Shown: positions 1 to 64,000 of the stretch, piece by piece | How positions within the stretch are numbered: position 1 is the first letter of the stretch | Layout: the number at the start of each line of letters is the position of its first letter | Assembly (NCBI GenBank): GCA_027490225.1 | Contig: JAIXYK010000063.1 | Span: forward strand, 1 to 64,000 | Direction of reading: 5' to 3' | Origin: Bacteroidota bacterium | Lineage (GTDB): Bacteria; Bacteroidota; Bacteroidia; M30B66 | DNA length: 64,000 bases | Made by a program: the position numbers and the translations under genes | The notes under the pieces: generated by a model | Seen by the model: only the letters and a program-made list of their open reading frames with translations | What the model was told of the DNA's origin: nothing | Databases searched by the model: none

Positions 1-91
1 ATAATGAATAATGAATAATGAATAATGAATAATGAATAATGAATAATGAATAATGAATAATGAATAATGAATAATGAATAATGAATAATGA
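1..91. repeat. 7-bp tandem repeat, 13 copies
   Basis: Thirteen uninterrupted copies of ATAATGA fill the first 91 bases and may continue to the left of the window. The period is not a multiple of three, so the plus strand has stops in every frame, while the minus strand (TCATTAT units) has no stop in any frame and could be read as a Ser-Leu-Phe-Ile-Ile-His-Tyr repeat. No start codon for such a reading is visible. It lies beyond the icd terminator. It looks like a slippage-prone microsatellite. Confidence 0.97.
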
Positions 92-135
92 AATCTATAA
101 TTTATGATAAAACGAAAATAAAAAACTTCAATCAT

Positions 136-167
136 AAAAAAAAGTCCAGAGGTTTAAATTCTGGACT
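136..167 (-). terminator. Intrinsic terminator of icd
   Basis: An 8-bp perfect stem (AGTCCAGA at 143-150, TCTGGACT at 160-167) with a 9-nt loop follows the icd stop on the minus strand. Seven A residues at 136-142 form the minus-strand U tract. T residues at 171-175 on the other side would let it work in both directions. Confidence 0.85.
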
Positions 168-191
168 TCCTTTTTAAAATAATCTAAATGC

Positions 192-1418
192 TTATTTGCT
201 CAAGCGTAATTTGAGTTCATCGTTTATGGCTTGTAAGAAATCTTCTGTGTGCAAGTACTGATCATTTTGGATTTTATCTCCGTAAATGCAAACAGCAAGA
301 TCTTTTGTCATTTTACCACTTTCAACTACATCCACACAAACTTTTTCCAAAGTATGACAAAAATCAATTAATGGCTGATTTCCATCTAGTTTTCCACGGT
401 GCTCTAGTCCGCGGGTCCAAGCGAAAATGCTGGCAATTGGATTGGTACTGGTTTTTTTTCCTTGCTGGTGCATTCTGAAATGGCGCGTTACTGTTCCATG
501 TGCAGCTTCCGATTCAACAGTTTTACCATCTGGTGTGATTAATACAGATGTCATTAAACCCAAAGAGCCAAATCCTTGTGCTACAGTATCACTTTGAACG
601 TCTCCATCGTAATTTTTACATGCCCAAACAAAATTTCCATTCCATTTTAATGCTGAAGCAACCATATCATCAATTAAACGGTGTTCGTAAGTAATTCCCG
701 CAGCATCCATGGTAGCTTTAAATTCTGCTTGATAGATTTCTTCAAAAATATCTTTAAAACGACCATCATATTTTTTCAAAATGGTGTTTTTTGTACTCAA
801 ATAAAGTGGCCATTTCTTTGAAATTGCTTGATTGAAGCAACTTCTTGCAAAACCACGAATACTCTCATCGGTATTGTACATGGCAAGTGCTACGCCGTCA
901 CCTTTAAAGTTATATACTTCATGTTGAATCACTTGACCGTCTTCACCTTCAAACTTAATGGTCAATTTACCTTTCCCTTTTGTAACAAAATCGGTAGCAC
1001 GATATTGGTCACCAAATGCATGACGTCCAATGCAAATTGGAGCTGTCCAATTGGGAACTAATCTGGGAACATTTTTACAAACAATTGGCTCACGGAAAAC
1101 AGTTCCATCTAAAATATTACGAATGGTGCCATTAGGGCTTTTCCACATTTGTTTTAATCCAAATTCAAGCACACGTTGCTCATCAGGTGTAATTGTCGCG
1201 CATTTAATTCCAACATTGTACAATTTAATGGCTTCTGCAGCATCTATAGTAACTTGGTCATTAGTGGCATCGCGGTGCTCTATTCCTAAATCATAGTATT
1301 TGATATCTAAATCCAAATAAGGAAGAATCAAACTGTTTTTTATAAAATGCCAGATAATTCTGGTCATTTCATCTCCATCTAGCTCAACTACTGGGTGAGC
1401 AACTTTAATTTTATTCAT
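192..1418 (-). CDS. icd: NADP-dependent isocitrate dehydrogenase (animal/mitochondrial type)
   Basis: Oxidatively decarboxylates isocitrate to 2-oxoglutarate in the cytosolic TCA cycle, making NADPH. At 408 aa the protein has the length and motifs of the homodimeric subfamily II enzymes known from eukaryotes and many Bacteroidota, not the E. coli type. Visible motifs are the substrate loop [17 protein letters not shown] near residues 96-112 and the C-terminal cofactor segment [12 protein letters not shown]. The ATG start gives [20 protein letters not shown], the usual N-terminus. The gene is a single unit, divergent from the lycopene cyclase gene, with its own hairpin terminator downstream. 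The assignment is secure. Confidence 0.97.
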
Positions 1419-1572
1419 ACGCGTTCAGCAACGTTTGAGGTAAAATTTATTTTTTACCGGGTGCAAAGGACGAAAAATCAAGAGACTTTAACAAATGATG
1501 TTTTAAAACAATCTGCACATTGAAACATTATACTATTATGTACTCAAACCAAAATCAATAATTCTATATCAT

Positions 1573-2766
1573 TTGAAAGAATTCTATCATTATACAATAG
1601 TCGGTGCAGGAGCTTCTGGTCTTTGGCTGGCTTACACGATGCTAAAAAATGGGCTTTTGGAACATCAAACATTATGTGTTGTAGAAAATGATTTGGACAA
1701 GAAAAATGATAGAACTTGGTGCTACTGGGCTGAAAATCCAATCAATCCAATAGAAATTAATAGTAAATCTTGGAATTTTATCTTTAATGAGTTATTTCTA
1801 GATAAATCAGAATCGCTCAACCCTTATAAATATTATCATATCAGAAGTCAAGATTTTTATTCAACCATAAAAAATGAACTTTTTAAATGCAAAAATATCA
1901 GCTGGAAATTTGATGAGGTGATAGAAATTAAAGAAATTAACAATCAAATTGAAACAAATACTGCGTCAAATTTATGGTACAGTGAACGTATTTTTTTATC
2001 CAGCTATTTTAAGAAAAGAGAGCATCAATCATATTATAAAAATGATTCTTCTTCGATTGAATTGAAAAAAAATAATAGTCTTTTTATTTGGCAATCATTC
2101 TATGGATGGAGAATAAGAACGAAGCAACCTTTTTTTAATGATACCAGAATGTCTATGATGAATTTTAATGTAGACCAAGGTAATCATACGCAGTTTATAT
2201 ATGAATTGCCATTTTCTGAAAAAGAGGCATTAATTGAAATGACAAGATTTGGCAAAGAAAAAATTACTAAAAATGAAGCTGAAATTGAATTAAAAAAATG
2301 GATGAATTTAAAAGAGGTGGATTTTGAAATAGAAGAATTTGAAATAGGTGCTATTCCAATGACGAATGCATTTGATATTCAGCCAAAAACATTAAACGTT
2401 GATGAACGCGTAATTTTTATCGGAACTCCAGCAGGAGCAATCAAACCAACTACAGGTTATGGATTCAAAAAAATGCAGGAATATTCGGAGATATTATGTT
2501 TGGCATTAAAATCAAAAAATAAAATCCCAAGTATGCTCCGCAAAAGAAGATTCAGGATATATGATATCTTACTTTTACAAATTTTAATCAATAAACCTGA
2601 GAAGGGAAAATTAATTTTTGAAGAATTATTTAAACATCAACCAATTAAAAGAATATTGAAGTTTCTTGATGAAGACACAACATTGATGGAGGAAATTCAA
2701 ATTTTTTCAAAGTTACCTGTAAGGCTTTTTATGAGTTCTTTGTTAACGTATATTATTAAGAAATGA
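1573..2766 (+). CDS. crtY: Lycopene beta-cyclase (CrtY type)
   Basis: Cyclises lycopene to beta-carotene. The 397-aa protein opens with a dinucleotide-binding fold (TIVGAGASGLWLAYT, glycines from residue 11), carries the DRTWCYW segment found in lycopene cyclases and has the C-terminal flavoprotein motif GTPAGAIKPTTGYGF. The reading frame has no ATG near the start; TTG at 1573 gives the expected N-terminus, so an alternative start codon is likely. It overlaps the next gene, blh, by ATGA, so the two are translationally coupled and the product feeds directly into retinal formation. Upstream carotenoid genes (crtB, crtI, crtE) are not in the window. Family assignment is firm; the exact start is less so. 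Confidence 0.9.
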   Translation: MKEFYHYTIVGAGASGLWLAYTMLKNGLLEHQTLCVVENDLDKKNDRTWCYWAENPINPIEINSKSWNFIFNELFLDKSESLNPYKYYHIRSQDFYSTIKNELFKCKNISWKFDEVIEIKEINNQIETNTASNLWYSERIFLSSYFKKREHQSYYKNDSSSIELKKNNSLFIWQSFYGWRIRTKQPFFNDTRMSMMNFNVDQGNHTQFIYELPFSEKEALIEMTRFGKEKITKNEAEIELKKWMNLKEVDFEIEEFEIGAIPMTNAFDIQPKTLNVDERVIFIGTPAGAIKPTTGYGFKKMQEYSEILCLALKSKNKIPSMLRKRRFRIYDILLLQILINKPEKGKLIFEELFKHQPIKRILKFLDEDTTLMEEIQIFSKLPVRLFMSSLLTYIIKK

Positions 2767-3662
2767 ATTACATTAATTCTAAATTATTCCAAATACAAAT
2801 AATTATTCAGTTAATTTTTATTGGCATTTTTTATTTTATAGAAATTGATTTTAATGCTCAAGCTGTAATTTGCGGAATACTCCTTTGCACAGTTGGAATA
2901 CCGCATGGCTCTAACGATTATTTGTACCGTTCAAATGTATCTAGCAATGGATTATTAAAATTCCTGTTTACTTATATTTTAATGATGGCTATTTATGGGA
3001 TTACTTGGTGGCTGCTTCCATTCTTAGCCTTACTTATATTTTTCTTTATTTCAATCCACCATTTTGGGCAATCTAATTTCGAAAATTCTACAGTCTTTTA
3101 TTTGCCTTCAATCCTCTGGGGAACCTGGGTTTTACTTTTACCCGTGCTCATCCATTCAGATGAAGCCATTTTAATTTTCAAACAAATGTTATCATTAAAT
3201 GACACTAAATTGAATTTAATTGAATACCCTTTTAATACTAGCTTTAACCCCATTTTAATATCAGTATTAATGGGATTTTCAATACTCTATTTCTTGAGTT
3301 TAAAATATTTTGAAAATAAAAATATACTAAAATACTTTATTCAATTTACTGTTGTTACTACCTGGTATCTTTTAACACCTTTATTATTTGGATTTATTAT
3401 TTTCTTTTGTCTCTGGCACTCCTTGCAATCATTGAAACACCAGTCTGAATATTATATTAAATTAACACAAAATAAAATAGGTGATTTCATTTTTAAAATG
3501 GTTCCGTTTAGTTTAATTGCATTAGGATTTTTTGCTGTATACATTTATTTCAGAGGCTTTATTCTGTCTGAAGCATTTATTCTGTTATCAATAATTACAT
3601 TTCCCCATGTTTTAATAATGGATAGCTTGTATAAAAAAGCTGGCAATTATTTGAAAAGCTAA
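2763..3662 (+). CDS. blh: Brp/Blh family beta-carotene 15,15'-dioxygenase
   Basis: Integral membrane enzyme that cleaves beta-carotene into two retinals, the chromophore of microbial rhodopsins. The 299-aa protein is made of about eight hydrophobic segments and shows the family's histidine motifs in order: GIPHGSNDYLY (His48), SIHHFGQ (His99/100), CLWHSLQSLKH (His219, His226) and FPHVLIMD (His282), which in this family are proposed to bind iron. The start codon overlaps the crtY stop (ATGA), making a two-gene retinal operon. No rhodopsin gene is found in the window, so the opsin must lie elsewhere or retinal has another use. Confidence 0.92.
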   Translation: MNYINSKLFQIQIIIQLIFIGIFYFIEIDFNAQAVICGILLCTVGIPHGSNDYLYRSNVSSNGLLKFLFTYILMMAIYGITWWLLPFLALLIFFFISIHHFGQSNFENSTVFYLPSILWGTWVLLLPVLIHSDEAILIFKQMLSLNDTKLNLIEYPFNTSFNPILISVLMGFSILYFLSLKYFENKNILKYFIQFTVVTTWYLLTPLLFGFIIFFCLWHSLQSLKHQSEYYIKLTQNKIGDFIFKMVPFSLIALGFFAVYIYFRGFILSEAFILLSIITFPHVLIMDSLYKKAGNYLKS

Positions 3663-3763
3663 AGATTCTTTACTGAATTTTATAATTTCCAATGTTAACA
3701 ATTTCTAAGTTTCATTGATTGAAGCTATAAAATTGTAATTTCGCCACGAAATCAAATTCAATT

Positions 3764-4555
3764 ATGCATTTAAATTTTGCCGAAGGAGAAATCCATTATA
3801 AAGTTGATGGTCAAGGACCTGCAATAGTTTTTCTTCATGGGTTTATGGAAAGTGCAAGAATTTGGAGGCCTTTCTTAGAAAAATTAAGCGGCAAGTTTAA
3901 AATTATCCGCATAAACCTTCCTGGTCACGGTAAATCAAGTGTTTATGGTAATGTTCATACCATGGAATTTATGGCAGAAAGCGTTAAGGCTGTGCTTGAT
4001 TTTGAAAAAGTAGACAGTGCCTTATTTGTTGGCCATTCAATGGGCGGCTATGTTGGACTTGCATTTGCGGAAGCATTTGCCGAAAATGTAAAAGGACTCG
4101 TATTGTTCAGTTCTACAAGTTTCGAAGACACTCCCGAAAGAATTGAAGATAGAGAGAGGGCTGCAAAAGCAGCAGATACTCATAAAATGAAATTTATTAC
4201 TTCTGTTATTCCTAATTTATTCTTTGAACGAACAGGAGCTAAAGCCAGTAAGCGAATTTTTAAACTTGTTAAAATTGCAGCAAAACAGCCCAAAGAAGGA
4301 ATTATTGCTGCAATCAAGGGAATGCAAATTAGAAAAGACAGGACATCAGTATTAAGTCAGGCAAAATTCCCAATACTCATTATTTCAGGTCATGATGATT
4401 TCTTAATTCCACTTGAACGCGTGCAAGAAATGGCTAAACATGCGCCAACTGCACAAACTATAATATTAGATCATTGTGGCCATGTTGGATTTTTAGAGCA
4501 TGAAAAAGAAAGTTTAAAGGCAATTCAAACTTTTGCTTTAGAGAAAATTCTTTAA
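3764..4555 (+). CDS. Alpha/beta-fold hydrolase
   Basis: A 263-aa soluble esterase-like protein without a signal peptide. It shows the oxyanion HGF motif (VFLHGFMES, about residue 25), the nucleophile elbow GHSMGGY (Ser near residue 92) and a C-terminal catalytic His in DHCGHVGFLEH; the acid is probably Asp in SGHDDFLIP. The substrate cannot be told from the sequence; many Bacteroidota carry such proteins, called carboxylesterases or lactonases. Upstream, TAATTTCG at 3736-3743 matches seven of eight positions of the -7 promoter consensus, so it is probably transcribed alone. Confidence 0.85.
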   Translation: MHLNFAEGEIHYKVDGQGPAIVFLHGFMESARIWRPFLEKLSGKFKIIRINLPGHGKSSVYGNVHTMEFMAESVKAVLDFEKVDSALFVGHSMGGYVGLAFAEAFAENVKGLVLFSSTSFEDTPERIEDRERAAKAADTHKMKFITSVIPNLFFERTGAKASKRIFKLVKIAAKQPKEGIIAAIKGMQIRKDRTSVLSQAKFPILIISGHDDFLIPLERVQEMAKHAPTAQTIILDHCGHVGFLEHEKESLKAIQTFALEKIL

Positions 4556-4628
4556 ATTTAATTTACTGAAAGTCAAATTTGTACATTAAAAAATAAGCCA
4601 GTAAAGCAATTACTTTACTGAAATTATT

Positions 4629-4660
4629 TTTGTGTAGTTGAAAAACAAAGTGTAATTTTG
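4629..4660 (+). promoter_or_regulatory. Bacteroidota-type promoter of gapA
   Basis: TTTG at 4629-4632 (-33) and TAATTTTG at 4653-4660 (-7, fits TAnnTTTG) are separated by 20 nt. This would start the transcript about 22 nt before the gapA ATG. Confidence 0.65.
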
Positions 4661-4675
4661 ACACTCACAATTTAG

Positions 4676-5725
<1,050 letters not shown>

Positions 5726-5745
5726 AATAAAATGTATTCAATTTC

Positions 5746-5785
5746 AAATCCTGTTTTTTTCGAAGAAACAGGATTTTTGTTTTTT
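5746..5785 (+). terminator. Intrinsic terminator of gapA
   Basis: An 11-bp perfect stem (AAATCCTGTTT at 5746-5756, AAACAGGATTT at 5766-5776) with a 9-nt loop is followed by a T-rich tract to 5785. It also shows that the open frame reaching back from the next gene into gapA is not coding there. Confidence 0.93.
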
Positions 5786-5816
5786 AAAACAATCGTTTCC
5801 TGTAATTTCGCCCATT

Positions 5817-6824
5817 ATGGTATTAAGTCTAACACAAAAAGTAGATGCTGCTAATATTGGATTAATGGTATTTAGTTGCATTGTTGCTTTTATTCTTCCT
5901 TTTGAGGTATTTCTTTTCTCCTATGGTGTTTTAGGGCCCTTGCATTACTTAACAGAAATTGGATGGCTGCATAAAAAAGGATATTTCACAACTGGAAAGT
6001 ATGATTATATTTTTTTAGCCTTCCTTGCATTTGGAATAACATTAGGATTTCTTGGACTTTCTGATTTTTTTAATGAGGTAAGCACAGGCCTCATTTACTT
6101 AGGGTTTCTTGCTGCCTTAGCGATGGTTACCATTAAGGATAACTCATTAAAAGCAGTTTGTATAATACTTCTAGTTTTTTCAACATTATTTATTGGAGAT
6201 TCTCCATTATATCAAATCTTCTTTGCAGTATACCTACCCACCATCATTCATGTATTCATTTTTACTGCACTTTTTATTATTTATGGAGCTTTAAAAAATA
6301 AAAGCCCATTAGGTTTTGTTTCAGTTATTGTATTTGCAATTTGTGCCTTTAGCTTCTTTTATTTTCCGGCAGGTTATCAGCCACTTGCCTCAATGGAATA
6401 CATTCAACAAAGCTATAGAGGATTTGCAATGCTCAACCAAATGATGCTCAACTTATTTGGTTTTACTGAACTTAAGGGCTTTAATGAAGCTAGCATTAAC
6501 GCGATATTCAATTCCCAAAGCGGATACATGGTAATGAGGTTTGTAGCTTTTGCATACACATACCATTACTTGAATTGGTTTTCAAAAACTTCAATTATAC
6601 AATGGCATAAAGTTCCAAAATCCACACTAGCAATAGTAGTTGTTCTTTGGGTTGCCTCCATTTTAATTTACGCTTACGATTACATGGTAGGTCTTAAATG
6701 GTTGTTTCTACTAAGTTTTCTTCACGTATTGTTAGAATTCCCTTTAAATTACAGAAGTGTTATTGGAATTGGACAGGAAATAAAAGGTCTTTTTGTTAGA
6801 AAACAAACTGCCATTAGTAAATAA
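5817..6824 (+). CDS. Polytopic membrane protein of unknown function with conserved-looking histidines
   Basis: The open frame extends upstream to 5664, but that would read through gapA's end and its terminator; ATG 5817 follows a promoter-like TAATTTCG at 5803-5810 and gives a 335-aa protein that enters the membrane at about residue 13. About nine hydrophobic segments are visible. Histidines sit at or near membrane boundaries: PLHYLTE (43), LHKK (52), IIHVFI (145), TYHYLNWFSK (250), QWHKVPK (264) and FLHVLLEF (303). I do not recognise the family with certainty. The order and spacing of these motifs recall Brp/Blh, which is encoded 2 kb upstream, but this is only a visual similarity. The fmt gene follows after 8 bases, so they may be cotranscribed. 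Confidence 0.75.
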   Translation: MVLSLTQKVDAANIGLMVFSCIVAFILPFEVFLFSYGVLGPLHYLTEIGWLHKKGYFTTGKYDYIFLAFLAFGITLGFLGLSDFFNEVSTGLIYLGFLAALAMVTIKDNSLKAVCIILLVFSTLFIGDSPLYQIFFAVYLPTIIHVFIFTALFIIYGALKNKSPLGFVSVIVFAICAFSFFYFPAGYQPLASMEYIQQSYRGFAMLNQMMLNLFGFTELKGFNEASINAIFNSQSGYMVMRFVAFAYTYHYLNWFSKTSIIQWHKVPKSTLAIVVVLWVASILIYAYDYMVGLKWLFLLSFLHVLLEFPLNYRSVIGIGQEIKGLFVRKQTAISK

Positions 6825-6832
6825 TAAAATAC

Positions 6833-7783
6833 ATGCGTATAGTATTCTTAGGAACACCAGATTTTGCAGTTCCCAGCCTTGAGATCTTGATCAATAATGG
6901 TTTTGATGTTGTAGCAGTTGTTACAGCACCAGATAAACCAGCCGGAAGAGGACTTCAGTTAAAAAGTTCGCCTGTAAAAGAATGCGCACTCAAGCACAAT
7001 ATTAAAGTATTGCAACCGGTAAAATTGAAAGACGTAGAATTTATTTCAGAACTTCAAGATTTAAAAGCCGATTTGCAAGTAGTCGTCGCTTTTAGAATGT
7101 TACCGGAAATAGTTTGGAATATGCCCCATTTGGGTACCTGGAATCTTCATGGTTCTTTGTTACCAAATTATAGAGGCGCAGCACCAATCAATCATGCAAT
7201 TATAAACGGAGAAGCAGTAACAGGTCTTACAACTTTTAAATTAAGCCATGCGATTGATACAGGCCCCATTGCATTTAAGGAGGAAGTAACAATTAATGAA
7301 AATGATACAGCCGGAGATCTTCATGATAAGATGATGTATATAGGAGCTGAGTTAATGTTACAAACGATTAAAGCAATTCTAAACAACAGCATTCAGTTAA
7401 TTCCTCAAGCATTGCTGGAAACTGTCGATACAAAAGAAGCGCCCAAAATATTTCCGGAGTTTTGTAAGTTGAATTTTAATGAATCAACTTCAGTTATTCA
7501 CAATAAAATCAGAGGATTAAGCCCTTTTCCTGGAGCATACGCGCAATTAGTAATTAAATCGTCTAGCACCACACTTAAAGTATATAGAAGCCAGATAGTA
7601 ACTTCTGATTTTCCACTTGGCAAGATTGGTGATTTAACCATAATAAACGACAAACATATATATGTATCATGTGCTGACGGACATTTAAGCCTTTTGGAGC
7701 TTCAATTAGCTGGCAAAAAGAGATTATCGGCAAAAGAGTTTCTTGCAGGATTTAGGGAGCGAGAAAACCTGAAATTGGAATAG
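6833..7783 (+). CDS. fmt: Methionyl-tRNA formyltransferase
   Basis: Formylates initiator Met-tRNA for translation initiation. The 316-aa protein begins with the hallmark MRIVFLGTPDFAVPSLE, carries the folate-binding and catalytic motif SLLPNYRGAAPINHAI near residues 107-122 and ends in the small tRNA-binding OB-like domain (GLSPFPGAYAQL onward). It starts 8 bases after the membrane protein gene. The length is typical and nothing is missing. Confidence 0.97.
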   Translation: MRIVFLGTPDFAVPSLEILINNGFDVVAVVTAPDKPAGRGLQLKSSPVKECALKHNIKVLQPVKLKDVEFISELQDLKADLQVVVAFRMLPEIVWNMPHLGTWNLHGSLLPNYRGAAPINHAIINGEAVTGLTTFKLSHAIDTGPIAFKEEVTINENDTAGDLHDKMMYIGAELMLQTIKAILNNSIQLIPQALLETVDTKEAPKIFPEFCKLNFNESTSVIHNKIRGLSPFPGAYAQLVIKSSSTTLKVYRSQIVTSDFPLGKIGDLTIINDKHIYVSCADGHLSLLELQLAGKKRLSAKEFLAGFRERENLKLE

Positions 7784-7908
7784 GCTAAAAATCAGGCATT
7801 TCTTACATGTTTTTTACATATTCACTAGGTAACCGTGGACTTTAGCGCATAGTTATTAACAAACCGCCGCTTTTATCAACAAAATAGGGGGTTTTAGGGG
7901 TTTGCCTA

Positions 7909-7938
7909 TTGCGAGATATTGAATTTCCTATACATTTG
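7909..7938 (+). promoter_or_regulatory. Bacteroidota-type promoter of the HU gene
   Basis: TTG at 7909-7911 (-33) and TACATTTG at 7931-7938 (-7, exact TAnnTTTG) are 19 nt apart. The transcript would have a leader of about 45 nt before the HU start at 7987. Confidence 0.6.
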
Positions 7939-7986
7939 TTACAGAGAACTAAAAAAACTTTTTAAAACCCTCAAAACCACAACATC

Positions 7987-8259
7987 ATGAACAAAGCAGA
8001 ATTAATTGATGCAATTGCATCACATGCAGAATTATCAAAAGTTGATGCTAAAAAAGCATTAGATGCATTTATTACAGCTACAACAGGAGCTCTTAAAAAA
8101 GGAGACCGTGTTGCTTTAGTTGGATTCGGTTCTTTCTCAGTTTCAGCTCGCGCTGCACGTAAAGGTCGTAACCCACAAACTGGTAAAGAAATTAAAATTG
8201 CTGCTAAAAAAGTAGTAAAATTCAAAGCAGGTACTGAATTATCTGGAAAAGTAAAATAA
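7987..8259 (+). CDS. HU-family DNA-binding protein
   Basis: Histone-like nucleoid protein that bends and compacts DNA as a dimer. The 90-aa sequence is a complete HU/IHF fold: helical N-terminus [11 protein letters not shown], the core [11 protein letters not shown] and the DNA-binding arm [12 protein letters not shown] ending with VKFKAGTEL. It is flanked by its own promoter and a strong terminator. It is alanine- and lysine-rich, as expected. Its exact paralogue name cannot be decided from sequence alone. Confidence 0.97.
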
Positions 8260-8280
8260 GAATTTATTTCTTAAAGTTAA

Positions 8281-8311
8281 AAGCCCTTCCAAAACGAAGG
8301 GCTTTTTTTTT
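8281..8311 (+). terminator. Intrinsic terminator of the HU gene
   Basis: Perfect 9-bp stem AAGCCCTTC (8281-8289) with GAAGGGCTT (8296-8304), 6-nt loop, then a run of nine T residues. Confidence 0.95.
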
Positions 8312-8361
8312 GTTTAAAAATGACTAAAACATAGTGATTAGCAATTCCTATTTCATTGCAT

Positions 8362-8369
8362 TACTTTTG
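8362..8369 (+). promoter_or_regulatory. Promoter -7 element of metG
   Basis: TACTTTTG fits TAnnTTTG exactly and lies 11 nt before the metG start. No clear -33 partner is seen at the right spacing, so confidence is moderate. Confidence 0.45.
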
Positions 8370-8380
8370 GCAATTCAATT

Positions 8381-10429
8381 ATGTCAACAATTCCAAAACG
8401 ATTTACAGTTACAGCAGCTTTGCCTTATGCCAATGGCCCCGTGCACATTGGTCACCTAGCTGGTTGTTATTTACCTGCAGATATCTATGTGAGATTTCTG
8501 CGTCTTTGCAATAAAGATGTCCTTTTTATTTGTGGTTCAGATGAACATGGTGTTCCAATTACGCTCAAAGCTCGAAACGAAGGTATTACACCTCAACAAG
8601 TGGTAGATAAATACCATGCTTTGATGGGAAATGCATTCAAGGATTTCGGAATTTCATTCGATATTTATTCCCGCACCTCTGCTCCTATTCACCATGAAAC
8701 TGCTCAGGAATTTTTTACTAATCTCTATGAAAAAGGAGAGTTCATAGAACAAAATACAGAGCAGTTCTACGATGAAAAAGAAAAAACCTTTTTAGCAGAC
8801 CGCTACATTGTAGGAACTTGCCCAAATTGCGGCAACGAAAATGCATATGGTGACCAATGCGAAAAGTGCGGTAAATCTTTAAGTCCATCAGATTTAATTA
8901 ACCCAAAATCGAAACTGAGTGGCGCAGTTCCTATCAAAAAAGAAACGAAACATTGGTTCCTTGCCTTAGACCGCTATCAAGAAGAATGGATAAACGATTG
9001 GCTACCAACACATAAAGACAACTGGAGACCTACTGTTTATGGCCAATGTAAATCTTGGTTAGACCAAGGATTGCAGCCACGCGCTATAACAAGAGACTTA
9101 GATTGGGGCGTAAAAGTTCCGCTTGCTGGTGAAGAAGGAAAAGTGCTCTACGTATGGTTTGACGCACCAATTGGATACATTTCTGCCACAAGAGAATGGT
9201 CACAAAAAACTGGGAAAGACTGGGAACCTTATTGGAAAAGCAATGATTCAAAACTGATTCACTTTATTGGGAAAGATAATATCGTTTTTCATTGCATTAT
9301 TTTCCCTGCTATTTTAAAAGCACATGGAGATTACATTTTACCTACCTCTGTCCCAGCCAACGAATTTTTAAATCTTGAAGGTGATAAAATTTCAACTTCC
9401 CGAAACTGGGCGGTTTGGTTACATGAATATTTAAATGATTTTCCTGAAAAGCAAGACGAACTAAGATATGTTCTTACCAGTATTGCTCCTGAAACTAAAG
9501 ACAGCGATTTTTCTTGGAAAGATTACCAAGCACGCGTTAACAATGAGTTAGCAGATATTCTTGGAAATTTTGTGAATAGAGTGATGGTACTTACTCACAA
9601 GTATTTTGGAGGAAAAGTTCCAACCAGCACATTTACTCCAAATAAAGAAGTAGAAGATGCCACAATAAATATTCATCAGCATGTTGCAGAATTGATTAAC
9701 AACTACGAGTTTAGGTCTGCACAAACGGAAGTGATGCAGTTAGCAAGGGCAGGAAATAAGTTTTTAGCAGATGCGCAGCCTTGGAAATTAAATCAGGAAA
9801 CACAGCAAGCTGAAATAGCCGATATTATTTCTTACAGTATTGATATTGTTGCCCGTTTATCAGTAGCGCTTGCTCCTTTTTTGCCAACAACAAGCATCAA
9901 ACTGCGTAAAATGTTGAATACAACTGAATCATTTTCTTGGAATGATATTCTTACAGCATCGCTTCCAGAAGGTCATGCAATTGGATTACCTGAGATTCTC
10001 TTTAAGAAAATTGAAGATGATGCTATAATAGCTCAATTGGATAAATTGGAGCAATCAAAACAAGAAAACTTAAGTGCAACAAGCAATTTAAAACCTATGA
10101 AAGACGGAATTACTTTTGATGATTTTTCGAAAATAGACATACGCATTGGAACAATTCTTTCTGCCGAACGTGTGCCCAAAGCAGATAAGTTATTGAAACT
10201 TTTGGTAGACACTGGAATTGACCAAAGAACAGTAGTTTCTGGAATTGCACAGCATTTTGAACCAGAAGCAATTGTAGGAAAACAAGTGAGTATTTTGGTA
10301 AATCTTGCACCGAGAATGCTTCGTGGAATTGAATCTCAAGGAATGATTTTAATGGCGGAAGATTCTGCTGGGAAATTGCATTTTGTAAATCCTCCTCACG
10401 CAGTTGAAAATGGTAGCACTGTGCAATAA
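8381..10429 (+). CDS. metG: Methionyl-tRNA synthetase
   Basis: Charges tRNA-Met with methionine. The 682-aa protein has the class I HIGH motif (PVHIGHLAG, about residue 20), a four-cysteine zinc knuckle (CPNC...CEKC, about residues 147-166), the KMSKS counterpart as KISTS, the anticodon-binding helical domain and a fused C-terminal tRNA-binding OB fold starting near [15 protein letters not shown] (about residue 578). This is the usual dimeric bacterial arrangement. The start follows a -7 promoter element by 11 nt. Confidence 0.98.
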
Positions 10430-10461
10430 GAATATTTAAACTCCGAATAACAGTAAGTTAC

Positions 10462-10469
10462 TATATTTG
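10462..10469 (+). promoter_or_regulatory. Promoter -7 element of tRNA-Arg
   Basis: TATATTTG matches TAnnTTTG and ends 13 nt before the mature tRNA 5' end. A -33 element is not obvious. Confidence 0.5.
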
Positions 10470-10482
10470 CGCATTCTTTACT

Positions 10483-10554
10483 GGCCTCATAGTTCAACGG
10501 ATAGAATAGAAGTTTCCTAAACTTTTGATGTGGGTTCGATTCCCGCTGAAGCCA
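10483..10554 (+). tRNA. tRNA-Arg (anticodon CCT)
   Basis: Folds as a full cloverleaf of 72 nt: acceptor 10483-10489 with 10547-10553, D stem 10492-10495 with 10504-10507, anticodon stem 10509-10513 with 10521-10525, loop TTCCTAA with anticodon CCT at 10516-10518, and T stem 10530-10534 with 10542-10546 around TTCGATT. CCT reads the arginine codon AGG. The discriminator is A10554; CCA is not encoded and must be added. The fourth acceptor pair is a C-A mismatch, and the anticodon and D stems each hold a G-T pair. Confidence 0.93.
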
Positions 10555-10565
10555 CTTTCTAGAAC

Positions 10566-10809
10566 ATTAAGGGATTAAGAAAAAGAAGTTTTTACTTTGA
10601 GGAACTTAATTCCTTAATAGTAACAAATAAAAAACCATTAAGTGATTAAGAAATTTTTTAAAAACATAAATTCTTAATGGTAATAAATTAAGGGATTAAG
10701 AAAAAGAAGTTTTATTTAGTGGAACTTAATTCCTTAATAGTAACAAATAAAAAACCATTAAGTGTTTAAGAAATTTTTAAAAACATACATTCTTAATGGT
10801 AATAAATTA
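10566..10809 (+). repeat. Tandem duplication of a 121-bp unit with nested inverted repeats
   Basis: Unit 1 begins at 10566 and unit 2 at 10687; they are nearly identical and a partial third copy of the 5' part (GGGATTAAG onward) lies at 10816-10843. Each unit holds two inverted repeats: a 14-bp stem (10566-10579 with 10605-10618; 10687-10700 with 10725-10738) with a single G-T pair, and CCATTAAG paired with CTTAATGG (10635-10642 with 10673-10680; 10755-10762 with 10792-10799). Most differences between the units are in the loops. No coding frame is apparent. Together with the tRNA this explains the gap 10430-10901. Confidence 0.9.
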
Positions 10810-10901
10810 AATATTGAGGGATTAAGAAAAATAAGTTTTTACGTAATGAATATTAACTTCTAAATGGTGAAAATAAAAAACTCTTGTCAAAATTTTTCAA
10901 A

Positions 10902-11789
10902 ATGATGGATTGCTTAAAGTTATTAGCAATCCTTCTGTTTATTACAGCTTGTAATGCCCCAGAAAAATCTTTGGCCGAACCAAGAGATAAAAATGTAATT
11001 AAAGAATCAATTTCAAAAGACTCTTCCGATAAGGTTTTAAGCATAAATTACAGGATGTTGTCTTTAAATGACTCAATCAGAAAAAGATTAAATGAAGATT
11101 TTACTGTTTCTGAACTATCAACAATTTCTGCGTTAAACAGGATTGATATCGCTAAAATGAATAAAGTTGATAGTCTTATTATTCCAGACACATTTTTAAC
11201 AGATTTAAATAGTTATTCGCCCTTTCCAGATTCTTTTCCGAAAATAAATTCAATCCGAAAATTAATTCTCGTTTCCTACCCAATTCAAGCTTTTGCTTTT
11301 TATTCAAATGGGAAATTACGAAGATGGGGCCCAGTAAACATGGGCAAGAAATCAACTCCAACGCCAACAGGCCTTTTCCACACCAATTGGAAATCGAAAA
11401 GTCAAATTAGTACTGATAATCCAAAATGGATTTTACCTTGGTATTTCAATTTAGTGAATGCGACTGGTGTTTCTTTCCACGAATTTGAGTTACCGGGTTT
11501 GCCCGTAAGTCATTCATGTATTCGATTAAAACTAGAAGACGCAAAATGGATATACGAAAATGCCGAACAATGGAAATTGCATAAAAACGGTATGAAAATC
11601 CTCTCTCAAGGAACTCCAGTAATAATTTTCGGGGAATATGCCTATGAGAAGCAAAAGCCTTGGTATGCCCTTTCTATTGATGAGCATGCAAATGAGTATA
11701 CCCCAGATTCACTGTTTAAATTCGTTGGTCCATTCTTAGACAAAATAAAAACAGAACAAACCGAAAGAGATTCTTTAAAACTCAATTAA
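10902..11789 (+). CDS. L,D-transpeptidase (YkuD domain) lipoprotein
   Basis: Probably remodels or cross-links peptidoglycan or anchors proteins to it. A hydrophobic leader ends in the lipobox FITAC (Cys17 from ATG 10902), so the protein should be lipid-anchored. The frame is open from a TTG at 10884, but ATG 10902 or 10905 gives a normal leader. The YkuD domain occupies the middle: strand ILVSYPIQAFAFY, then KKSTPTPTGLF, and the catalytic segment FHEFELPGLPVSHSCIRL with the nucleophilic Cys and its His. It lies in a head-on arrangement with a DUF1684 gene 3 bases away. Substrate specificity is not visible. Confidence 0.88.
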   Translation: MMDCLKLLAILLFITACNAPEKSLAEPRDKNVIKESISKDSSDKVLSINYRMLSLNDSIRKRLNEDFTVSELSTISALNRIDIAKMNKVDSLIIPDTFLTDLNSYSPFPDSFPKINSIRKLILVSYPIQAFAFYSNGKLRRWGPVNMGKKSTPTPTGLFHTNWKSKSQISTDNPKWILPWYFNLVNATGVSFHEFELPGLPVSHSCIRLKLEDAKWIYENAEQWKLHKNGMKILSQGTPVIIFGEYAYEKQKPWYALSIDEHANEYTPDSLFKFVGPFLDKIKTEQTERDSLKLN

Positions 11790-11792
11790 ATT

Positions 11793-12410
11793 CTAATGCT
11801 TTTTTTCTTTTTTAAATTTCTTTTCACCAGCTGGAATCTCTATTTGTAAGCGATTATCCGCAGGTGGCACCGGACAATTATAACCATCGCTGTAAGCGCA
11901 ATATGGATTGTAACACTTATTAAAATCTACATGCAAGGTTTCATTGTGAATATCGCCAATGCTAAAATCGAGGTAACGCCCGCCTTCGTAAGTTGTTTCG
12001 CCGTTTGTTAGGTCAGTAAATGGTAAGAAAAGGTAATCACGATAGGCTGAATCTTTTTGAAGTGTTAAATTTTGATACAAACTCAAATTAAAATGGGTTC
12101 CTTTCTGTTCTAAATCTAAAATTGCATACTTACGATAAGTGCGTGTTTTACCACTGTAAGTGGGTAATTCAAATTCTTTTTCGTTTGGTGTTAGCGTTAC
12201 TTTCCCTATCAATTGCCAGGTATGTTCTGGCTTATAAAAATCAATAAATCCAGTATCTGCGGCGGTAAGTGGCGAACCTCTGTGGTCAATAAATTCTTCC
12301 TTGTATCCTTTGCGGTGTTTCCAAATATCAGCCTCAAAATTTTCTACATGACTTTGTGCAAAAATTGCAATTGTAAAAAATGATAAAACGAAAGTCAATA
12401 TATTCTTCAT
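11793..12410 (-). CDS. DUF1684 family secreted protein
   Basis: A 205-aa exported protein: signal peptide ending around FAQS (residue 20), then the DUF1684 pattern, with Arg-Gly-Ser-Pro-Leu in the N-terminal helix region, FLPFTDLTNGETTYEGGRYL in the centre and DFNKCYNPYCAYSDGYNCP near the C-terminus, followed by PPADNRLQIEIPAGEK. The family is widespread in Bacteroidota and Actinobacteria and has no established activity. The tail is lysine-rich. It converges on the L,D-transpeptidase gene with three bases between stops, so the two transcripts probably overlap at their ends. Confidence 0.88.
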   Translation of the reverse strand: MKNILTFVLSFFTIAIFAQSHVENFEADIWKHRKGYKEEFIDHRGSPLTAADTGFIDFYKPEHTWQLIGKVTLTPNEKEFELPTYSGKTRTYRKYAILDLEQKGTHFNLSLYQNLTLQKDSAYRDYLFLPFTDLTNGETTYEGGRYLDFSIGDIHNETLHVDFNKCYNPYCAYSDGYNCPVPPADNRLQIEIPAGEKKFKKEKKH

Positions 12411-12497
12411 AGACGTGTATTTATGCCTACAAACTTAATTATAATAAAGCTAAATGGCTGAATTAAATAAAGATGAAAATTAAAAAACTAATAGTCC

Positions 12498-12526
12498 TTT
12501 GTTACAAAAAAGACCTTGTATCTTCG
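12498..12526 (+). promoter_or_regulatory. Promoter of the DUF1456 gene
   Basis: TTTG at 12498-12501 and TATCTTCG at 12519-12526 (seven of eight matches to TAnnTTTG) are 17 nt apart, 38 nt before the start codon. Confidence 0.45.
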
Positions 12527-12564
12527 CAAAACAAATCATGTTTAATTTTCAAATTGATATATAA

Positions 12565-12819
12565 ATGAGCAACAACGACATTCTAAAAAAATTGAGGGTA
12601 GCATTACAGTTGAGAAACGACCAAATTGTTGAGATTCTTCAATTGGTAAATTTTAGAATGACAGCCAGCGAGTTGAGTGCCTTTTTTAGAAGTGAAGACC
12701 ATCCAAATTACAAACCTTGTGGTGATCAAGTATTGCGGAATTTTCTGAATGGTTTGGTGATTCATATGCGCGGACCAATGGAAAATCCAAAAGGAAAAAA
12801 CGAAGAAGCAGCTGAATAA
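12565..12819 (+). CDS. DUF1456 (YehS-like) protein, single-repeat form
   Basis: An 84-aa soluble protein that begins MSNNDILKKLRVALQLRND and contains the DUF1456 pattern: helix with NNDILKKLR, a middle ASELSAFFR with a charged EDHPNYKPC stretch, and VLRNFLNGLVIHMRGP. E. coli YehS-like members usually carry two such repeats in about 150 aa; here only one is present, followed by a short charged tail. The function of the family is unknown. It stands alone, 83 bases ahead of the DEAD-box helicase gene that has its own promoter. Confidence 0.85.
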   Translation: MSNNDILKKLRVALQLRNDQIVEILQLVNFRMTASELSAFFRSEDHPNYKPCGDQVLRNFLNGLVIHMRGPMENPKGKNEEAAE

Positions 12820-12890
12820 CTAGTGTTTTGCCCGCTGTAACTGAGATATAGTGTAGGTAATTATTTCTTCATATACTATTTCTACTACGT

Positions 12891-12898
12891 TACCTTTG
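12891..12898 (+). promoter_or_regulatory. Promoter -7 element of the DbpA-like helicase
   Basis: TACCTTTG is an exact TAnnTTTG match only four bases before the ATG at 12903. Transcription would start at or next to the start codon, so the messenger may be leaderless. Confidence 0.55.
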
Positions 12899-12902
12899 TG
12901 GC

Positions 12903-14228
12903 ATGAATGAAAACACAAAGCCCACACTTTCTGAAGTTTTAACATCTCTTTCTATTGCTAAGTTGAATCCCATGCAGGAGGCGGTATTAGCTAGAGATAA
13001 AAAAGAACAAAATCTAATTTTACTTTCACCCACTGGAACCGGTAAAACGCTGGCTTTTTTGCTTAGGGTGTTAGAACAAATGCAATATGATAAACCTGGC
13101 GTTCAAGCAATAATTATTGCTCCAGCCAGGGAATTAGTATTGCAAATAGAAGATGTATTCAGAATGATGAAAACAGGCTTCAAAGTTTGCGTTTGTTATG
13201 GTGGACACAATGTTAGAACAGAGCAACAACGATTAGAAGAAGCGCCGGCATTAGTGATTGGAACTCCAGGTAGACTTTCTGACCACATTCAAAAAGGATT
13301 GATTGATGCAGCAACCATCACCATGGTAGTTTTAGATGAGTTCGACAAAGCCTTAGAAATGGGCTTTCATGAGCAATTACAAGTAATTTTTATGGCGATG
13401 AATAACCGCCAGAAACACCTGTTAACCTCAGCAACTATATTGAAAGAAATGCCAGCATTTATGCCTTTTAGAAAAGCAGAGACGCTAAATTTTTTAAAGG
13501 AAGCTGAAGCTATTAAACTGGAGTTAAAAATGGCCAGGTGCAAGGCGGAAGAAAAAACTGAAGCCTTAGTAAAACTATTATGCAGTTTTGGAGACGATGT
13601 GAGCCTTGTATTTTGTAATCACAGAGATGCTGTAGAAAGAATTGGCACCTTTTTAAAGCAAGTGAATTTCCCGAATGGAATTTTTCATGGTGCCATGGAA
13701 CAGATTGACCGCGAGCGAAACCTGATTAAATTTAGGTTGGGAGGTTGTAATGTGCTAATTGCAACCGATTTGGCAGCACGCGGTTTAGACATACCAGAAA
13801 TAAAAAATGTGGTACATTATCAATTACCGCAAAGTGAAGATGCTTTTATACACAGAAATGGCCGCACAGCAAGAATGCATGCCGAAGGAGAGGCTTTTCT
13901 AATCTTAGCAGATGATGAAGAGTTACCTGCTTACATGGATAAAAAAATACCCGAAATAACGTTAAATGCAACTTTTAAACTTCCTGCTCCTCCCCCATTT
14001 GAATGCATCTATTTTTCGGCAGGCAAAAAAGATAAAATAAGCAAAGGAGATATTGTTGGACTTTTAATGAAAAAAGGTGACTTAAAAAATGAGGAAATCG
14101 GTTTGATTGCTATTACTGATGCTGCCTCTTTTGTAGCTGTTGACAGAAAAAAAGCTAATCAACTCTTAAATAAGTTAAAAGGCGAAAAGTTGAAAAAAGC
14201 GAAGGTTAAGGTCGAAATTGCTAAGTAA
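12903..14228 (+). CDS. DEAD-box RNA helicase, DbpA-like
   Basis: ATP-dependent RNA unwinding, likely in ribosome assembly. The 441-aa protein shows motif Q (LNPMQEAVL), motif I SPTGTGKT, Ia PARELVLQ, Ib TPGRL, motif II as DEFD instead of DEAD, motif III SAT, and in the second RecA domain ATDLAARGLDIPEI and HRNGRTARM. The last 75 residues (SKGDIVGLLMKKGDL onward) look like the DbpA RNA-binding domain that in E. coli recognises 23S rRNA hairpin 92. The start is fixed by a -7 promoter element four bases upstream. A DEFD version of motif II seems usual in Bacteroidota members as far as I recall. Confidence 0.9.
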   Translation: MNENTKPTLSEVLTSLSIAKLNPMQEAVLARDKKEQNLILLSPTGTGKTLAFLLRVLEQMQYDKPGVQAIIIAPARELVLQIEDVFRMMKTGFKVCVCYGGHNVRTEQQRLEEAPALVIGTPGRLSDHIQKGLIDAATITMVVLDEFDKALEMGFHEQLQVIFMAMNNRQKHLLTSATILKEMPAFMPFRKAETLNFLKEAEAIKLELKMARCKAEEKTEALVKLLCSFGDDVSLVFCNHRDAVERIGTFLKQVNFPNGIFHGAMEQIDRERNLIKFRLGGCNVLIATDLAARGLDIPEIKNVVHYQLPQSEDAFIHRNGRTARMHAEGEAFLILADDEELPAYMDKKIPEITLNATFKLPAPPPFECIYFSAGKKDKISKGDIVGLLMKKGDLKNEEIGLIAITDAASFVAVDRKKANQLLNKLKGEKLKKAKVKVEIAK

Positions 14229-14269
14229 AAAAGTTCTTAAAAAAAGTGAGCTGATGAATGTAATACCGA

Positions 14270-14349
14270 GCAGCAGGGATTGAGCGGAAAGCCCGAAGCG
14301 CGAGGTTTGTGTGCCAGCCGGACTTGGAGAGAAAGCCCGTTTGCTGCCC
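14270..14349 (-). repeat. GC-rich intergenic element A
   Basis: An 80-bp GC-rich island between two convergent genes in AT-rich surroundings. The ends pair (GCAGCA at 14270-14275 with TGCTGC at 14342-14347), and GAAAGCCCG is present twice (14287-14295, 14331-14339). Read on the minus strand it begins GGGCAGC and ends in TTTCCGCTCAATCCCTGCTGC-like order, the same plan as elements B (47172) and C (54351). It may be a REP-like or structured-RNA repeat. Confidence 0.65.
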
Positions 14350-14356
14350 AAATAAA

Positions 14357-14388
14357 AAAGCCCTTGCAAAAGAAATTACAAGGGCTTT
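14357..14388. terminator. Bidirectional terminator between helicase and peroxidase genes
   Basis: A 10-bp perfect stem, AAAGCCCTTG (14357-14366) with CAAGGGCTTT (14379-14388) and a 12-nt loop, lies between convergent stops. A-rich sequence on the left and T-rich sequence on the right allow action on both strands. Confidence 0.9.
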
Positions 14389-14418
14389 AAATTTTTGAAA
14401 ATTCTATTGAAAAAGAAA

Positions 14419-15225
14419 TTACTGAACTATCAATTTTTGGGTTCTACAACTTCCATTTTTTTCTGAGATTCGGATGTAATAAATACCTTTTCTATCTAGG
14501 TCAATTTGGGTAGAAGAATTAAAGTTTGTTTGATTTAAGATTTCTTCTCCTAAGGAATTAAAGATGTTAATTGTGCGAAATGCGAGAGTTTTAAAGTTAA
14601 TTGTAGAGGAACCATCTGTTGGGTTCGGAAACAATTCAAAGTTACTATTAGCTAAATCATTTGTAGTAACTGTACTAATAAATTCAGCTTCAATCCAATT
14701 AGTTATTGCAGTATCTCTTGGAACAGTTGTGCTTGGAAAATGCCTTACATAGTTACCATCTGGATCTATGAGAAATTTATGAAAATTCCATGTTACTTGT
14801 GCATCTTCCACACCATTTAATTCGCCTCTTTGCAGCCATTTGTAAACTTCGGCAGTGTCGCCAGTTTTAATATCTACACGTGACATCATTTGAAAGGTAA
14901 CACCATAATTTCCCGTACAAAAATCAATTATGGTAGAATCAGAACCAGGTTCTTGGCTCCCAAAGTTATTGCATGGAAAACCTAAAATTTCGAATTGACC
15001 GTCTCCATAAATATCATACAAACCCTGCAAATCTTCATATTGGTAAGTATATGCGCAAAAGCTTGCGGTGTTTACAACTAACAACTTCTTTCCAGCATAT
15101 TGTGAAAATGAGATGGTATCACCTTGAATCGTTACGCCGGTAAAATCATGGAAATTCGCTAATTGTTGCGATTTACCTGCAAAAGTAAAAGCGATTAAAA
15201 ACAAGATTGTAGTTGTTATTTTCAT
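14419..15225 (-). CDS. Secreted glutathione peroxidase-family protein with T9SS sorting domain
   Basis: Thiol peroxidase that reduces hydroperoxides. The signal peptide (about residues 1-19) is followed by a complete GPx fold: NTASFCAYTYQYE with peroxidatic Cys57, ILGFPCNNFGSQEPG (Cys86), a further Cys104 and the WNFHKFLIDPDG segment with the Trp/Asn of the active site. The C-terminal 80 residues (FELFPNPTDGSSTINF to RTQKLIVQ) are a type A sorting domain for type IX secretion. So the enzyme is predicted to be exported to the cell surface or medium, unlike usual cytosolic or periplasmic GPx. The donor is more likely thioredoxin-like than glutathione. It is a lone gene with a shared terminator downstream. 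Confidence 0.9.
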   Translation of the reverse strand: MKITTTILFLIAFTFAGKSQQLANFHDFTGVTIQGDTISFSQYAGKKLLVVNTASFCAYTYQYEDLQGLYDIYGDGQFEILGFPCNNFGSQEPGSDSTIIDFCTGNYGVTFQMMSRVDIKTGDTAEVYKWLQRGELNGVEDAQVTWNFHKFLIDPDGNYVRHFPSTTVPRDTAITNWIEAEFISTVTTNDLANSNFELFPNPTDGSSTINFKTLAFRTINIFNSLGEEILNQTNFNSSTQIDLDRKGIYYIRISEKNGSCRTQKLIVQ

Positions 15226-15282
15226 GATTAATTTTTTATCAAAAGTAACAAAAACTACCGAATTTACTTTTTTAAATGAAAC

Positions 15283-15648
15283 TTAAAGTTGGCTCAACTC
15301 CATTCCTTCTAAATTCTGTTTGCGCAAAGACCAACTATCAGTAAAAGTTGTTTCCAGCCAAGATCTTCCTGCTTTTCTAAAAACCTGGGCAGATAATTGA
15401 AGCTTGTCATTGAATTCTTTTTCTAATTCAGAAACAAGCATTTCTTCATCGAAAATTAATTCAACATTTTTATCGTTAATCTTAACCTTGATATTAAAAT
15501 CATCTTTAATCAAATCCTTTTTAAAAGAACCTTGAAGATTTTTATGCACTTTTCTAAAAAACTCAATTTTTAAAAACGGAAAAGCGTCATGAAATTTGTC
15601 CTTGATTTCAGAGGCCTTGACGCTATTGTCTATTTTAATAATTGTCAT
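15283..15648 (-). CDS. Hypothetical protein at the end of the cbb3/globin cluster
   Basis: A 121-aa soluble protein of unknown function, rich in charged residues: an N-terminal segment MTIIKIDNSVKASEIKDKF, then a central FDEEMLVSELEKEFNDKL helix and a Trp-containing C-terminus (RSWLETTFTDSWSLRKQNLEG). No cysteine, metal motif, signal or membrane segment. I do not recognise a named domain. Its place as the last gene after hemN and the truncated globin, on the same strand with 79 bases of spacer, suggests a role connected to micro-oxic or haem metabolism, but this is inference from position only. Confidence 0.75.
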   Translation of the reverse strand: MTIIKIDNSVKASEIKDKFHDAFPFLKIEFFRKVHKNLQGSFKKDLIKDDFNIKVKINDKNVELIFDEEMLVSELEKEFNDKLQLSAQVFRKAGRSWLETTFTDSWSLRKQNLEGMELSQL

Positions 15649-15666
15649 TTGAATAAAATTTCCTGT

Positions 15667-15735
15667 TTACAAAGTTGCTTCAATTGTTACTAAATCACTT
15701 TGATGCACATCATTTTCAAAAATGACTTTAATCAT
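15667..15735 (-). CDS. Possible 22-aa micro-ORF
   Basis: An ATG overlaps the end of the truncated globin gene by 8 bases and opens a 22-codon frame (MIKVIFENDVHQSDLVTIEA, then Thr-Leu, stop). It ends 18 bases before the start of the next gene. Translational coupling is possible but there is no other support. Confidence 0.2.
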   Translation of the reverse strand: MIKVIFENDVHQSDLVTIEATL

Positions 15736-16126
15736 GTTTTTCTTCTTTATTAATATTGCCCGCTTGCAGATGTTCCAATTTAGAACTAAAAGTTACTCCT
15801 AAAATAACGGCCCTGCTTTTTGCCATATTTGCTTTTTCTCCTGAAAACAATTCGTCTAACGTTATTTGAAACAAAGTAACCCATTTTTCAAAATGAACTT
15901 TCTCGATAGGCAATTTGGCATGCGGTGGAAAAGGTGCACCTGAATAAGTATGCTCATACAATAAGATAGTTTGCCAGAACCTTACCATTTTCTCAAGGTG
16001 TTCGGGCCATTTATCTTTAATTACTTGATTAAAAACTGGTCCTAATAAATCATTTTCTCGGATTCTATCATAAAAAGCGTGTACGAGCAGTTTGATATCA
16101 TCGATGTTTTCTATGTCTTTTTTCAT
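15728..16126 (-). CDS. Group III truncated haemoglobin
   Basis: A 132-aa single-domain globin that binds oxygen or nitric oxide at a haem. Group III features are visible: AFYDRIRENDLLGPVF in the A-B region, the WPEHLEKMVRFWQTILL helix, and PPHAKLPIEKVHFEKWVTLF, where the proximal haem His sits in the HFEKW part. The C-terminus is lysine-rich. It starts two bases after hemN, so it belongs to the cbb3 operon, where a globin could supply oxygen to the high-affinity oxidase or detoxify NO. That role is inferred from context. Confidence 0.93.
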   Translation of the reverse strand: MKKDIENIDDIKLLVHAFYDRIRENDLLGPVFNQVIKDKWPEHLEKMVRFWQTILLYEHTYSGAPFPPHAKLPIEKVHFEKWVTLFQITLDELFSGEKANMAKSRAVILGVTFSSKLEHLQAGNINKEEKHD

Positions 16127-16128
16127 AA

Positions 16129-17472
16129 TTAAGAACTTGAACTAAAAACGGCTTTTTGCGGAACTTTTTTCCAATAACGAAGGTCGTAAGCTAAACAGAT
16201 ATTTCTCAGGAATAGTTTACCAGTATTATTTACCAATATGCTTTCATCAATTATTTCTATCAACTTATCGTCGAATAACTCTGAAAGTCTTTCTTCTGCT
16301 TCATAGAAGTAATTATCAATGTTTGTTTGTTGCAAGCACATTAAATTTAAAATATGTTGTCGTATTGTTAAATCTTCAGTATTTAAAATATGACCTTTTG
16401 AAATGGCGAATTTTCCTGCATTTACGGAGTCTTGGTACTCTTCAACAGTTTTAATATTTTGCCCAAAAGCATCCCACAAATCGCTAATGGAAGAGCAACC
16501 TAAACCAATCAACATTTTCGTTTTATTGGTAGTGTAGCCCATAAAATTACGGTGTAATGTTTTACTTTCACTTGCAATGTAAAGGGCGTCATTTGGAAGT
16601 GCAAAGTGATCGAAACCAATGTCTTTATAGCCAGCATCATTTAAAATTTCCATTCCAATTTTATACAGCTTTTTTTTATCTTCATCTGCAGGCAAATCGA
16701 GTTCTGAATATTTTCTTTGTCCGGGTTTTAACCAAGGAACATGTGCATAGCTATAAAATGCAATTCTGTCGGGCATCAATAATTTTACTTTTGAAAATGT
16801 ATCAAATATTGACATTTCAGTTTGAAAAGGAAGCCCATAAATAATATCTAGGTTAATGGATGTATATCCAATTCCTCTGGCAGTGTGAATTAAATTCTCA
16901 ACAGTTTCAAATTTTTGAAATCTATTTATTGCTGATTGAACTTTTATATCAAAATCTTGGATGCCGAGGCTCAATCTCTTAAAACCTAATTCAAATAAAG
17001 TTTTTAAATGCTCAAAACTTGTATTATCGGGATGACCTTCGAAACTAAAATCAAATTCTTCTGCCAATTCTGCATTTGCCAAGAGCGAACTTATTAAATA
17101 TTTCAAATTTTCTGGAGAAAAAAAGGTCGGTGTTCCTCCTCCTAAGTGCAGTTCCTTAATAAGAGGTTTACCTTCAAATTCATTCAAATATAATTTCCAC
17201 TCTTTTAATAATGCTTGTATGTACTTTGTTTCAACTGCATGATTAACAGTAATTCTAGTATTACAGGCGCAGTATGTGCATAAACTTTCGCAAAAAGGCA
17301 AATGAATATAAATACTAATTCCATCTTTATTAAATAATTTAAAAGCTTGTTTTATTTTAATTTTCCAGCTTTCTTCATTTAAGTTATTTTCCCAATATGG
17401 AACTGTTGGATAACTAGTGTATCTAGGAGTTGGTATATTGTATTTTTTAACTAAATCTAACATTGAATTCAA
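16129..17472 (-). CDS. hemN: Oxygen-independent coproporphyrinogen III dehydrogenase
   Basis: Radical SAM enzyme that converts coproporphyrinogen III to protoporphyrinogen IX without oxygen. The 447-aa protein shows the 4Fe-4S/SAM motif FCESLCTYCACN (about residues 60-71), ELHLGGGTPTFFS and SLGIQDFDIKVQSAINR. The additional Cys following the CxxxCxxC triad (CxxxCxxCxC) is that of true HemN, not of the HemW paralogue. Lying inside the oxidase operon it would secure haem at low oxygen. The next upstream gene ends 7 bases away. Confidence 0.95.
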   Translation of the reverse strand: MNSMLDLVKKYNIPTPRYTSYPTVPYWENNLNEESWKIKIKQAFKLFNKDGISIYIHLPFCESLCTYCACNTRITVNHAVETKYIQALLKEWKLYLNEFEGKPLIKELHLGGGTPTFFSPENLKYLISSLLANAELAEEFDFSFEGHPDNTSFEHLKTLFELGFKRLSLGIQDFDIKVQSAINRFQKFETVENLIHTARGIGYTSINLDIIYGLPFQTEMSIFDTFSKVKLLMPDRIAFYSYAHVPWLKPGQRKYSELDLPADEDKKKLYKIGMEILNDAGYKDIGFDHFALPNDALYIASESKTLHRNFMGYTTNKTKMLIGLGCSSISDLWDAFGQNIKTVEEYQDSVNAGKFAISKGHILNTEDLTIRQHILNLMCLQQTNIDNYFYEAEERLSELFDDKLIEIIDESILVNNTGKLFLRNICLAYDLRYWKKVPQKAVFSSSS

Positions 17473-17479
17473 AAATTAA

Positions 17480-18238
17480 TCAATCTTTTTTTACAGATGC
17501 AGGTACATGACACTTTACAATTTGCTTTTCATTCAAATTAACATTTCCCGCATGCTGAGAAACTTCTATTTGAGGACTTAAATATGGAATCCCTAAATTT
17601 AATCCTCTTACAATTAATAATACTGCCATTAAAGTCAACATAATAGGAACTGATTTCTGAAAGAAAATTCGGTTAGAATTACTAAAGAATTTCCCCAAAG
17701 AAATAAAGGCATACATCAATGGAGCTGTTCCAAATCCAAAAGCCAACATAAAAAATAATGAATTGGCAGCAGTTCCAGTAGCGGCAGCAGCAGTTAATGC
17801 CAAATAAACCATACCACAAGGCAATGCCCCATTTAAAATTCCAATTAAAAACAAATGCTGAACTTTTCTTTTCTGGAGCAGAAATGCAAGTTTTGACTGT
17901 AGAACTTTATAAAAATTGAAAAGTAATTTATTTTTGAAATGTAATTTAAGTTTCCAATAATTATTCAAAATAAATAAGAGAAAAATAACTCCAATTATTA
18001 TTGAGAAATATTGCTGGAATTTAGCCAAATAAAGCGATTGACCAATTAATCCAATTAAAAGTCCTAATATTCCATAAGTAAGTGTTCTTCCTAGGTTATA
18101 AAGAAACACACCTAAATTCTTTTTCCATTCGGCAAATTGATGAACAGGAATTGATAATGCAATGGGGCCGCACATTCCTACGCAGTGAAAACTACTCAGT
18201 AAGCCAAGTGTAAAACCGGTAAGAATTAGCGTATTCAT
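17480..18238 (-). CDS. Sulfite exporter TauE/SafE-like membrane protein of cbb3 cluster
   Basis: A 252-aa polytopic membrane protein with about six hydrophobic segments. The first helix contains FHCVGMCGPIALS (Cys pair near residues 19-23) and the fourth AAAATG with NGALPCGMVYLAL, a duplicated (H/G)x(C)GP pattern like that of DsbD/CcdA-type transporters. In cbb3 clusters of Bacteroidota and Proteobacteria this gene follows ccoG and ccoH, and related proteins are implicated in copper delivery or redox transfer to the oxidase. The tail carries further hydrophilic sequence with Cys-His (VKCHVP). It overlaps ccoH by four bases. The substrate is unproven. Confidence 0.85.
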   Translation of the reverse strand: MNTLILTGFTLGLLSSFHCVGMCGPIALSIPVHQFAEWKKNLGVFLYNLGRTLTYGILGLLIGLIGQSLYLAKFQQYFSIIIGVIFLLFILNNYWKLKLHFKNKLLFNFYKVLQSKLAFLLQKRKVQHLFLIGILNGALPCGMVYLALTAAAATGTAANSLFFMLAFGFGTAPLMYAFISLGKFFSNSNRIFFQKSVPIMLTLMAVLLIVRGLNLGIPYLSPQIEVSQHAGNVNLNEKQIVKCHVPASVKKD

Positions 18239-18678
18239 TTTAAATTGATTGTTCCTTCTTTATAATATTTAATGGAATTATTTTCCCAATTAATTTGTAC
18301 TTTATAAACTCCTTTTTTAAATTGACTTAAATTAATTACTTGTTTACCAGATTTATCAAATTGAATTGGATACTCTTTATCCAAAGCTGTTTCTGACGGT
18401 CTATAGAAAAAAACAGTTCCTGATAAAGTTGGATTTAAATCAGAAGCATTAAAATCCAATATAAAATCTCTTCCGATTATTTCGTAATTTATAGAATGAT
18501 TTAATTTATTTTCGTTTTGTGTAGCATTTATTTTATCTTGAAAAGCTAGTTCCTTGGCGTAATAATCTTTCGATTCTAATTCGTTATTAACGGTACTGCT
18601 TAATATAACCAAAGTAACTATAAGCGCTACAAATCCAACATAAAGCACAACAATTCTAACTCCCCAATTAATTTTCAT
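18235..18678 (-). CDS. ccoH: cbb3 oxidase assembly protein FixH/CcoH
   Basis: A 147-aa single-pass membrane protein with an N-terminal helix (IVVLYVGFVALIVTLVILSS, residues 9-28) and a periplasmic beta domain. After the helix comes the ESKDYYAKELAFQDKI segment typical of FixH. Its role is assembly of the cbb3 oxidase together with CcoI and CcoG. It sits two bases after ccoG and overlaps the TauE/SafE-like gene by four, so it is translated as part of one operon. Confidence 0.9.
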   Translation of the reverse strand: MKINWGVRIVVLYVGFVALIVTLVILSSTVNNELESKDYYAKELAFQDKINATQNENKLNHSINYEIIGRDFILDFNASDLNPTLSGTVFFYRPSETALDKEYPIQFDKSGKQVINLSQFKKGVYKVQINWENNSIKYYKEGTINLK

Positions 18679-18680
18679 AT

Positions 18681-20087
18681 TTATTTTTTTCTAGAAATAT
18701 TACTTAAAAAGCTTGTCTTAACAGTTTTAATTTTTTTATTATTCGAATAAACACCGATTTCCAGTTTTGAATTTCGTTCTTTAACATCTTTAGAATCAAG
18801 TATTACAAAAAACTCACCGTTAGATACACCTTCTTTTTTAACACTTAATTCTTTTCCAATAAGTTTAATATCAGCATTAAAGTTTTCAATTTTTATTTCG
18901 ACCGGAAGGTTATTTCTTGTTTTATTCACCATGGTAATAGTATACAGGTTGCTAATTTTTCCGGGTGCTGGAATTTGATACAACATTCCTTTTGCTCTGA
19001 GCACTGTAACGTCATAATCAGAACGAGAAGCCAATAAATATCCTTCAATGCCAAGTAAAATAACCAAAACAGCAGAGTATGCTTTCATTCTGGTTGTAAA
19101 CTTTAATTTTTGTTTATTCTTTATTCCATTTTCAGAGTCGTACCTAATTAAGTCTTTTGGAAGTCCAACCTGTTCCATTACGTGGTTGCATTCGTCAATA
19201 CAAGCAGTACAGTTAATGCATTCTAATTGAGTTCCATGTCTTATATCTATTCCTGTAGGACAAACTTTAACACATAAGCCACAATCTATGCAATCACCTT
19301 TTCCACGGCTTTCAGTTTTCTTAAAATGGTGTCTTGGTTCACCTCTTTCATAGTCGTATGCAACAACAATAGAATTTCTGTCGAGCATTACACCTTGCAT
19401 TCTTCCGTAAGGACAAACAATTAGACAAACCTGTTCTCTAAACCACCAATAAACAAAAAAGAAAACCGAAGTAAAAATTACAATTGAAACAAAAGTTCCG
19501 ATTGTATCATTTGTTAAAGCATTTGTATAAAGTCCTAACACCTCATCTATTCCAATTAAATAACTTAGAAATGTATTGGCTATTAAATAAGAGATTGAAA
19601 AAAATAAAATGAATTTAATAGCTCTTTTAGTAATTTTTTCTTTGTTCCATTTTTGATTTTTCAGCGCTTTTTGTTTTGAATAATCTCCTTCAATCCAATA
19701 TTCAATTTTTCTGAAAACCATTTCCATAAAAATCGTTTGAGGACAGGCCCATCCGCAAAAAACGCGTCCAAATATTACTGTAAATAATGCTATAAATACA
19801 ATAAAAATGAGCATTCCTAATCCAAAAATGAAGAAATCTTGTGGCCAGAAAATTACTCCGAATAAAATAAACTTCCTTTCCAAAATATTCATTAAAAATA
19901 ATGGTTCACCATTGAATTTAATAAAGGGAAGTCCGAAGAAAACTATTAAATAAATATAGCTTGCATACGACCTCAAGTTAAATAGTTTACCAGAAGGTTT
20001 CTTTGGAAAAATCCAGGCCCTGTTTCCTTCCTTGTCGATAGTAGCGATACTATCGCGAAAGCTCTCGCTTGGAATTTCATTTTCCAT
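18681..20087 (-). CDS. ccoG: cbb3 oxidase accessory iron-sulfur protein
   Basis: A 468-aa membrane protein (FixG family) that takes part in cbb3 maturation, shown in other bacteria to act in copper reduction. Hydrophobic segments alternate with cysteine motifs: CGWACPQTIFMEM (FixG signature), VCLIVCPYGRMQG, and a bacterial ferredoxin domain with CIDCGLCVKVCPTG and CINCTACIDECN for two 4Fe-4S clusters. A C-terminal immunoglobulin-like domain follows the last helix. It starts 11 bases after ccoP. Confidence 0.95.
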   Translation of the reverse strand: MENEIPSESFRDSIATIDKEGNRAWIFPKKPSGKLFNLRSYASYIYLIVFFGLPFIKFNGEPLFLMNILERKFILFGVIFWPQDFFIFGLGMLIFIVFIALFTVIFGRVFCGWACPQTIFMEMVFRKIEYWIEGDYSKQKALKNQKWNKEKITKRAIKFILFFSISYLIANTFLSYLIGIDEVLGLYTNALTNDTIGTFVSIVIFTSVFFFVYWWFREQVCLIVCPYGRMQGVMLDRNSIVVAYDYERGEPRHHFKKTESRGKGDCIDCGLCVKVCPTGIDIRHGTQLECINCTACIDECNHVMEQVGLPKDLIRYDSENGIKNKQKLKFTTRMKAYSAVLVILLGIEGYLLASRSDYDVTVLRAKGMLYQIPAPGKISNLYTITMVNKTRNNLPVEIKIENFNADIKLIGKELSVKKEGVSNGEFFVILDSKDVKERNSKLEIGVYSNNKKIKTVKTSFLSNISRKK

Positions 20088-20098
20088 TTTAGTTTTAT

Positions 20099-21295
20099 TT
20101 ATTTTTTGATTGTTGTATCAACTTGTGTCAATGCATTAGCGTTTGTATCTGCAGCCATTCCAGTTGAATCTTTAACGGCAACCGCTTCTTGCATTAAATC
20201 GCCTTGTGGGGCTTTGCCATTTGGAGGGTTTGATCCAATAAGTGAATGAATATAACTACTTACTTGCGCCATTTGCATTGGAGACAAATCTTCTTTCCAT
20301 GACTTCATGCCTTTGTCAGGCCATCCGTATTTTACTGATTTAAATACGTTAACAATATCGCCACCATGAATCCAATAATTGTCAGTCATATTCGGTCCTA
20401 CGCCACCTTCGCCAATTTTTCCATGGCAAGCTGCGCAATTGGCAGTGTAAACATTTTTTCCAGCCTCAATATCTGCTAATTCTGTTAATATTTTGACGTT
20501 TGTTTCATCTACATTATTGGCAGCAGTTTTCATGTATTCAGCTACTTCTAATTTAGCTTTTGCTACTTCTTTGTCAAATTCTGCCCCTTGTAAATCGCCA
20601 GTATGTAACACATGAAAATTAAATAAATAAATAATTCCAACTAAAATGGTTAAGTAAAATCCATATTTCCACCAAGGAGGTAAATCATTATCTAATTCTT
20701 CAATTCCATCATAATTATGATCGAGCATGATTTCCGCCTCTTTCTCAATTTCAACAGATGCATTCAATTTATCCAATATATTTTTTTCTTTTATTGCTAT
20801 AGGTTGCGGTAAGGATTTGACATCGATCTCAGCAATTAAATTCGATTTAACAAAGTTTTTAATTGAAATAATTAGAAAATAAATAACTCCAAACTCTATT
20901 AAAATAGCTAGCGACAAACTAATAAATGTAAAATAATCTAGTCCGCCAATTTTCCAATCATTAACAACTTGAGCTGCCACAGAGGTTGCCTCTTGCGCAT
21001 AGGAAGCTGTATAACTTGATAAAATAAAAATTGCAACTATTGATAAGAGTTCTTTACCCTTAGTTTTACTCATCCGCTCTTTATTTTCTTTTGTTTCACT
21101 TTGAATTAAGTTTTTAAAAGCACTACTTAAGCCAATAATAACTACTAAAAGAAAAATTACAATTACAAGAAATGCATTGAATAAAGCATTTGAAAAAATG
21201 GAGTCGTTAAATATTTGCTTTTCCTGAGCAAAACTAATCATTGGCAATATTCCTAGAAACACTGACAACATACCTTTATTAAATTGTGATTTCAT
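20099..21295 (-). CDS. ccoP: cbb3 oxidase cytochrome c subunit CcoP
   Basis: Membrane-anchored cytochrome c that passes electrons to the catalytic subunit. ATG 21295 (MKSQFNKG) is preferred to the ATG at 21307 because it places the hydrophobic leader at the very N-terminus, but either is possible. Hydrophobic segments lie near residues 5-20, 30-55, 85-95 and 115-140; the N-terminal FixP anchor DLPPWWKYGFYLT comes after a long loop. A single haem c site, CAACH, and GVGPNMTDNYWIHGG follow. Proteobacterial CcoP has two haems, so this is a mono-haem version, at least from the visible motifs. The last residues are low-complexity and hydrophilic. Confidence 0.93.
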   Translation of the reverse strand: MKSQFNKGMLSVFLGILPMISFAQEKQIFNDSIFSNALFNAFLVIVIFLLVVIIGLSSAFKNLIQSETKENKERMSKTKGKELLSIVAIFILSSYTASYAQEATSVAAQVVNDWKIGGLDYFTFISLSLAILIEFGVIYFLIISIKNFVKSNLIAEIDVKSLPQPIAIKEKNILDKLNASVEIEKEAEIMLDHNYDGIEELDNDLPPWWKYGFYLTILVGIIYLFNFHVLHTGDLQGAEFDKEVAKAKLEVAEYMKTAANNVDETNVKILTELADIEAGKNVYTANCAACHGKIGEGGVGPNMTDNYWIHGGDIVNVFKSVKYGWPDKGMKSWKEDLSPMQMAQVSSYIHSLIGSNPPNGKAPQGDLMQEAVAVKDSTGMAADTNANALTQVDTTIKK

Positions 21296-21309
21296 AATTA
21301 TATGCATTT

Positions 21310-21471
21310 TTAGTTTTCAAAAGGAACATTCTTAGCATGTTCTATGTATTTTTTATCAGCCTTAAAAACATAAATAGTAACTAAAGCGAAAAATGTAAAA
21401 AACATGAATAAAGAAATCATTGGAAAGATTCCAATACCTGATATCGATTGAAGATAATTGATAAATTTCAT
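21310..21471 (-). CDS. ccoQ: Short CcoQ-like subunit of cbb3 oxidase
   Basis: A 53-aa open frame that starts at ATG 21471, nine bases after the ccoNO stop, and ends just before ccoP. It reads as a single-span membrane protein: MKFINYLQSISGIGIFP, then a hydrophobic stretch to about residue 36 and a hydrophilic tail (ADKKYIEHAKNVPFEN). Size, topology and position between ccoO and ccoP match the CcoQ/FixQ subunit, which stabilises the complex. Sequence similarity to proteobacterial CcoQ is not obvious, so the name is based mostly on position. Confidence 0.8.
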   Translation of the reverse strand: MKFINYLQSISGIGIFPMISLFMFFTFFALVTIYVFKADKKYIEHAKNVPFEN

Positions 21472-21479
21472 TTTAGTAA

Positions 21480-23606
21480 TTATTTAGTGTTATTAACTGA
21501 AACCGTTTTTATGTCTTTACCTAATCTTTGTAGGTATGCAATCATGGCGATAACTTCTTTTTCGGAAGATGTTTCAATACCATCTTTCTTAAGGTTAGCT
21601 TGAATCTCTTGGGATTGTTTTCTCAAACTTGCCTCGGCCATCTCTGCAAATCCATCAGGATAAGGAACCCCTAAAGTTTGCATAGCTTTTATTTTTGCTT
21701 TTAAAGAAGAAACATCTAAATCGTCATCTAACAGCCAAGTGTAAGTAGGCATGATACTGCCAGGTGACATAGAAGTTGGTTCTATAAAGTGATTGTAATG
21801 CCAACTATCAGGATACTTCCCACCTACTCTAACTAAATCTGGCCCTGTTCGTTTACTTCCCCACTGAAATGGATGATCATAAACAAATTCACCAGCTTTT
21901 GAGTACTCACCATATCTAGCAACTTCGCTTCTAAAAGGACGAATCATTTGTGAATGGCAGGTATAACAGCCTTCCCGAATGTAAATATCACGACCTTCTA
22001 ATTCTAAAGGAGTGTATGGCTTTACTGAGGCAATTGTAGGAATATTAGATTTTACTAAAAACGTAGGGACAAATTCAATAATTCCACCAATAGCAACTAC
22101 AACTAAGCTAACAACCAATAACTGAATTGGTTTTCTTTCAATCCAACGGTGCCAGTGGTCTTTTGAATGCGGTGTATAATTTTCACTTAAAGGCATCGCT
22201 TCAGCGTCTTCGTTTGGTAAAAACTTTCCAATGGCAACAGTTTTAAAAAGATTGTAAGTCATTATGATAACTCCAACTAAATAAAGTGTTCCACCGAGCG
22301 CTCTTGCTGCATAAAAAGGCATCATTCTGGTTACTGTATCCAAAAATTGCCATTGTAATTGACCTTCTTCGGTAAAATCTTTCCACATAGAGCTTTGCAT
22401 GAAGCCAGCCCAATACATTGGAATTGCATAAACAAGTATCCCAAGCGTTCCAATCCAAAAATGCATATTTGCCAACTTTTTGGAGTAAAGGTTTGTTTGG
22501 AACATTTTGGGAATTAAGTAATACAAGATGCCAAATGTTAAAAAACCATTCCAACCTAATGCGCCTACGTGCACGTGAGCAACTATCCAATCGGTGAAAT
22601 GTGCTACAGCATTTACGCTTTTTAGAGATAACATTGGCCCTTCAAATGTTGCCATACCATAAGCAGTAACAGCCACTACCAAGAATTTTAACACTACATC
22701 GTCTCTCACTTTGTCCCAAGCACCACGCAAAGTCAACAATCCATTAATCATTCCTCCCCATGAAGGAGCAATTAACATCACAGAAAACACCACACCTAAA
22801 GATTGCGCCCAATCAGGAACAGCAGTGTACAACAAATGGTGAGGACCTGCCCAGATATAAAGGAAGATTAGTGCCCAAAAGTGAATAATTGATAAACGAT
22901 AAGAATACACAGGCCTATTGGCTGCCTTAGGAATGAAATAATACATCAAACCTAAATAAGGAGTAGTTAAAAAGAATGCAACTGCATTATGTCCATACCA
23001 CCATTGCACCAATGCATCCTGAACACCTGCATAATAAGAATATGATTTGAAAAGTGTTACAGGAATCTCAATAGAGTTCACAATATGTAACATAGCTACG
23101 GTTACAAAAGTGGCAATATAAAACCAAATGGCAACGTATAAATGGCGTTCTCTTCTACGAAGAATGGTACCAAACATGTTCCAACCGAAAACCACCCAAA
23201 CCAAAGTGATGAGTATATCAATTGGCCATTCTAATTCGGCATATTCTTTACCAGTAGTTTTTCCTAATGCCAGAGAAGCAGCAGCCAGAACAATAATTAA
23301 TTGCCATCCCCAGAAATGGATTTTGCTTAATAAATCACTAAACATCCTGGCTTTAACAAGGCGTTGTAGAGAATAATAGACGCCCATAAAAATCCCGTTT
23401 CCAACAAATGCAAAAATTACTGCATTGGTATGAATAGGTCTAACTCTTCCGTAAGTTGTATAGGCTGTGTCGAAATTAAGAACAGGAAAAACTAATTGAA
23501 GCGCTATAATCAAACCACCAAGCATTCCTACTAAGCCCCAAATAATAGTGGCATAAGCAAACCATTTAACAGTCTTATTGTCGTATTGAAATTTTTCTAT
23601 TTCCAT
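21480..23606 (-). CDS. ccoNO: Fused cbb3 cytochrome c oxidase subunits I and II (CcoN-CcoO)
   Basis: Catalytic core of the high-affinity terminal oxidase. Residues 1 to about 460 are the haem-copper oxidase subunit: low-spin haem ligand region RPIHTNAVIFAFVGNG, copper-ligand WWYGHNAVAFF and AGPHHLLYTA, then DWIVAHVHVGALGWNGF. The remainder is CcoO, a mono-haem cytochrome c: membrane anchor near residue 500, IREGCYTCHSQMIRPFRSE, GPDLVRVGGKYPDSWH and the Met region PTSMSPGSIMPTYTW. Fusion of both subunits in one 708-aa chain is characteristic of Bacteroidota. It lies 6 bases after ccoS. Confidence 0.97.
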   Translation of the reverse strand: MEIEKFQYDNKTVKWFAYATIIWGLVGMLGGLIIALQLVFPVLNFDTAYTTYGRVRPIHTNAVIFAFVGNGIFMGVYYSLQRLVKARMFSDLLSKIHFWGWQLIIVLAAASLALGKTTGKEYAELEWPIDILITLVWVVFGWNMFGTILRRRERHLYVAIWFYIATFVTVAMLHIVNSIEIPVTLFKSYSYYAGVQDALVQWWYGHNAVAFFLTTPYLGLMYYFIPKAANRPVYSYRLSIIHFWALIFLYIWAGPHHLLYTAVPDWAQSLGVVFSVMLIAPSWGGMINGLLTLRGAWDKVRDDVVLKFLVVAVTAYGMATFEGPMLSLKSVNAVAHFTDWIVAHVHVGALGWNGFLTFGILYYLIPKMFQTNLYSKKLANMHFWIGTLGILVYAIPMYWAGFMQSSMWKDFTEEGQLQWQFLDTVTRMMPFYAARALGGTLYLVGVIIMTYNLFKTVAIGKFLPNEDAEAMPLSENYTPHSKDHWHRWIERKPIQLLVVSLVVVAIGGIIEFVPTFLVKSNIPTIASVKPYTPLELEGRDIYIREGCYTCHSQMIRPFRSEVARYGEYSKAGEFVYDHPFQWGSKRTGPDLVRVGGKYPDSWHYNHFIEPTSMSPGSIMPTYTWLLDDDLDVSSLKAKIKAMQTLGVPYPDGFAEMAEASLRKQSQEIQANLKKDGIETSSEKEVIAMIAYLQRLGKDIKTVSVNNTK

Positions 23607-23612
23607 AAAAAC

Positions 23613-23801
23613 TTATTTTATTTTATTATCAGAGAGGGTATTTTCGGTTTCTTTTTGTTTGACATCATTTTCAAATAACATTCTCACAGAAGGCGTATAA
23701 TCATCTTCATATTGTCCAGATTTTACAGACCAAATAAATGCTCCAAGAAAACCTAAGGCGATAAATAAACTAGTTGAAATAAGAATTAAAATGACGCTCA
23801 T
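23613..23801 (-). CDS. ccoS: cbb3 oxidase maturation protein CcoS
   Basis: A 62-aa single-span membrane protein needed for cofactor insertion in the oxidase. Typical features: N-terminal helix SVILILISTSLFIALGFLG followed by AFIWSVKSGQYEDD, the conserved CcoS motif, and a variable charged tail. It heads the structural oxidase genes, 68 bases after ccoI, with a candidate CRP/FNR-type operator in that spacer. Confidence 0.95.
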   Translation of the reverse strand: MSVILILISTSLFIALGFLGAFIWSVKSGQYEDDYTPSVRMLFENDVKQKETENTLSDNKIK

Positions 23802-23842
23802 AATTATGAGGTAAAATTATCTTTACAGAAAAAAATAATTAT

Positions 23843-23854
23843 TGACGAGTGTCA
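23843..23854 (-). promoter_or_regulatory. Candidate CRP/FNR-type operator upstream of ccoS
   Basis: TGAC-GAGT-GTCA is a perfect inverted repeat with 4-nt spacer, the geometry of FNR-family sites. It is 42 bases upstream of ccoS. The same half-sites recur at 27217-27232, in the divergent control region of the cluster. The CRP-type regulator at 28509 is the likely ligand. Confidence 0.5.
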
Positions 23855-23857
23855 CAT

Positions 23858-23876
23858 TGATTAATGACATTAATCA
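23858..23876. repeat. Perfect 9-bp palindrome across the ccoI stop codon
   Basis: TGATTAATG and CATTAATCA flank a single A. It overlaps the end of ccoI and lies directly beside the CRP/FNR-type site. It could be a second operator or part of it; no T tract supports a terminator. Confidence 0.6.
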
Positions 23877-26293
23877 TGTAAATCTTTGGCGAAAAAAGTG
23901 GTTAATGTAATTGTAACAAGAATAATACTAATAGAGCTAGCTGGCATTAAAATAGCGGCAATCACTGGTTTTAACTCGCCAATCACTGAAAAGTATAATC
24001 CTATTATATTGTATAAAATAGAAATACCAAAACATGAATAAATAATTGTCTTTTGTTTTTTACAAAAATTAATTAATTCATTTAATTTATGAAAATGCTC
24101 CCCTGCCATAATCACGTCGCAAGAGGGTGAAAAATTATTCATATTATCACTAACAGCAATACCAACATCACTCTGTTTTAGAGCTCCAGCATCATTTAAA
24201 CCATCTCCAAACATTATAACAGAATTTCCGTTTTTTTGTAAATCCTTGATATAATTAAGTTTGTCTGTTGGAGTTTGATTGAAAAGCATTGAATGATTTT
24301 CTCCAAACAAGTTTTTCAAATTTCTTTCTTCATTGTTATTATCTCCTGATAAAACGGATAATTTAAATTTCTTCGTTAATTTCTCAATTACATTTTTTAG
24401 ATTATTTCTATAAACATTTTTAATTTCAAAATAACCTAAATAATTATCATCTATAGAAACATAAACCTGTGTTCCTAGGCTTAAATATTTCTTATTATTT
24501 GTAACAAATTTAGCAGATCCAATTCTAACGAATTTCCCTTCAATAATACCTGAAATCCCTTCTCCTAAATTCTCCAAATAGTCTCTTACAAAATGTTTTT
24601 TATAGTTATTTAAACTAAAAGCAATTGCTTTGCTAAGTGGATGATTGGACTGGGAAACAAGTGAAAAAATTAATTCCTTTTGATATTCATTAATACTACC
24701 GAAGAATAAAGCATTTTTAATTTGTTGAACTGTAATAGTACCTGTTTTATCAAAAACAATTGTATCTACTTTGGCAATTCTTTCAATCACAGAACTACTT
24801 TTGACATAAAACTTTAAATTATTCAATTGCTGAATCATATTACCATTGGTGAATGTTGCGCTCAAAAGCAATGCGCATGGACATGCAACAATAAGTACAG
24901 ATGTTATTACATTTAATGTAACCGAAGGATTCACAAATTGCCAATAAATTGCAGCAATAAAAGCAATTGAAAATAAAGCGTAAGTGAAATATTTGCTCAC
25001 ATTGTGAATAAACGAATCATCATTATTTACGTTGGTCTTATTCTTAAAAGCTTCATTATTCCAAAGTTGTGTAAGATAGCTTTGAGAAACTTCTTTTATT
25101 ACTTCTAACTCTATGGCTCCATTGGTTTGCCGACCGCCTGCATATACAATTTCTCCAATACTCTTCGAAACTGGAGTCGCTTCTCCTGTTACAAAACTAT
25201 AATCAATTATAGCCTTACCTAAAAACAAAATAGCGTCAGCTGGAATAATTTCTTCATTAAATATTTTAATCCGGTCACCTATTTTTAAATCCTTCACTGA
25301 GATTTGTTGCTCTTTGCCGTCTTTATCAATTCTTGTAACACCCAATGGGAAATAAGATGTAAAATCTCTATCGAAAGAAATTTGCTGGTAAGTTCTATTT
25401 TGCAAATACCTTCCAATGAGCATAAAGAAAACTATTCCAGACATAGAATCGAGATATCCAACACCGGTATTACTGATTATTTCAAATACACTTCGCGAAA
25501 ATGTGATAAGTATAGCCAATGCAATAGGGGTGTCAATATTGAGAAATTTTTGCTTATAGCTTTTTAATGCAGATATAAAGAACTCAGAAGCCGAATAAAA
25601 AAATACAGGCAGCGCTAAGAACAAATTAAAATAGTTGAAGAAATATTTAAATGCGGGCTCATCAAATTTCCCCAGTGAGAAATAATCAGGAAAACTAAAC
25701 ATCATAATATTCCCAAAACAAAAGCCTGCAATACCAATTTTTAAAATTCGGGAATTATCAATTTTTTTTAGACTCTTTTTAGAAACATCATTTAAACTAA
25801 TATGTGGTTCATAGCCAATATCGGTCAATTTCTCCGCTATTTTTGAGAGTTTTGTTTTTCCATTATCAAATTGAATTGTTATTTCCTTTTTAATAAAATT
25901 TACCGTTGATTTTAATACACCTAAATCTAATTGTGGTAATTTTTCCAAAATCCAAATGCATGAATTGCAATGCATTTGGGGAAGATAAAATGTAACATGA
26001 AAGATACTTTCTTGTCTAAAGTGTACTAATTTCTCAGTAATTAACTCATCATTCAGAAAATCAAATTTACCTTTTCTGTGCTCATGGTTTTGGTTGACTC
26101 CAGGAGTTTTATCTATTTCGTAGTAGGTACAAAGGTTATTTTGATTAATAATTTCATAAACTGTTTTGCAACCATTACAACAAAACTGTTTTTCGTCAAT
26201 TAAATTATCAGTATTAAACACAAAATCCCCACAGTGAAAACAAACATCTTTTTTAGAGATTTTTTTATCAAGTATAAACTCCGATTTGCTCAA
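23870..26293 (-). CDS. ccoI: Copper-exporting P1B-type ATPase for cbb3 assembly
   Basis: Pumps copper across the inner membrane to supply the oxidase (FixI/CcoI). Over 807 aa it has an N-terminal cysteine cluster (CFHCGD, CCNGCKTVYEI), a heavy-metal-binding domain with MHCNSCIW, eight hydrophobic segments with the CPC ion site (IVACPCALLLSAT), the actuator motif VTGEATP, phosphorylation motif DKTGTIT, HP locus SNHPLSKA and hinge MFGDGLNDAGAL. The N-terminal cysteine region is the one that distinguishes CcoI from CopA. Downstream of usp by 20 bases. Confidence 0.95.
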   Translation of the reverse strand: MSKSEFILDKKISKKDVCFHCGDFVFNTDNLIDEKQFCCNGCKTVYEIINQNNLCTYYEIDKTPGVNQNHEHRKGKFDFLNDELITEKLVHFRQESIFHVTFYLPQMHCNSCIWILEKLPQLDLGVLKSTVNFIKKEITIQFDNGKTKLSKIAEKLTDIGYEPHISLNDVSKKSLKKIDNSRILKIGIAGFCFGNIMMFSFPDYFSLGKFDEPAFKYFFNYFNLFLALPVFFYSASEFFISALKSYKQKFLNIDTPIALAILITFSRSVFEIISNTGVGYLDSMSGIVFFMLIGRYLQNRTYQQISFDRDFTSYFPLGVTRIDKDGKEQQISVKDLKIGDRIKIFNEEIIPADAILFLGKAIIDYSFVTGEATPVSKSIGEIVYAGGRQTNGAIELEVIKEVSQSYLTQLWNNEAFKNKTNVNNDDSFIHNVSKYFTYALFSIAFIAAIYWQFVNPSVTLNVITSVLIVACPCALLLSATFTNGNMIQQLNNLKFYVKSSSVIERIAKVDTIVFDKTGTITVQQIKNALFFGSINEYQKELIFSLVSQSNHPLSKAIAFSLNNYKKHFVRDYLENLGEGISGIIEGKFVRIGSAKFVTNNKKYLSLGTQVYVSIDDNYLGYFEIKNVYRNNLKNVIEKLTKKFKLSVLSGDNNNEERNLKNLFGENHSMLFNQTPTDKLNYIKDLQKNGNSVIMFGDGLNDAGALKQSDVGIAVSDNMNNFSPSCDVIMAGEHFHKLNELINFCKKQKTIIYSCFGISILYNIIGLYFSVIGELKPVIAAILMPASSISIILVTITLTTFFAKDLHD

Positions 26294-26313
26294 AATTCAA
26301 AATTAATTAATTG

Positions 26314-27150
26314 TTATTGATGGATATTTAAAGTCATTAAAGGAACTGTGCTACTAAAAGCAATTTCCTTTGTTGTACTTGGGTAGAATAGCTCGTGAAA
26401 AAACGAATGATTTGCTCTTTCTATTACTATTAAATCAACTTTCTGTTTATTTATAAAACTTAAAATTGTGTTTGCAATATTATTTCTTGGAAAAATAAAT
26501 GTTCTGTGATTAACATTTTTAAGCTGTCTTTCAATATAAGTATCAGTTTCTACCTCAACGTCTGAAAGTAAATGTCCATCAGGAATAATATGAATAACAT
26601 TTAAAATTGCTTTAAATATTCCTGCAATATTTTTAATTTCAATTAAATCATTCACACCTTCTCTATGTTCTCTATAATCGCAAGCATAAGCGATATTTTT
26701 AATTCCAGAATACTTGCAATTCATTGGAACAATTATTACAGGAACTTCAGATTTTTTTGAAATAGTGAGGGCATTACTTCCAAATACTGCTTTGCTAATA
26801 CTGTTCGTTTTACCTGAGATTCCCATCACAATCAGATCAACGCTTTTCTCATTTACATAATTCTCAATATTGGAATTCAAATCTCCCAATTCTACATTAC
26901 AACTAATTGGACCAATAAAAGGATAGAGCTTTTTTATTTTATGCGCTCTACTTTTCAATAAATTTGTATTATGCTCAACACTACTGATCATAGTAAATGC
27001 AACAGGTTCAAGCTCATAACTGGCTACCGGCATTAGTTCACTATGAAATATAATCAAACTTGCTTTTAAATCATTGGCAATGCCGGCAGCAAATTCCAAA
27101 GCATTATCTGAAGGTTCAGTAAAGTCTAACGCAACGAGAATAGTTTTCAT
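26314..27150 (-). CDS. Universal stress protein, two tandem UspA domains
   Basis: ATG 27150 (MKTILVALDFTEPSD) is chosen because the longer frame adds MYKIFF without need and would run into the -7 element at 27166-27173. The 278-aa protein has two UspA-like domains; the first ends with VDLIVMGISGKTN and GSNALTISKKSEVPVIIVP, close to the ATP-binding motif G-2x-G-9x-GS, and the second keeps KVDLIVIERAN but a degenerate glycine loop. Such proteins are often next to respiratory regulators. As first gene of the oxidase cluster, it lies behind a CRP/FNR-type palindrome and is probably induced at low oxygen. Confidence 0.88.
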   Translation of the reverse strand: MKTILVALDFTEPSDNALEFAAGIANDLKASLIIFHSELMPVASYELEPVAFTMISSVEHNTNLLKSRAHKIKKLYPFIGPISCNVELGDLNSNIENYVNEKSVDLIVMGISGKTNSISKAVFGSNALTISKKSEVPVIIVPMNCKYSGIKNIAYACDYREHREGVNDLIEIKNIAGIFKAILNVIHIIPDGHLLSDVEVETDTYIERQLKNVNHRTFIFPRNNIANTILSFINKQKVDLIVIERANHSFFHELFYPSTTKEIAFSSTVPLMTLNIHQ

Positions 27151-27165
27151 AAAAAATATTTTATA

Positions 27166-27173
27166 CAAAGCTA
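27166..27173 (-). promoter_or_regulatory. Promoter -7 element of usp (minus strand)
   Basis: On the minus strand the sequence reads TAGCTTTG, an exact TAnnTTTG match, about 16 nt before the usp start. The palindrome at 27217-27232 would be centred near -64, a usual CRP activator distance. A direct repeat of CTATTTCGAA (27171-27190) overlaps it. Confidence 0.5.
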
Positions 27174-27216
27174 TTTCGAACTATTTCGAATTTTTCTATT
27201 TTATATCAGCTTGAAG

Positions 27217-27232
27217 TATGACTTTTGTCATA
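27217..27232. promoter_or_regulatory. Candidate CRP/FNR-type operator between usp and the sensor kinase
   Basis: TATGAC-TTTT-GTCATA is a perfect 16-bp palindrome in the divergent intergenic region. Its core TGAC-N4-GTCA is shared with the site before ccoS. Position is consistent with activation of usp and perhaps control of the kinase gene. Which protein binds is inference. Confidence 0.6.
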
Positions 27233-27287
27233 ATTTAGTCTTATCAAATAGGCTCAAATAATATTAATTTCGAAAAATTGAAGTTTG

Positions 27288-27295
27288 TATTTTTG
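27288..27295 (+). promoter_or_regulatory. Promoter -7 element of the histidine kinase gene
   Basis: TATTTTTG fits TAnnTTTG, 39 nt before ATG 27335. The -33 element is not clear. Confidence 0.4.
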
Positions 27296-27334
27296 GAAGG
27301 TGATTAACTCGTATTTAATTAGAAGAAAAATAGA

Positions 27335-28531
27335 ATGAATAGTCTTGATGCCCTTTTTGAATTCGCTACAGAAGGAATAATTATATCTGACGAAACGGGT
27401 GTAATCAATAAAATAAATCCAAGTGCTGAAAAATTGTTTGGATATGATATTGGAGAATTACTTTTTAATAAAATTGAAATTCTTGTGCCATCAAGATTTG
27501 AGCATTCTCATCAACATAATAGGGCAAGTTTCAATTTAAAACCAACTCCAAGGGTGATGGGCAAGGGGTTTGAATTATTTGGTAAAAAAAAAGATGGCAC
27601 TGAGTTTCCACTTGAAATTAGTTTAAGTCCTTATTCTGTTAATGGGAAACTTCATGTAATAGCATTCATTATTGATATTTCTGAAAGAAGAAAAGCCCAA
27701 GAAAACATTAAAAGAGTAAATGCAGAATTAGAATTAAAAGTTGAAGAGAGAACTAAAATCCTAAAAGAAACCCTGCATGAATTAGAAGCTTCTAAAGAAG
27801 AGTTAAGCATAGCTTTAGAAAGAGAGAAAGAGCTAAATGATTTGAAATCGAGATTTGTTACGATGGCTTCGCATGAATTTAGAACTCCTTTAAGTACAAT
27901 ATTATCTTCGGCTTCATTAATTGGTAAATATAAAACTACAGAGGAAGAAGAAAAAAGGGCGAAACATGTAGAAAGAATTAAATCTGCAGTTTCAAATATG
28001 ACGTTGATTTTAAATGACTTCCTTTCTGCAGGCAGATTAGAAGAAGGTAAAATATCAATTAATCTTGTTTCAATTAATATTCCTGAATTTATTTCTGGAT
28101 GCTTAGCAGAAATTTCTACTATCTTAAAAAAGGGACAAGAGGTTGAATATCATCATACCGGGCCCAATTATTTCGTTACTGACAAGCAATTTTTAAAAAA
28201 TATAATCATTAACCTTGTTTCAAATTCAAGTAAATTTTCTGCTGAAGGTAAATCCATCCAAATAATAACTCATAATGAAATAGAAGAACTTCAGTTTCAA
28301 ATTAAAGACCAGGGAATGGGAATACCTTATGAAGAACAAAGAAACTTATTCCAACGGTTTTTCCGAGCCAAAAATGCGATGAACGTACAAGGAACTGGTT
28401 TAGGTTTAAGCATAGTAGAAAAATACGTGGAATTGCTTCGTGGAACAATTACATTTGAAAGTGAATTAAATAAAGGCACTACATTTTACATTAATTTATC
28501 AAAACAAAATGAAGACAATTCTGATTATTGA
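27335..28531 (+). CDS. Soluble PAS-domain sensor histidine kinase (FixL-like)
   Basis: A 398-aa cytosolic two-component kinase: PAS domain residues about 1-115, coiled coil 120-170, HisKA with the phospho-accepting His180 (MASHEFRTPLS), and an HATPase domain with NLVSNSSKFS, DQGMGIP and GTGLGLSIV. No membrane span. The PAS domain aligns without gaps to the FixL haem-binding segment, and His59 falls on the FixL haem ligand, but the distal Arg of FixL is a Phe here, and non-haem PAS domains of this subtype also carry that His, so oxygen sensing is a possibility, not a conclusion. It overlaps its regulator by 23 bases and is divergent from the cbb3 block. Confidence 0.9.
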   Translation: MNSLDALFEFATEGIIISDETGVINKINPSAEKLFGYDIGELLFNKIEILVPSRFEHSHQHNRASFNLKPTPRVMGKGFELFGKKKDGTEFPLEISLSPYSVNGKLHVIAFIIDISERRKAQENIKRVNAELELKVEERTKILKETLHELEASKEELSIALEREKELNDLKSRFVTMASHEFRTPLSTILSSASLIGKYKTTEEEEKRAKHVERIKSAVSNMTLILNDFLSAGRLEEGKISINLVSINIPEFISGCLAEISTILKKGQEVEYHHTGPNYFVTDKQFLKNIIINLVSNSSKFSAEGKSIQIITHNEIEELQFQIKDQGMGIPYEEQRNLFQRFFRAKNAMNVQGTGLGLSIVEKYVELLRGTITFESELNKGTTFYINLSKQNEDNSDY

Positions 28532-29576
28532 GGACAACACTGAAGTACGTGAAAATGCAGCTGAAATACTCGAACTAGCTAACTACAAAGTTCTGCAAGC
28601 TGAAAATGGTAAAATTGGGGTTGAAGTAGCGAATTCTAAGCATATTGATTTAATAATTTGCGACATTATGATGCCCGTTCTAGATGGCTATGGAGTAATT
28701 CATTTGTTAAGTAATAATCCTAAAACAGCCAGTATTCCATTTATATTTTTAACTGCTAAATCTGAAAGAGGAGACTTCCGAAAAGCCATGGAAATGGGAG
28801 CTGACGACTATTTAACAAAACCCTTTGATGATATAGAATTATTAAGAGCCATTGAAAGTAGATTTAAAAAATCGGAGGTAATAAAAGATGACATTATTAG
28901 AGATGGAAAAGGATTAAACGGTTTTTTGGATGAAGTAAAATCAATAAAAGAATTAAAAGATTTAAGCTTAAGGGCTAAGACAAAAGTTTACAAAAAGAAA
29001 GAGGCAATATATATTGAAAGTAGCACTCCTAATTTTCTTTATCTCATTGAAAAAGGGAAAGTTAAGATTTACAGAGAACATCAATATGGTAAAGAATTAA
29101 TAATTTCTTTGCTTAAAGAAGGAGATTTCTTTGGGTACACAGCATTATTGCATGAAAACAATTACAACGAAAGTGCAGAAGCGCTAGAAGAAACTCACAT
29201 TGTTTTAGTTCCAAAAGAAGATTTTTATGCTTTGTTAAACAGCAATCATTTTGTTATGAAACGATTTGTTAAGCTGCTTTCAAATGAAGTACAAGAGAAG
29301 GAAGAACAATTACTTCAAATGGCCTATAGCAGCGTAAAGAAAAGAGTAACTGAAACTTTATTAAAACTCCAAAAGCAAAATCAAAAAGAAAGCGATGAAG
29401 TATTTAATATTTCAATTTCAAGAGAAGATCTGGCAAATATTGTTGGTACTGCAACGGAATCATTAATCAGAACTTTAGGTGACTTAAAAAACGATAACTT
29501 AATTGAGATAAAGGGTAGTAATATTTCAATAAATGATGTTCAGAAACTTGAAACTTCAGTTAAAAAATATTATTGA
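28509..29576 (+). CDS. Response regulator fused to a CRP/FNR-type transcription factor
   Basis: A 355-aa protein with a receiver domain (residues 1-120; acidic pocket Glu8/Asp9, phospho-acceptor Asp52 in ICDIMMP, Thr in FLTAKSE, Lys in LTKPFDD), a cyclic-nucleotide-type beta barrel (about 155-260, KVKIYREHQYGKELII) and a CRP winged helix at the end (SREDLANIVGTATESLIRTL). The recognition helix keeps Glu and Arg at the positions that in CRP and FNR read the GA of TGA half-sites. There is no FNR cysteine cluster, so signals should come from the partner kinase. It is the probable activator acting on the TGAC-N4-GTCA palindromes of the oxidase cluster. Confidence 0.92.
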   Translation: MKTILIIEDNTEVRENAAEILELANYKVLQAENGKIGVEVANSKHIDLIICDIMMPVLDGYGVIHLLSNNPKTASIPFIFLTAKSERGDFRKAMEMGADDYLTKPFDDIELLRAIESRFKKSEVIKDDIIRDGKGLNGFLDEVKSIKELKDLSLRAKTKVYKKKEAIYIESSTPNFLYLIEKGKVKIYREHQYGKELIISLLKEGDFFGYTALLHENNYNESAEALEETHIVLVPKEDFYALLNSNHFVMKRFVKLLSNEVQEKEEQLLQMAYSSVKKRVTETLLKLQKQNQKESDEVFNISISREDLANIVGTATESLIRTLGDLKNDNLIEIKGSNISINDVQKLETSVKKYY

Positions 29577-29601
29577 GTTTCCCTTTATTTTCTTGAATAT
29601 T

Positions 29602-31956
29602 CTAATTGCCAATCAGCAGAACAGTGCCTTTTTCAATGAATTCAACATCTTTAATATCGGTGCCACTTATCACATAGAAATAAGTTCCGTCTCCTAACTT
29701 TTCTCCATTAGTATTGCCATCCCATCCATTTTCAACAATATTCCAACTATATAAAGATTTACCCCATCGGTTAAAAATTTGTGCATTAAAGGTTTTTACA
29801 GCATTGTGTTTTACCTTAAAAAGATCATTCAAATTATCACCATTGGGACTAAATACATTTGGAACCACCAGCAAAAGTTTATCGCTTTTTACCTTTATTA
29901 CTTTATAAGAAGTATCTGCACAACCTGTGCTATTTGTACAAATCAGCTTTAATTCAACGTTACCAGAATCAGGAAAGTTTATAATTCCTGGAGCTACAAA
30001 GTCAATAATAGTAGTATCTTGATACCAAGTGCAACTTTCGGCATTTACATCTAAAGAACTTACTGCAACTGATAAGGTCGTATAGCCAGAATCAATATTA
30101 GTTACAATCTCTGTAGAAACTGGTAATCCTGTTATAACTATTTGATCTGTTGCGGTGTTGCAAATTCCTTCCCTTGTTAAAATATAAGTACCAGCAGTTG
30201 TAACAGTTATCGATTGCCCTTGATCTCCTGTACTCCAATTATTAATAGTAGCATCAGAAGAAGTTAACTCTATTGGTTCACCTGAACACAATGAAGTACC
30301 GTTATTACTGGTAATTTGAGCTGTCACTAAAGCATTTCTAGTTAATACAACTTTTAAAGGAAGACTTTCGCAATTTCCTAATACACTTGTAACATAAAAA
30401 GTACCTGTTATTGTTGCAGGTTGAAAAGTTGCACCGTTTGCTAATAAGTTCTGTAAGTTAATATCAGCATACCAATTAATGCTGTTGTTTCCATTACTTA
30501 TAACTTCCAATGCAGGAATTGGTTCTCCTTCGCAATAAGTAACTAAAGTATCTCCAGTTGGAATTTGTACAAAAGAGAACTCAATTTGAACAGAAGCTGT
30601 TTCAGAAACGCAACCATTTAAGGTTTGGTTCACAAAATAAGTGGTATTTACGTTTAAAGCTGGTAAAAAAGTATTTCCAGACGCAATAAGTTGGGTAAGA
30701 TTTGCATCTGAGTACCAATTTATAGTTGCTCCATTATCTCCAATAACTTCCAAATTTTCTACATTTGCGCCACCGCAGTAAATTGTATTTCCGGTAATTA
30801 TTGGCTCACTTAGGTTTATGATATTCAATGTTTGAGTTTCTGAATCTTGGCAATTTCCATTTCCAACAGAATATGTAATTGGAACAAGACCATTAATTCC
30901 GCTAATATTTAAAATATTCCCCGAAACACCTGTGCCACTCCAAGTTCCGCCTGGTGTTCCTGTTAACAAAGAATTTAAGTCGAAACCAGTTGCGCTGCCG
31001 CAAATATTCACTGGATTAGAAAATGAGGCATCAACATTTGCGCTAACAGAAACTGTATGAGTTACACTTGCTGGAACTGTTAAACAATTGTTTGTTGGAA
31101 CTACTGTATAAGTTATATCAATATTTCCATTTAAGCCTGAGGGATTAAAAATATTTCCAGTTACTCCTGGCCCTGAGAAAGTTCCTCCTAAAGTTCCTGT
31201 AATTAAAGCACTTAAATCAATTGGAGCTGAAGTTTCACAAAAAGCACCAGGATTTGTCCAGTTTGCAGAAAATGGTGTAAATGGCGCTTGGCAACCTGTA
31301 TTGGAATAAGTTGGAATTCCATCATTGGTAAAATTAACAGTAGCCCCATTTTGAGCTTGGTTAGTTCCATTAATATCCACCAAACTGGTTCTTTGATATG
31401 TTACTGTTTCTGTACATGGATTTGTTGCGCTTGTAATATAAATTGTTAAGGTTTGATTATCAGGAGCGGCTGTATTATAATTCAAAAAATGACCACCAGC
31501 CTGACTGTTATGTTGGTGGTAAATTACAAACAAAGTATCTGTTAAATTTGCAAAAGAGTTTAAAGATACATCTACTTGATAACTTGTGATAGCTAACACC
31601 CTTGCGCCAGCGGGTAATACTCCATTATTGGGTTCTCTTAACAAACCGCAGCCTGTAATAGTGCTGTTTAACTCAATGGTTTTACTTTGAGTGCTTGCAT
31701 TTTGCACAAAACCACCAAAAGTAAGTTGTGGATTGATATCTACTGAAGGCCAACCATCAAATAATTGGATTTCAGAAATATTAATTGGATCTGATCCAAC
31801 TCTAAACCTAAACATCTCATTTAAACCTTCAGGACTTGCTCCTCCATCACAAGCATCTACAAGAATAGTTTCTATTTCTATGCAGTTTTGGGCTCTTGTA
31901 TTTGATAAGACAAAAAGAAATATGGCAATTGATAAGAAGTAACTAATTCTATTCAT
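29602..31956 (-). CDS. Large secreted T9SS protein with Ig-like repeats and type B sorting domain
   Basis: A 784-aa exported protein: signal peptide about residues 1-22, a lamin-tail-like N-terminal part (CIEIETILVDACDGGASPEG), several immunoglobulin-like repeats with recurring CQ/CN and NTTYFVN motifs, and a C-terminal gliding-motility-associated domain (VPNVFSPNGDNLND, FNRWGKSLYS, GWDGNTNGEKLGDGTYFY). The last domain directs type IX secretion and covalent or polymer-linked surface display. The repeats suggest adhesion or a surface layer role, but no ligand can be named. It converges with the regulator gene upstream without a hairpin between them. Confidence 0.93.
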   Translation of the reverse strand: MNRISYFLSIAIFLFVLSNTRAQNCIEIETILVDACDGGASPEGLNEMFRFRVGSDPINISEIQLFDGWPSVDINPQLTFGGFVQNASTQSKTIELNSTITGCGLLREPNNGVLPAGARVLAITSYQVDVSLNSFANLTDTLFVIYHQHNSQAGGHFLNYNTAAPDNQTLTIYITSATNPCTETVTYQRTSLVDINGTNQAQNGATVNFTNDGIPTYSNTGCQAPFTPFSANWTNPGAFCETSAPIDLSALITGTLGGTFSGPGVTGNIFNPSGLNGNIDITYTVVPTNNCLTVPASVTHTVSVSANVDASFSNPVNICGSATGFDLNSLLTGTPGGTWSGTGVSGNILNISGINGLVPITYSVGNGNCQDSETQTLNIINLSEPIITGNTIYCGGANVENLEVIGDNGATINWYSDANLTQLIASGNTFLPALNVNTTYFVNQTLNGCVSETASVQIEFSFVQIPTGDTLVTYCEGEPIPALEVISNGNNSINWYADINLQNLLANGATFQPATITGTFYVTSVLGNCESLPLKVVLTRNALVTAQITSNNGTSLCSGEPIELTSSDATINNWSTGDQGQSITVTTAGTYILTREGICNTATDQIVITGLPVSTEIVTNIDSGYTTLSVAVSSLDVNAESCTWYQDTTIIDFVAPGIINFPDSGNVELKLICTNSTGCADTSYKVIKVKSDKLLLVVPNVFSPNGDNLNDLFKVKHNAVKTFNAQIFNRWGKSLYSWNIVENGWDGNTNGEKLGDGTYFYVISGTDIKDVEFIEKGTVLLIGN

Positions 31957-31982
31957 ACTTTTATTTTAAGGTTTTTAATATT

Positions 31983-32387
31983 CTAAAAGATAAATTCTAC
32001 ATCTTGAATTAAATCAGGATTTAGACTTAAAGCTACAGGACAAGTCTTAGCAGCTTTTTCAATTATACTTCGTTCCAGGGCCGAATATTGTTGTGGAAAA
32101 TTGCTGAAACTAACTTCAATTTTTGACACTTTTCTTGGATTTGATGCCATGTGTTTGGTAATTGAAACCTCAACACCATCAATACTAAAACCATGAGTTC
32201 TAGCGGCAATACCAATAATTGTAAGCATACAACTTCCTAATGAAGCACTTAGCATATCAGTTGGTGAAATAGCTTCGCCTTTACCTTGATTGTCGATAGG
32301 AGCATCTGTAATAACATTTTGCCTTGAAGCTACATGTGTAATATGCGTTCTTAAGTCACCTTGGTAAATGGTTTTGATGGTTGGCAT
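31983..32387 (-). CDS. OsmC/Ohr-family peroxiredoxin-like protein
   Basis: A 134-aa protein. The open frame extends to 32477, but the extra 30 residues are hydrophobic and overlap the divergent promoter, so ATG 32387 (MPTIKTIYQGD) is preferred. The two active-site cysteines are present: SLGSCML and KTCPVALSL. Family members reduce organic hydroperoxides using lipoylated or other thiols. It is divergent from an outer-membrane gene and lipoyl synthase, which is interesting because Ohr/OsmC enzymes can be reduced by lipoylated proteins. It has no terminator visible. Confidence 0.9.
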   Translation of the reverse strand: MPTIKTIYQGDLRTHITHVASRQNVITDAPIDNQGKGEAISPTDMLSASLGSCMLTIIGIAARTHGFSIDGVEVSITKHMASNPRKVSKIEVSFSNFPQQYSALERSIIEKAAKTCPVALSLNPDLIQDVEFIF

Positions 32388-32390
32388 TAA

Positions 32391-32424
32391 TTTGTGCTTT
32401 AGGTAATTTGGTTTTGTATCTTTG
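32391..32424 (+). promoter_or_regulatory. Promoter of the outer-membrane gene and lipA
   Basis: TTTG at 32391-32394 (-33) and TATCTTTG at 32417-32424 (-7) with a 22-nt spacing. The transcript would begin near 32430, shortly before the TTG start at 32444. Confidence 0.55.
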
Positions 32425-32443
32425 ACACTTCTTTCCAAAAGTA

Positions 32444-33235
32444 TTGAAAAATAGATTAGGCATATTATTTTCTGCATTTTTTTTTAGGAGCAAACTTATT
32501 TTATTTTTCTTCTTAATTTCATTTGCGGGAAACCTGTTGGCTCAAGACATAAAAGGTGTTGAGGAAAAAGGCATTCTTTACAAGTATGTGAAACATTCAG
32601 GTTTTACAATTCATACACAAGGCTTAGGAATTAACTATAGAAGAGGAAAACACCTTACAGGATTCAGTTATCGATTTTGGGACTTTTCTTTGACGAGCAT
32701 GAAACACCCCAAAGAAATTCGCTCTGTCAACCCGTTTAGTAGCAATAATGGAGGTTTTATTTATGGTAAACTAATCGGACTTTCCTTATTAAGAGCTGGA
32801 ATTGGTAAACAAAAATCAATCAATAAAAAAGGAGATATTGGTGGAGTTGAATTGAATTATGGTTATTATGGAGGGTTTTCTGTGGCTATTGAGCGGCCCA
32901 TCTATCTTAATATTTTCTACATCTCTGATCAAACAGGTGTAAAAGAAAAGGTAGAAAAATATGACCCTGATATACATTTCCCAGACAACATTGCAGGGAG
33001 AGCTTCGGTTTGGAAAGGTTTCTCGGAGCCAAAATTCCACCCAGGTTTATATGCTTCATTCTTATTGAATGCAGAATTTGGAAAAGACCCTCAGAAATTG
33101 CATTCTTTAGAAACAGGAGTTACTATTGATGCTTTTTTAAACCCAATTCAAATAATGGCGTTTAACAAGCCTACAAACGCATACGTTACTTTATTTATTA
33201 GATACCTTTTCGGAAAAAAGTGGAACAGAGCATGA
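32444..33235 (+). CDS. Hypothetical outer-membrane beta-barrel-like protein upstream of lipA
   Basis: A 263-aa exported protein with a leader that ends about LLAQ (residue 34). The frame has no ATG near its beginning; TTG 32444 after a good promoter is the likely start. The mature part alternates short hydrophobic and aromatic strands ([38 protein letters not shown]) and ends with an aromatic barrel strand ([14 protein letters not shown]), as in small outer-membrane barrels. No family name is recognised. It overlaps lipA by four bases (ATGA), a strange partner for a cytosolic enzyme but one that I recall from other Bacteroidota. Confidence 0.75.
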
Positions 33236-34098
33236 ATGAAATTATAGAAAAACCAATCAGAGTAAAAAAACCAGAATGGTTAAGGGTAAAATTACCAACA
33301 GGACCAGAATATGCAGAGGTTAGAAAGTTGGTAGATGAACATAAATTACATACTATTTGCGAAAGCGGTAACTGCCCTAATATGGGCGAATGCTGGGGAG
33401 CTGGAACGGCAACTTTTATGATTTTGGGTAATATCTGCACCCGTTCTTGTGGATTTTGTGCTGTAGCTACAGGAATGCCAAGTTCGGTAGACTGGAATGA
33501 ACCTAAACGTGTTGCAAATTCAGTAAAATTGATGAGTGTTAAGCACTGCGTTATTACTTCAGTTGACCGAGATGACTTAAAAGACGGAGGCTCTATCATT
33601 TGGGTTGAAACTATCAATGCTGTTCGGGCCGCAAGTCCGAATACCACTATGGAAACGCTCATTCCTGACTTTATGGGGAAATGGGAAAATTTGCAAAGAA
33701 TAATAGATGTTAGACCTGAGATTGTTTCCCATAATTTAGAAACTGTTCGCAGGCTTACCAAAGAAGTTAGAATTCAGGCGAAATACGATAGAAGTTTAGA
33801 AGTGTTGAGCAGACTTAAAGCAGGAGGTTGCAATACCAAATCGGGTGTTATGCTGGGTTTAGGAGAAACCGAAGAGGAAATTTACGAAACCATTACTGAC
33901 CTTAGAAATGCAAAAGTTGATGTATTGACTTTGGGACAATATCTACAACCAACCCCAAAACACTTGCCTGTAGCAGAATTTATACACCCTGATAAATTTG
34001 CTCAATACAAAGAGTTTGCAATGGGCTTAGGTTTTAGATATGTTGAAAGCGGACCTTTGGTAAGAAGTTCTTACCATGCAGAGAAGCATTTGTTTTAA
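33232..34098 (+). CDS. lipA: Lipoyl synthase
   Basis: Inserts two sulfurs into octanoyl groups to make lipoate on dehydrogenase complexes. The 288-aa radical SAM enzyme carries both clusters: auxiliary cluster cysteines [12 protein letters not shown] (about residues 43-54) and CTRSCGFC for the SAM cluster, and the C-terminal RSSYHAE motif whose Ser is a cluster ligand. ATG 33232 overlaps the previous stop as ATGA; an upstream in-frame ATG (33220) would add only four residues inside the previous gene. Confidence 0.97.
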
Positions 34099-34119
34099 AA
34101 ATATTTTTAAAAAACTTGC

Positions 34120-36609
34120 TTAGTTCACTACGGAACTCAACTTCTCCTTTTTAGGAACTGCAATCTTAATTGGATTCTTCACCTTTTCATTGAGCAGCGC
34201 CAGTCTCAATACTTCTTTCATATTTGAAACATAATGAAAAGTCATTCCTTTTAGATAATCGGCATTGATTTCTTCAATGTCTTTTCTATTTTCTTGTGAA
34301 AGGATTACCTCTTGTATATCTGAGCGTTTTGCAGCTAAAATCTTCTCTTTAATTCCACCAACAGGAAGCACTACACCACGCAAAGTTATTTCGCCAGTCA
34401 TTGCTAATTTCGACTTTATTTTTTTCTGGGTAAATGCAGAGGCTAGTGCTGTAAGCATTGCAATACCTGCCGACGGACCATCTTTTGGAGTTGCGCCTTC
34501 AGGAACGTGAATATGAACGTTGTAATGATCAAATATTTCAGATTCAATACCCAAATATTCTTCAGAATGGGCTTTAAGGAACTCTAAAGCTATTACAGCA
34601 CTTTCTTTCATAACATCACCTAAATTACCTGTTAATGAAAGTTTGCCGTTGCCTTTGCTTAAAAGCGCTTCTATAAATAAAATATCTCCGCCCACTGAAG
34701 TCCAAGCTAAACCTGTAACTACTCCGGCTACTTCATTATTTTCGTATTTATCTCTGTGAAAAGTTGCTGGTCCCATAATTCTGGACACATCTTTCTCATC
34801 AACTTTGCTATCAATTGCTTCTTCCATTGCAACAGATTTGGCAATTGAGCGCATAATTTTAGCAATGCGTTTATCCAAACTCCTAACACCGGATTCTCTT
34901 GTGTAATCTTCGATCAATTTTTCAATCCCTTTCTTGGTGAACTTAACATGAGAAGTTTTCATTCCATGTTCTTTCAATTGTTTCGGAATAAGGTGTTGCT
35001 TGGCTATTTCAACTTTTTCTTCTTGCGTATAACCTGTAACTTCAATAAGCTCCATTCTATCTAATAGGGCAGGCTGAATGTTGCTCAAATTATTTGCTGT
35101 AGCAATAAACATTGCCCTACTTAAATCAAAATCCTGTTCAACATAGTTATCATAGAAAGTACTGTTTTGCTCAGGGTCAAGTACTTCAAGCAATGCTGAT
35201 GATGGGTCTCCGTGAAAATCGCGGCCTACTTTATCAATTTCATCTAAAACGAATACTGGATTTGCTGATTTTACTTTCCTTAGATTCTGAATAATCCTTC
35301 CGGGCATTGCTCCTATGTAAGTTTTTCTGTGCCCACGAATTTCTGCTTCATCACGCACACCGCCTAAAGACATTCTGATGTATTCTCTTCCAAGCGCTTT
35401 TGCAATTGATTTCCCTAGTGAAGTTTTACCAACTCCCGGAGGGCCGTAAAAACACAAAATTGGAGAACGCATGTCACCTTTTAACTTCAATACAGCAAGA
35501 TATTCGAGAATTCTCTCTTTCACTTTTTCAAGGCCATAATGATCCTTATCTAAGATCTTTTGTGCTTTTTTTAGGTCGAAAATATCTTCAGAATACTCGT
35601 TCCAAGGTAATTCCAATAAAAGGTCAAGATAATTTCTTTGCACAGAAAATTCTGCCATATTAGGATTTATTCGTCCTAATTTATCGAGCTCTTTAAAAAA
35701 GTGTTTTTTCACACCTTCGCTCCATTTCTTTGTCTCAGCTTTTACTTTTAACTCTTCTAATTCCTCTTCATAAACGTTTCCACCAAGTTCTTCTTGAATA
35801 GTTTTGAGCTGTTGGTGTAAAAAGTACTCTCTCTGCTGCTGGTCAATATCAATCTTTACTTTGCTTTGAATTTGATTTTTCAATTCAAGCATTTGCAATT
35901 CTTTTGTGATATACGTTAAGACCAGCTCTGCCCTTGCTTTTAAATCGGGCACTTCTAACATCTTTTGTTTATCGGCCATATCGGCATTCATGTTAGAAGA
36001 AATAAAATTGATTAAAAAAGAAGGACTTTCGATATTCTTAATCGCGAAACCTGCCTCCGAAGGAATATTTGGAGATTGCTGAATTATTTGAAGTGACGTA
36101 TCTTTTAAGGAAGAAATCAAAGCCGCAAATTCTTTGTCATTTTTTGCTGGCCTGGTTTCTTCGAAGCCTTTGATGGTTGCTTTCAGATAAGGCTCTGTTT
36201 GAGTTGCTTTATCTAAGCGAAAACGCTTTTTACCTTGGATAATTACAGTAGTATTTCCATCAGGCATTCTAAGCATTTTAACAATCAAAGCAATAGTTCC
36301 AACATTATTTAGGTCATCAAAAGTTGGATCTTCTACAGCCACATCTTTTTGAGAAACTACGCCAATTATTCGATCTGCTTTATAAGCATCTTTAATAAGT
36401 TTAATGCTTTTATCTCTTCCTACTGTTATTGGAATTACAACTCCTGGAAAAAGTACGGTATTTCTTAGCGGCAAAAGTGCCACTTCGGCAGGAATTTGTT
36501 CTGTATTCATTAACTCCTCATCTTCACTTGACATAAGAGGAATAAATTCTGCGTCTTCTTCAATAGGGCTAGAAAAACGTATATTGTTGAAATTTGAAAG
36601 TTCGTTCAT
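34120..36609 (-). CDS. lon: ATP-dependent protease Lon
   Basis: Degrades misfolded and regulatory proteins in the cytosol. The 829-aa protein has the N-terminal substrate domain ([19 protein letters not shown]), the AAA+ module with Walker [10 protein letters not shown] and Walker B FVLDEIDK, and the protease domain with catalytic Ser in [10 protein letters not shown] and Lys in [12 protein letters not shown]. Lengths match family LonA. It faces lipA tail to tail with 21 bases between; no hairpin terminator is evident. Confidence 0.97.
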
Positions 36610-36705
36610 AATAGGATAATGAAAGTGACAATTCGTCTGAATTACCGCTTAAATAAGAATTAATAAATTGTTAAATGTAAAAAGTCAATCGGTGTGCCAA
36701 CAAGC

Positions 36706-37881
36706 TTAGCCTCCTTGTCTAAACGACTTTGTCAATTCAAATACTTTGTTAAAAATATCTTGTTCTAATCCATCAAAATTTTTCCCTCTTCTTATCATTA
36801 CAAGTCTTGCTGTTTCTGAGGCTTTTTCTAATTGATATTCGGTAGATCCTTGAGGGCCTCCCCAAGTAAAAGAAGGAATAAAGTTACGTGGAAATCCTGC
36901 CCCAAAAATATTGGCACTTACACCCACAACTGTTCCTGTATTAAACATTGTATTGATTCCACATTTACTATGATCGCCCATTATAAGTCCACAAAACTGA
37001 AGCCCTGTAGGAACAAATCTCTGCAAAGGATAGCTCCAAACCTTTACCTCTGCATAATTGTTTTTGAGATTAGAGTTATTAGAATCGGCTCCAATGTTAC
37101 ACCATTCTCCTAAAACTGCATTTCCTAAGAATCCATCATGACCTTTATTTGAATATCCTTGAATAACTACGTTCGAAATCTCTCCTCCTACTCTGGATTC
37201 CGGTCCAATTGTGGTGGCTCCATATATTTTTGCACCCATTTTTACAGAAGCATTTTCGCACAATGCAAAAGGCCCGCGAATGAGAGAGCCTTCCCATATT
37301 TCGGCATTCTTACCGATATAAATTGGCCCTTGAGATGCATTTAAAACAGCGCAGGTAATTTTAGCTCCTTGTTCTACAAATATATCTGTTCCTATTACTG
37401 TGTTACTTTTATCAATTGTTTGAGAAACTCTTCCAGAAGTGAGTAATTTAAAATCGAAGCTTATAGCTTGTCCGTTTTGACTAAAAATGTCCCATAAATC
37501 GGAAATTCGAGGGGACGTTAACTCGTATTCTTTGATTGAATAGGCTGAAGCAATTGTTTGAAAATTATTAGATACATTTCTTGCAGCGAGCAGCTCACCC
37601 CGCTGAGAAAGTGCTTCGCCGGGTTCTAGGGTTTGTATTTTTTCCCATAATTCGGCGGATGGCAATAAGGAACCTGCAATTAGTAAATTATCATCTCCAA
37701 CTACAAGTGGGAATTTCTCTTGCAGGTAATCCTGACTTAAAAATGAAACTGGAAATTTGGTGAATCTTTCCCATTTTTCTTTGATGGTAAGAATTCCTAT
37801 TCTTAAATCGGCTACAGGCCTAGTGAAGGTTAATGGAAGTAAGTGAGCGCGTCGCTCATCATCGAATAAAATGATATTCAT
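36706..37881 (-). CDS. GlmU-like sugar nucleotidyltransferase/acyltransferase
   Basis: About 391 aa with an N-terminal nucleotidyltransferase-like half and a C-terminal left-handed beta-helix of hexapeptide repeats (IGKNAEIWEGSLIRGP, KMGAKIYGATTIGPESRVG, ILGEWCN-like region GNAVLGEWCNIG). In place of the usual GxGTRM nucleotide loop of GlmU it has NIILFDDERRAHLLPLTFTR, the mark of a Bacteroidota-specific GlmU-related family whose reaction is unproven. True GlmU makes UDP-GlcNAc; whether this does so is unclear. ATG 37881 (MNIILFDD) is chosen over the ATG three bases upstream; the difference is trivial. Confidence 0.82.
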   Translation of the reverse strand: MNIILFDDERRAHLLPLTFTRPVADLRIGILTIKEKWERFTKFPVSFLSQDYLQEKFPLVVGDDNLLIAGSLLPSAELWEKIQTLEPGEALSQRGELLAARNVSNNFQTIASAYSIKEYELTSPRISDLWDIFSQNGQAISFDFKLLTSGRVSQTIDKSNTVIGTDIFVEQGAKITCAVLNASQGPIYIGKNAEIWEGSLIRGPFALCENASVKMGAKIYGATTIGPESRVGGEISNVVIQGYSNKGHDGFLGNAVLGEWCNIGADSNNSNLKNNYAEVKVWSYPLQRFVPTGLQFCGLIMGDHSKCGINTMFNTGTVVGVSANIFGAGFPRNFIPSFTWGGPQGSTEYQLEKASETARLVMIRRGKNFDGLEQDIFNKVFELTKSFRQGG

Positions 37882-37890
37882 CATGATACA

Positions 37891-37919
37891 AAAATAAAAA
37901 AGCCCTCGATGTGAGGGCT
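37891..37919 (-). terminator. Intrinsic terminator of rpmE2
   Basis: AGCCCTC (37901-37907) pairs with GAGGGCT (37913-37919), 5-nt loop; the A-rich run at 37891-37900 gives the minus-strand U tract. Confidence 0.88.
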
Positions 37920-37946
37920 CTTTTCAAAAAAAATAAATATTTTAAA

Positions 37947-38222
37947 TTATTCTTGGTCTAGATTCACCTTACTTTGGTGGTTCTTGTAACGATTGCGGAA
38001 TTTATCAACACGGCCGGCAGTATCAACCATTTTAAACTTACCTGTGTAAAAAGGATGAGATGATGCTGAAATCTCCAACTTCGCAACTGGATATTCATTT
38101 CCATCTTCCCAAATAATCGTTTCTTTTGTAGCAATGCAAGATCTTGTAAGAATTGCTGTTTCGTTAGACATATCTTTAAATACAACTAAACGGTAGTTAC
38201 TTGGGTGGATATCTGGTTTCAT
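37947..38222 (-). CDS. rpmE2: Ribosomal protein L31 type B
   Basis: A 91-aa large-subunit protein: [20 protein letters not shown] at the start, then [11 protein letters not shown] and [14 protein letters not shown]. It lacks the CxxC pairs of zinc-binding L31, so it is the zinc-independent type B form, which seems to be the usual single copy in Bacteroidota. It has its own terminator downstream. Confidence 0.97.
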
Positions 38223-38328
38223 GATATTTCTTTGCTAAAATTGGACGGCAAAAGTATTTTAATTTATTGATTTATGCAAGTAGTAAAACAAGAATATTTT
38301 GGAGATTAAGTTTTTTCAATAAAATTGA

Positions 38329-39687
38329 TTATCCTAAAGCTTCAATGATATCGTATTTAGTGATGATATGCACTTCACTTAGCATATCTCTAACTAACAC
38401 AGCGTCGTTTTCTCTATTGATCAATCCAGAAATATCTTCTAATGTAGATTGTGGAGAAACGAAAGGAAAAGGCGCTTGCATCAATTTTTCAACAGACTCA
38501 TTTTTAATTTCTGGCTGCTCAATGAGCGCAGCATATAAATGATTATCACTCAAAGAACCAACAAATTCGCCATTTTTTAGAATTGGAATTTGCGAAATAT
38601 CAAATTTACGCATCAAAGTAAATGCATCAGAAACAGCAGCATTGCTTTCTAAAGTCACCAATTTTTGGTGTTTGTGCCTTTCAATAAGGTCTATTGCTTT
38701 AGGTGATTTTTCTTCTAAGAAACCACGGTCACGCATCCATTCGTCGTTATACATTTTTCCTAAATACCTAGTTCCATGGTCATGAAAAATTACAACAACC
38801 ACATCACCCGACTTAAACATGTGCTTCATTTGGAGCAAACCTGCCATGGCTGAACCAGCTGAATTACCTGCAAAAATCCCTTCTTCTCTAGGAATTCTGC
38901 GGGTCATCATGGCGGCATCTCTATCAGTAACTTTTTCGAAATGGTCAATTACTTTAAAATCAACATTCTGAGGAAGAAAATCCTCTCCAATACCTTCAGT
39001 GATATATGGATAAATTTCATTCTTATCGAATATTCCGGTTTCCTTGTATTTCTTAAATACGGAACCATATGTATCAATACCAAGAATCTTGATGTTTGGA
39101 TTTTGTTCTTTCAAGTATTTACCAGTTCCGCAAATCGTTCCTCCCGTTCCTACACCAACAACTAAATGCGTAATTTTTCCTTCAGTTTGAGCCCAGATTT
39201 CAGGACCAGTTTGTTCGTAATGTGCTTGAGAATTGCTCAAGTTATCATACTGATTAGGTTTCCAAGAATTTGGAACTTCTTTTTCTAAACGAGAAGAAAC
39301 AGAATAATATGAGCGAGGATCTTCGGGTTCTACGTTTGTTGGACAAACAATTACCTCAGCACCAAAAGCTCTCAAAGCATCAACCTTTTCTTTAGATTGC
39401 TTGTCAGTTGTGGTGAAGATACATTTATACCCTTTAATAACAGCCGCAATTGCCAAGCCCATTCCTGTGTTTCCGCTGGTGCCTTCTATGATCGTACCAC
39501 CTGGTTTTAGGCGGCCATCTTTTTCTGCATCTTCAACCATTTTCAAGGCCATACGGTCTTTAATAGAGTTTCCAGGATTTGTGGTTTCAATTTTTGCGAG
39601 GACAGTTGCAGGAATGTCTTTTGCAATTTTGTTAATTTTTACCAGTGGCGTGTTGCCGATTGTGAATAGGATATTTTCAGAATACAT
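38329..39687 (-). CDS. Cystathionine beta-synthase (PLP domain plus two CBS domains)
   Basis: Condenses serine and homocysteine, or acts as cysteine synthase. ATG 39687 (MYSENILFTIGNTPL) is the conventional start; the longer frame adds eight residues. The 453-aa protein has the PLP lysine in NPGNSIKDRMALK, the phosphate loop GTSGNTGMG, the glycine loop VGVGTGGTICGTGKYLK and two C-terminal CBS domains (KLVTLESNAAVSDAF, IPILKNGEFVG...). The architecture is the same as in eukaryotic CBS without the haem region. Its main reaction in this organism is not decidable from sequence. Confidence 0.93.
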   Translation of the reverse strand: MYSENILFTIGNTPLVKINKIAKDIPATVLAKIETTNPGNSIKDRMALKMVEDAEKDGRLKPGGTIIEGTSGNTGMGLAIAAVIKGYKCIFTTTDKQSKEKVDALRAFGAEVIVCPTNVEPEDPRSYYSVSSRLEKEVPNSWKPNQYDNLSNSQAHYEQTGPEIWAQTEGKITHLVVGVGTGGTICGTGKYLKEQNPNIKILGIDTYGSVFKKYKETGIFDKNEIYPYITEGIGEDFLPQNVDFKVIDHFEKVTDRDAAMMTRRIPREEGIFAGNSAGSAMAGLLQMKHMFKSGDVVVVIFHDHGTRYLGKMYNDEWMRDRGFLEEKSPKAIDLIERHKHQKLVTLESNAAVSDAFTLMRKFDISQIPILKNGEFVGSLSDNHLYAALIEQPEIKNESVEKLMQAPFPFVSPQSTLEDISGLINRENDAVLVRDMLSEVHIITKYDIIEALG

Positions 39688-39735
39688 GCAGCAAAGGTAG
39701 AAAATGTGCAAATTTGTAGCATATTATTTTTTACT

Positions 39736-40788
39736 ATGAATTCATTTTTCGAAAAAGATAGAGTTAACAGGGCTTTGGCTATAGCTTCTCTCATATTATT
39801 TGGTGCCTTACTCGTTTATCTGCTTCGAGATTTTGTGAATGCATTCCTAGGAGCAGTTATTTTTTACCTGCTTTTTAAATCGTTTATGGTTTATTTAACT
39901 GAGAAAAGAAATTGGAAACCAAGTCTTGCAGCCTCAGTAATTATCATTTTATCTTTTCTAATTGTATTATTACCTGTGCTCTCAACAGCATTTATGGTTT
40001 ATTCCAAAGTTAGCGCAATTGCTTCAAATCCAGATACTGTGTTAGTTATGTTTGAAAATTTAAACACAAAGGTTAAAACTTTAACAGGCGAAGAATTATT
40101 AACATCAGACAGAATCAAGTCAATACAACAATCAGCTGGAGGCCTCATCACCGATTTCATAAGTACAGCTTTCGCCATAGTTGCTCAAATTGGAATTATG
40201 TATTTCTTACTTTACTATCTGCTTATCAATCACAATAAAACTGAGGTATCACTTTCTAAGATTTTACCTATTAGTAGTAGAAGCAGTCTCGTATTGTATC
40301 ATGAATTGCAAACCATGACATTCTCAAATGCCATAACAGTTCCGCTTTTAGCAATTATTCAAGGATTGGCTGCTTGGTTAGGCTTTTGGTTTTTTGGTGT
40401 GGAGGAGCCTTTTTTCTGGGCAATAATGCTCGCCTTATTTTCTATCATTCCTTTAGTTGGAACTGCAATAATTTGGGGCCCGGTTGGCCTTTTTTTAATA
40501 GCCTCTGCCGAAACATGGCAAGGTGTTGGGCTTCTTGTATACAGCGCTGCAATAATTACAAATATTGATAATGTTTTTAGGTTTATTATTCAGAAAAAAT
40601 TCGCCGAAGTACACCCGATCATAACAGTATTAGGAGTAATAATTGGCTTGAATTTATTTGGTTTACCAGGATTAATTTTTGGCCCATTACTGATTTCTTA
40701 CTTTTTGATATTCATAAAAATGTACCAAAAAGAGTATTTGGAAGCTGTTGACGAAGATTTAAAAATAGAAACTTCAGCTGAAAAATGA
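39736..40788 (+). CDS. AI-2E family transporter
   Basis: A 350-aa inner-membrane protein from ATG 39736 (the frame is open from 39706). It has the typical layout: two N-terminal spans (ALAIASLILFGALLVYLLR), a cytoplasmic linker and five or six C-terminal spans with IQGLAAWLGFWFFGVEEPFFW, SIIPLVGTAIIWGP and the LGVIIGLNLFGLPGLIFGPLL motif that defines the family. Members export autoinducer-2 or act as Na+/H+ antiporters; no substrate can be assigned here. It overlaps the following gene as ATGA. Confidence 0.9.
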   Translation: MNSFFEKDRVNRALAIASLILFGALLVYLLRDFVNAFLGAVIFYLLFKSFMVYLTEKRNWKPSLAASVIIILSFLIVLLPVLSTAFMVYSKVSAIASNPDTVLVMFENLNTKVKTLTGEELLTSDRIKSIQQSAGGLITDFISTAFAIVAQIGIMYFLLYYLLINHNKTEVSLSKILPISSRSSLVLYHELQTMTFSNAITVPLLAIIQGLAAWLGFWFFGVEEPFFWAIMLALFSIIPLVGTAIIWGPVGLFLIASAETWQGVGLLVYSAAIITNIDNVFRFIIQKKFAEVHPIITVLGVIIGLNLFGLPGLIFGPLLISYFLIFIKMYQKEYLEAVDEDLKIETSAEK

Positions 40789-41573
40789 TTTTTAAGGACC
40801 AGTTAAGAAGGGAAGTTGAAATAATAGAATTTCCTAAAAAGATTGTTTCATTGGTACCTTCTCAAACGGAGTTGTTATCTGACCTTGGTTTAGATGAAGA
40901 AATTATTGGAATTACAAAATTTTGCATTCACCCTAAAACATGGCATCAAAGCAAAACGAAAATTGGTGGAACAAAAAAAGTAAATATTGAAAAAATCAAA
41001 AGCCTACATCCTGATTTAATCATATGCAATAAAGAAGAAAACACAAAAGAAGAAATAGAACTCTTGGCGAATAATTTTCCTGTTTGGATTTCCGACATAA
41101 AAAATTTGTCGGAAGCATTAGAAATGATAAATGCTATTGGAGAAATTACTGGTAAAAGTGAAAAAGCGGATTTGCTCATCCAAAAAATCAAATTTGAATT
41201 TTCAGCTTTGCAGCCCATAAAAACAGAAAAAAAAACGCTCTACTTAATATGGAAAGAGCCTTGGATGAGCGTAAATTCTGAAACGTTTATTCATGATATG
41301 CTTGCAAGATGCGGTTTTACAAATGTTACACAAAATAAATCATTTCGCTATCCTGAGCTAAATAAAAAGGAGTTGCTAATGTTGAATCCCGATTATGTAT
41401 TTCTTTCTTCAGAACCCTTTCCATTTAAAGAAAAGCATATCAAAGAATTACAAGAAGTTTTACCAACAGCAGAAATAAAATTAGTAGACGGGGAAGCCTT
41501 TTCTTGGTATGGCTCACATTTATTGAAAAGTGGAGCTTATTTTAAAGAATTAATTCAATTATGTTCTGATTAA
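40785..41573 (+). CDS. Helical-backbone metal receptor (BtuF-like), no signal peptide
   Basis: A 262-aa protein of the TroA/BtuF periplasmic-binding superfamily: RIVSL-like KKIVSLVPSQTELLSDLGL at the start, CIHP and KTKIGGTKKVNIEKI in the first lobe, and the second lobe with TLYLIWKEPWMSVNSETF and AFSWYGSHLL. There is no export signal, so it probably acts in the cytosol, unlike BtuF in vitamin B12 uptake. No ABC permease or ATPase gene is nearby. It is translationally coupled to the AI-2E exporter. The ligand is unknown; Cys47 and His residues might bind a metal or corrinoid. Confidence 0.82.
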   Translation: MIFKDQLRREVEIIEFPKKIVSLVPSQTELLSDLGLDEEIIGITKFCIHPKTWHQSKTKIGGTKKVNIEKIKSLHPDLIICNKEENTKEEIELLANNFPVWISDIKNLSEALEMINAIGEITGKSEKADLLIQKIKFEFSALQPIKTEKKTLYLIWKEPWMSVNSETFIHDMLARCGFTNVTQNKSFRYPELNKKELLMLNPDYVFLSSEPFPFKEKHIKELQEVLPTAEIKLVDGEAFSWYGSHLLKSGAYFKELIQLCSD

Positions 41574-41646
41574 TATTTAGGGCAATTCCAAACACTTTAT
41601 TGTTTTAAAATTCTATTTTTGGGGCACTACAAGACATAATTATGCG

Positions 41647-43944
41647 TTGTTGTCACCAGTGGAAAAATTTTTACTTAGCCTTTTAATCTTTTTAAATTTA
41701 ACAACGCTTTCTGCGCAAAAAGTTGGCGTGGTTTTAAGCGGCGGCGGAGCTAGTGGTGTAGCGCATGTTGGAGTTCTTAAAGCGCTAGAAGAAAATAATA
41801 TTCCAATAGATTATATTGCAGGAACATCAATGGGAGCTTTGGTGGGTGGAATGTATGCAATGGGCTATAGCCCAAATGAAATTGAAGAGATACTTACCTC
41901 TGCAGATTTTCAAAAGTGGGTTTTTGGGAAACAAGACGACAGGTATGTTTATTACTTTAGAGAAAGGGCAGAGAACAGCTCATGGATTGGTTTAAAATTT
42001 AAAATTGATTCCACATTTCAAACGAAACTTCCTACAAACATTATTTCGCCAATTAACTTAGATTTTGCTTTTATGGAGCGCACATCTGCAGTAAGCGCTG
42101 CAGCAAATTATAATTTTGATAGTTTATTTGTACCTTATCGGGCTGTAGCTGCTGATATACATAATAAAAAAGAAGTTGTTTTTAACAAAGGTGATTTAGG
42201 TCAGGCTATGCGCGCATCAACAACTTATCCTTTTTTTTTCAAACCAATTGTTGTAGACGATAAATTACTGTTTGATGGTGGTTTATACAATAACTTTCCT
42301 GCGGATGTGATGTATCGAGATTTTTTGCCTGATGTAATTATCGGGAGTACAGTTGCTTCTGAAATGGCGCCACCAGAAGAAGATGATATTTTTTCACAGA
42401 TAAAAAATATGCTGATGGAAAGAACACTTTACAATGAAGTGTGTGAAACAGCCAGCATGATTATAATCAGACCTCAAAATGCAAAAATATCGATACTCGA
42501 CTTTAGTAAAAATGATGAAGTAATTCAAAATGGATACAACAGCACGCTTGAGAGGATGCCTGAAATTTATAAAATGGTTAGCCGCATCCAAGATAGTACT
42601 AGCTTGATTGAAAAGCGGCAAAAGTTTCGTGCTCAATTGAAACCAATGATAATTGATGATATTCAGATTTCGGGTTTAACGAAAAATCAAACCAGTTATG
42701 TAAATGGTGTTTTAGGTAAGAAAAAATTCCCCGTAGACCTTTCAGAACTTCGTCCTTATTATTTCAGGCTGGCTTTTGACGATAGGATAAAAAAAATATA
42801 TCCATTAGCTGTGTATGATTCTTCTGATCAACATTTCAGACTAAAACTCCAAATGAAATTAGACAAGGATTTGTTTGCTCAATTTGGAGGGCTATTTTCT
42901 TCTAGGCCCATCAACACTGGCTTCGTATCACTGAGATATAATAGAATCTCAAGAATAGGAATGTCCTTGGATGCAAATGCTTATTTTGGTAAATTTTATG
43001 GTTCGTTGCAAGTAAAAGGGACTTTCGACTTTCCATTTAAAACGCCTTTTTTAATTGAAGGTGATTTCACTACAAACAACTTTGATTATTTTACAAGTGC
43101 AAGTACATTCTTTGAAGATATTAAACCATCCTATCTTATTCAATACGACAGGTATTTTTCAGGAGGTTTAAGTTTACCTCTGGGAAATCATGGGCGCATA
43201 AGAACTGGTCTCACAGGTGCTAGGGTGTTTGATGATTATTATCAAACTTCTAACTTCTCTACTGCTGACACAGCAGATAGAACAAATTTTAACCATGGAT
43301 CAGGATGGCTAACAATTGAGAGAAACACATTGAACAAAAAATTCTATGCAAATAGTGGAAGTAATTTTATTTTAAGAATTAAGTATTTTGCTGGACAAGA
43401 GTATAATATTCCTGGCAGTACATCATTGGTAAAAGATGAATTTGCTGCAATTCATGATTTTTTCAGGGCACGTATTATTTATGATACTTATTTTAACAAA
43501 CGAGGGCGCTTTAAAGCCGGCTTCTACGGTGAAGCTGTAGTTTCAAATCAACCTTTCTTCAATAATTATACTGCTACTTTAATGGAAGCAGCAATATTTT
43601 CTCCAGTACCAGAAAGTAAAACACTTTTCTTACCTCAATATAGGGCGCATAATTTTATAGCAGCAGGATTAAAAACAGTGACAAGTTTTACTAACAGATT
43701 AGATTTGAGAATTGAGGGATACATTTTTCAACCACATAAAGAAATTCTTCAGAATGAATTCCTAGCAGCCTATTATGGCAAGCCTTTCGAAAAGAGATAT
43801 TTTATGGCAAGTGCTGTTTTAGTGTATCATACACCAATTACCCCAATTGCAATTAGTTTGAATTATTATGACAGGGTAAAAAACCCATTCTCAATTATTT
43901 TTACAATGGGGTATCTTATATTTAATAAAAGGGCAATTGATTAA
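41647..43944 (+). CDS. Patatin-like phospholipase with outer-membrane barrel (type Vd-like)
   Basis: A 765-aa exported lipase. Leader to about residue 22 (LSAQ), then the patatin domain: KVGVVLSGGGASGVAHVGVL (oxyanion hole), GTSMG nucleophile elbow, and the Asp of the dyad in DGGLYNNFP. From about residue 330 comes a POTRA-like segment (IDDIQISGLTKNQ) and a C-terminal beta barrel with alternating strands, the layout of PlpD-like type V secretion proteins. TTG at 41647 seems to be the start (no in-frame ATG); a -7 element TATTTTTG lies at 41614-41621. It overlaps the converging next gene by 23 bases. Confidence 0.9.
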   Translation: MLSPVEKFLLSLLIFLNLTTLSAQKVGVVLSGGGASGVAHVGVLKALEENNIPIDYIAGTSMGALVGGMYAMGYSPNEIEEILTSADFQKWVFGKQDDRYVYYFRERAENSSWIGLKFKIDSTFQTKLPTNIISPINLDFAFMERTSAVSAAANYNFDSLFVPYRAVAADIHNKKEVVFNKGDLGQAMRASTTYPFFFKPIVVDDKLLFDGGLYNNFPADVMYRDFLPDVIIGSTVASEMAPPEEDDIFSQIKNMLMERTLYNEVCETASMIIIRPQNAKISILDFSKNDEVIQNGYNSTLERMPEIYKMVSRIQDSTSLIEKRQKFRAQLKPMIIDDIQISGLTKNQTSYVNGVLGKKKFPVDLSELRPYYFRLAFDDRIKKIYPLAVYDSSDQHFRLKLQMKLDKDLFAQFGGLFSSRPINTGFVSLRYNRISRIGMSLDANAYFGKFYGSLQVKGTFDFPFKTPFLIEGDFTTNNFDYFTSASTFFEDIKPSYLIQYDRYFSGGLSLPLGNHGRIRTGLTGARVFDDYYQTSNFSTADTADRTNFNHGSGWLTIERNTLNKKFYANSGSNFILRIKYFAGQEYNIPGSTSLVKDEFAAIHDFFRARIIYDTYFNKRGRFKAGFYGEAVVSNQPFFNNYTATLMEAAIFSPVPESKTLFLPQYRAHNFIAAGLKTVTSFTNRLDLRIEGYIFQPHKEILQNEFLAAYYGKPFEKRYFMASAVLVYHTPITPIAISLNYYDRVKNPFSIIFTMGYLIFNKRAID

Positions 43945-44818
43945 CAAAATCGAAAGTTCCACCAGCATGTATGTAAAGAATCTTGGTGTCTTTTTTAAAT
44001 CTTCCTTTTTTAATTTCATCCATCAAACCATAAATGGCTTTTATTCCATAAACCTTATCGAATGGAATTTGGGTGCATCTAAAAATTTCTTGTTGAAAAT
44101 CTAACAGCTTTTTATTCACTTTTGCATATCCACCAAAATGATAATCGGAATTGATGGATACATTTTGGAATGTACTCAAAACGAAATTTGCTGAACCAGA
44201 TAATTCGTTTTGAATGATGTTTTCCCCTTTCAATACCTGAAAACCAAGTATTTTACAATTTTTATTTTTAGCAGCAATTCCGGCTAAAGTGGTTCCTGTT
44301 GCACATGGTAAAACAATAAAATCATAAGGCTCAATTTCATTCACCATTTTCTGAGCTCCAGCTATTCCTTTTTCACCAGCACCACCTTCTGGAATGATTA
44401 AACTTTCTGGAAACCTTAACTTCAATTCATTTAAAAAATCTATCTCTGTTTTGCTTTTGTAGTTAGTTCTAGAAACAAAAATTAATTCCATTCCATTTTC
44501 CACAAATGCATTTAAATAATGATTAAATAAAATTGGCTTTTCTCCCCGAATAATTCCGACAGCTTTAATTCCCAACTTTTTTGCAACTGCAGAAAGCGCC
44601 AATAAATGATTAGAAAATGCCCCTCCAAAAGAAATCACGGTTTTGTATTCTTCAATATTACTCAACCAGTTTGTAAGCTTAAAAATCTTATTGCCTCCAG
44701 CATGAACATGTATAGTATCGAATCGCCTAACTTTTAAATCAATTTGCTGTTGAAGTAATATAGGATGAAGAAAAGATTCATCTTTAACATTCAAATCAAA
44801 TAGGCTATTTAAGTTCAT
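43922..44818 (-). CDS. ACC deaminase/D-cysteine desulfhydrase family PLP enzyme
   Basis: A 298-aa fold-type II PLP enzyme. The PLP lysine lies in HAGGNKIFKLTNWL and the substrate loop is ISFGGAFSNHLLALSA; also present are PEGGAGEKGIAGAQ and ATGTTLAGIA (PLP phosphate loop). Such enzymes act on D-cysteine or 1-aminocyclopropane-1-carboxylate; the two cannot be told apart without structure-based alignment of two active-site residues. It converges on the patatin gene, overlapping it by 23 bases, and is divergent from the DUF5522 gene. Confidence 0.88.
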   Translation of the reverse strand: MNLNSLFDLNVKDESFLHPILLQQQIDLKVRRFDTIHVHAGGNKIFKLTNWLSNIEEYKTVISFGGAFSNHLLALSAVAKKLGIKAVGIIRGEKPILFNHYLNAFVENGMELIFVSRTNYKSKTEIDFLNELKLRFPESLIIPEGGAGEKGIAGAQKMVNEIEPYDFIVLPCATGTTLAGIAAKNKNCKILGFQVLKGENIIQNELSGSANFVLSTFQNVSINSDYHFGGYAKVNKKLLDFQQEIFRCTQIPFDKVYGIKAIYGLMDEIKKGRFKKDTKILYIHAGGTFDFVNQLPFY

Positions 44819-44937
44819 GCTTGCTTGTTCAATTTGCTGAAATTCTCGTCATTTTGATATGTAAAACTAACCTAAACAAAACAATTCGGAGTTAACTGTT
44901 TTATATTGATGCAAAATAAATGAACTTTGCACGAACA

Positions 44938-45120
44938 ATGAGCAATTCTGAATTTTCTAGGCTTTCAAAATTAGATGCAGATGAATATTATTACACCCCA
45001 GAAGGGTATGTAGTATTTACCGAAAAATACCTTTTAAAACGCGGGTATTGCTGCCAGAACGGTTGCAGACATTGTCCTTATGGTTTTAATAAAAGCAAAG
45101 GTCGAATTGATAAAAAATAA
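44938..45120 (+). CDS. DUF5522 cysteine-rich small protein
   Basis: A roughly 60-aa protein with the DUF5522 motif YYYTPEGYVVFTEKYLLKRG followed by CCQNGCRHCPYGF, which has four cysteines and a histidine that could bind zinc or an iron-sulfur cluster. ATG 44938 is preferred over 44920 because a TTTGC promoter-like segment (44926-44930) lies between them. The start of hutU follows the stop by four bases, so it is cotranscribed with hutU. The function is unknown. Confidence 0.85.
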   Translation: MSNSEFSRLSKLDADEYYYTPEGYVVFTEKYLLKRGYCCQNGCRHCPYGFNKSKGRIDKK

Positions 45121-45124
45121 TACA

Positions 45125-47149
45125 ATGATTCAGGAAATTACCAAAGAAAATATCGCAGCATTTAAGGCTTCAATTGTTGCAGGAATACCAAGTGAATTGC
45201 CAGTTAAGCAAGACATTGATTCCTCTTTAAGTCACGCTCCGAAAAGGAAAGCAATTTTAAACAAAGAAGAGAAAACACTCGCTTTGAAAAATGCGCTCCG
45301 TTATTTTCCTTCTAAATTTCATTCAACTTTAGCTCAAGAATTTAATGAAGAATTAACAAAGTATGGAAGAATTTATATGCATCGTTTTAGACCTGCATAT
45401 GAAATGTTTGCAAGACCAATTGAACATTATCCAGCAAAATGCAAGCAAGCAGCGGCCATCATGTTAATGATTCAAAACAATCTCGACCCTGCTGTTGCGC
45501 AACATCCGCATGAGCTAATTACATACGGCGGAAATGGTGCGGTATTTCAAAATTGGGCGCAATATCTTTTATGCATGCAATACCTAAGCGAAATGGAAGA
45601 AGACCAAACATTAGTAATGTATTCGGGCCACCCAATGGGCTTGTTTCCTTCTCACAAAGATGCGCCACGAGTAGTAGTTACCAATGGAATGATGATACCC
45701 AATTATTCTAAACCTGATGATTGGGAAAAATTCAATGCTTTAGGCGTAACACAGTACGGACAAATGACTGCAGGTTCGTATATGTATATTGGCCCGCAAG
45801 GAATTGTGCATGGAACTACTATTACAGTGATGAATGCGGCGAGAAAGATTTCTGGTAGCAATGATTTTAAAGGAATGTTATTCGTTACATCCGGACTTGG
45901 TGGCATGAGCGGAGCGCAACCCAAAGCAGCTAAAATTGCAGGATTAGTAAGTATTACTGCAGAAATCAATAGCACCGCGGCGCGTAAAAGACACAGTCAA
46001 GGTTGGGTAGACGAAATACATTCGGATGTAAATGAAGCAATTAATAGCGCTGAAAATGCCCGAAACAAAGGAGAAGCACTTTCTATTGCATACGAAGGAA
46101 ACGTCATCGAATTGTGGGAAGCGCTTGTTGCCCGAAACATTCATGTAAACATTGGTTCTGATCAAACATCTTTACATAATCCTTTTGCTGGTGGTTACTA
46201 TCCAATTGGTTTTACATATGAACAAGCGAATGAAATGATGGCAAATTCGCCCGAGAAGTTTAAAGAAGAAGTTTATTCAAGTTTGAAAAGACACACTTCA
46301 GCCATTAATACCTTAACTACCAAAGGAATGTACTTCTTCGATTATGGAAATGCATTCTTGTTAGAATCTTCCCGAGCAGGTGCAGATGTAAAAGGAACTA
46401 CGCAAGAATTTAGGTATCCATCATATGTGCAAGATATACTTGGCCCCATGTGTTTTGATTATGGCTTTGGACCTTTTAGATGGGTGTGTTGTTCAGGAAA
46501 TTCAGCAGATTTAGCAACTACCGACAGATTAGCAGCAGAAGTTTTAGAAGAATTGTTAAAAGATGCGTCCCCAGAAATTTATGGACAAATAAACGATAAC
46601 CTGCAATGGATAAAATCTGCGAACGACAATAAATTGGTGGTTGGCTCACAGGCCAGAATTCTTTATGCAGATGCAGTTGGAAGAATGAAAATTGCACAAC
46701 GTTTTAACCAAGCTATTGCAGCGGGAGAAATAAAAGGTGAAATTGTTTTAGGACGCGACCACCATGATGTATCGGGAACAGATTCTCCTTACAGAGAAAC
46801 CTCCAATATTTATGATGGAAGTCGTTTTACAGCTGATATGGCGGTGCAAAATTTTGCAGGTGACGCTTTTAGAGGTGCCACATGGATTTCTTTGCACAAT
46901 GGTGGTGGTGTTGGTTGGGGTGAGGTAATAAATGGAGGCTTCGGTTTGGTGATTGATGGCAGCGAAGACAGCGAAAGGCGTTTACTTTCTATGTTGCATT
47001 GGGACGTAAACAATGGCGTAGCCCGAAGAGCCTGGGCAAGAAATACAGGTGCACTTTCAGCCATAAAAGCAGCAATGGACATTGAACCGAAATTAAAAAT
47101 CACACTCCCGAATTTGGTGGATGAAGTGGATTTGAATGGGTTGATTTAG
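45125..47149 (+). CDS. hutU: Urocanate hydratase
   Basis: Hydrates urocanate to imidazolonepropionate in histidine degradation, using bound NAD+. The 674-aa protein is longer than the Pseudomonas enzyme (about 557 aa), as in Bacteroidota, with an N-terminal extension (to about residue 110) and an insert. Family motifs are YGGNGAVFQNWAQYLL, VVTNGMMIPNYS, GPQGIVHGTTITV, VTSGLGGMSGAQPKAA and the active-site Cys segment FRWVCCSGN with GRDHHDVSG. The ATG 45125 is four bases after the DUF5522 gene. Other hut genes are not in the window. Confidence 0.95.
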   Translation: MIQEITKENIAAFKASIVAGIPSELPVKQDIDSSLSHAPKRKAILNKEEKTLALKNALRYFPSKFHSTLAQEFNEELTKYGRIYMHRFRPAYEMFARPIEHYPAKCKQAAAIMLMIQNNLDPAVAQHPHELITYGGNGAVFQNWAQYLLCMQYLSEMEEDQTLVMYSGHPMGLFPSHKDAPRVVVTNGMMIPNYSKPDDWEKFNALGVTQYGQMTAGSYMYIGPQGIVHGTTITVMNAARKISGSNDFKGMLFVTSGLGGMSGAQPKAAKIAGLVSITAEINSTAARKRHSQGWVDEIHSDVNEAINSAENARNKGEALSIAYEGNVIELWEALVARNIHVNIGSDQTSLHNPFAGGYYPIGFTYEQANEMMANSPEKFKEEVYSSLKRHTSAINTLTTKGMYFFDYGNAFLLESSRAGADVKGTTQEFRYPSYVQDILGPMCFDYGFGPFRWVCCSGNSADLATTDRLAAEVLEELLKDASPEIYGQINDNLQWIKSANDNKLVVGSQARILYADAVGRMKIAQRFNQAIAAGEIKGEIVLGRDHHDVSGTDSPYRETSNIYDGSRFTADMAVQNFAGDAFRGATWISLHNGGGVGWGEVINGGFGLVIDGSEDSERRLLSMLHWDVNNGVARRAWARNTGALSAIKAAMDIEPKLKITLPNLVDEVDLNGLI

Positions 47150-47171
47150 TCACAACTTAAAAGTGAATTTT

Positions 47172-47279
47172 GGGCCTGCCACTCCGCAAGCTCCGTGTCG
47201 CGCTTTCGTTGCAAGTCCTCGAACCTCATTCTTCGGTTCTGCGGGCTTTTTACTCCAATCGCTCAGGCCAGCATTGTAA
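47172..47279 (+). repeat. GC-rich intergenic element B
   Basis: A 108-bp GC-rich island between hutU and a toxin-antitoxin pair. The ends pair (GGCCTG at 47173-47178 with CAGGCC at 47274-47279), and an inner hairpin GAACC/GGTTC is at 47221-47239. CGCTTTCG and CGGGCTTTTTACTCCAATC segments occur in the same order as in elements A and C. Confidence 0.65.
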
Positions 47280-47383
47280 GTTAATATAAAGCTTTATTTA
47301 ATTACAGTATGTTGAAGAAAAAATAAAACAACATCTTTTTTATTTAAGTATATTTGAATATCGAAAATCAAGATAATTTAAAC

Positions 47384-47626
47384 ATGATACTGCAATTCAT
47401 CCACGACAATAAAGGAAATACAACTGGAGTTTTTATTCCAATTGAGGAATGGCAAACTTTAAAAACAAAATATACTGATTTACAAAAAGAAGAATCTGAA
47501 AATATTGTAGAATTTTCAGCTTGGCAAAAACAAATCATCGATGATCGATTAAATGATTATTATTCAAATTCTAATGACGTAGAATTTTTTGATAAAACAA
47601 TTGATGATATTGAAAAAAGCTTATGA
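47384..47626 (+). CDS. Putative antitoxin of a ParE-type module
   Basis: An 80-aa acidic protein starting at ATG 47384 (the frame is open from a TTG at 47354). It begins with MILQFIHDNKGNTTGVFIPI, a beta segment resembling the Phd/YefM dimerisation strand (FIPIEEWQTLKTKY), followed by helices rich in Glu and Asp that could wrap the toxin. It overlaps the toxin gene by four bases (ATGA), the usual antitoxin-first order. The family is not certain. Confidence 0.75.
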   Translation: MILQFIHDNKGNTTGVFIPIEEWQTLKTKYTDLQKEESENIVEFSAWQKQIIDDRLNDYYSNSNDVEFFDKTIDDIEKSL

Positions 47627-47922
47627 GCTATACTTTAGTAAATAGACCTTCTGTAAAGGTTGATATTATTGAAGCTACCGATTACTATAAGCATATTCAT
47701 CCAGAGCTTGCGAAACAGTTTTTGTTTAGAATTCGTGAAGCAAAAACATACATTGCTAAATCCCCACTCAGTTTTCAGATTAAATACAAACAAATAAGAA
47801 CACTTCTTTTAAAGCAATTTCCATATCATATTCATTACCTTGTAGACGATAATCAACATCAAATTGTTATTCTAGCAATTATTCACGCCTATAAAAACCC
47901 AATGGATTATACCAAAAGGTAA
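47623..47922 (+). CDS. RelE/ParE-superfamily toxin
   Basis: A 99-aa basic protein with the ParE/RelE fold: SVKVDIIEATDYYKHIHPEL (helical hairpin), FLFRIREAKTYIAKSPLSFQ, YKQIRTLLLKQFPYHIHYLVDD and QIVILAIIHAYKNP. The last strand has the His-Ala-x-x-(N/D)-P pattern common in Bacteroidota ParE-like toxins. It probably inhibits gyrase or cuts mRNA, which the sequence does not decide. Coupled to the antitoxin gene. The pair lies beside GC-rich element B and is plausibly acquired. Confidence 0.9.
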   Translation: MSYTLVNRPSVKVDIIEATDYYKHIHPELAKQFLFRIREAKTYIAKSPLSFQIKYKQIRTLLLKQFPYHIHYLVDDNQHQIVILAIIHAYKNPMDYTKR

Positions 47923-47995
47923 AACCTATTTAATTGCAAAAAACATTGGCATAAATTCCAATATTTACTTTCAAATCAAAACCTTATTGAGCATC

Positions 47996-50473
47996 TCACC
48001 CAGCCGGATCCACATCAATAGTTAACCTAAAATTTTTCAATGGAAATTGCTGAAAAAATGCAGCGATTTGTGTTTTCAATGTGGATTTAAATTTTGATAA
48101 AGAAAGTCCATTTTCAATTTTAATCAAAATGCGCTTTTGAAACATGTTTCTTACTTTCATCATGGCAGGATATTCTGGACCTAAAATGCGGGTACCAAAA
48201 GTAACGCGCAAATAATTGGCTAAGGCATCTGCCGCTTCATCGAGGCCAGTTTGGACTTCGTTTTTTAAGGTAACATGTATCAATTTTGAAAATGGCGGAT
48301 AATGAAATTTCCTTCGCTCTTCAATTTCAACCTCAAAAAACAATTCATAATTATGGTCTTTTACCATTTGCAAAACAGCATGCTCAGGATCCCAGGTTTG
48401 AATCAAAACAGTTCCTGGTTCTGACTTACGCCCTGCCCTGCCCGCCACTTGCGACAATAATTGAAAACTACGCTCATAAGACCTAAAATCTGGATATTTT
48501 AACATGGCATCGGCATTTAATACGCCCACTAATTTTACCTCATTAAAATCTAATCCTTTTGAAACCATTTGTGTTCCAATGAGCACTTGAATGCGCTGTT
48601 GCTCAAAATCTTCAATTAATTTATAGTAAGAATATTTAGAACGCGTAGTGTCTAAATCCATGCGCGCTGAGCTCACTTCAGGTAGTAGGCCATTCAATTC
48701 TTCTTCAATCTTTTCGGTACCAAAACCTTTGAAACGTATGTCGGGAGAACCGCAAACCGCACAAGAACTTGGAACATTTAAACTATATCCGCAGTAATGA
48801 CAGCGTAATTGGTGAATGGCTTTGTGGTACGTAAGGCTAATGTCGCATTGCACACATTGTGGCACCCACTGGCATTTCTGGCATTGCAACATGGGTGCAA
48901 AACCTCGCCTGTTTTGGAATAAGATTACTTGTTTGTTGCCTTTTAAGGTGCTTTCAATTCCTTCAACCAACATGGGCGAGAAAATTCCTTTCATTCGCCT
49001 ACGTTTGGTATCTTCTCTTAAGTCGTTTAAGATAATAGTTGGCAATTGTGCTCCACCAAAACGCTCCTGCAATTTCACCAAACCATATTTGCCTGTTTGG
49101 GCTTTGTGGTAAGTTTCCAGAGATGGTGTTGCTGAACCAAGCAGCACTTTTGCTTCATGAAAATTGGCCAAAACCATAGCTGCATCTCGCGCATTGTAGC
49201 GCGGAGCGGGTTCATATTGCTTAAACGTTGGTTCATGTTCTTCATCAATCAGCACCAAACCTAAATTTTGAAAAGGAAGAAAAACTGATGAACGCGCACC
49301 TAAAATTAGTGCGCCAGTTTCTTTATCTGCATTTGCTACAACGTTCCAAACCTCTACTCTTTCGTTTTCGCTGAATTTAGAATGATATACCTGCACTTTG
49401 CGTCCAAAATGCTTTCTCAAACGATGAATAATTTGTGCGGTTAATGCAATTTCAGGAAGCAAATACAGCACTTGTTTGCCTTTATCTAATTGCTCGGCAA
49501 TCAAGCGAATGTAGATTTCTGTTTTTCCACTTCCAGTTAATCCATGCAACAAAACTGTTTGTTTTTCCGTGAATGCTTCATTAATCTGGTTAAGTGCTTT
49601 TTCTTGGGCATCGCTCAACACAAAATCTGCATGCTCTTCTTCAACACCTCCCAATCTGCTTACAATTCTGTCTTCTATTATAAAAATATCTTTTTTCAAT
49701 ACAGCGTTCAAACTTGCTGCATTTCCGCCTAATTTCTTTATTAGCTCTGTTTTTTTTACTGCACTTGGTGCATTCACTTCCATATTCCCAAGAGAAAGAA
49801 ATGCTAAAATTACTTCTTGTTGTTTTGGAGCCCGTTTTAATGAATCTATCAGCCTGTTTAACCCTTCCTCTCCAAAATTATCGGAAGAAAGAGAAAGCCA
49901 GGTTTCTGTTTTCTGTTTAAATGTATCGCGCATCTCTTCTTCCGCACTTAGAAGTCTATATTCCATTAACTTCTTTATGATGGGAAATACAGTTTTAATT
50001 CCTGCAATATTTTCCACGTCTTTCACGCTCAACTGCCCAGCCTTTTCTAAGGCTTCCATCACCATAAACTCTCTGTCGGTAAGAGATTTTAGCACTTCTT
50101 CATCTGCAATTCCATATTTTCTTAAAACCGTTTCGCTCGATAGCTTTAAACCTGCTGGAAGGGCCGCTTGCATTACTTCACCTAAACTACACATGTAATA
50201 TTCGGCAATCCATTCCCAAAATTTAAGTTGAATTACATTGATACTTGCGTCTTCATCAATAATTGCATCTATGTATTTGGCTTCGTAAGCCTGCGGCGGA
50301 ACTTTATGCACCGAATAAACAATGGCAGTGTACTTTTTCTTTTTACCAAAAGGAACAACAACACGCTGAAGCGGTTTTATCATTCCATTCATTACCAAAG
50401 GAATACGATAGGTAAAAAGTTGTGGCAGGCCCAAAGGCACAATTACATCCACAAATAAAGTACTGCGTTCCAT
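47996..50473 (-). CDS. priA: Primosomal replication helicase PriA
   Basis: Restarts stalled forks by loading the replisome. The 825-aa protein has the 3' DNA-binding domain (FVDVIVPLGLPQLFTYRIP), helicase motif I GLTGSGKTEIY, motif II DEEHEPTFKQ, a zinc-binding insert with eight cysteines in four CxxC pairs (CQKC, CVQC, CHYC, CAVC), motif V IGTQMVSKGLDF and motif VI QVAGRAGR. The order and length are normal. The xth gene follows upstream on the same strand. Confidence 0.97.
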   Translation of the reverse strand: MERSTLFVDVIVPLGLPQLFTYRIPLVMNGMIKPLQRVVVPFGKKKKYTAIVYSVHKVPPQAYEAKYIDAIIDEDASINVIQLKFWEWIAEYYMCSLGEVMQAALPAGLKLSSETVLRKYGIADEEVLKSLTDREFMVMEALEKAGQLSVKDVENIAGIKTVFPIIKKLMEYRLLSAEEEMRDTFKQKTETWLSLSSDNFGEEGLNRLIDSLKRAPKQQEVILAFLSLGNMEVNAPSAVKKTELIKKLGGNAASLNAVLKKDIFIIEDRIVSRLGGVEEEHADFVLSDAQEKALNQINEAFTEKQTVLLHGLTGSGKTEIYIRLIAEQLDKGKQVLYLLPEIALTAQIIHRLRKHFGRKVQVYHSKFSENERVEVWNVVANADKETGALILGARSSVFLPFQNLGLVLIDEEHEPTFKQYEPAPRYNARDAAMVLANFHEAKVLLGSATPSLETYHKAQTGKYGLVKLQERFGGAQLPTIILNDLREDTKRRRMKGIFSPMLVEGIESTLKGNKQVILFQNRRGFAPMLQCQKCQWVPQCVQCDISLTYHKAIHQLRCHYCGYSLNVPSSCAVCGSPDIRFKGFGTEKIEEELNGLLPEVSSARMDLDTTRSKYSYYKLIEDFEQQRIQVLIGTQMVSKGLDFNEVKLVGVLNADAMLKYPDFRSYERSFQLLSQVAGRAGRKSEPGTVLIQTWDPEHAVLQMVKDHNYELFFEVEIEERRKFHYPPFSKLIHVTLKNEVQTGLDEAADALANYLRVTFGTRILGPEYPAMMKVRNMFQKRILIKIENGLSLSKFKSTLKTQIAAFFQQFPLKNFRLTIDVDPAG

Positions 50474-50495
50474 GAAAGAACAAAAGTAGATTTAA

Positions 50496-51257
50496 TTAAG
50501 CCAACTCAATCATCATTGGACAATGATCGCTGTGTTTTGCTTCGGGCAAAATAAAGGCATGCTTCAACCGAGCTTCCAATTCATTGGCAATACACACATA
50601 ATCAATGCGCCAGCCCAAATTCTTCTCCCTTGAGCCAGCCCTGAAACTCCACCATGTGTAATGTTTTGGCTCTTTATTTAAATGTCTAAAAGAATCGGTG
50701 TAACCTGAATTTAAAAATTGTTCCATCCATTCACGTTCTTCAGGTAAAAAACCGCTGCTTTTAGCATTAGAAACTGGATTATGAATGTCTATTGCGCGGT
50801 GACAAATGTTGTAATCTCCGCAAATAATTAAGTTGGGCCTTTCTTTTCTTAATTCGTCAGCATATTTCTGAAAATCTGCTAAAAACTTCATTTTAAAATC
50901 CTGGCGAATATCACCAGTGGTTCCACTTGGAAAATAAGTGCTTAAAACTGTAATGTCTCCAAAATCTGCGCGGATGTTTCTTCCTTCACAATCATACTCA
51001 GGATGATTCATCCCAACTGAAACAAAATCGGCTTTTATTTTCGTAAGAATTGCAACACCGCTATAACCTTTCTTTTGAGCTGAAAATAAATAAGGTTCGT
51101 AGCCTCTACTTTTAAAATCGTCTAAATTTAATTGGCTTGCTTCACTTTTAATTTCCTGTAAACAAATAACATCAGGATTAGCAGCAGTAAGCCAATCTAA
51201 AAATCCCTTGCTAATGGCAGAGCGCAGTCCGTTTACATTATAAGTTGCAATTTTCAT
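50496..51257 (-). CDS. xth: Exodeoxyribonuclease III
   Basis: Base-excision-repair AP endonuclease and 3' exonuclease. The 253-aa protein has the family motifs MKIATYNVNGLRSAI, the metal-binding Glu in CLQEIKSEA, ICGDYNICH for catalytic Asp/Asn, and the C-terminal SDHCPMM with the essential His. The length matches E. coli XthA. It lies 22 bases ahead of priA in the same direction (towards lower coordinates), so both may be cotranscribed as a repair and restart pair. Confidence 0.96.
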   Translation of the reverse strand: MKIATYNVNGLRSAISKGFLDWLTAANPDVICLQEIKSEASQLNLDDFKSRGYEPYLFSAQKKGYSGVAILTKIKADFVSVGMNHPEYDCEGRNIRADFGDITVLSTYFPSGTTGDIRQDFKMKFLADFQKYADELRKERPNLIICGDYNICHRAIDIHNPVSNAKSSGFLPEEREWMEQFLNSGYTDSFRHLNKEPKHYTWWSFRAGSREKNLGWRIDYVCIANELEARLKHAFILPEAKHSDHCPMMIELA

Positions 51258-51275
51258 AAGTAAAAAAGCAATTTT

Positions 51276-52166
51276 TTAAAATATCAAAATGCCTAATTTA
51301 ACAAAGCCAGAAAGATAAAAAGCACTTACAGGACCACTTATACCTAATGAAGAAGGAGAACTTTTACCTCTCCCAACTAAATTTCCAATTCTTAAAAGTT
51401 CTTTTTGTTCATTTAATAATATTCCAAAATTATTATCGCCAGCTGAATTACCATTTTTTACATCATTATTTGCAATAAAGCCAGCTCCTGCATTAAGATT
51501 AAAATCTAGTGTAACCCATTTCGAAAAAATATGCTGATAACCCAACCCAATATACATATTGAAAAGCGGATCTTTCTTTTTGTATCTCTCTAAAGATTCA
51601 GAATAAAAATTTGTTTTGTAATTGTTTCCATCATTAATCTGGATGATATCATTGGGGTAATATATGCCTCCATTATAAGATTGTGAACCAAATCCCAACC
51701 CATATTGTGAATAGAAACCCGAAGGGGCTGATAAATATGAATTTGAATACAAACGAAAACTAAAATCAAATACGCGTCTATTGGTTACCATTCTCCCATC
51801 CGAAACTTTAGTTTTAAATCCCGGTGCAGGAACTGAGGCATTTGTTGAAGAGGATGCTAAATTATCAAAAAACATATTGTCATTATCATAATAACTGTAA
51901 TATGAATAAGGAAATTGTATCCATGTATTAATGTTCTCAAAATCGCTGAAATTAAAAGTAGATTCATAATTATTGGAACTGTATCCGAAACAAAAAGTAA
52001 GATTCCTTCTAACAGCATACTCCACCTCAAACCCTGAAAACAATTTCTCTCTGCCTGATAATGCATTTACTTTAACAGCCAATCTTTTTCCTAAATAACC
52101 AACTTGAGCCTCACTTGAAGCGCCAATAGCAATAAATAATACTATAATCAAAAATGACTTTTTCAT
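51276..52166 (-). CDS. Hypothetical outer-membrane beta-barrel protein
   Basis: A 296-aa exported protein: signal peptide MKKSFLIIVLFIAIGASSEAQ, then alternating amphipathic strands such as LTFCFGYSSNNYES, YSQYGLGFGSQSYNGG and WVTLDFNLNAGAGFI, and a final strand ending in a hydrophobic residue (FVKLGILIF). This is typical of an outer-membrane barrel. No domain name is recognised. Its start overlaps the end of the preceding lipoprotein gene by four bases, so both form an operon with the M48 peptidase. Confidence 0.75.
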   Translation of the reverse strand: MKKSFLIIVLFIAIGASSEAQVGYLGKRLAVKVNALSGREKLFSGFEVEYAVRRNLTFCFGYSSNNYESTFNFSDFENINTWIQFPYSYYSYYDNDNMFFDNLASSSTNASVPAPGFKTKVSDGRMVTNRRVFDFSFRLYSNSYLSAPSGFYSQYGLGFGSQSYNGGIYYPNDIIQINDGNNYKTNFYSESLERYKKKDPLFNMYIGLGYQHIFSKWVTLDFNLNAGAGFIANNDVKNGNSAGDNNFGILLNEQKELLRIGNLVGRGKSSPSSLGISGPVSAFYLSGFVKLGILIF

Positions 52167-52849
52167 TTCTTTTTACCTCCTTTTAAATTCTTTTTCAAAG
52201 TTCTAAATGAATCAAACAATACATGTTCTAAATAGCGCGGTTTTACCAAACCTGAGTATTTCCTAATTTCCTGATATTCAATTCTGCCTTTCACCACATC
52301 AGCGATTATATGTATAAAAAAGCTCTTATTGTTATTCGCATACATTTCAATCATAGAAAAGTAAGGAGTTTCAAACTCTTCCGATAATTTAGCCCACTCA
52401 GCCGGCAAAACCGTATTAACAACAAAAACACCTTTATTCTCCTCGCTAAACATGGAGTTATCAGTTTCATTTAAAGAGTTGGCTTGATTGCTAATTGCCA
52501 TTAACAATGAGCGTCTCAAAGGCAACAACTTTGTATAAATAGCTTGTTGATTTTCAGCATCTTCACTTGGAAAATAAACTTCATAGTTAAATCCACTTTT
52601 CTTGCTCCAACTTTCAGCTTCTTTTGCAAACTTATCTTTCAATTTCCATGATGCTAAATAATCTTCATTATCCATGTCTCTGTCTGTATATTTTTTAAAG
52701 TTGGGAGCTATACAAATTACCTTTTTTAAAGATTTCTGATTTGCTCCAAAATCTTCTGTTTGCATGGTATAAACGCGCATAGAATTAATTCCGCAACCAC
52801 TTGCAAATAATACCCAAATAGCAATTACTATTAATGTTGTAAATCTCAT
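52163..52849 (-). CDS. Hypothetical lipoprotein
   Basis: A 228-aa protein with a lipoprotein leader; the lipobox FASGC places the modified Cys at residue 19. The mature part shows no known domain; it is charged, with a KKVICIAPNFKKYTDRDMDN segment and a lysine tail (KNLKGGKKK). It begins two bases after the M48 peptidase gene and overlaps the barrel gene by four, so the three are translated together. Function unknown. Confidence 0.75.
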   Translation of the reverse strand: MRFTTLIVIAIWVLFASGCGINSMRVYTMQTEDFGANQKSLKKVICIAPNFKKYTDRDMDNEDYLASWKLKDKFAKEAESWSKKSGFNYEVYFPSEDAENQQAIYTKLLPLRRSLLMAISNQANSLNETDNSMFSEENKGVFVVNTVLPAEWAKLSEEFETPYFSMIEMYANNNKSFFIHIIADVVKGRIEYQEIRKYSGLVKPRYLEHVLFDSFRTLKKNLKGGKKK

Positions 52850-52851
52850 TT

Positions 52852-54267
52852 TTAATCAATTTTATTTTTAATATATACAGAGTAATCTCCACTTGGGAAT
52901 TTTGTGTTGTATTTTTTATAAAATACCAAAGCAGCATCTTTTCCTAAATGCAACTCGGCAGCTGCTGCCACATAAAAAGCTATACTTTCATTTTCAGGAA
53001 AACGCTCTAATTGTTTTTTTGTATAAGTAAACAAGAATTTTCCTAAATCTGGCGCTTTTGTTTTATCGAAAAACAATTTTAGCCTTGCCATATCTGCAGA
53101 TTTATTCACTTCTACTTTCCCCAAAAAATCGTTCATCACACCATTTTCTTTTAAACGACTTAACCAAAATAAGTTTTTTACAATCATTACTTCCGCTGTT
53201 TCACTTGTAGGATTTTTCTCTTTTAATTTCAGAGATAAAAGCAATGCTGTTATATATTCACCTTCTAGATATGCATTTTCTACTGTTTCGAATTCTGCTT
53301 TTCTTTTCAAATTAGCAAACTCAGTATTGTCCAATTTCGCAGGCTCCTTATATTCAATAGAAGTTAAAATTTCTTTAACTGCCAAAATTCGTTTTTCACC
53401 ATCTGGATGCGTCTCGTACTCAACATCTCCCAACTTTAGTAAAGATTTGCTTCTAGAGACAGACTTATTCAACTCCTTTTTCACATTTTTCTTAGATACT
53501 ATTGCCGTATCAACCGTAAAAACATCTGTATTAAAAAAGTCAGATAAACTTCCTTTCAAAGTATCTTTCTGTTCTTCCATCAAAAATTTCAACGCATTTG
53601 GATATTCAGCTGCATTGTACTTCCCCCCATTTAAAATATTCACAGCACCAGCATCTGATTCAAATTCGTTTTCACGCGAATAACTCAACATTTTAAACAA
53701 TACTCCTTCAGAACTGGTATTGCTATATTTTTGGTCCTTTAAATCCTTATTCTTTTTACGTTGGTTTAAAGCATGTTGCTTTTTATAATGTGTTATTTCA
53801 TGACATAAAATTCCAGCTAACTGACTTTCATTTTCCAAAACATTTAGCAATCCCACATTCACCAAAATAGTTCCATCGGGCAAGCAAAATGCATTTACCT
53901 GCGGATTTCTTGTTAAAAAGACCCTTATTTTTCCTTTCAAAGAACCTTCATTCAACAGCAAATCATCAACAATTTTAGTTAAATAATCAGTTAACTCGTT
54001 CGAAAAATAAAGCTCACCTGTATTTACTCTTTCCTTTAAAATGTAAAAAGAATTTTTATACATTTCTTCCGCTTCCTTTTCATCTAACACATCTTGGTCC
54101 TTTGCTAAATTCTTGGCCAATTTCTCAGCATTATTAAGCAAATATGATGGAACTTGAAAAGGTTTTTCTACAAAAAAATCTGTTTTGTTCTGAGCTTTCG
54201 CTAAGTTAACTAATAAAAAAACCAGTATTACTGGTTTAAGAAATTTACTATACATATTATCTGACAT
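52852..54267 (-). CDS. M48-family zinc metallopeptidase, exported
   Basis: A 471-aa protein with an N-terminal signal (about to residue 26; ATG 54255 is an alternative start four codons in). The catalytic site HEITH is at residues 156-160 (LAGILCHEITHYKK) and the third zinc ligand lies in NEFESDAGAV, the pattern of BepA/LoiP-like peptidases that check outer-membrane proteins. The C-terminal half (from about 300) has helical, tetratricopeptide-like character (AYLEGEYITALLLSLKLKEK). First gene of a three-gene envelope operon. Confidence 0.9.
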   Translation of the reverse strand: MSDNMYSKFLKPVILVFLLVNLAKAQNKTDFFVEKPFQVPSYLLNNAEKLAKNLAKDQDVLDEKEAEEMYKNSFYILKERVNTGELYFSNELTDYLTKIVDDLLLNEGSLKGKIRVFLTRNPQVNAFCLPDGTILVNVGLLNVLENESQLAGILCHEITHYKKQHALNQRKKNKDLKDQKYSNTSSEGVLFKMLSYSRENEFESDAGAVNILNGGKYNAAEYPNALKFLMEEQKDTLKGSLSDFFNTDVFTVDTAIVSKKNVKKELNKSVSRSKSLLKLGDVEYETHPDGEKRILAVKEILTSIEYKEPAKLDNTEFANLKRKAEFETVENAYLEGEYITALLLSLKLKEKNPTSETAEVMIVKNLFWLSRLKENGVMNDFLGKVEVNKSADMARLKLFFDKTKAPDLGKFLFTYTKKQLERFPENESIAFYVAAAAELHLGKDAALVFYKKYNTKFPSGDYSVYIKNKID

Positions 54268-54350
54268 TCAATTGGCAAATATATATGAAAAGCTTTTTGA
54301 AAATTGATATCTCAAATAGATAGTAGAAATAAATTTATTATTCCTTTTTT

Positions 54351-54426
54351 GGGCGCCAAACACGCTATCGGCTATACTGCCCCTTTTATTTCATAAAGGG
54401 GCGGTATTTGCCTCTATCGTTGGCGC
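54351..54426 (+). repeat. GC-rich intergenic element C
   Basis: A 76-bp element between two divergent genes. The ends pair perfectly (GCGCCAA at 54353-54359 with TTGGCGC at 54420-54426), and the centre is a 13-bp hairpin (54374-54386 with 54395-54407, one G-T pair, 8-nt loop) whose core is GCCCCTTT/AAAGGGGC. It shares the order of conserved blocks with elements A and B. It is the best-preserved of the three. Confidence 0.7.
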
Positions 54427-54477
54427 AGCTGTCGTAATACCAATAAATTTACCATATTTGAAAATATTTTCCCTACT

Positions 54478-56292
54478 ATGGTCTTTCGGTTTTTCTGCAT
54501 TTTAATAATCACTTCAACTTCTGTAAATGCCCAAACTGAATGGTGGAGCAATGTAGTTTGGTATCAAATTTTCCCGGAACGTTTTTGCAATGGCGACCCT
54601 ACAAACGACCCAACAATTGGCAGCTTGCTAAATGCCTATCCAAATGATACTATTTCACGTTGGCAAGTTCACCCTTGGACTTCTCAATGGTATGAACTCC
54701 AGGATTATGAAAAACAAAATGGAAAAGATATTTGGTACAACATTCAACGCCGGCGTTACGGTGGAGATATTCAAGGTATCATAAATAAACTACCCTATTT
54801 AAAAGATTTAGGAATTACTGCCATTTATTTTAATCCACTTTTTACAGCTCCATCATCTCATAAATACGATGCCGCATGTTATCACCATATCGATCCACAT
54901 TTTGGTCCTGACCCCGAAGGTGATAAAAAAATGGTAATGCTTGAAAACCCCTCAAAACCAGAAACCTGGGTGTGGACCAAAGCTGATTTATTGGCGCTCG
55001 AAATGATTCAAAAAGCACATCAACTCAACATAAAAGTAATTTTCGATGGCGTATTCAACCACATGGGCCTCAACAGCTTTGCTTTTCAGGATGTAGTTAA
55101 GAATGGACAAAATTCAATTTACAAAGATTGGTTTACCATCAAACAATGGCCCGATAAAGCCACCGGCAAAGAGCTCGAATATGAAGGTTGGTTTGGCGTT
55201 AAAACCTTGCCTGAGTTGCACGAAGACGAAAATGGATTGGTAAAACCAGTAGCCGATTATGTTTTCGCTTGCACCCAACGCTGGATGAATCCATATAATA
55301 AAGGAACTGAAAACGGAATTGACGGTTGGAGACTTGACGTAGCTTACTGCATCAAGCACCAGTTCTGGAAAGATTGGCGGAAATATGTAAAATCCATTAA
55401 TCCATTAGCTTACCTAACTGCCGAAGTGGTTGAGCCAATTGATAAGTTGAAACCGTATTTACAAGGCGACGAATTCGATGCGGTAATGAATTACAATGTT
55501 GGATTTAACATGGCCGACTTTTTTATTGGAGAAAACACCTGCACCGCCGATAAGTTTGATGCTGACCTTGCAGCTTTGCGTACTGCATTTCCTGCTTCAA
55601 TTCAACCAAATGCGCAACAAAATTTATTCGATAGTCATGATACCAATCGCATGACATCAGCCATCGTAAATCAAAACAAAGTGCAATACCGCGATTGGGG
55701 AAAATACTTTGGCTGGTCGCAAGCAAGCAATCCTAACTATAACACAAGAAAACCAAACAAAGCAGAGGATATCATTCAAAATCAAATGCTCGTTTTTCTA
55801 ATGACTTATGTTGGTGCACCAATGCTTTATTATGGAACCGAAGCTGGTATGTGGGGCGCCAACGACCCAGATTGCCGCAAACCAATGATTTGGAAAGATA
55901 AAACGTACGACCCGGAAAACATATTACCTAATCAAACTAAAGCTGCTCAAAGCGATGGGGTGTTTTTTGACGAAGAAAAGTACCAGTTTATTCAAACGCT
56001 CATTCAAACAAGAAACAAATATGCTGCACTTAGAACTGGCAATTTTGAGCGGATTCCAAATTCCGATGCATCAATATTTGCTTATAAAAAAACCAGCACA
56101 GTAGAAAACACATCAGTTATTGTGATATTTAATACAGCTTTCCAAAACAAAAAAATAAATGTCCCATTAAATGATGGTGTACAGCAAATTTTGATAGATA
56201 AAAACTCGAAATTCGCATCCTCAAAAAACGAAACAAATAACTTAGAAATTGCTGCAAAAGGGTTTATGATTTTATTAAATCCAGCAAAATAA
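54478..56292 (+). CDS. Exported GH13 alpha-amylase/neopullulanase-like enzyme
   Basis: Hydrolyses alpha-1,4-glucans or cyclomaltodextrins. The 604-aa protein has a signal peptide (about residues 1-19) and the GH13 regions: DGVFNHMG (region I), GWRLDVAY with nucleophile Asp287 (region II), TAEVVEP with general acid Glu316 and DSHDTNRM with Asp388 (region IV). The WYQIFPERFCNGDP opening and RRRYGGDIQGI are those of neopullulanase/cyclomaltodextrinase members. The exported location suggests degradation of external starch or maltodextrins. No susC/susD genes are adjacent. It is followed within 8 bases by the amidohydrolase gene. Confidence 0.93.
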   Translation: MVFRFFCILIITSTSVNAQTEWWSNVVWYQIFPERFCNGDPTNDPTIGSLLNAYPNDTISRWQVHPWTSQWYELQDYEKQNGKDIWYNIQRRRYGGDIQGIINKLPYLKDLGITAIYFNPLFTAPSSHKYDAACYHHIDPHFGPDPEGDKKMVMLENPSKPETWVWTKADLLALEMIQKAHQLNIKVIFDGVFNHMGLNSFAFQDVVKNGQNSIYKDWFTIKQWPDKATGKELEYEGWFGVKTLPELHEDENGLVKPVADYVFACTQRWMNPYNKGTENGIDGWRLDVAYCIKHQFWKDWRKYVKSINPLAYLTAEVVEPIDKLKPYLQGDEFDAVMNYNVGFNMADFFIGENTCTADKFDADLAALRTAFPASIQPNAQQNLFDSHDTNRMTSAIVNQNKVQYRDWGKYFGWSQASNPNYNTRKPNKAEDIIQNQMLVFLMTYVGAPMLYYGTEAGMWGANDPDCRKPMIWKDKTYDPENILPNQTKAAQSDGVFFDEEKYQFIQTLIQTRNKYAALRTGNFERIPNSDASIFAYKKTSTVENTSVIVIFNTAFQNKKINVPLNDGVQQILIDKNSKFASSKNETNNLEIAAKGFMILLNPAK

Positions 56293-56300
56293 ATCTTAAA

Positions 56301-59300
56301 ATGAAGTATATTATTTCCATCATATTGCTGCAATTATGCTTTAATCAAAGCAACGGGCAAAGACTTTACCCTGTAAACGGAATTGAAGATAAAAGAGAAG
56401 CAATTGTTGCTTTGTACAATGCGAATATTCATGTTTCTTCCACAAAATTCATTTCAAATGGAATATTAATAATCGAAAAAGGCAGAATTAAAAATGTGCT
56501 TCCTGCTGGAAGTAAATTAGAAAAAGAATGGCAACAGATTAATGTCTACGGTCAACATATTTACCCTGCATTTATTGATATTTACAGTAATTATGGTGTA
56601 GAACAAAATGCAGCCACAAAAAGAAGAGGTGCAAATTTGGAAGAGCGACCAGATGCAACTGCCAATTCATGGAATATGGCCATTCAGCCAGAATTTGAGG
56701 CATATTCTACTTTTAAATCAGCCCCATCAGAAGCAGAAAATTTGCGAAAAAATGGGTTTGGTGCAGTTGCGACTCATCGGTCAGATGGCATAGTACGCGG
56801 CACAGGAACATTAGTTAGTACTGCAGATGGATATGAAAATGAACTTATCATTAAGCAAGAAGCGGCTTCTTATTTCTCTTTTAATAAAGGCTCCTCATTA
56901 CAAGAATATCCTTCATCGTTAATGGGAAGCATCGCTTTATTAAGACAAAACTACCTTGACGCAGATTGGTATCAAAAAGGTGGAAAAGATCAATATCACA
57001 ATTATTCTCTTGAAGCATTTAACACCAATAAAAATTTACCTGCAATAATAGAAACCAACAATTGGCAAAATGTTTTGAGGGCCGATAAAATTGGCGATGA
57101 ATTCAATCAACAATACATCATTAAAACTGCTGGCGATGAATATTTAAGAACAGATGAGATAAAAAAAACAAACGCTACATTAATTGTTCCTGTTAACTTT
57201 CCTCTTGGCTGGGACTTTTCTGATGCATACACTATGGATTATGTTCCATTGTCTGCACTAAAACATTGGGAAAATGCGCCATCAAATGCTGCTTTGTTAG
57301 CACAAAAAGGAATTCCATTCGCATTTACCTCAGCTGGTTTAAAAGACATCAGTACTTTCCTTGTAGCAATAAAAAAGTGCATTGACGCTGGCCTAAATTC
57401 CAAATTAGCGCTAAAAGCACTCACAGAAATTCCAGCAAAAATATTGAATGTTGAAAAAGAATTAGGCACCTTAGAACAAGGAAAACTGGCCAATTTCTTC
57501 ATCAGTTCTGATACTTTGTTTCACAAGGAAACTACCATTTTAGAAACTTGGGTACAAGGCAAGAGATACCAAACAGAACAAGCCCAGCAAACGGATATTA
57601 GAGGAGTTTACATGCTTTCAGAAAACAACCAGGAAATCGGAAAATTTGAAATCAAAGGAAAAAAATACAAACCAGAGATAAAATTCGACTTAAACTCGTC
57701 TAAATATGAGCCCATTAAGGGAAAAATTACTGCCACCATAAAAACTAAAGGAAATCTTTTAAATATTCAGGTTAAAACTGAAAAACCTGGAGATTTAGGC
57801 ATTTATAACATCAATGGAATAGTTGACACGAGCGAAACAAGAACAATTACTGGAGCTATTTCTACTCCAGAAGGAATTTTGCAAAACTTTTCTGCTGTGC
57901 TCATAAGTCCTTTCAATGACACTTTAATAGGAGACACTGCCATTTCAAAGAAATTTAACATGGATTCTATTCAAATCAACTATCCAAATGCTGCGTTTGG
58001 ATTCAAATCCTTACCTCGAGCAGATAATTATTTAATAAAAAATGCCACAATCTGGACTTCCGAAACAGCCGGTATTATTGAAAATGGTAGCTTGTATGTT
58101 TCTAATGGAAAAATAATTTCAGTTGGAAAAAATGAAGAGGTGAAAGCAATTTTACCAAAAGGAATTTCAGTAATTGAAATTGATGCAACAAACAAACATG
58201 TTACAGCTGGAATTATTGATGAACATTCTCACATTGCTATTGAAAGCGGCGTAAATGAAGGCACACAAAATAATACTGCAGAAGTAAGAATTGGCGATGT
58301 AGTAGATTGTAACGACCCAGCCATTTATTATCAGTTAGCTGGCGGGGTTACAACCGCTCAATTGTTGCACGGTTCCTCAAATCCTATTGGTGGACAATCT
58401 GCAATTATTAAGTTGAAATGGGGTGAAACTCCAGAAAACATGAAATTAAAAGATGCGCCGGGTCATATAAAATTTGCCTTGGGCGAAAACGTTAAACAAT
58501 CCAACTGGGGAGATAACAAAACAACAAGGTTTCCTCAAACAAGAATGGGCGTTGAACAAGTATATTTCGATGCTTTTGAAAGGGCTAAAAATTACCAAAA
58601 AACTAAAAATCTGGCCGCTGAAAAAAATTCCGTTATCAACTTTAAACGAGACCTTGAATTAGAAGCACTTGTTGAAATTTTAGAAGGTAAAAGATTCATT
58701 ACTTGTCACAGTTACGTGCAGTCTGAAATCAATATGCTAATGCATGTTGGCGATAGTATGGGTTTTAAAATAAACACCTTCACACATATTTTGGAAGGTT
58801 ATAAAGTTGCCGACAAAATGAAGGCTCGCGGAATAAATGCATCCAGCTTTTCTGATTGGTGGGCTTATAAATTTGAAGTAAATGATGCAATACCCTACAA
58901 CGGAGCACTGCTAAATAAAGTAGGTGTTAATGTTGGTTTTAATTCTGACGATGCCGAAATGGGCAGAAGATTGAACCAAGAAGCGGCAAAAGCTATGCTT
59001 TACGGAGGTGTTTCTGAAGAAGAAGCCTGGAAGTTTGTAACATTGAATCCGGCAAAAATGCTTCATATTGAGCAACAAACAGGAAGTTTAAAACCTGGAA
59101 AAGATGCCGATATTGTCATCTGGAGCGATAATCCTTTATCAATTTATGCAAAACCCGAAAAAACATTTGTGCAAGGTGCGGTGTACTTCGATTTAGAAAA
59201 AGATAAAATATTGCAGGCAGAAAATAAAGCCGAACGCAACCGAATCATTCAAAAAATGATGAGCGAAAAAGGGAATCCCGAAAATCTTAAAAACCCAATC

Positions 59301-59375
59301 AAAAGGAAATACTTAAAACGCCATTGCGACGATTTAGAAATAGAAAATAACGAATGGATGGATTATCAATATTAA
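56301..59375 (+). CDS. Amidohydrolase-superfamily protein, tandem domains
   Basis: A 1024-aa exported protein (signal peptide about residues 1-19). Two amidohydrolase-type domains can be seen. The C-terminal one (from about residue 575) is intact: IIDEHSH with metal ligands His642 and His644, later ITCHSYVQSE and FTHILEGYK histidines, GFNSDDAE acid, and PGKDADIVIWSDNP. The N-terminal one starts like the family (NGILIIEKGRIKNVLPAG, GQHIYPAFIDIYSN) but has no HxH, so it is probably non-catalytic. It resembles imidazolonepropionase-like enzymes; the substrate is unknown. The next gene starts by TAATG overlap. Confidence 0.87.
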   Translation: MKYIISIILLQLCFNQSNGQRLYPVNGIEDKREAIVALYNANIHVSSTKFISNGILIIEKGRIKNVLPAGSKLEKEWQQINVYGQHIYPAFIDIYSNYGVEQNAATKRRGANLEERPDATANSWNMAIQPEFEAYSTFKSAPSEAENLRKNGFGAVATHRSDGIVRGTGTLVSTADGYENELIIKQEAASYFSFNKGSSLQEYPSSLMGSIALLRQNYLDADWYQKGGKDQYHNYSLEAFNTNKNLPAIIETNNWQNVLRADKIGDEFNQQYIIKTAGDEYLRTDEIKKTNATLIVPVNFPLGWDFSDAYTMDYVPLSALKHWENAPSNAALLAQKGIPFAFTSAGLKDISTFLVAIKKCIDAGLNSKLALKALTEIPAKILNVEKELGTLEQGKLANFFISSDTLFHKETTILETWVQGKRYQTEQAQQTDIRGVYMLSENNQEIGKFEIKGKKYKPEIKFDLNSSKYEPIKGKITATIKTKGNLLNIQVKTEKPGDLGIYNINGIVDTSETRTITGAISTPEGILQNFSAVLISPFNDTLIGDTAISKKFNMDSIQINYPNAAFGFKSLPRADNYLIKNATIWTSETAGIIENGSLYVSNGKIISVGKNEEVKAILPKGISVIEIDATNKHVTAGIIDEHSHIAIESGVNEGTQNNTAEVRIGDVVDCNDPAIYYQLAGGVTTAQLLHGSSNPIGGQSAIIKLKWGETPENMKLKDAPGHIKFALGENVKQSNWGDNKTTRFPQTRMGVEQVYFDAFERAKNYQKTKNLAAEKNSVINFKRDLELEALVEILEGKRFITCHSYVQSEINMLMHVGDSMGFKINTFTHILEGYKVADKMKARGINASSFSDWWAYKFEVNDAIPYNGALLNKVGVNVGFNSDDAEMGRRLNQEAAKAMLYGGVSEEEAWKFVTLNPAKMLHIEQQTGSLKPGKDADIVIWSDNPLSIYAKPEKTFVQGAVYFDLEKDKILQAENKAERNRIIQKMMSEKGNPENLKNPIKRKYLKRHCDDLEIENNEWMDYQY

Positions 59376-60673
59376 TGGCTAAGAAAATGAAAATGATTCA
59401 AAAACACTTATTCACGCTAATGCTAGTAATCGCCTTTTGCAATGCAAATGCACAATCAAAAAGTTGCTTATTCATGGGCGCTCAACTGCACTTAGGTAAT
59501 GGTAAAACTATTGAAAATGGGGCTTTGGGTATAAAAAATGGGAAAATAACTTTAGCTGCTGACGCCAATAAAATCAGGCTTTCTAAAGATGCATACGATA
59601 CAATAATTAACGTTCAGGGGAAGCATATTTATCCCGGTTTTATATCTTTGATAAGCGAATTAGGTTTAAAAGAAATTGATGCAGTACGTGCTACACGCGA
59701 TGAAACTGAAGTTGGTTTACTCAATCCGCATGTGCGAGCCTTAACTGCCTACAATACAGATTCCCGCATCATTCCTACAATAAGATCAAATGGAATTTTA
59801 ACAGTTCAGGCAAAACCACAAGGAACACTGTTAACAGGAAGTTCTTCTATCTTCAAACTTACAGGATGGAATTGGGAAGACGCAGTTTTGAAGATCGATG
59901 ATGGAATACACCTCAACTGGCCAGAATCTGACGGTATTAAAGCTAAAGATGATACTTCAAAGGGAAATGTAAAAAGAAAAAAACACCTAGCACTTTTAGA
60001 GGAAATCTTCACAGATGCTAAAAGCTATGCATTCAAAAATGCGAAAACAGAAAAAAATATAAAACTTGAAGCGATGCTTGGCCTATTTGATGGCTCTAAA
60101 ATATTATACATTGAAGCAAATAAGGCAAGAGACATTTCTGAAAGCCTTGTTTTTGCGCATCAACATGGAATTAAAAAATGTGTAATTACAGGTGGAGCCG
60201 AAGCTTTAATGGTGCAAGAAAATATCAAAAAATATTCATTAGGAGTTATTTTGTCTCGATTGCATAAATTACCTGAAAATCCTGATGATCCAGTTGATTT
60301 ACCATTTAAAACCCCAGCTATTTTAACAGACAATGGAATTACTGTGGCTTTAGGCTACACAGGAGAAATGGGAGCAATGGGTAGTAGAAATTTAGGTTAT
60401 TTAGCGGGAACTGCAGCTGCTTATGGATTAAATAAAGATGATGCGTTGAAGCTCATCACTTCAAATGCTGCTTTACTTTCCGGAATTCAAGATGAAATTG
60501 GTAGTTTAGAAACTAACAAAAAAGCTACTTTTTTCATAACCGAAGGAGATGCACTAGATATGCGTACATCCAAAGTTTTAAATGCTTGGATTGATGGTTT
60601 AGAAGTAGATTTAGACAATCCTCAAAAACAACTTTATCATAAATACAGCAAAAAATATGGAGTAAACGAATAA
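59375..60673 (+). CDS. Amidohydrolase-like protein lacking the HxH metal motif
   Basis: A 432-aa exported protein starting at ATG 59375, the TAATG overlap with the previous stop; a signal peptide follows (FTLMLVIAFCNANAQ). It has the family's N-terminal beta sandwich (NGALGIKNGKITLAADANKI, GKHIYPGFISLISELG) and the C-terminal SLETNKKATFFITEGDALD, but at the place of HxH it reads FISLISELG, and the GHSH-like later histidines are replaced too. It therefore looks like a degenerate partner of the preceding protein, comparable to that protein's N-terminal half. A binding partner or regulatory role is inference. Confidence 0.83.
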   Translation: MAKKMKMIQKHLFTLMLVIAFCNANAQSKSCLFMGAQLHLGNGKTIENGALGIKNGKITLAADANKIRLSKDAYDTIINVQGKHIYPGFISLISELGLKEIDAVRATRDETEVGLLNPHVRALTAYNTDSRIIPTIRSNGILTVQAKPQGTLLTGSSSIFKLTGWNWEDAVLKIDDGIHLNWPESDGIKAKDDTSKGNVKRKKHLALLEEIFTDAKSYAFKNAKTEKNIKLEAMLGLFDGSKILYIEANKARDISESLVFAHQHGIKKCVITGGAEALMVQENIKKYSLGVILSRLHKLPENPDDPVDLPFKTPAILTDNGITVALGYTGEMGAMGSRNLGYLAGTAAAYGLNKDDALKLITSNAALLSGIQDEIGSLETNKKATFFITEGDALDMRTSKVLNAWIDGLEVDLDNPQKQLYHKYSKKYGVNE

Positions 60674-60739
60674 CTCTTTTTCGCCTTATATTTTTACTTA
60701 CTTTTACGACCAAAATCTACTCACTTTTCGAATTTATTA

Positions 60740-61645
60740 ATGGAAGAGAAATCAGAACAAAAACGCGGGAATAAACAGATAGTCTATCTTTTAGGCGGCC
60801 TTCTTCTTTTATCAGTTATAGGAAATGTTTATTTATTAAATAGAAGTACCACAGCAGAAAAAGAAGTTGTGGTAAAAACTGAACAGGTAGACTCGCTAAA
60901 TCAATTAAAGAAAACGCTAGACGGTAATTTTCAAGCAATGACTTTTGAACTAGACCAGTTCAGAGGAAAGAATATTCAATTAGATAGTTTGCTCGCAAAA
61001 GCGGATGGAGATATTGAAAAACAAAGAAATAAAATTGCAAGGTTAATCAAAGAAAACAAAGATATTCCACTAATTCGCAGGCAATTAGAGGAGATGAAAG
61101 CAATTAGAGACCAGTACAGGATTCAAATTGAACAATTAATAAAAGAAAATAAAGAATTAAAATTTGCAAACGTTAACCTCACACAAGAGGTTGATAATCT
61201 TAATAAAACAACTAAAGATTTATCTCAAAAAGTAGAGCTTGCATCTGTGTTGAAAGCAGAAAATATTGTTGTTAAGGCGCAAAGGTCCAAAGGAAAAGGA
61301 AAACTAGAAGAAACAGATAAAGCCAAAAGAGTTAGCAAAATTGCTATTACATTAGTGGTTGCTGAAAATAAAGTCGCAAAAGCTGGTCCCCGTGAAGTAG
61401 TAATGCGCTTAATTAAACCTGATGGTTATCCAATTACTGATCCTAACAGCGGCTCAGGTACATTTACCAAAGAAGATGGAAGATCTACTGAATATACTTC
61501 AAAAAAGAACATTGACTTTAGTAACGAAAGGTTAGAAGTAAATCTAGATTGGGATATTATTGAAGAATTGAAGGCAGGAATTTATATAGCCGAAGTTTAT
61601 TTAGACGGTAGATTAATTGGAAACAATAAATTTAATTTGAAATAA
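60740..61645 (+). CDS. Hypothetical coiled-coil membrane protein
   Basis: A 301-aa single-pass protein: cytoplasmic head (MEEKSEQKRGNKQ), a transmembrane helix (IVYLLGGLLLLSVIGNVYLL), a long coiled coil (about residues 45-170, with LKFANVNLTQEVDNLNKT) and a C-terminal beta domain (SKIAITLVVAENKVAKAGPR to YLDGRLIGNNKF). This architecture recurs in Bacteroidota without a named function. It lies 36 bases before the next small gene. Confidence 0.8.
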   Translation: MEEKSEQKRGNKQIVYLLGGLLLLSVIGNVYLLNRSTTAEKEVVVKTEQVDSLNQLKKTLDGNFQAMTFELDQFRGKNIQLDSLLAKADGDIEKQRNKIARLIKENKDIPLIRRQLEEMKAIRDQYRIQIEQLIKENKELKFANVNLTQEVDNLNKTTKDLSQKVELASVLKAENIVVKAQRSKGKGKLEETDKAKRVSKIAITLVVAENKVAKAGPREVVMRLIKPDGYPITDPNSGSGTFTKEDGRSTEYTSKKNIDFSNERLEVNLDWDIIEELKAGIYIAEVYLDGRLIGNNKFNLK

Positions 61646-61680
61646 CTTTTTGATTCGTTTCTTGTTAATTTCTATTCACA

Positions 61681-62073
61681 ATGAGCGAAGAAATTATAAA
61701 TTTACCAAGCCTTTCCAGCGAAATAGATATTTTCGAGGGTTTTATCCAATCTAAATCTATTCTCAGGTTACTAATCGAACAAATTAAAAAAGACCACCTG
61801 TCTGCTGGTTTCCCTGTTAAAATTCTACTCAACAAAAAATACTCATTTGCTGAATTGAGTGATTTATTGATTCAAAAATACTTAACCGTTACATCTTCCC
61901 AATTATCTCAATTGCTTTACCGAGTTGATATTTCTGAGACACAACTTGCTAAACAAATGAACTCTCCAGGTCTCGACCTTAAAGTAATAGCTGATATGAT
62001 AATTAAAAGAGAATTACAAAAAGTAATCTTGAGGTTAAAATATTCAGCTGACAACAACCAATCTTCCTACTAA
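61681..62073 (+). CDS. Hypothetical protein
   Basis: A 130-aa soluble protein, helical in composition, with no signal or known motif; it starts MSEEIINLPSLSSEIDIFEG and has a repeated Ser-Gln-Leu pattern (TSSQLSQLLYRVDISETQLA). One base separates it from the dCMP deaminase gene, so they are cotranscribed. Function unknown. Confidence 0.75.
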   Translation: MSEEIINLPSLSSEIDIFEGFIQSKSILRLLIEQIKKDHLSAGFPVKILLNKKYSFAELSDLLIQKYLTVTSSQLSQLLYRVDISETQLAKQMNSPGLDLKVIADMIIKRELQKVILRLKYSADNNQSSY

Positions 62074-62074
62074 A

Positions 62075-62575
62075 ATGCCGCTCGTAGAAACCTCCAATAA
62101 CAATAAATTACGAAATCCAAGTTTCGACGATATTTATATGAACCTTGCTGAAAGTCTCGCTCAAAAATCACATTGTGTGAAACAAAAAGTAGGCGCCGTT
62201 TTAACAAAAGATACAAGAATTGTTTCCCTTGGTTATAATGGACCTCCGGCTGGCACTCACAATTGCGATGAGGAATGGCCTGAAAACGGTTGTGCAAGAG
62301 ATAGAAAAGGAAGTTGCTCACTTGCTTTACATGCGGAAGCAAATGCAATATTATATGCTGCAAAAAATAAAGTTGATATGGATGGAAGTACTTTGTATGT
62401 AACGCTTTCACCCTGTTTACCTTGTGCAAGAATCATTTTTTCTGTTGGTGTAAAAAAGGTTTTTTACTTAAAATCCTATGCTGCATATAAAGGAATAGAA
62501 AGCGATGAAGGGGTCGACTTTCTTACTAAATTCGGAATTCAAGTAAGCCAATATATTCCTGAAACTAACGTTTAA
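62075..62575 (+). CDS. dCMP deaminase-family protein
   Basis: A 166-aa zinc cytidine/deoxycytidylate deaminase: the HAEANAIL motif supplies the His and catalytic Glu, and TLSPCLPCARI supplies two zinc cysteines. The N-terminal segment SLAQKSHCVKQKVGAV and the NCDEEWPENGCARDRKGSC part with additional cysteines (ComEB-like) are present. Likely reaction is dCMP to dUMP for thymidylate supply. Position just before the S41 protease gene is usual in Bacteroidota as I recall. Confidence 0.92.
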   Translation: MPLVETSNNNKLRNPSFDDIYMNLAESLAQKSHCVKQKVGAVLTKDTRIVSLGYNGPPAGTHNCDEEWPENGCARDRKGSCSLALHAEANAILYAAKNKVDMDGSTLYVTLSPCLPCARIIFSVGVKKVFYLKSYAAYKGIESDEGVDFLTKFGIQVSQYIPETNV

Positions 62576-62586
62576 CTTCTTCTATA

Positions 62587-64000
62587 ATGAGTAACAATAA
62601 ATTCTCGGTTTTTATTCCTCTTTTCATTGGACTTGCTTTAGCCATTGGAGTCGCAATCGGATATTTCTTCTCTGGAAATAGTGGAGCAAAAAAAATAAGT
62701 GGAATCAAAAATACATCCACCAACAAATTGAATGATGTATTAAGCTACATAATCGAAGAATATGTTGATACTGTTAATGTTAAAAACCTTGAAGATGATG
62801 CCGTTGTTTCACTTTTAGAGCAACTAGACCCACATTCTTCATATATACCAGCTACCGAACTTCAGGCTGTAAGTGAACAATTGGAAGGAAACTTCGATGG
62901 CATTGGAGTTGAGTTCAACATTCAAAAAGATACAATCATGGTGGTAGCTGCCATCTCTGGAGGACCAAGTGAGTCTTTAGGCATTCAAAGTGGCGACCGA
63001 ATAGTGCGTGTTGAAAAGAAAAATGTTGCTGGAACAGGAATTAAAAACGACGATGTGATAAAATTGCTTCGTGGAAAAAGTGGGTCAAAAGTAAAAGTAG
63101 GAATTATAAGACCTGGTGTAAAGTCAATTACGCAATATGAAATAACACGTGGTAAAATTCCAATTTATAGCGTTGATGCAAGTATTATGTTGGATGCAAC
63201 AACTGGTTACATAAAAATAAGCAGATTTGGAGCTACTACTTATGATGAATACATGAAAGCCTTCAATGATTTAAAAATAAAAGGCATGACTAAACTGGTG
63301 CTCGACCTTCGCGATAATCCGGGAGGGTACTTAAATGCGGCGGTTGATATTTGTGATGAGTTTCTATCAAAAGGAAATAAAATAGTTTACACCCAAGGAA
63401 AAGCCAGAAAACGCGAAGATTTCGATGCTACTGCAAAGGGCGGTTTCGAAAATGGTGGCTTGGTGGTTTTGATTGATGAAGGTTCTGCTTCTGCTTCTGA
63501 AATTGTTTCGGGTGCTGTTCAAGACAATGACCGTGGTTGGATTATTGGACGTCGCTCGTTTGGAAAAGGTTTGGTGCAAGAAGAAGTGCGATTTGACGAT
63601 GGTTCAGCTATGCGCTTAACCATTGCCAGGTATTACACACCTTCAGGAAGAAGTATTCAAAAACCGTATGACAAAGGAAATGATGCATACTACCATGAAT
63701 TAAGCGAAAGGATCCAAAAACCTGATTCTACCCAAAAATTGAAAGGTAAGGAAACAAAAAGTGTGGCATATAAAACACCATCTGGCAGAAAAGTTTATGG
63801 TGGAGGCGGAATCACTCCTGATATTATAATTCCTGTTGATACAAGTGGTTATACTCCGCTTCTAGCTGAAATTGCATCAAAAGGTTTGATGAATAGATTT
63901 GCGTTTGAATATACCGATGGAAAAAGAGATGCAATCAAAAAACAATACAAAAATGAGGAGCAGTTTGCTTCTAATTTTAATGGAGCTTCCCTCCTACAGG
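62587..64000 (+). CDS. S41 carboxy-terminal processing protease, truncated by window end
   Basis: ATG 62587 opens a frame that is still open at the last base (471 codons), so the C-terminus is missing. The N-terminus is a membrane anchor or signal (FSVFIPLFIGLALAIGVAIG), then a short helical region with SLLEQLDPHSSYIPA, a PDZ domain (about residues 100-190, NFDGIGVEF...RPGVKSITQYEI) and the tail-specific protease domain: DLRDNPGGYL, catalytic GSASASEI and Lys in SFGKGLVQEE. These features fit the CtpA/Prc family, which cleaves C-termini of periplasmic proteins. A large fraction of the conserved core is visible. Confidence 0.95.
   Translation, partial: MSNNKFSVFIPLFIGLALAIGVAIGYFFSGNSGAKKISGIKNTSTNKLNDVLSYIIEEYVDTVNVKNLEDDAVVSLLEQLDPHSSYIPATELQAVSEQLEGNFDGIGVEFNIQKDTIMVVAAISGGPSESLGIQSGDRIVRVEKKNVAGTGIKNDDVIKLLRGKSGSKVKVGIIRPGVKSITQYEITRGKIPIYSVDASIMLDATTGYIKISRFGATTYDEYMKAFNDLKIKGMTKLVLDLRDNPGGYLNAAVDICDEFLSKGNKIVYTQGKARKREDFDATAKGGFENGGLVVLIDEGSASASEIVSGAVQDNDRGWIIGRRSFGKGLVQEEVRFDDGSAMRLTIARYYTPSGRSIQKPYDKGNDAYYHELSERIQKPDSTQKLKGKETKSVAYKTPSGRKVYGGGGITPDIIIPVDTSGYTPLLAEIASKGLMNRFAFEYTDGKRDAIKKQYKNEEQFASNFNGASLLQ

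Follow-up and report, generated by a model that had tools for sequence, protein, structure and literature searches.

Flavo-1-type palindromes in a Bacteroidota genome and the case for a dispersed, structure-defined mobile DNA

The window analyzed here (a 64,000-nt stretch of a Bacteroidota contig, with a GC content of 34.2%) holds three short palindromic elements, each between open reading frames. Element A, a Flavo-1-type palindrome at 14270 to 14349 on the minus strand (read 14349 to 14270; the Rfam Flavo-1 strand here is plus), is flanked by convergent genes (12903 to 14228, +, and 14419 to 15225, −) and happens to follow an intrinsic terminator, as does the copy on p5482. Its outer stem, GCAGCA/TGCTGC (14347 to 14342 and 14275 to 14270), is preceded by GG and encloses an inner stem, GGG/CCC (14338 to 14336 and 14278 to 14276), without a P2 side arm. 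Element B (47172 to 47269, +), downstream of a gene at 45080 to 47149 (+), has the outer stem GGCCTG/CAGGCC (47173 to 47178 and 47264 to 47269), preceded by a single G, and the inner stem GCG/CGC (47200 to 47202 and 47260 to 47262), with a P2 arm between the stems. Element C (54351 to 54426, +), between divergent genes (52852 to 54267, −, and 54478 to 56292, +), belongs to a divergent type whose single central hairpin is long; its outer stem is GCGCCA/TGGCGC (54353 to 54358 and 54421 to 54426; as read, GG-GCGCCAA ... TTGGCGC), and its inner stem is ACG/CGT (54362 to 54364 and 54418 to 54420). A and B rest on direct reading, a covariance model, and a descriptor, and C on direct reading, the descriptor, its fold, and a subthreshold Rfam match.

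From the initial GGGC, the outer stem begins at the second or third G, and each element then presents an inner 3-bp stem and a central hairpin that has a [CT]NWT[CT] box before it and a CWRY-like box after it. Direct reading confirmed what the first-pass annotation had described for the three: the GGGC start, terminal stems that differ and yet pair, the order of the boxes, and the intergenic position. For B the stem and architecture stood and the proposed end at 47279 did not, the stem closing at 47269 and the last ∼10 nt being flank. All three had also been called GC rich; at 62.5% and 58.8% GC, A and B are indeed the two GC-richest 80-nt stretches of the window, but C (52.5%) only ties with coding peaks.

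A descriptor composed only after the family had been seen (GGGC, a 5-bp outer stem, an inner NNN/NNN' stem, two further inner pairs, and the [CT]NWT[CT] and CWRY-like boxes) matched A, B, and C and nothing else in the window, against a mean of 0.07 and a maximum of 1 in Markov-random windows (n = 60). Because the descriptor postdates sight of the family, genome-wide matches are the stronger evidence. A and B were seeds of the covariance model, and their own scores carry no weight. The model was not seeded with C and did not match it; the membership of C rests on the descriptor, a subthreshold Rfam match, and its fold, which is exactly as predicted on either strand (z of about −6.5). A and B, taken singly, fold no better than shuffled sequence, and comparative evidence therefore carries the case.

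One block, CGGGCTTTCCGCT, led to further GC-rich intergenic copies, and a covariance model built from eight copies, A and B included, gave 68 matches in the 3.77-Mb host genome at E ≤ 1 and 60 at E < 0.1. The family thus did not end with the window: about 60 copies are dispersed through the genome. Nineteen of 40 relatives also contained matches, comprising all 10 genomes of the same family (at E ≤ 0.001, between 2 and 45 copies per genome) and 9 of 30 genomes that represent other families of the class. Old, diverged copies make up the majority.

The unit is about 75 to 165 nt long and runs from GGGC to a final CGC. In the copies compared, TTTT is followed by GGGC and the outer stem, in some copies by a P2 arm (a long hairpin or CCCCTTCGGG), and by NNN and C-T-W-TCC-G-Y; next come the central hairpin, R-C-YNC-W-A-T, NNN', the outer stem, and often GGGCATT. 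The flank profile shows TTT ahead of GGGC and GGGCATT..GTAAA past the element, and some copies lie in close inverted pairs. The inner architecture has the order 3-1-2-3-2-3 (a 3-bp stem, a 1x1 mismatch, 2 bp, a 3x3 loop, 2 bp, and a 3x3 loop leading to the variable hairpin), and this order and the conserved boxes are present in the multispecies alignment and its fold and, by the descriptor, in A, B, and C. The 1x1 mismatch beside the inner stem occurs as either C.T or T.C, depending on the copy (e.g., L094 versus L078), a swap (A.G and G.A on the Flavo-1 strand) that preserves the mismatch instead of repairing it. One long P2 arm (..AAAACAAT..ATTGTTTTGTAAACC), seen in L092, L098, L044 to L046, L048, and L049, accompanies one central hairpin in some of these copies and another in the rest, as if arms had been swapped between copies. 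A second dispersed palindrome, CCATGGGTTAAAACCCATGG-like, occurs near copies (flanks of L046, L088, and L098) and inside the arms of L075 and L093.

Covariation was assessed in two sets. In 71 copies of the host genome placed by sequence boxes alone (a few remain misparsed), two inner-stem pairs were Watson-Crick in 57 and 61 copies, compared with 23.8 ± 3.8 and 31.7 ± 3.2 after shuffling. In an alignment of 83 copies from many species, double-sided changes occupied 216 cells versus 58 in shuffles, and 97.6% of cells paired, falling to 38 to 62% when partners were slid by one to three columns; these pairs lean toward the model because the alignment was made with it, which does not apply to the box-anchored test. 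An independent fold of the same alignment adds pairs absent from the model, e.g., T-W/W-A (TA 43, AT 28). Paired positions therefore change together far beyond shuffled expectation in both sets, compensatory changes recur in the further copies, and the proposal that A, B, and C are relatives in which structure rather than sequence is conserved is borne out across the genome.

The first-pass annotation did not anticipate that this family is already in Rfam, on the opposite strand. At curated thresholds, Rfam reported nothing for A, B, or C in the window. At relaxed thresholds, sibling copies matched Flavo-1 (RF01705) on the strand opposite to GGGC, three of them above the gathering threshold of 42 bits (L047, 45.4; L066:116-187, 43.1; and L033, 42.7). 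C reached 21.5 bits (E = 0.099, − strand), below the threshold, and no match was listed for A or B. The inner architecture and conserved boxes are the same as those of Flavo-1; A, B, and C are, as judged by sequence and predicted structure, members of the same catalogued family as their siblings. The Rfam model differs in ending inside the element, without the outer stem and P2 side arm found here, and misses most copies, A, B, and C among them. The 2010 listing of Flavo-1 reads “RNA? probably; cis-regulatory? probably not” and gives no function (Weinberg et al. 2010; PMC2864571), and no later functional work on Flavo-1 was found in the literature searched. To this entry the present analysis adds the outer stem and side arm, a wider host range with its plasmids, and the argument for mobile DNA.

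Copies extend well beyond chromosomes of the class. Seventy-nine plasmids carry them, from Bacteroides, Phocaeicola, Parabacteroides, Butyricimonas, and Moraxella, the last a gammaproteobacterium and hence a plasmid host outside the Bacteroidota. A near-exact pattern also matches Selenomonas, Anaerovibrio, Treponema sp. JC4, and a planctomycete assembly (L137, L146, L164, L133, and L138), which are Flavo-1-like elements beyond the taxa listed for the family. BLAST against phage records gave no match to the element; the element pattern is present in eight IMG/VR viral contigs (L404 to L411).

Near-identical copies occur at unrelated sites. In Moraxella ovis pMOV1, two copies of 162 nt share 97.6% identity and end at T/GGGC and CGC, although their flanks are unrelated; in a flavobacterial metagenome-assembled genome, a pair of 90-nt copies shares 98.9% identity, again between dissimilar flanks. 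A Moraxella bovoculi plasmid (L308) bears four identical copies in one orientation (35904 to 36066, 36246 to 36408, 38129 to 38291, and 40433 to 40595), which sit inside longer exact repeats of about 280 to 630 bp. Among p5482-like plasmids, similarity to other plasmids stops no more than about 5 nt from the element, a common left flank plus element being joined to different right-hand DNA; the element thus also marks recombination junctions. In p5482 itself (L301:8001-8087), the right-hand DNA continues into plasmids of 7 to 9 kb, suggesting a plasmid fusion there.

Copies lie in T-rich intergenic DNA, usually 5 to 40 nt past the stop codon when the left-hand gene is on the same strand and usually 40 to 120 nt from starts, with no bias in gene orientation (++, 20; +−, 18; −−, 15; −+, 13). 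The ends of 56 + 62 copies showed no excess of the direct repeats that a target-site duplication would leave. Group IIC-like insertion behind terminators was rejected, an upstream hairpin preceding 4.2% of copies versus 8.0% of controls. In the five-species genus of G006, a search for an empty site gave one orthologous region without the element, whose flanks were unalignable to base precision. A GGGC-to-CGC unit, the absence of target duplication, and a T-rich intergenic setting that is not terminator specific together fit transposition of single-stranded DNA. Among 80 named loci, no recurrent neighbor gene was convincing; an apparent cluster of DNA methyltransferases beside copies consisted largely of open reading frames reading through the element. 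A 70-nt sequence 13 nt past one element (right flank of L297) is repeated about 17 times in G006, as a further dispersed repeat.

Rfam files Flavo-1 as an RNA, whereas the evidence here favors DNA. A structured RNA made from the strand opposite GGGC and acting as a small RNA or untranslated-region element would account for the strong covariation in the 83-copy alignment, and on the Flavo-1 strand the purine-rich 3x3 loops (GAA/GGA) could form G.A pairs, while one inner pair is G.U in 9 of 82 sequences and A.C in none. From these two features, the element may fold as a single strand with a preferred strand. Wobble is nevertheless rare and has no strand bias overall: 15 well-aligned pairs comprise 1132 Watson-Crick cells, 12 G.T cells, and 14 A.C cells, so neither strand prefers it. 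Set against the expectation for RNA rather than a measured RNA set, this near absence of wobble intermediates, where double changes are common, favors DNA. In Flavobacterium psychrophilum, some Flavo-1 hits overlap 5' transcribed regions, but the hits show no preference for the sense or the antisense strand of transcribed regions, and many are found beyond such regions altogether (PMC9723704). Together with the lack of orientation preference relative to genes, the dozens of dispersed, diverged copies, the moved near-identical copies, and carriage on plasmids, this makes DNA the favored form and an RNA unlikely.

With single-stranded DNA as the probable functional form, attention turns to the enzyme. 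The family resembles REP, BIME, and REPIN sequences in being dispersed, intergenic, palindromic, present in many copies, and sometimes in close inverted pairs. REPs are typically 20 to 40 bp long; Flavo-1 is three to five times longer, branched, and without a consistent RAYT partner. At the foot of the hairpin, the Flavo-1 flank profile shows neither the GT[AG]G tag nor its alternative CGTC, and no conserved GTAG-like tetranucleotide was present in the copies. In a 2018 survey, transposases of TnpA-REP subclass 2.6, a mostly Bacteroidetes subclass, had “atypical secondary structures” on their flanks, and these structures recurred at other places in the genome (PMC6006769), as would be expected were the copies ordinary REPs of Bacteroidota RAYTs of this subclass or others. 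A matching REP-associated transposase had been suggested at the outset, and the result is mixed. In copy-bearing genomes, a copy lies within about 500 bp of 5 of 29 Y1_Tnp genes (4 independent loci, two sites being orthologous), against an expectation of 0.09, or about 0.4 with a fivefold intergenic bias (P of about 0.001). For a REPtron, in which palindromes flank a RAYT gene, this proximity above chance is suggestive but not consistent: the remaining Y1_Tnp loci have no copy nearby, nor do 20 additional loci chosen as probable group 2.x RAYTs. Nor does copy number track transposases: Y1_Tnp was not detected in G006, G001, and G023, which have 39, 26, and 9 copies, and G038 has 12 or more Y1_Tnp hits and zero copies. 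A search of the host genome for a group 2.4-like RAYT found none; the only clear Y1 transposase there (G000:C62:89062-89406; L032 and L293; DHVH ... YIANQEEHH) is subclass 1.2-like and has a Flavo-1 copy 308 bp away, yet is bracketed by its own, different hairpins, AACCCCGAAGGGGT. These hairpins are a separate repeat family, which also occurs downstream of several Flavo-1 copies. An ordinary REP/RAYT pairing is therefore distinctly improbable.

Folded sites of a site-specific recombinase exchanging DNA modules, akin to integron attC, would suit the homology breaks in p5482-like plasmids, the serine recombinase gene that ends at the element in rep_cluster_663 plasmids, the four identical same-orientation copies in M. 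bovoculi, and attC-like conservation of structure over sequence in short palindromes that often lie just past stop codons and at plasmid module junctions, but this is very doubtful, as the chromosomal copies are scattered in both orientations and not in arrays, the ends differ and the attC core motif was not seen, neither an integrase nor cassette arrays occurred in the neighborhoods examined, and the recombinase, which among the loci examined lies beside no chromosomal copy, could simply be a plasmid resolvase of the ordinary kind. MITEs are likewise short, noncoding mobile repeats with inverted ends; Flavo-1 differs in that no target-site duplication was found and no parent transposon was identified.

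We therefore consider it probable that A, B, and C belong to a dispersed, noncoding, REP-like mobile DNA palindrome that moves as folded single-stranded DNA. In the folded strand, the outer stem would be followed by a variable side hairpin in some copies, then by a short inner stem and a pair of symmetric 3x3 loops, with a central hairpin that varies between copies, and a trans-acting enzyme would recognize this form. The folded strand would then be copied or moved into T-rich intergenic DNA with no duplication of the target. The mover may be a trans-acting single-stranded DNA transposase (HUH/Y1-like) or a similar nuclease. Points against this reading are that the orthologous region compared gave no base-precise empty site, that copy number and Y1_Tnp number do not correspond, that no GTAG-like tetranucleotide is conserved, and that old, diverged copies prevail. 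For the family as a whole, we propose more tentatively, at a little under an even chance, that Flavo-1 is no RNA but a branched, structure-defined mobile DNA, moved as a single strand by a trans-acting enzyme, that has spread through the Bacteroidota and into plasmids and genomes of other phyla.

If Flavo-1 is mobile DNA, its Rfam entry and the small-RNA annotations that derive from it need revising, and its function becomes testable by seeking the enzyme able to bind or cleave the folded strand. Flavo-1 would then represent a new class of branched, covarying mobile palindromes, and covariation alone would be no proof of RNA.
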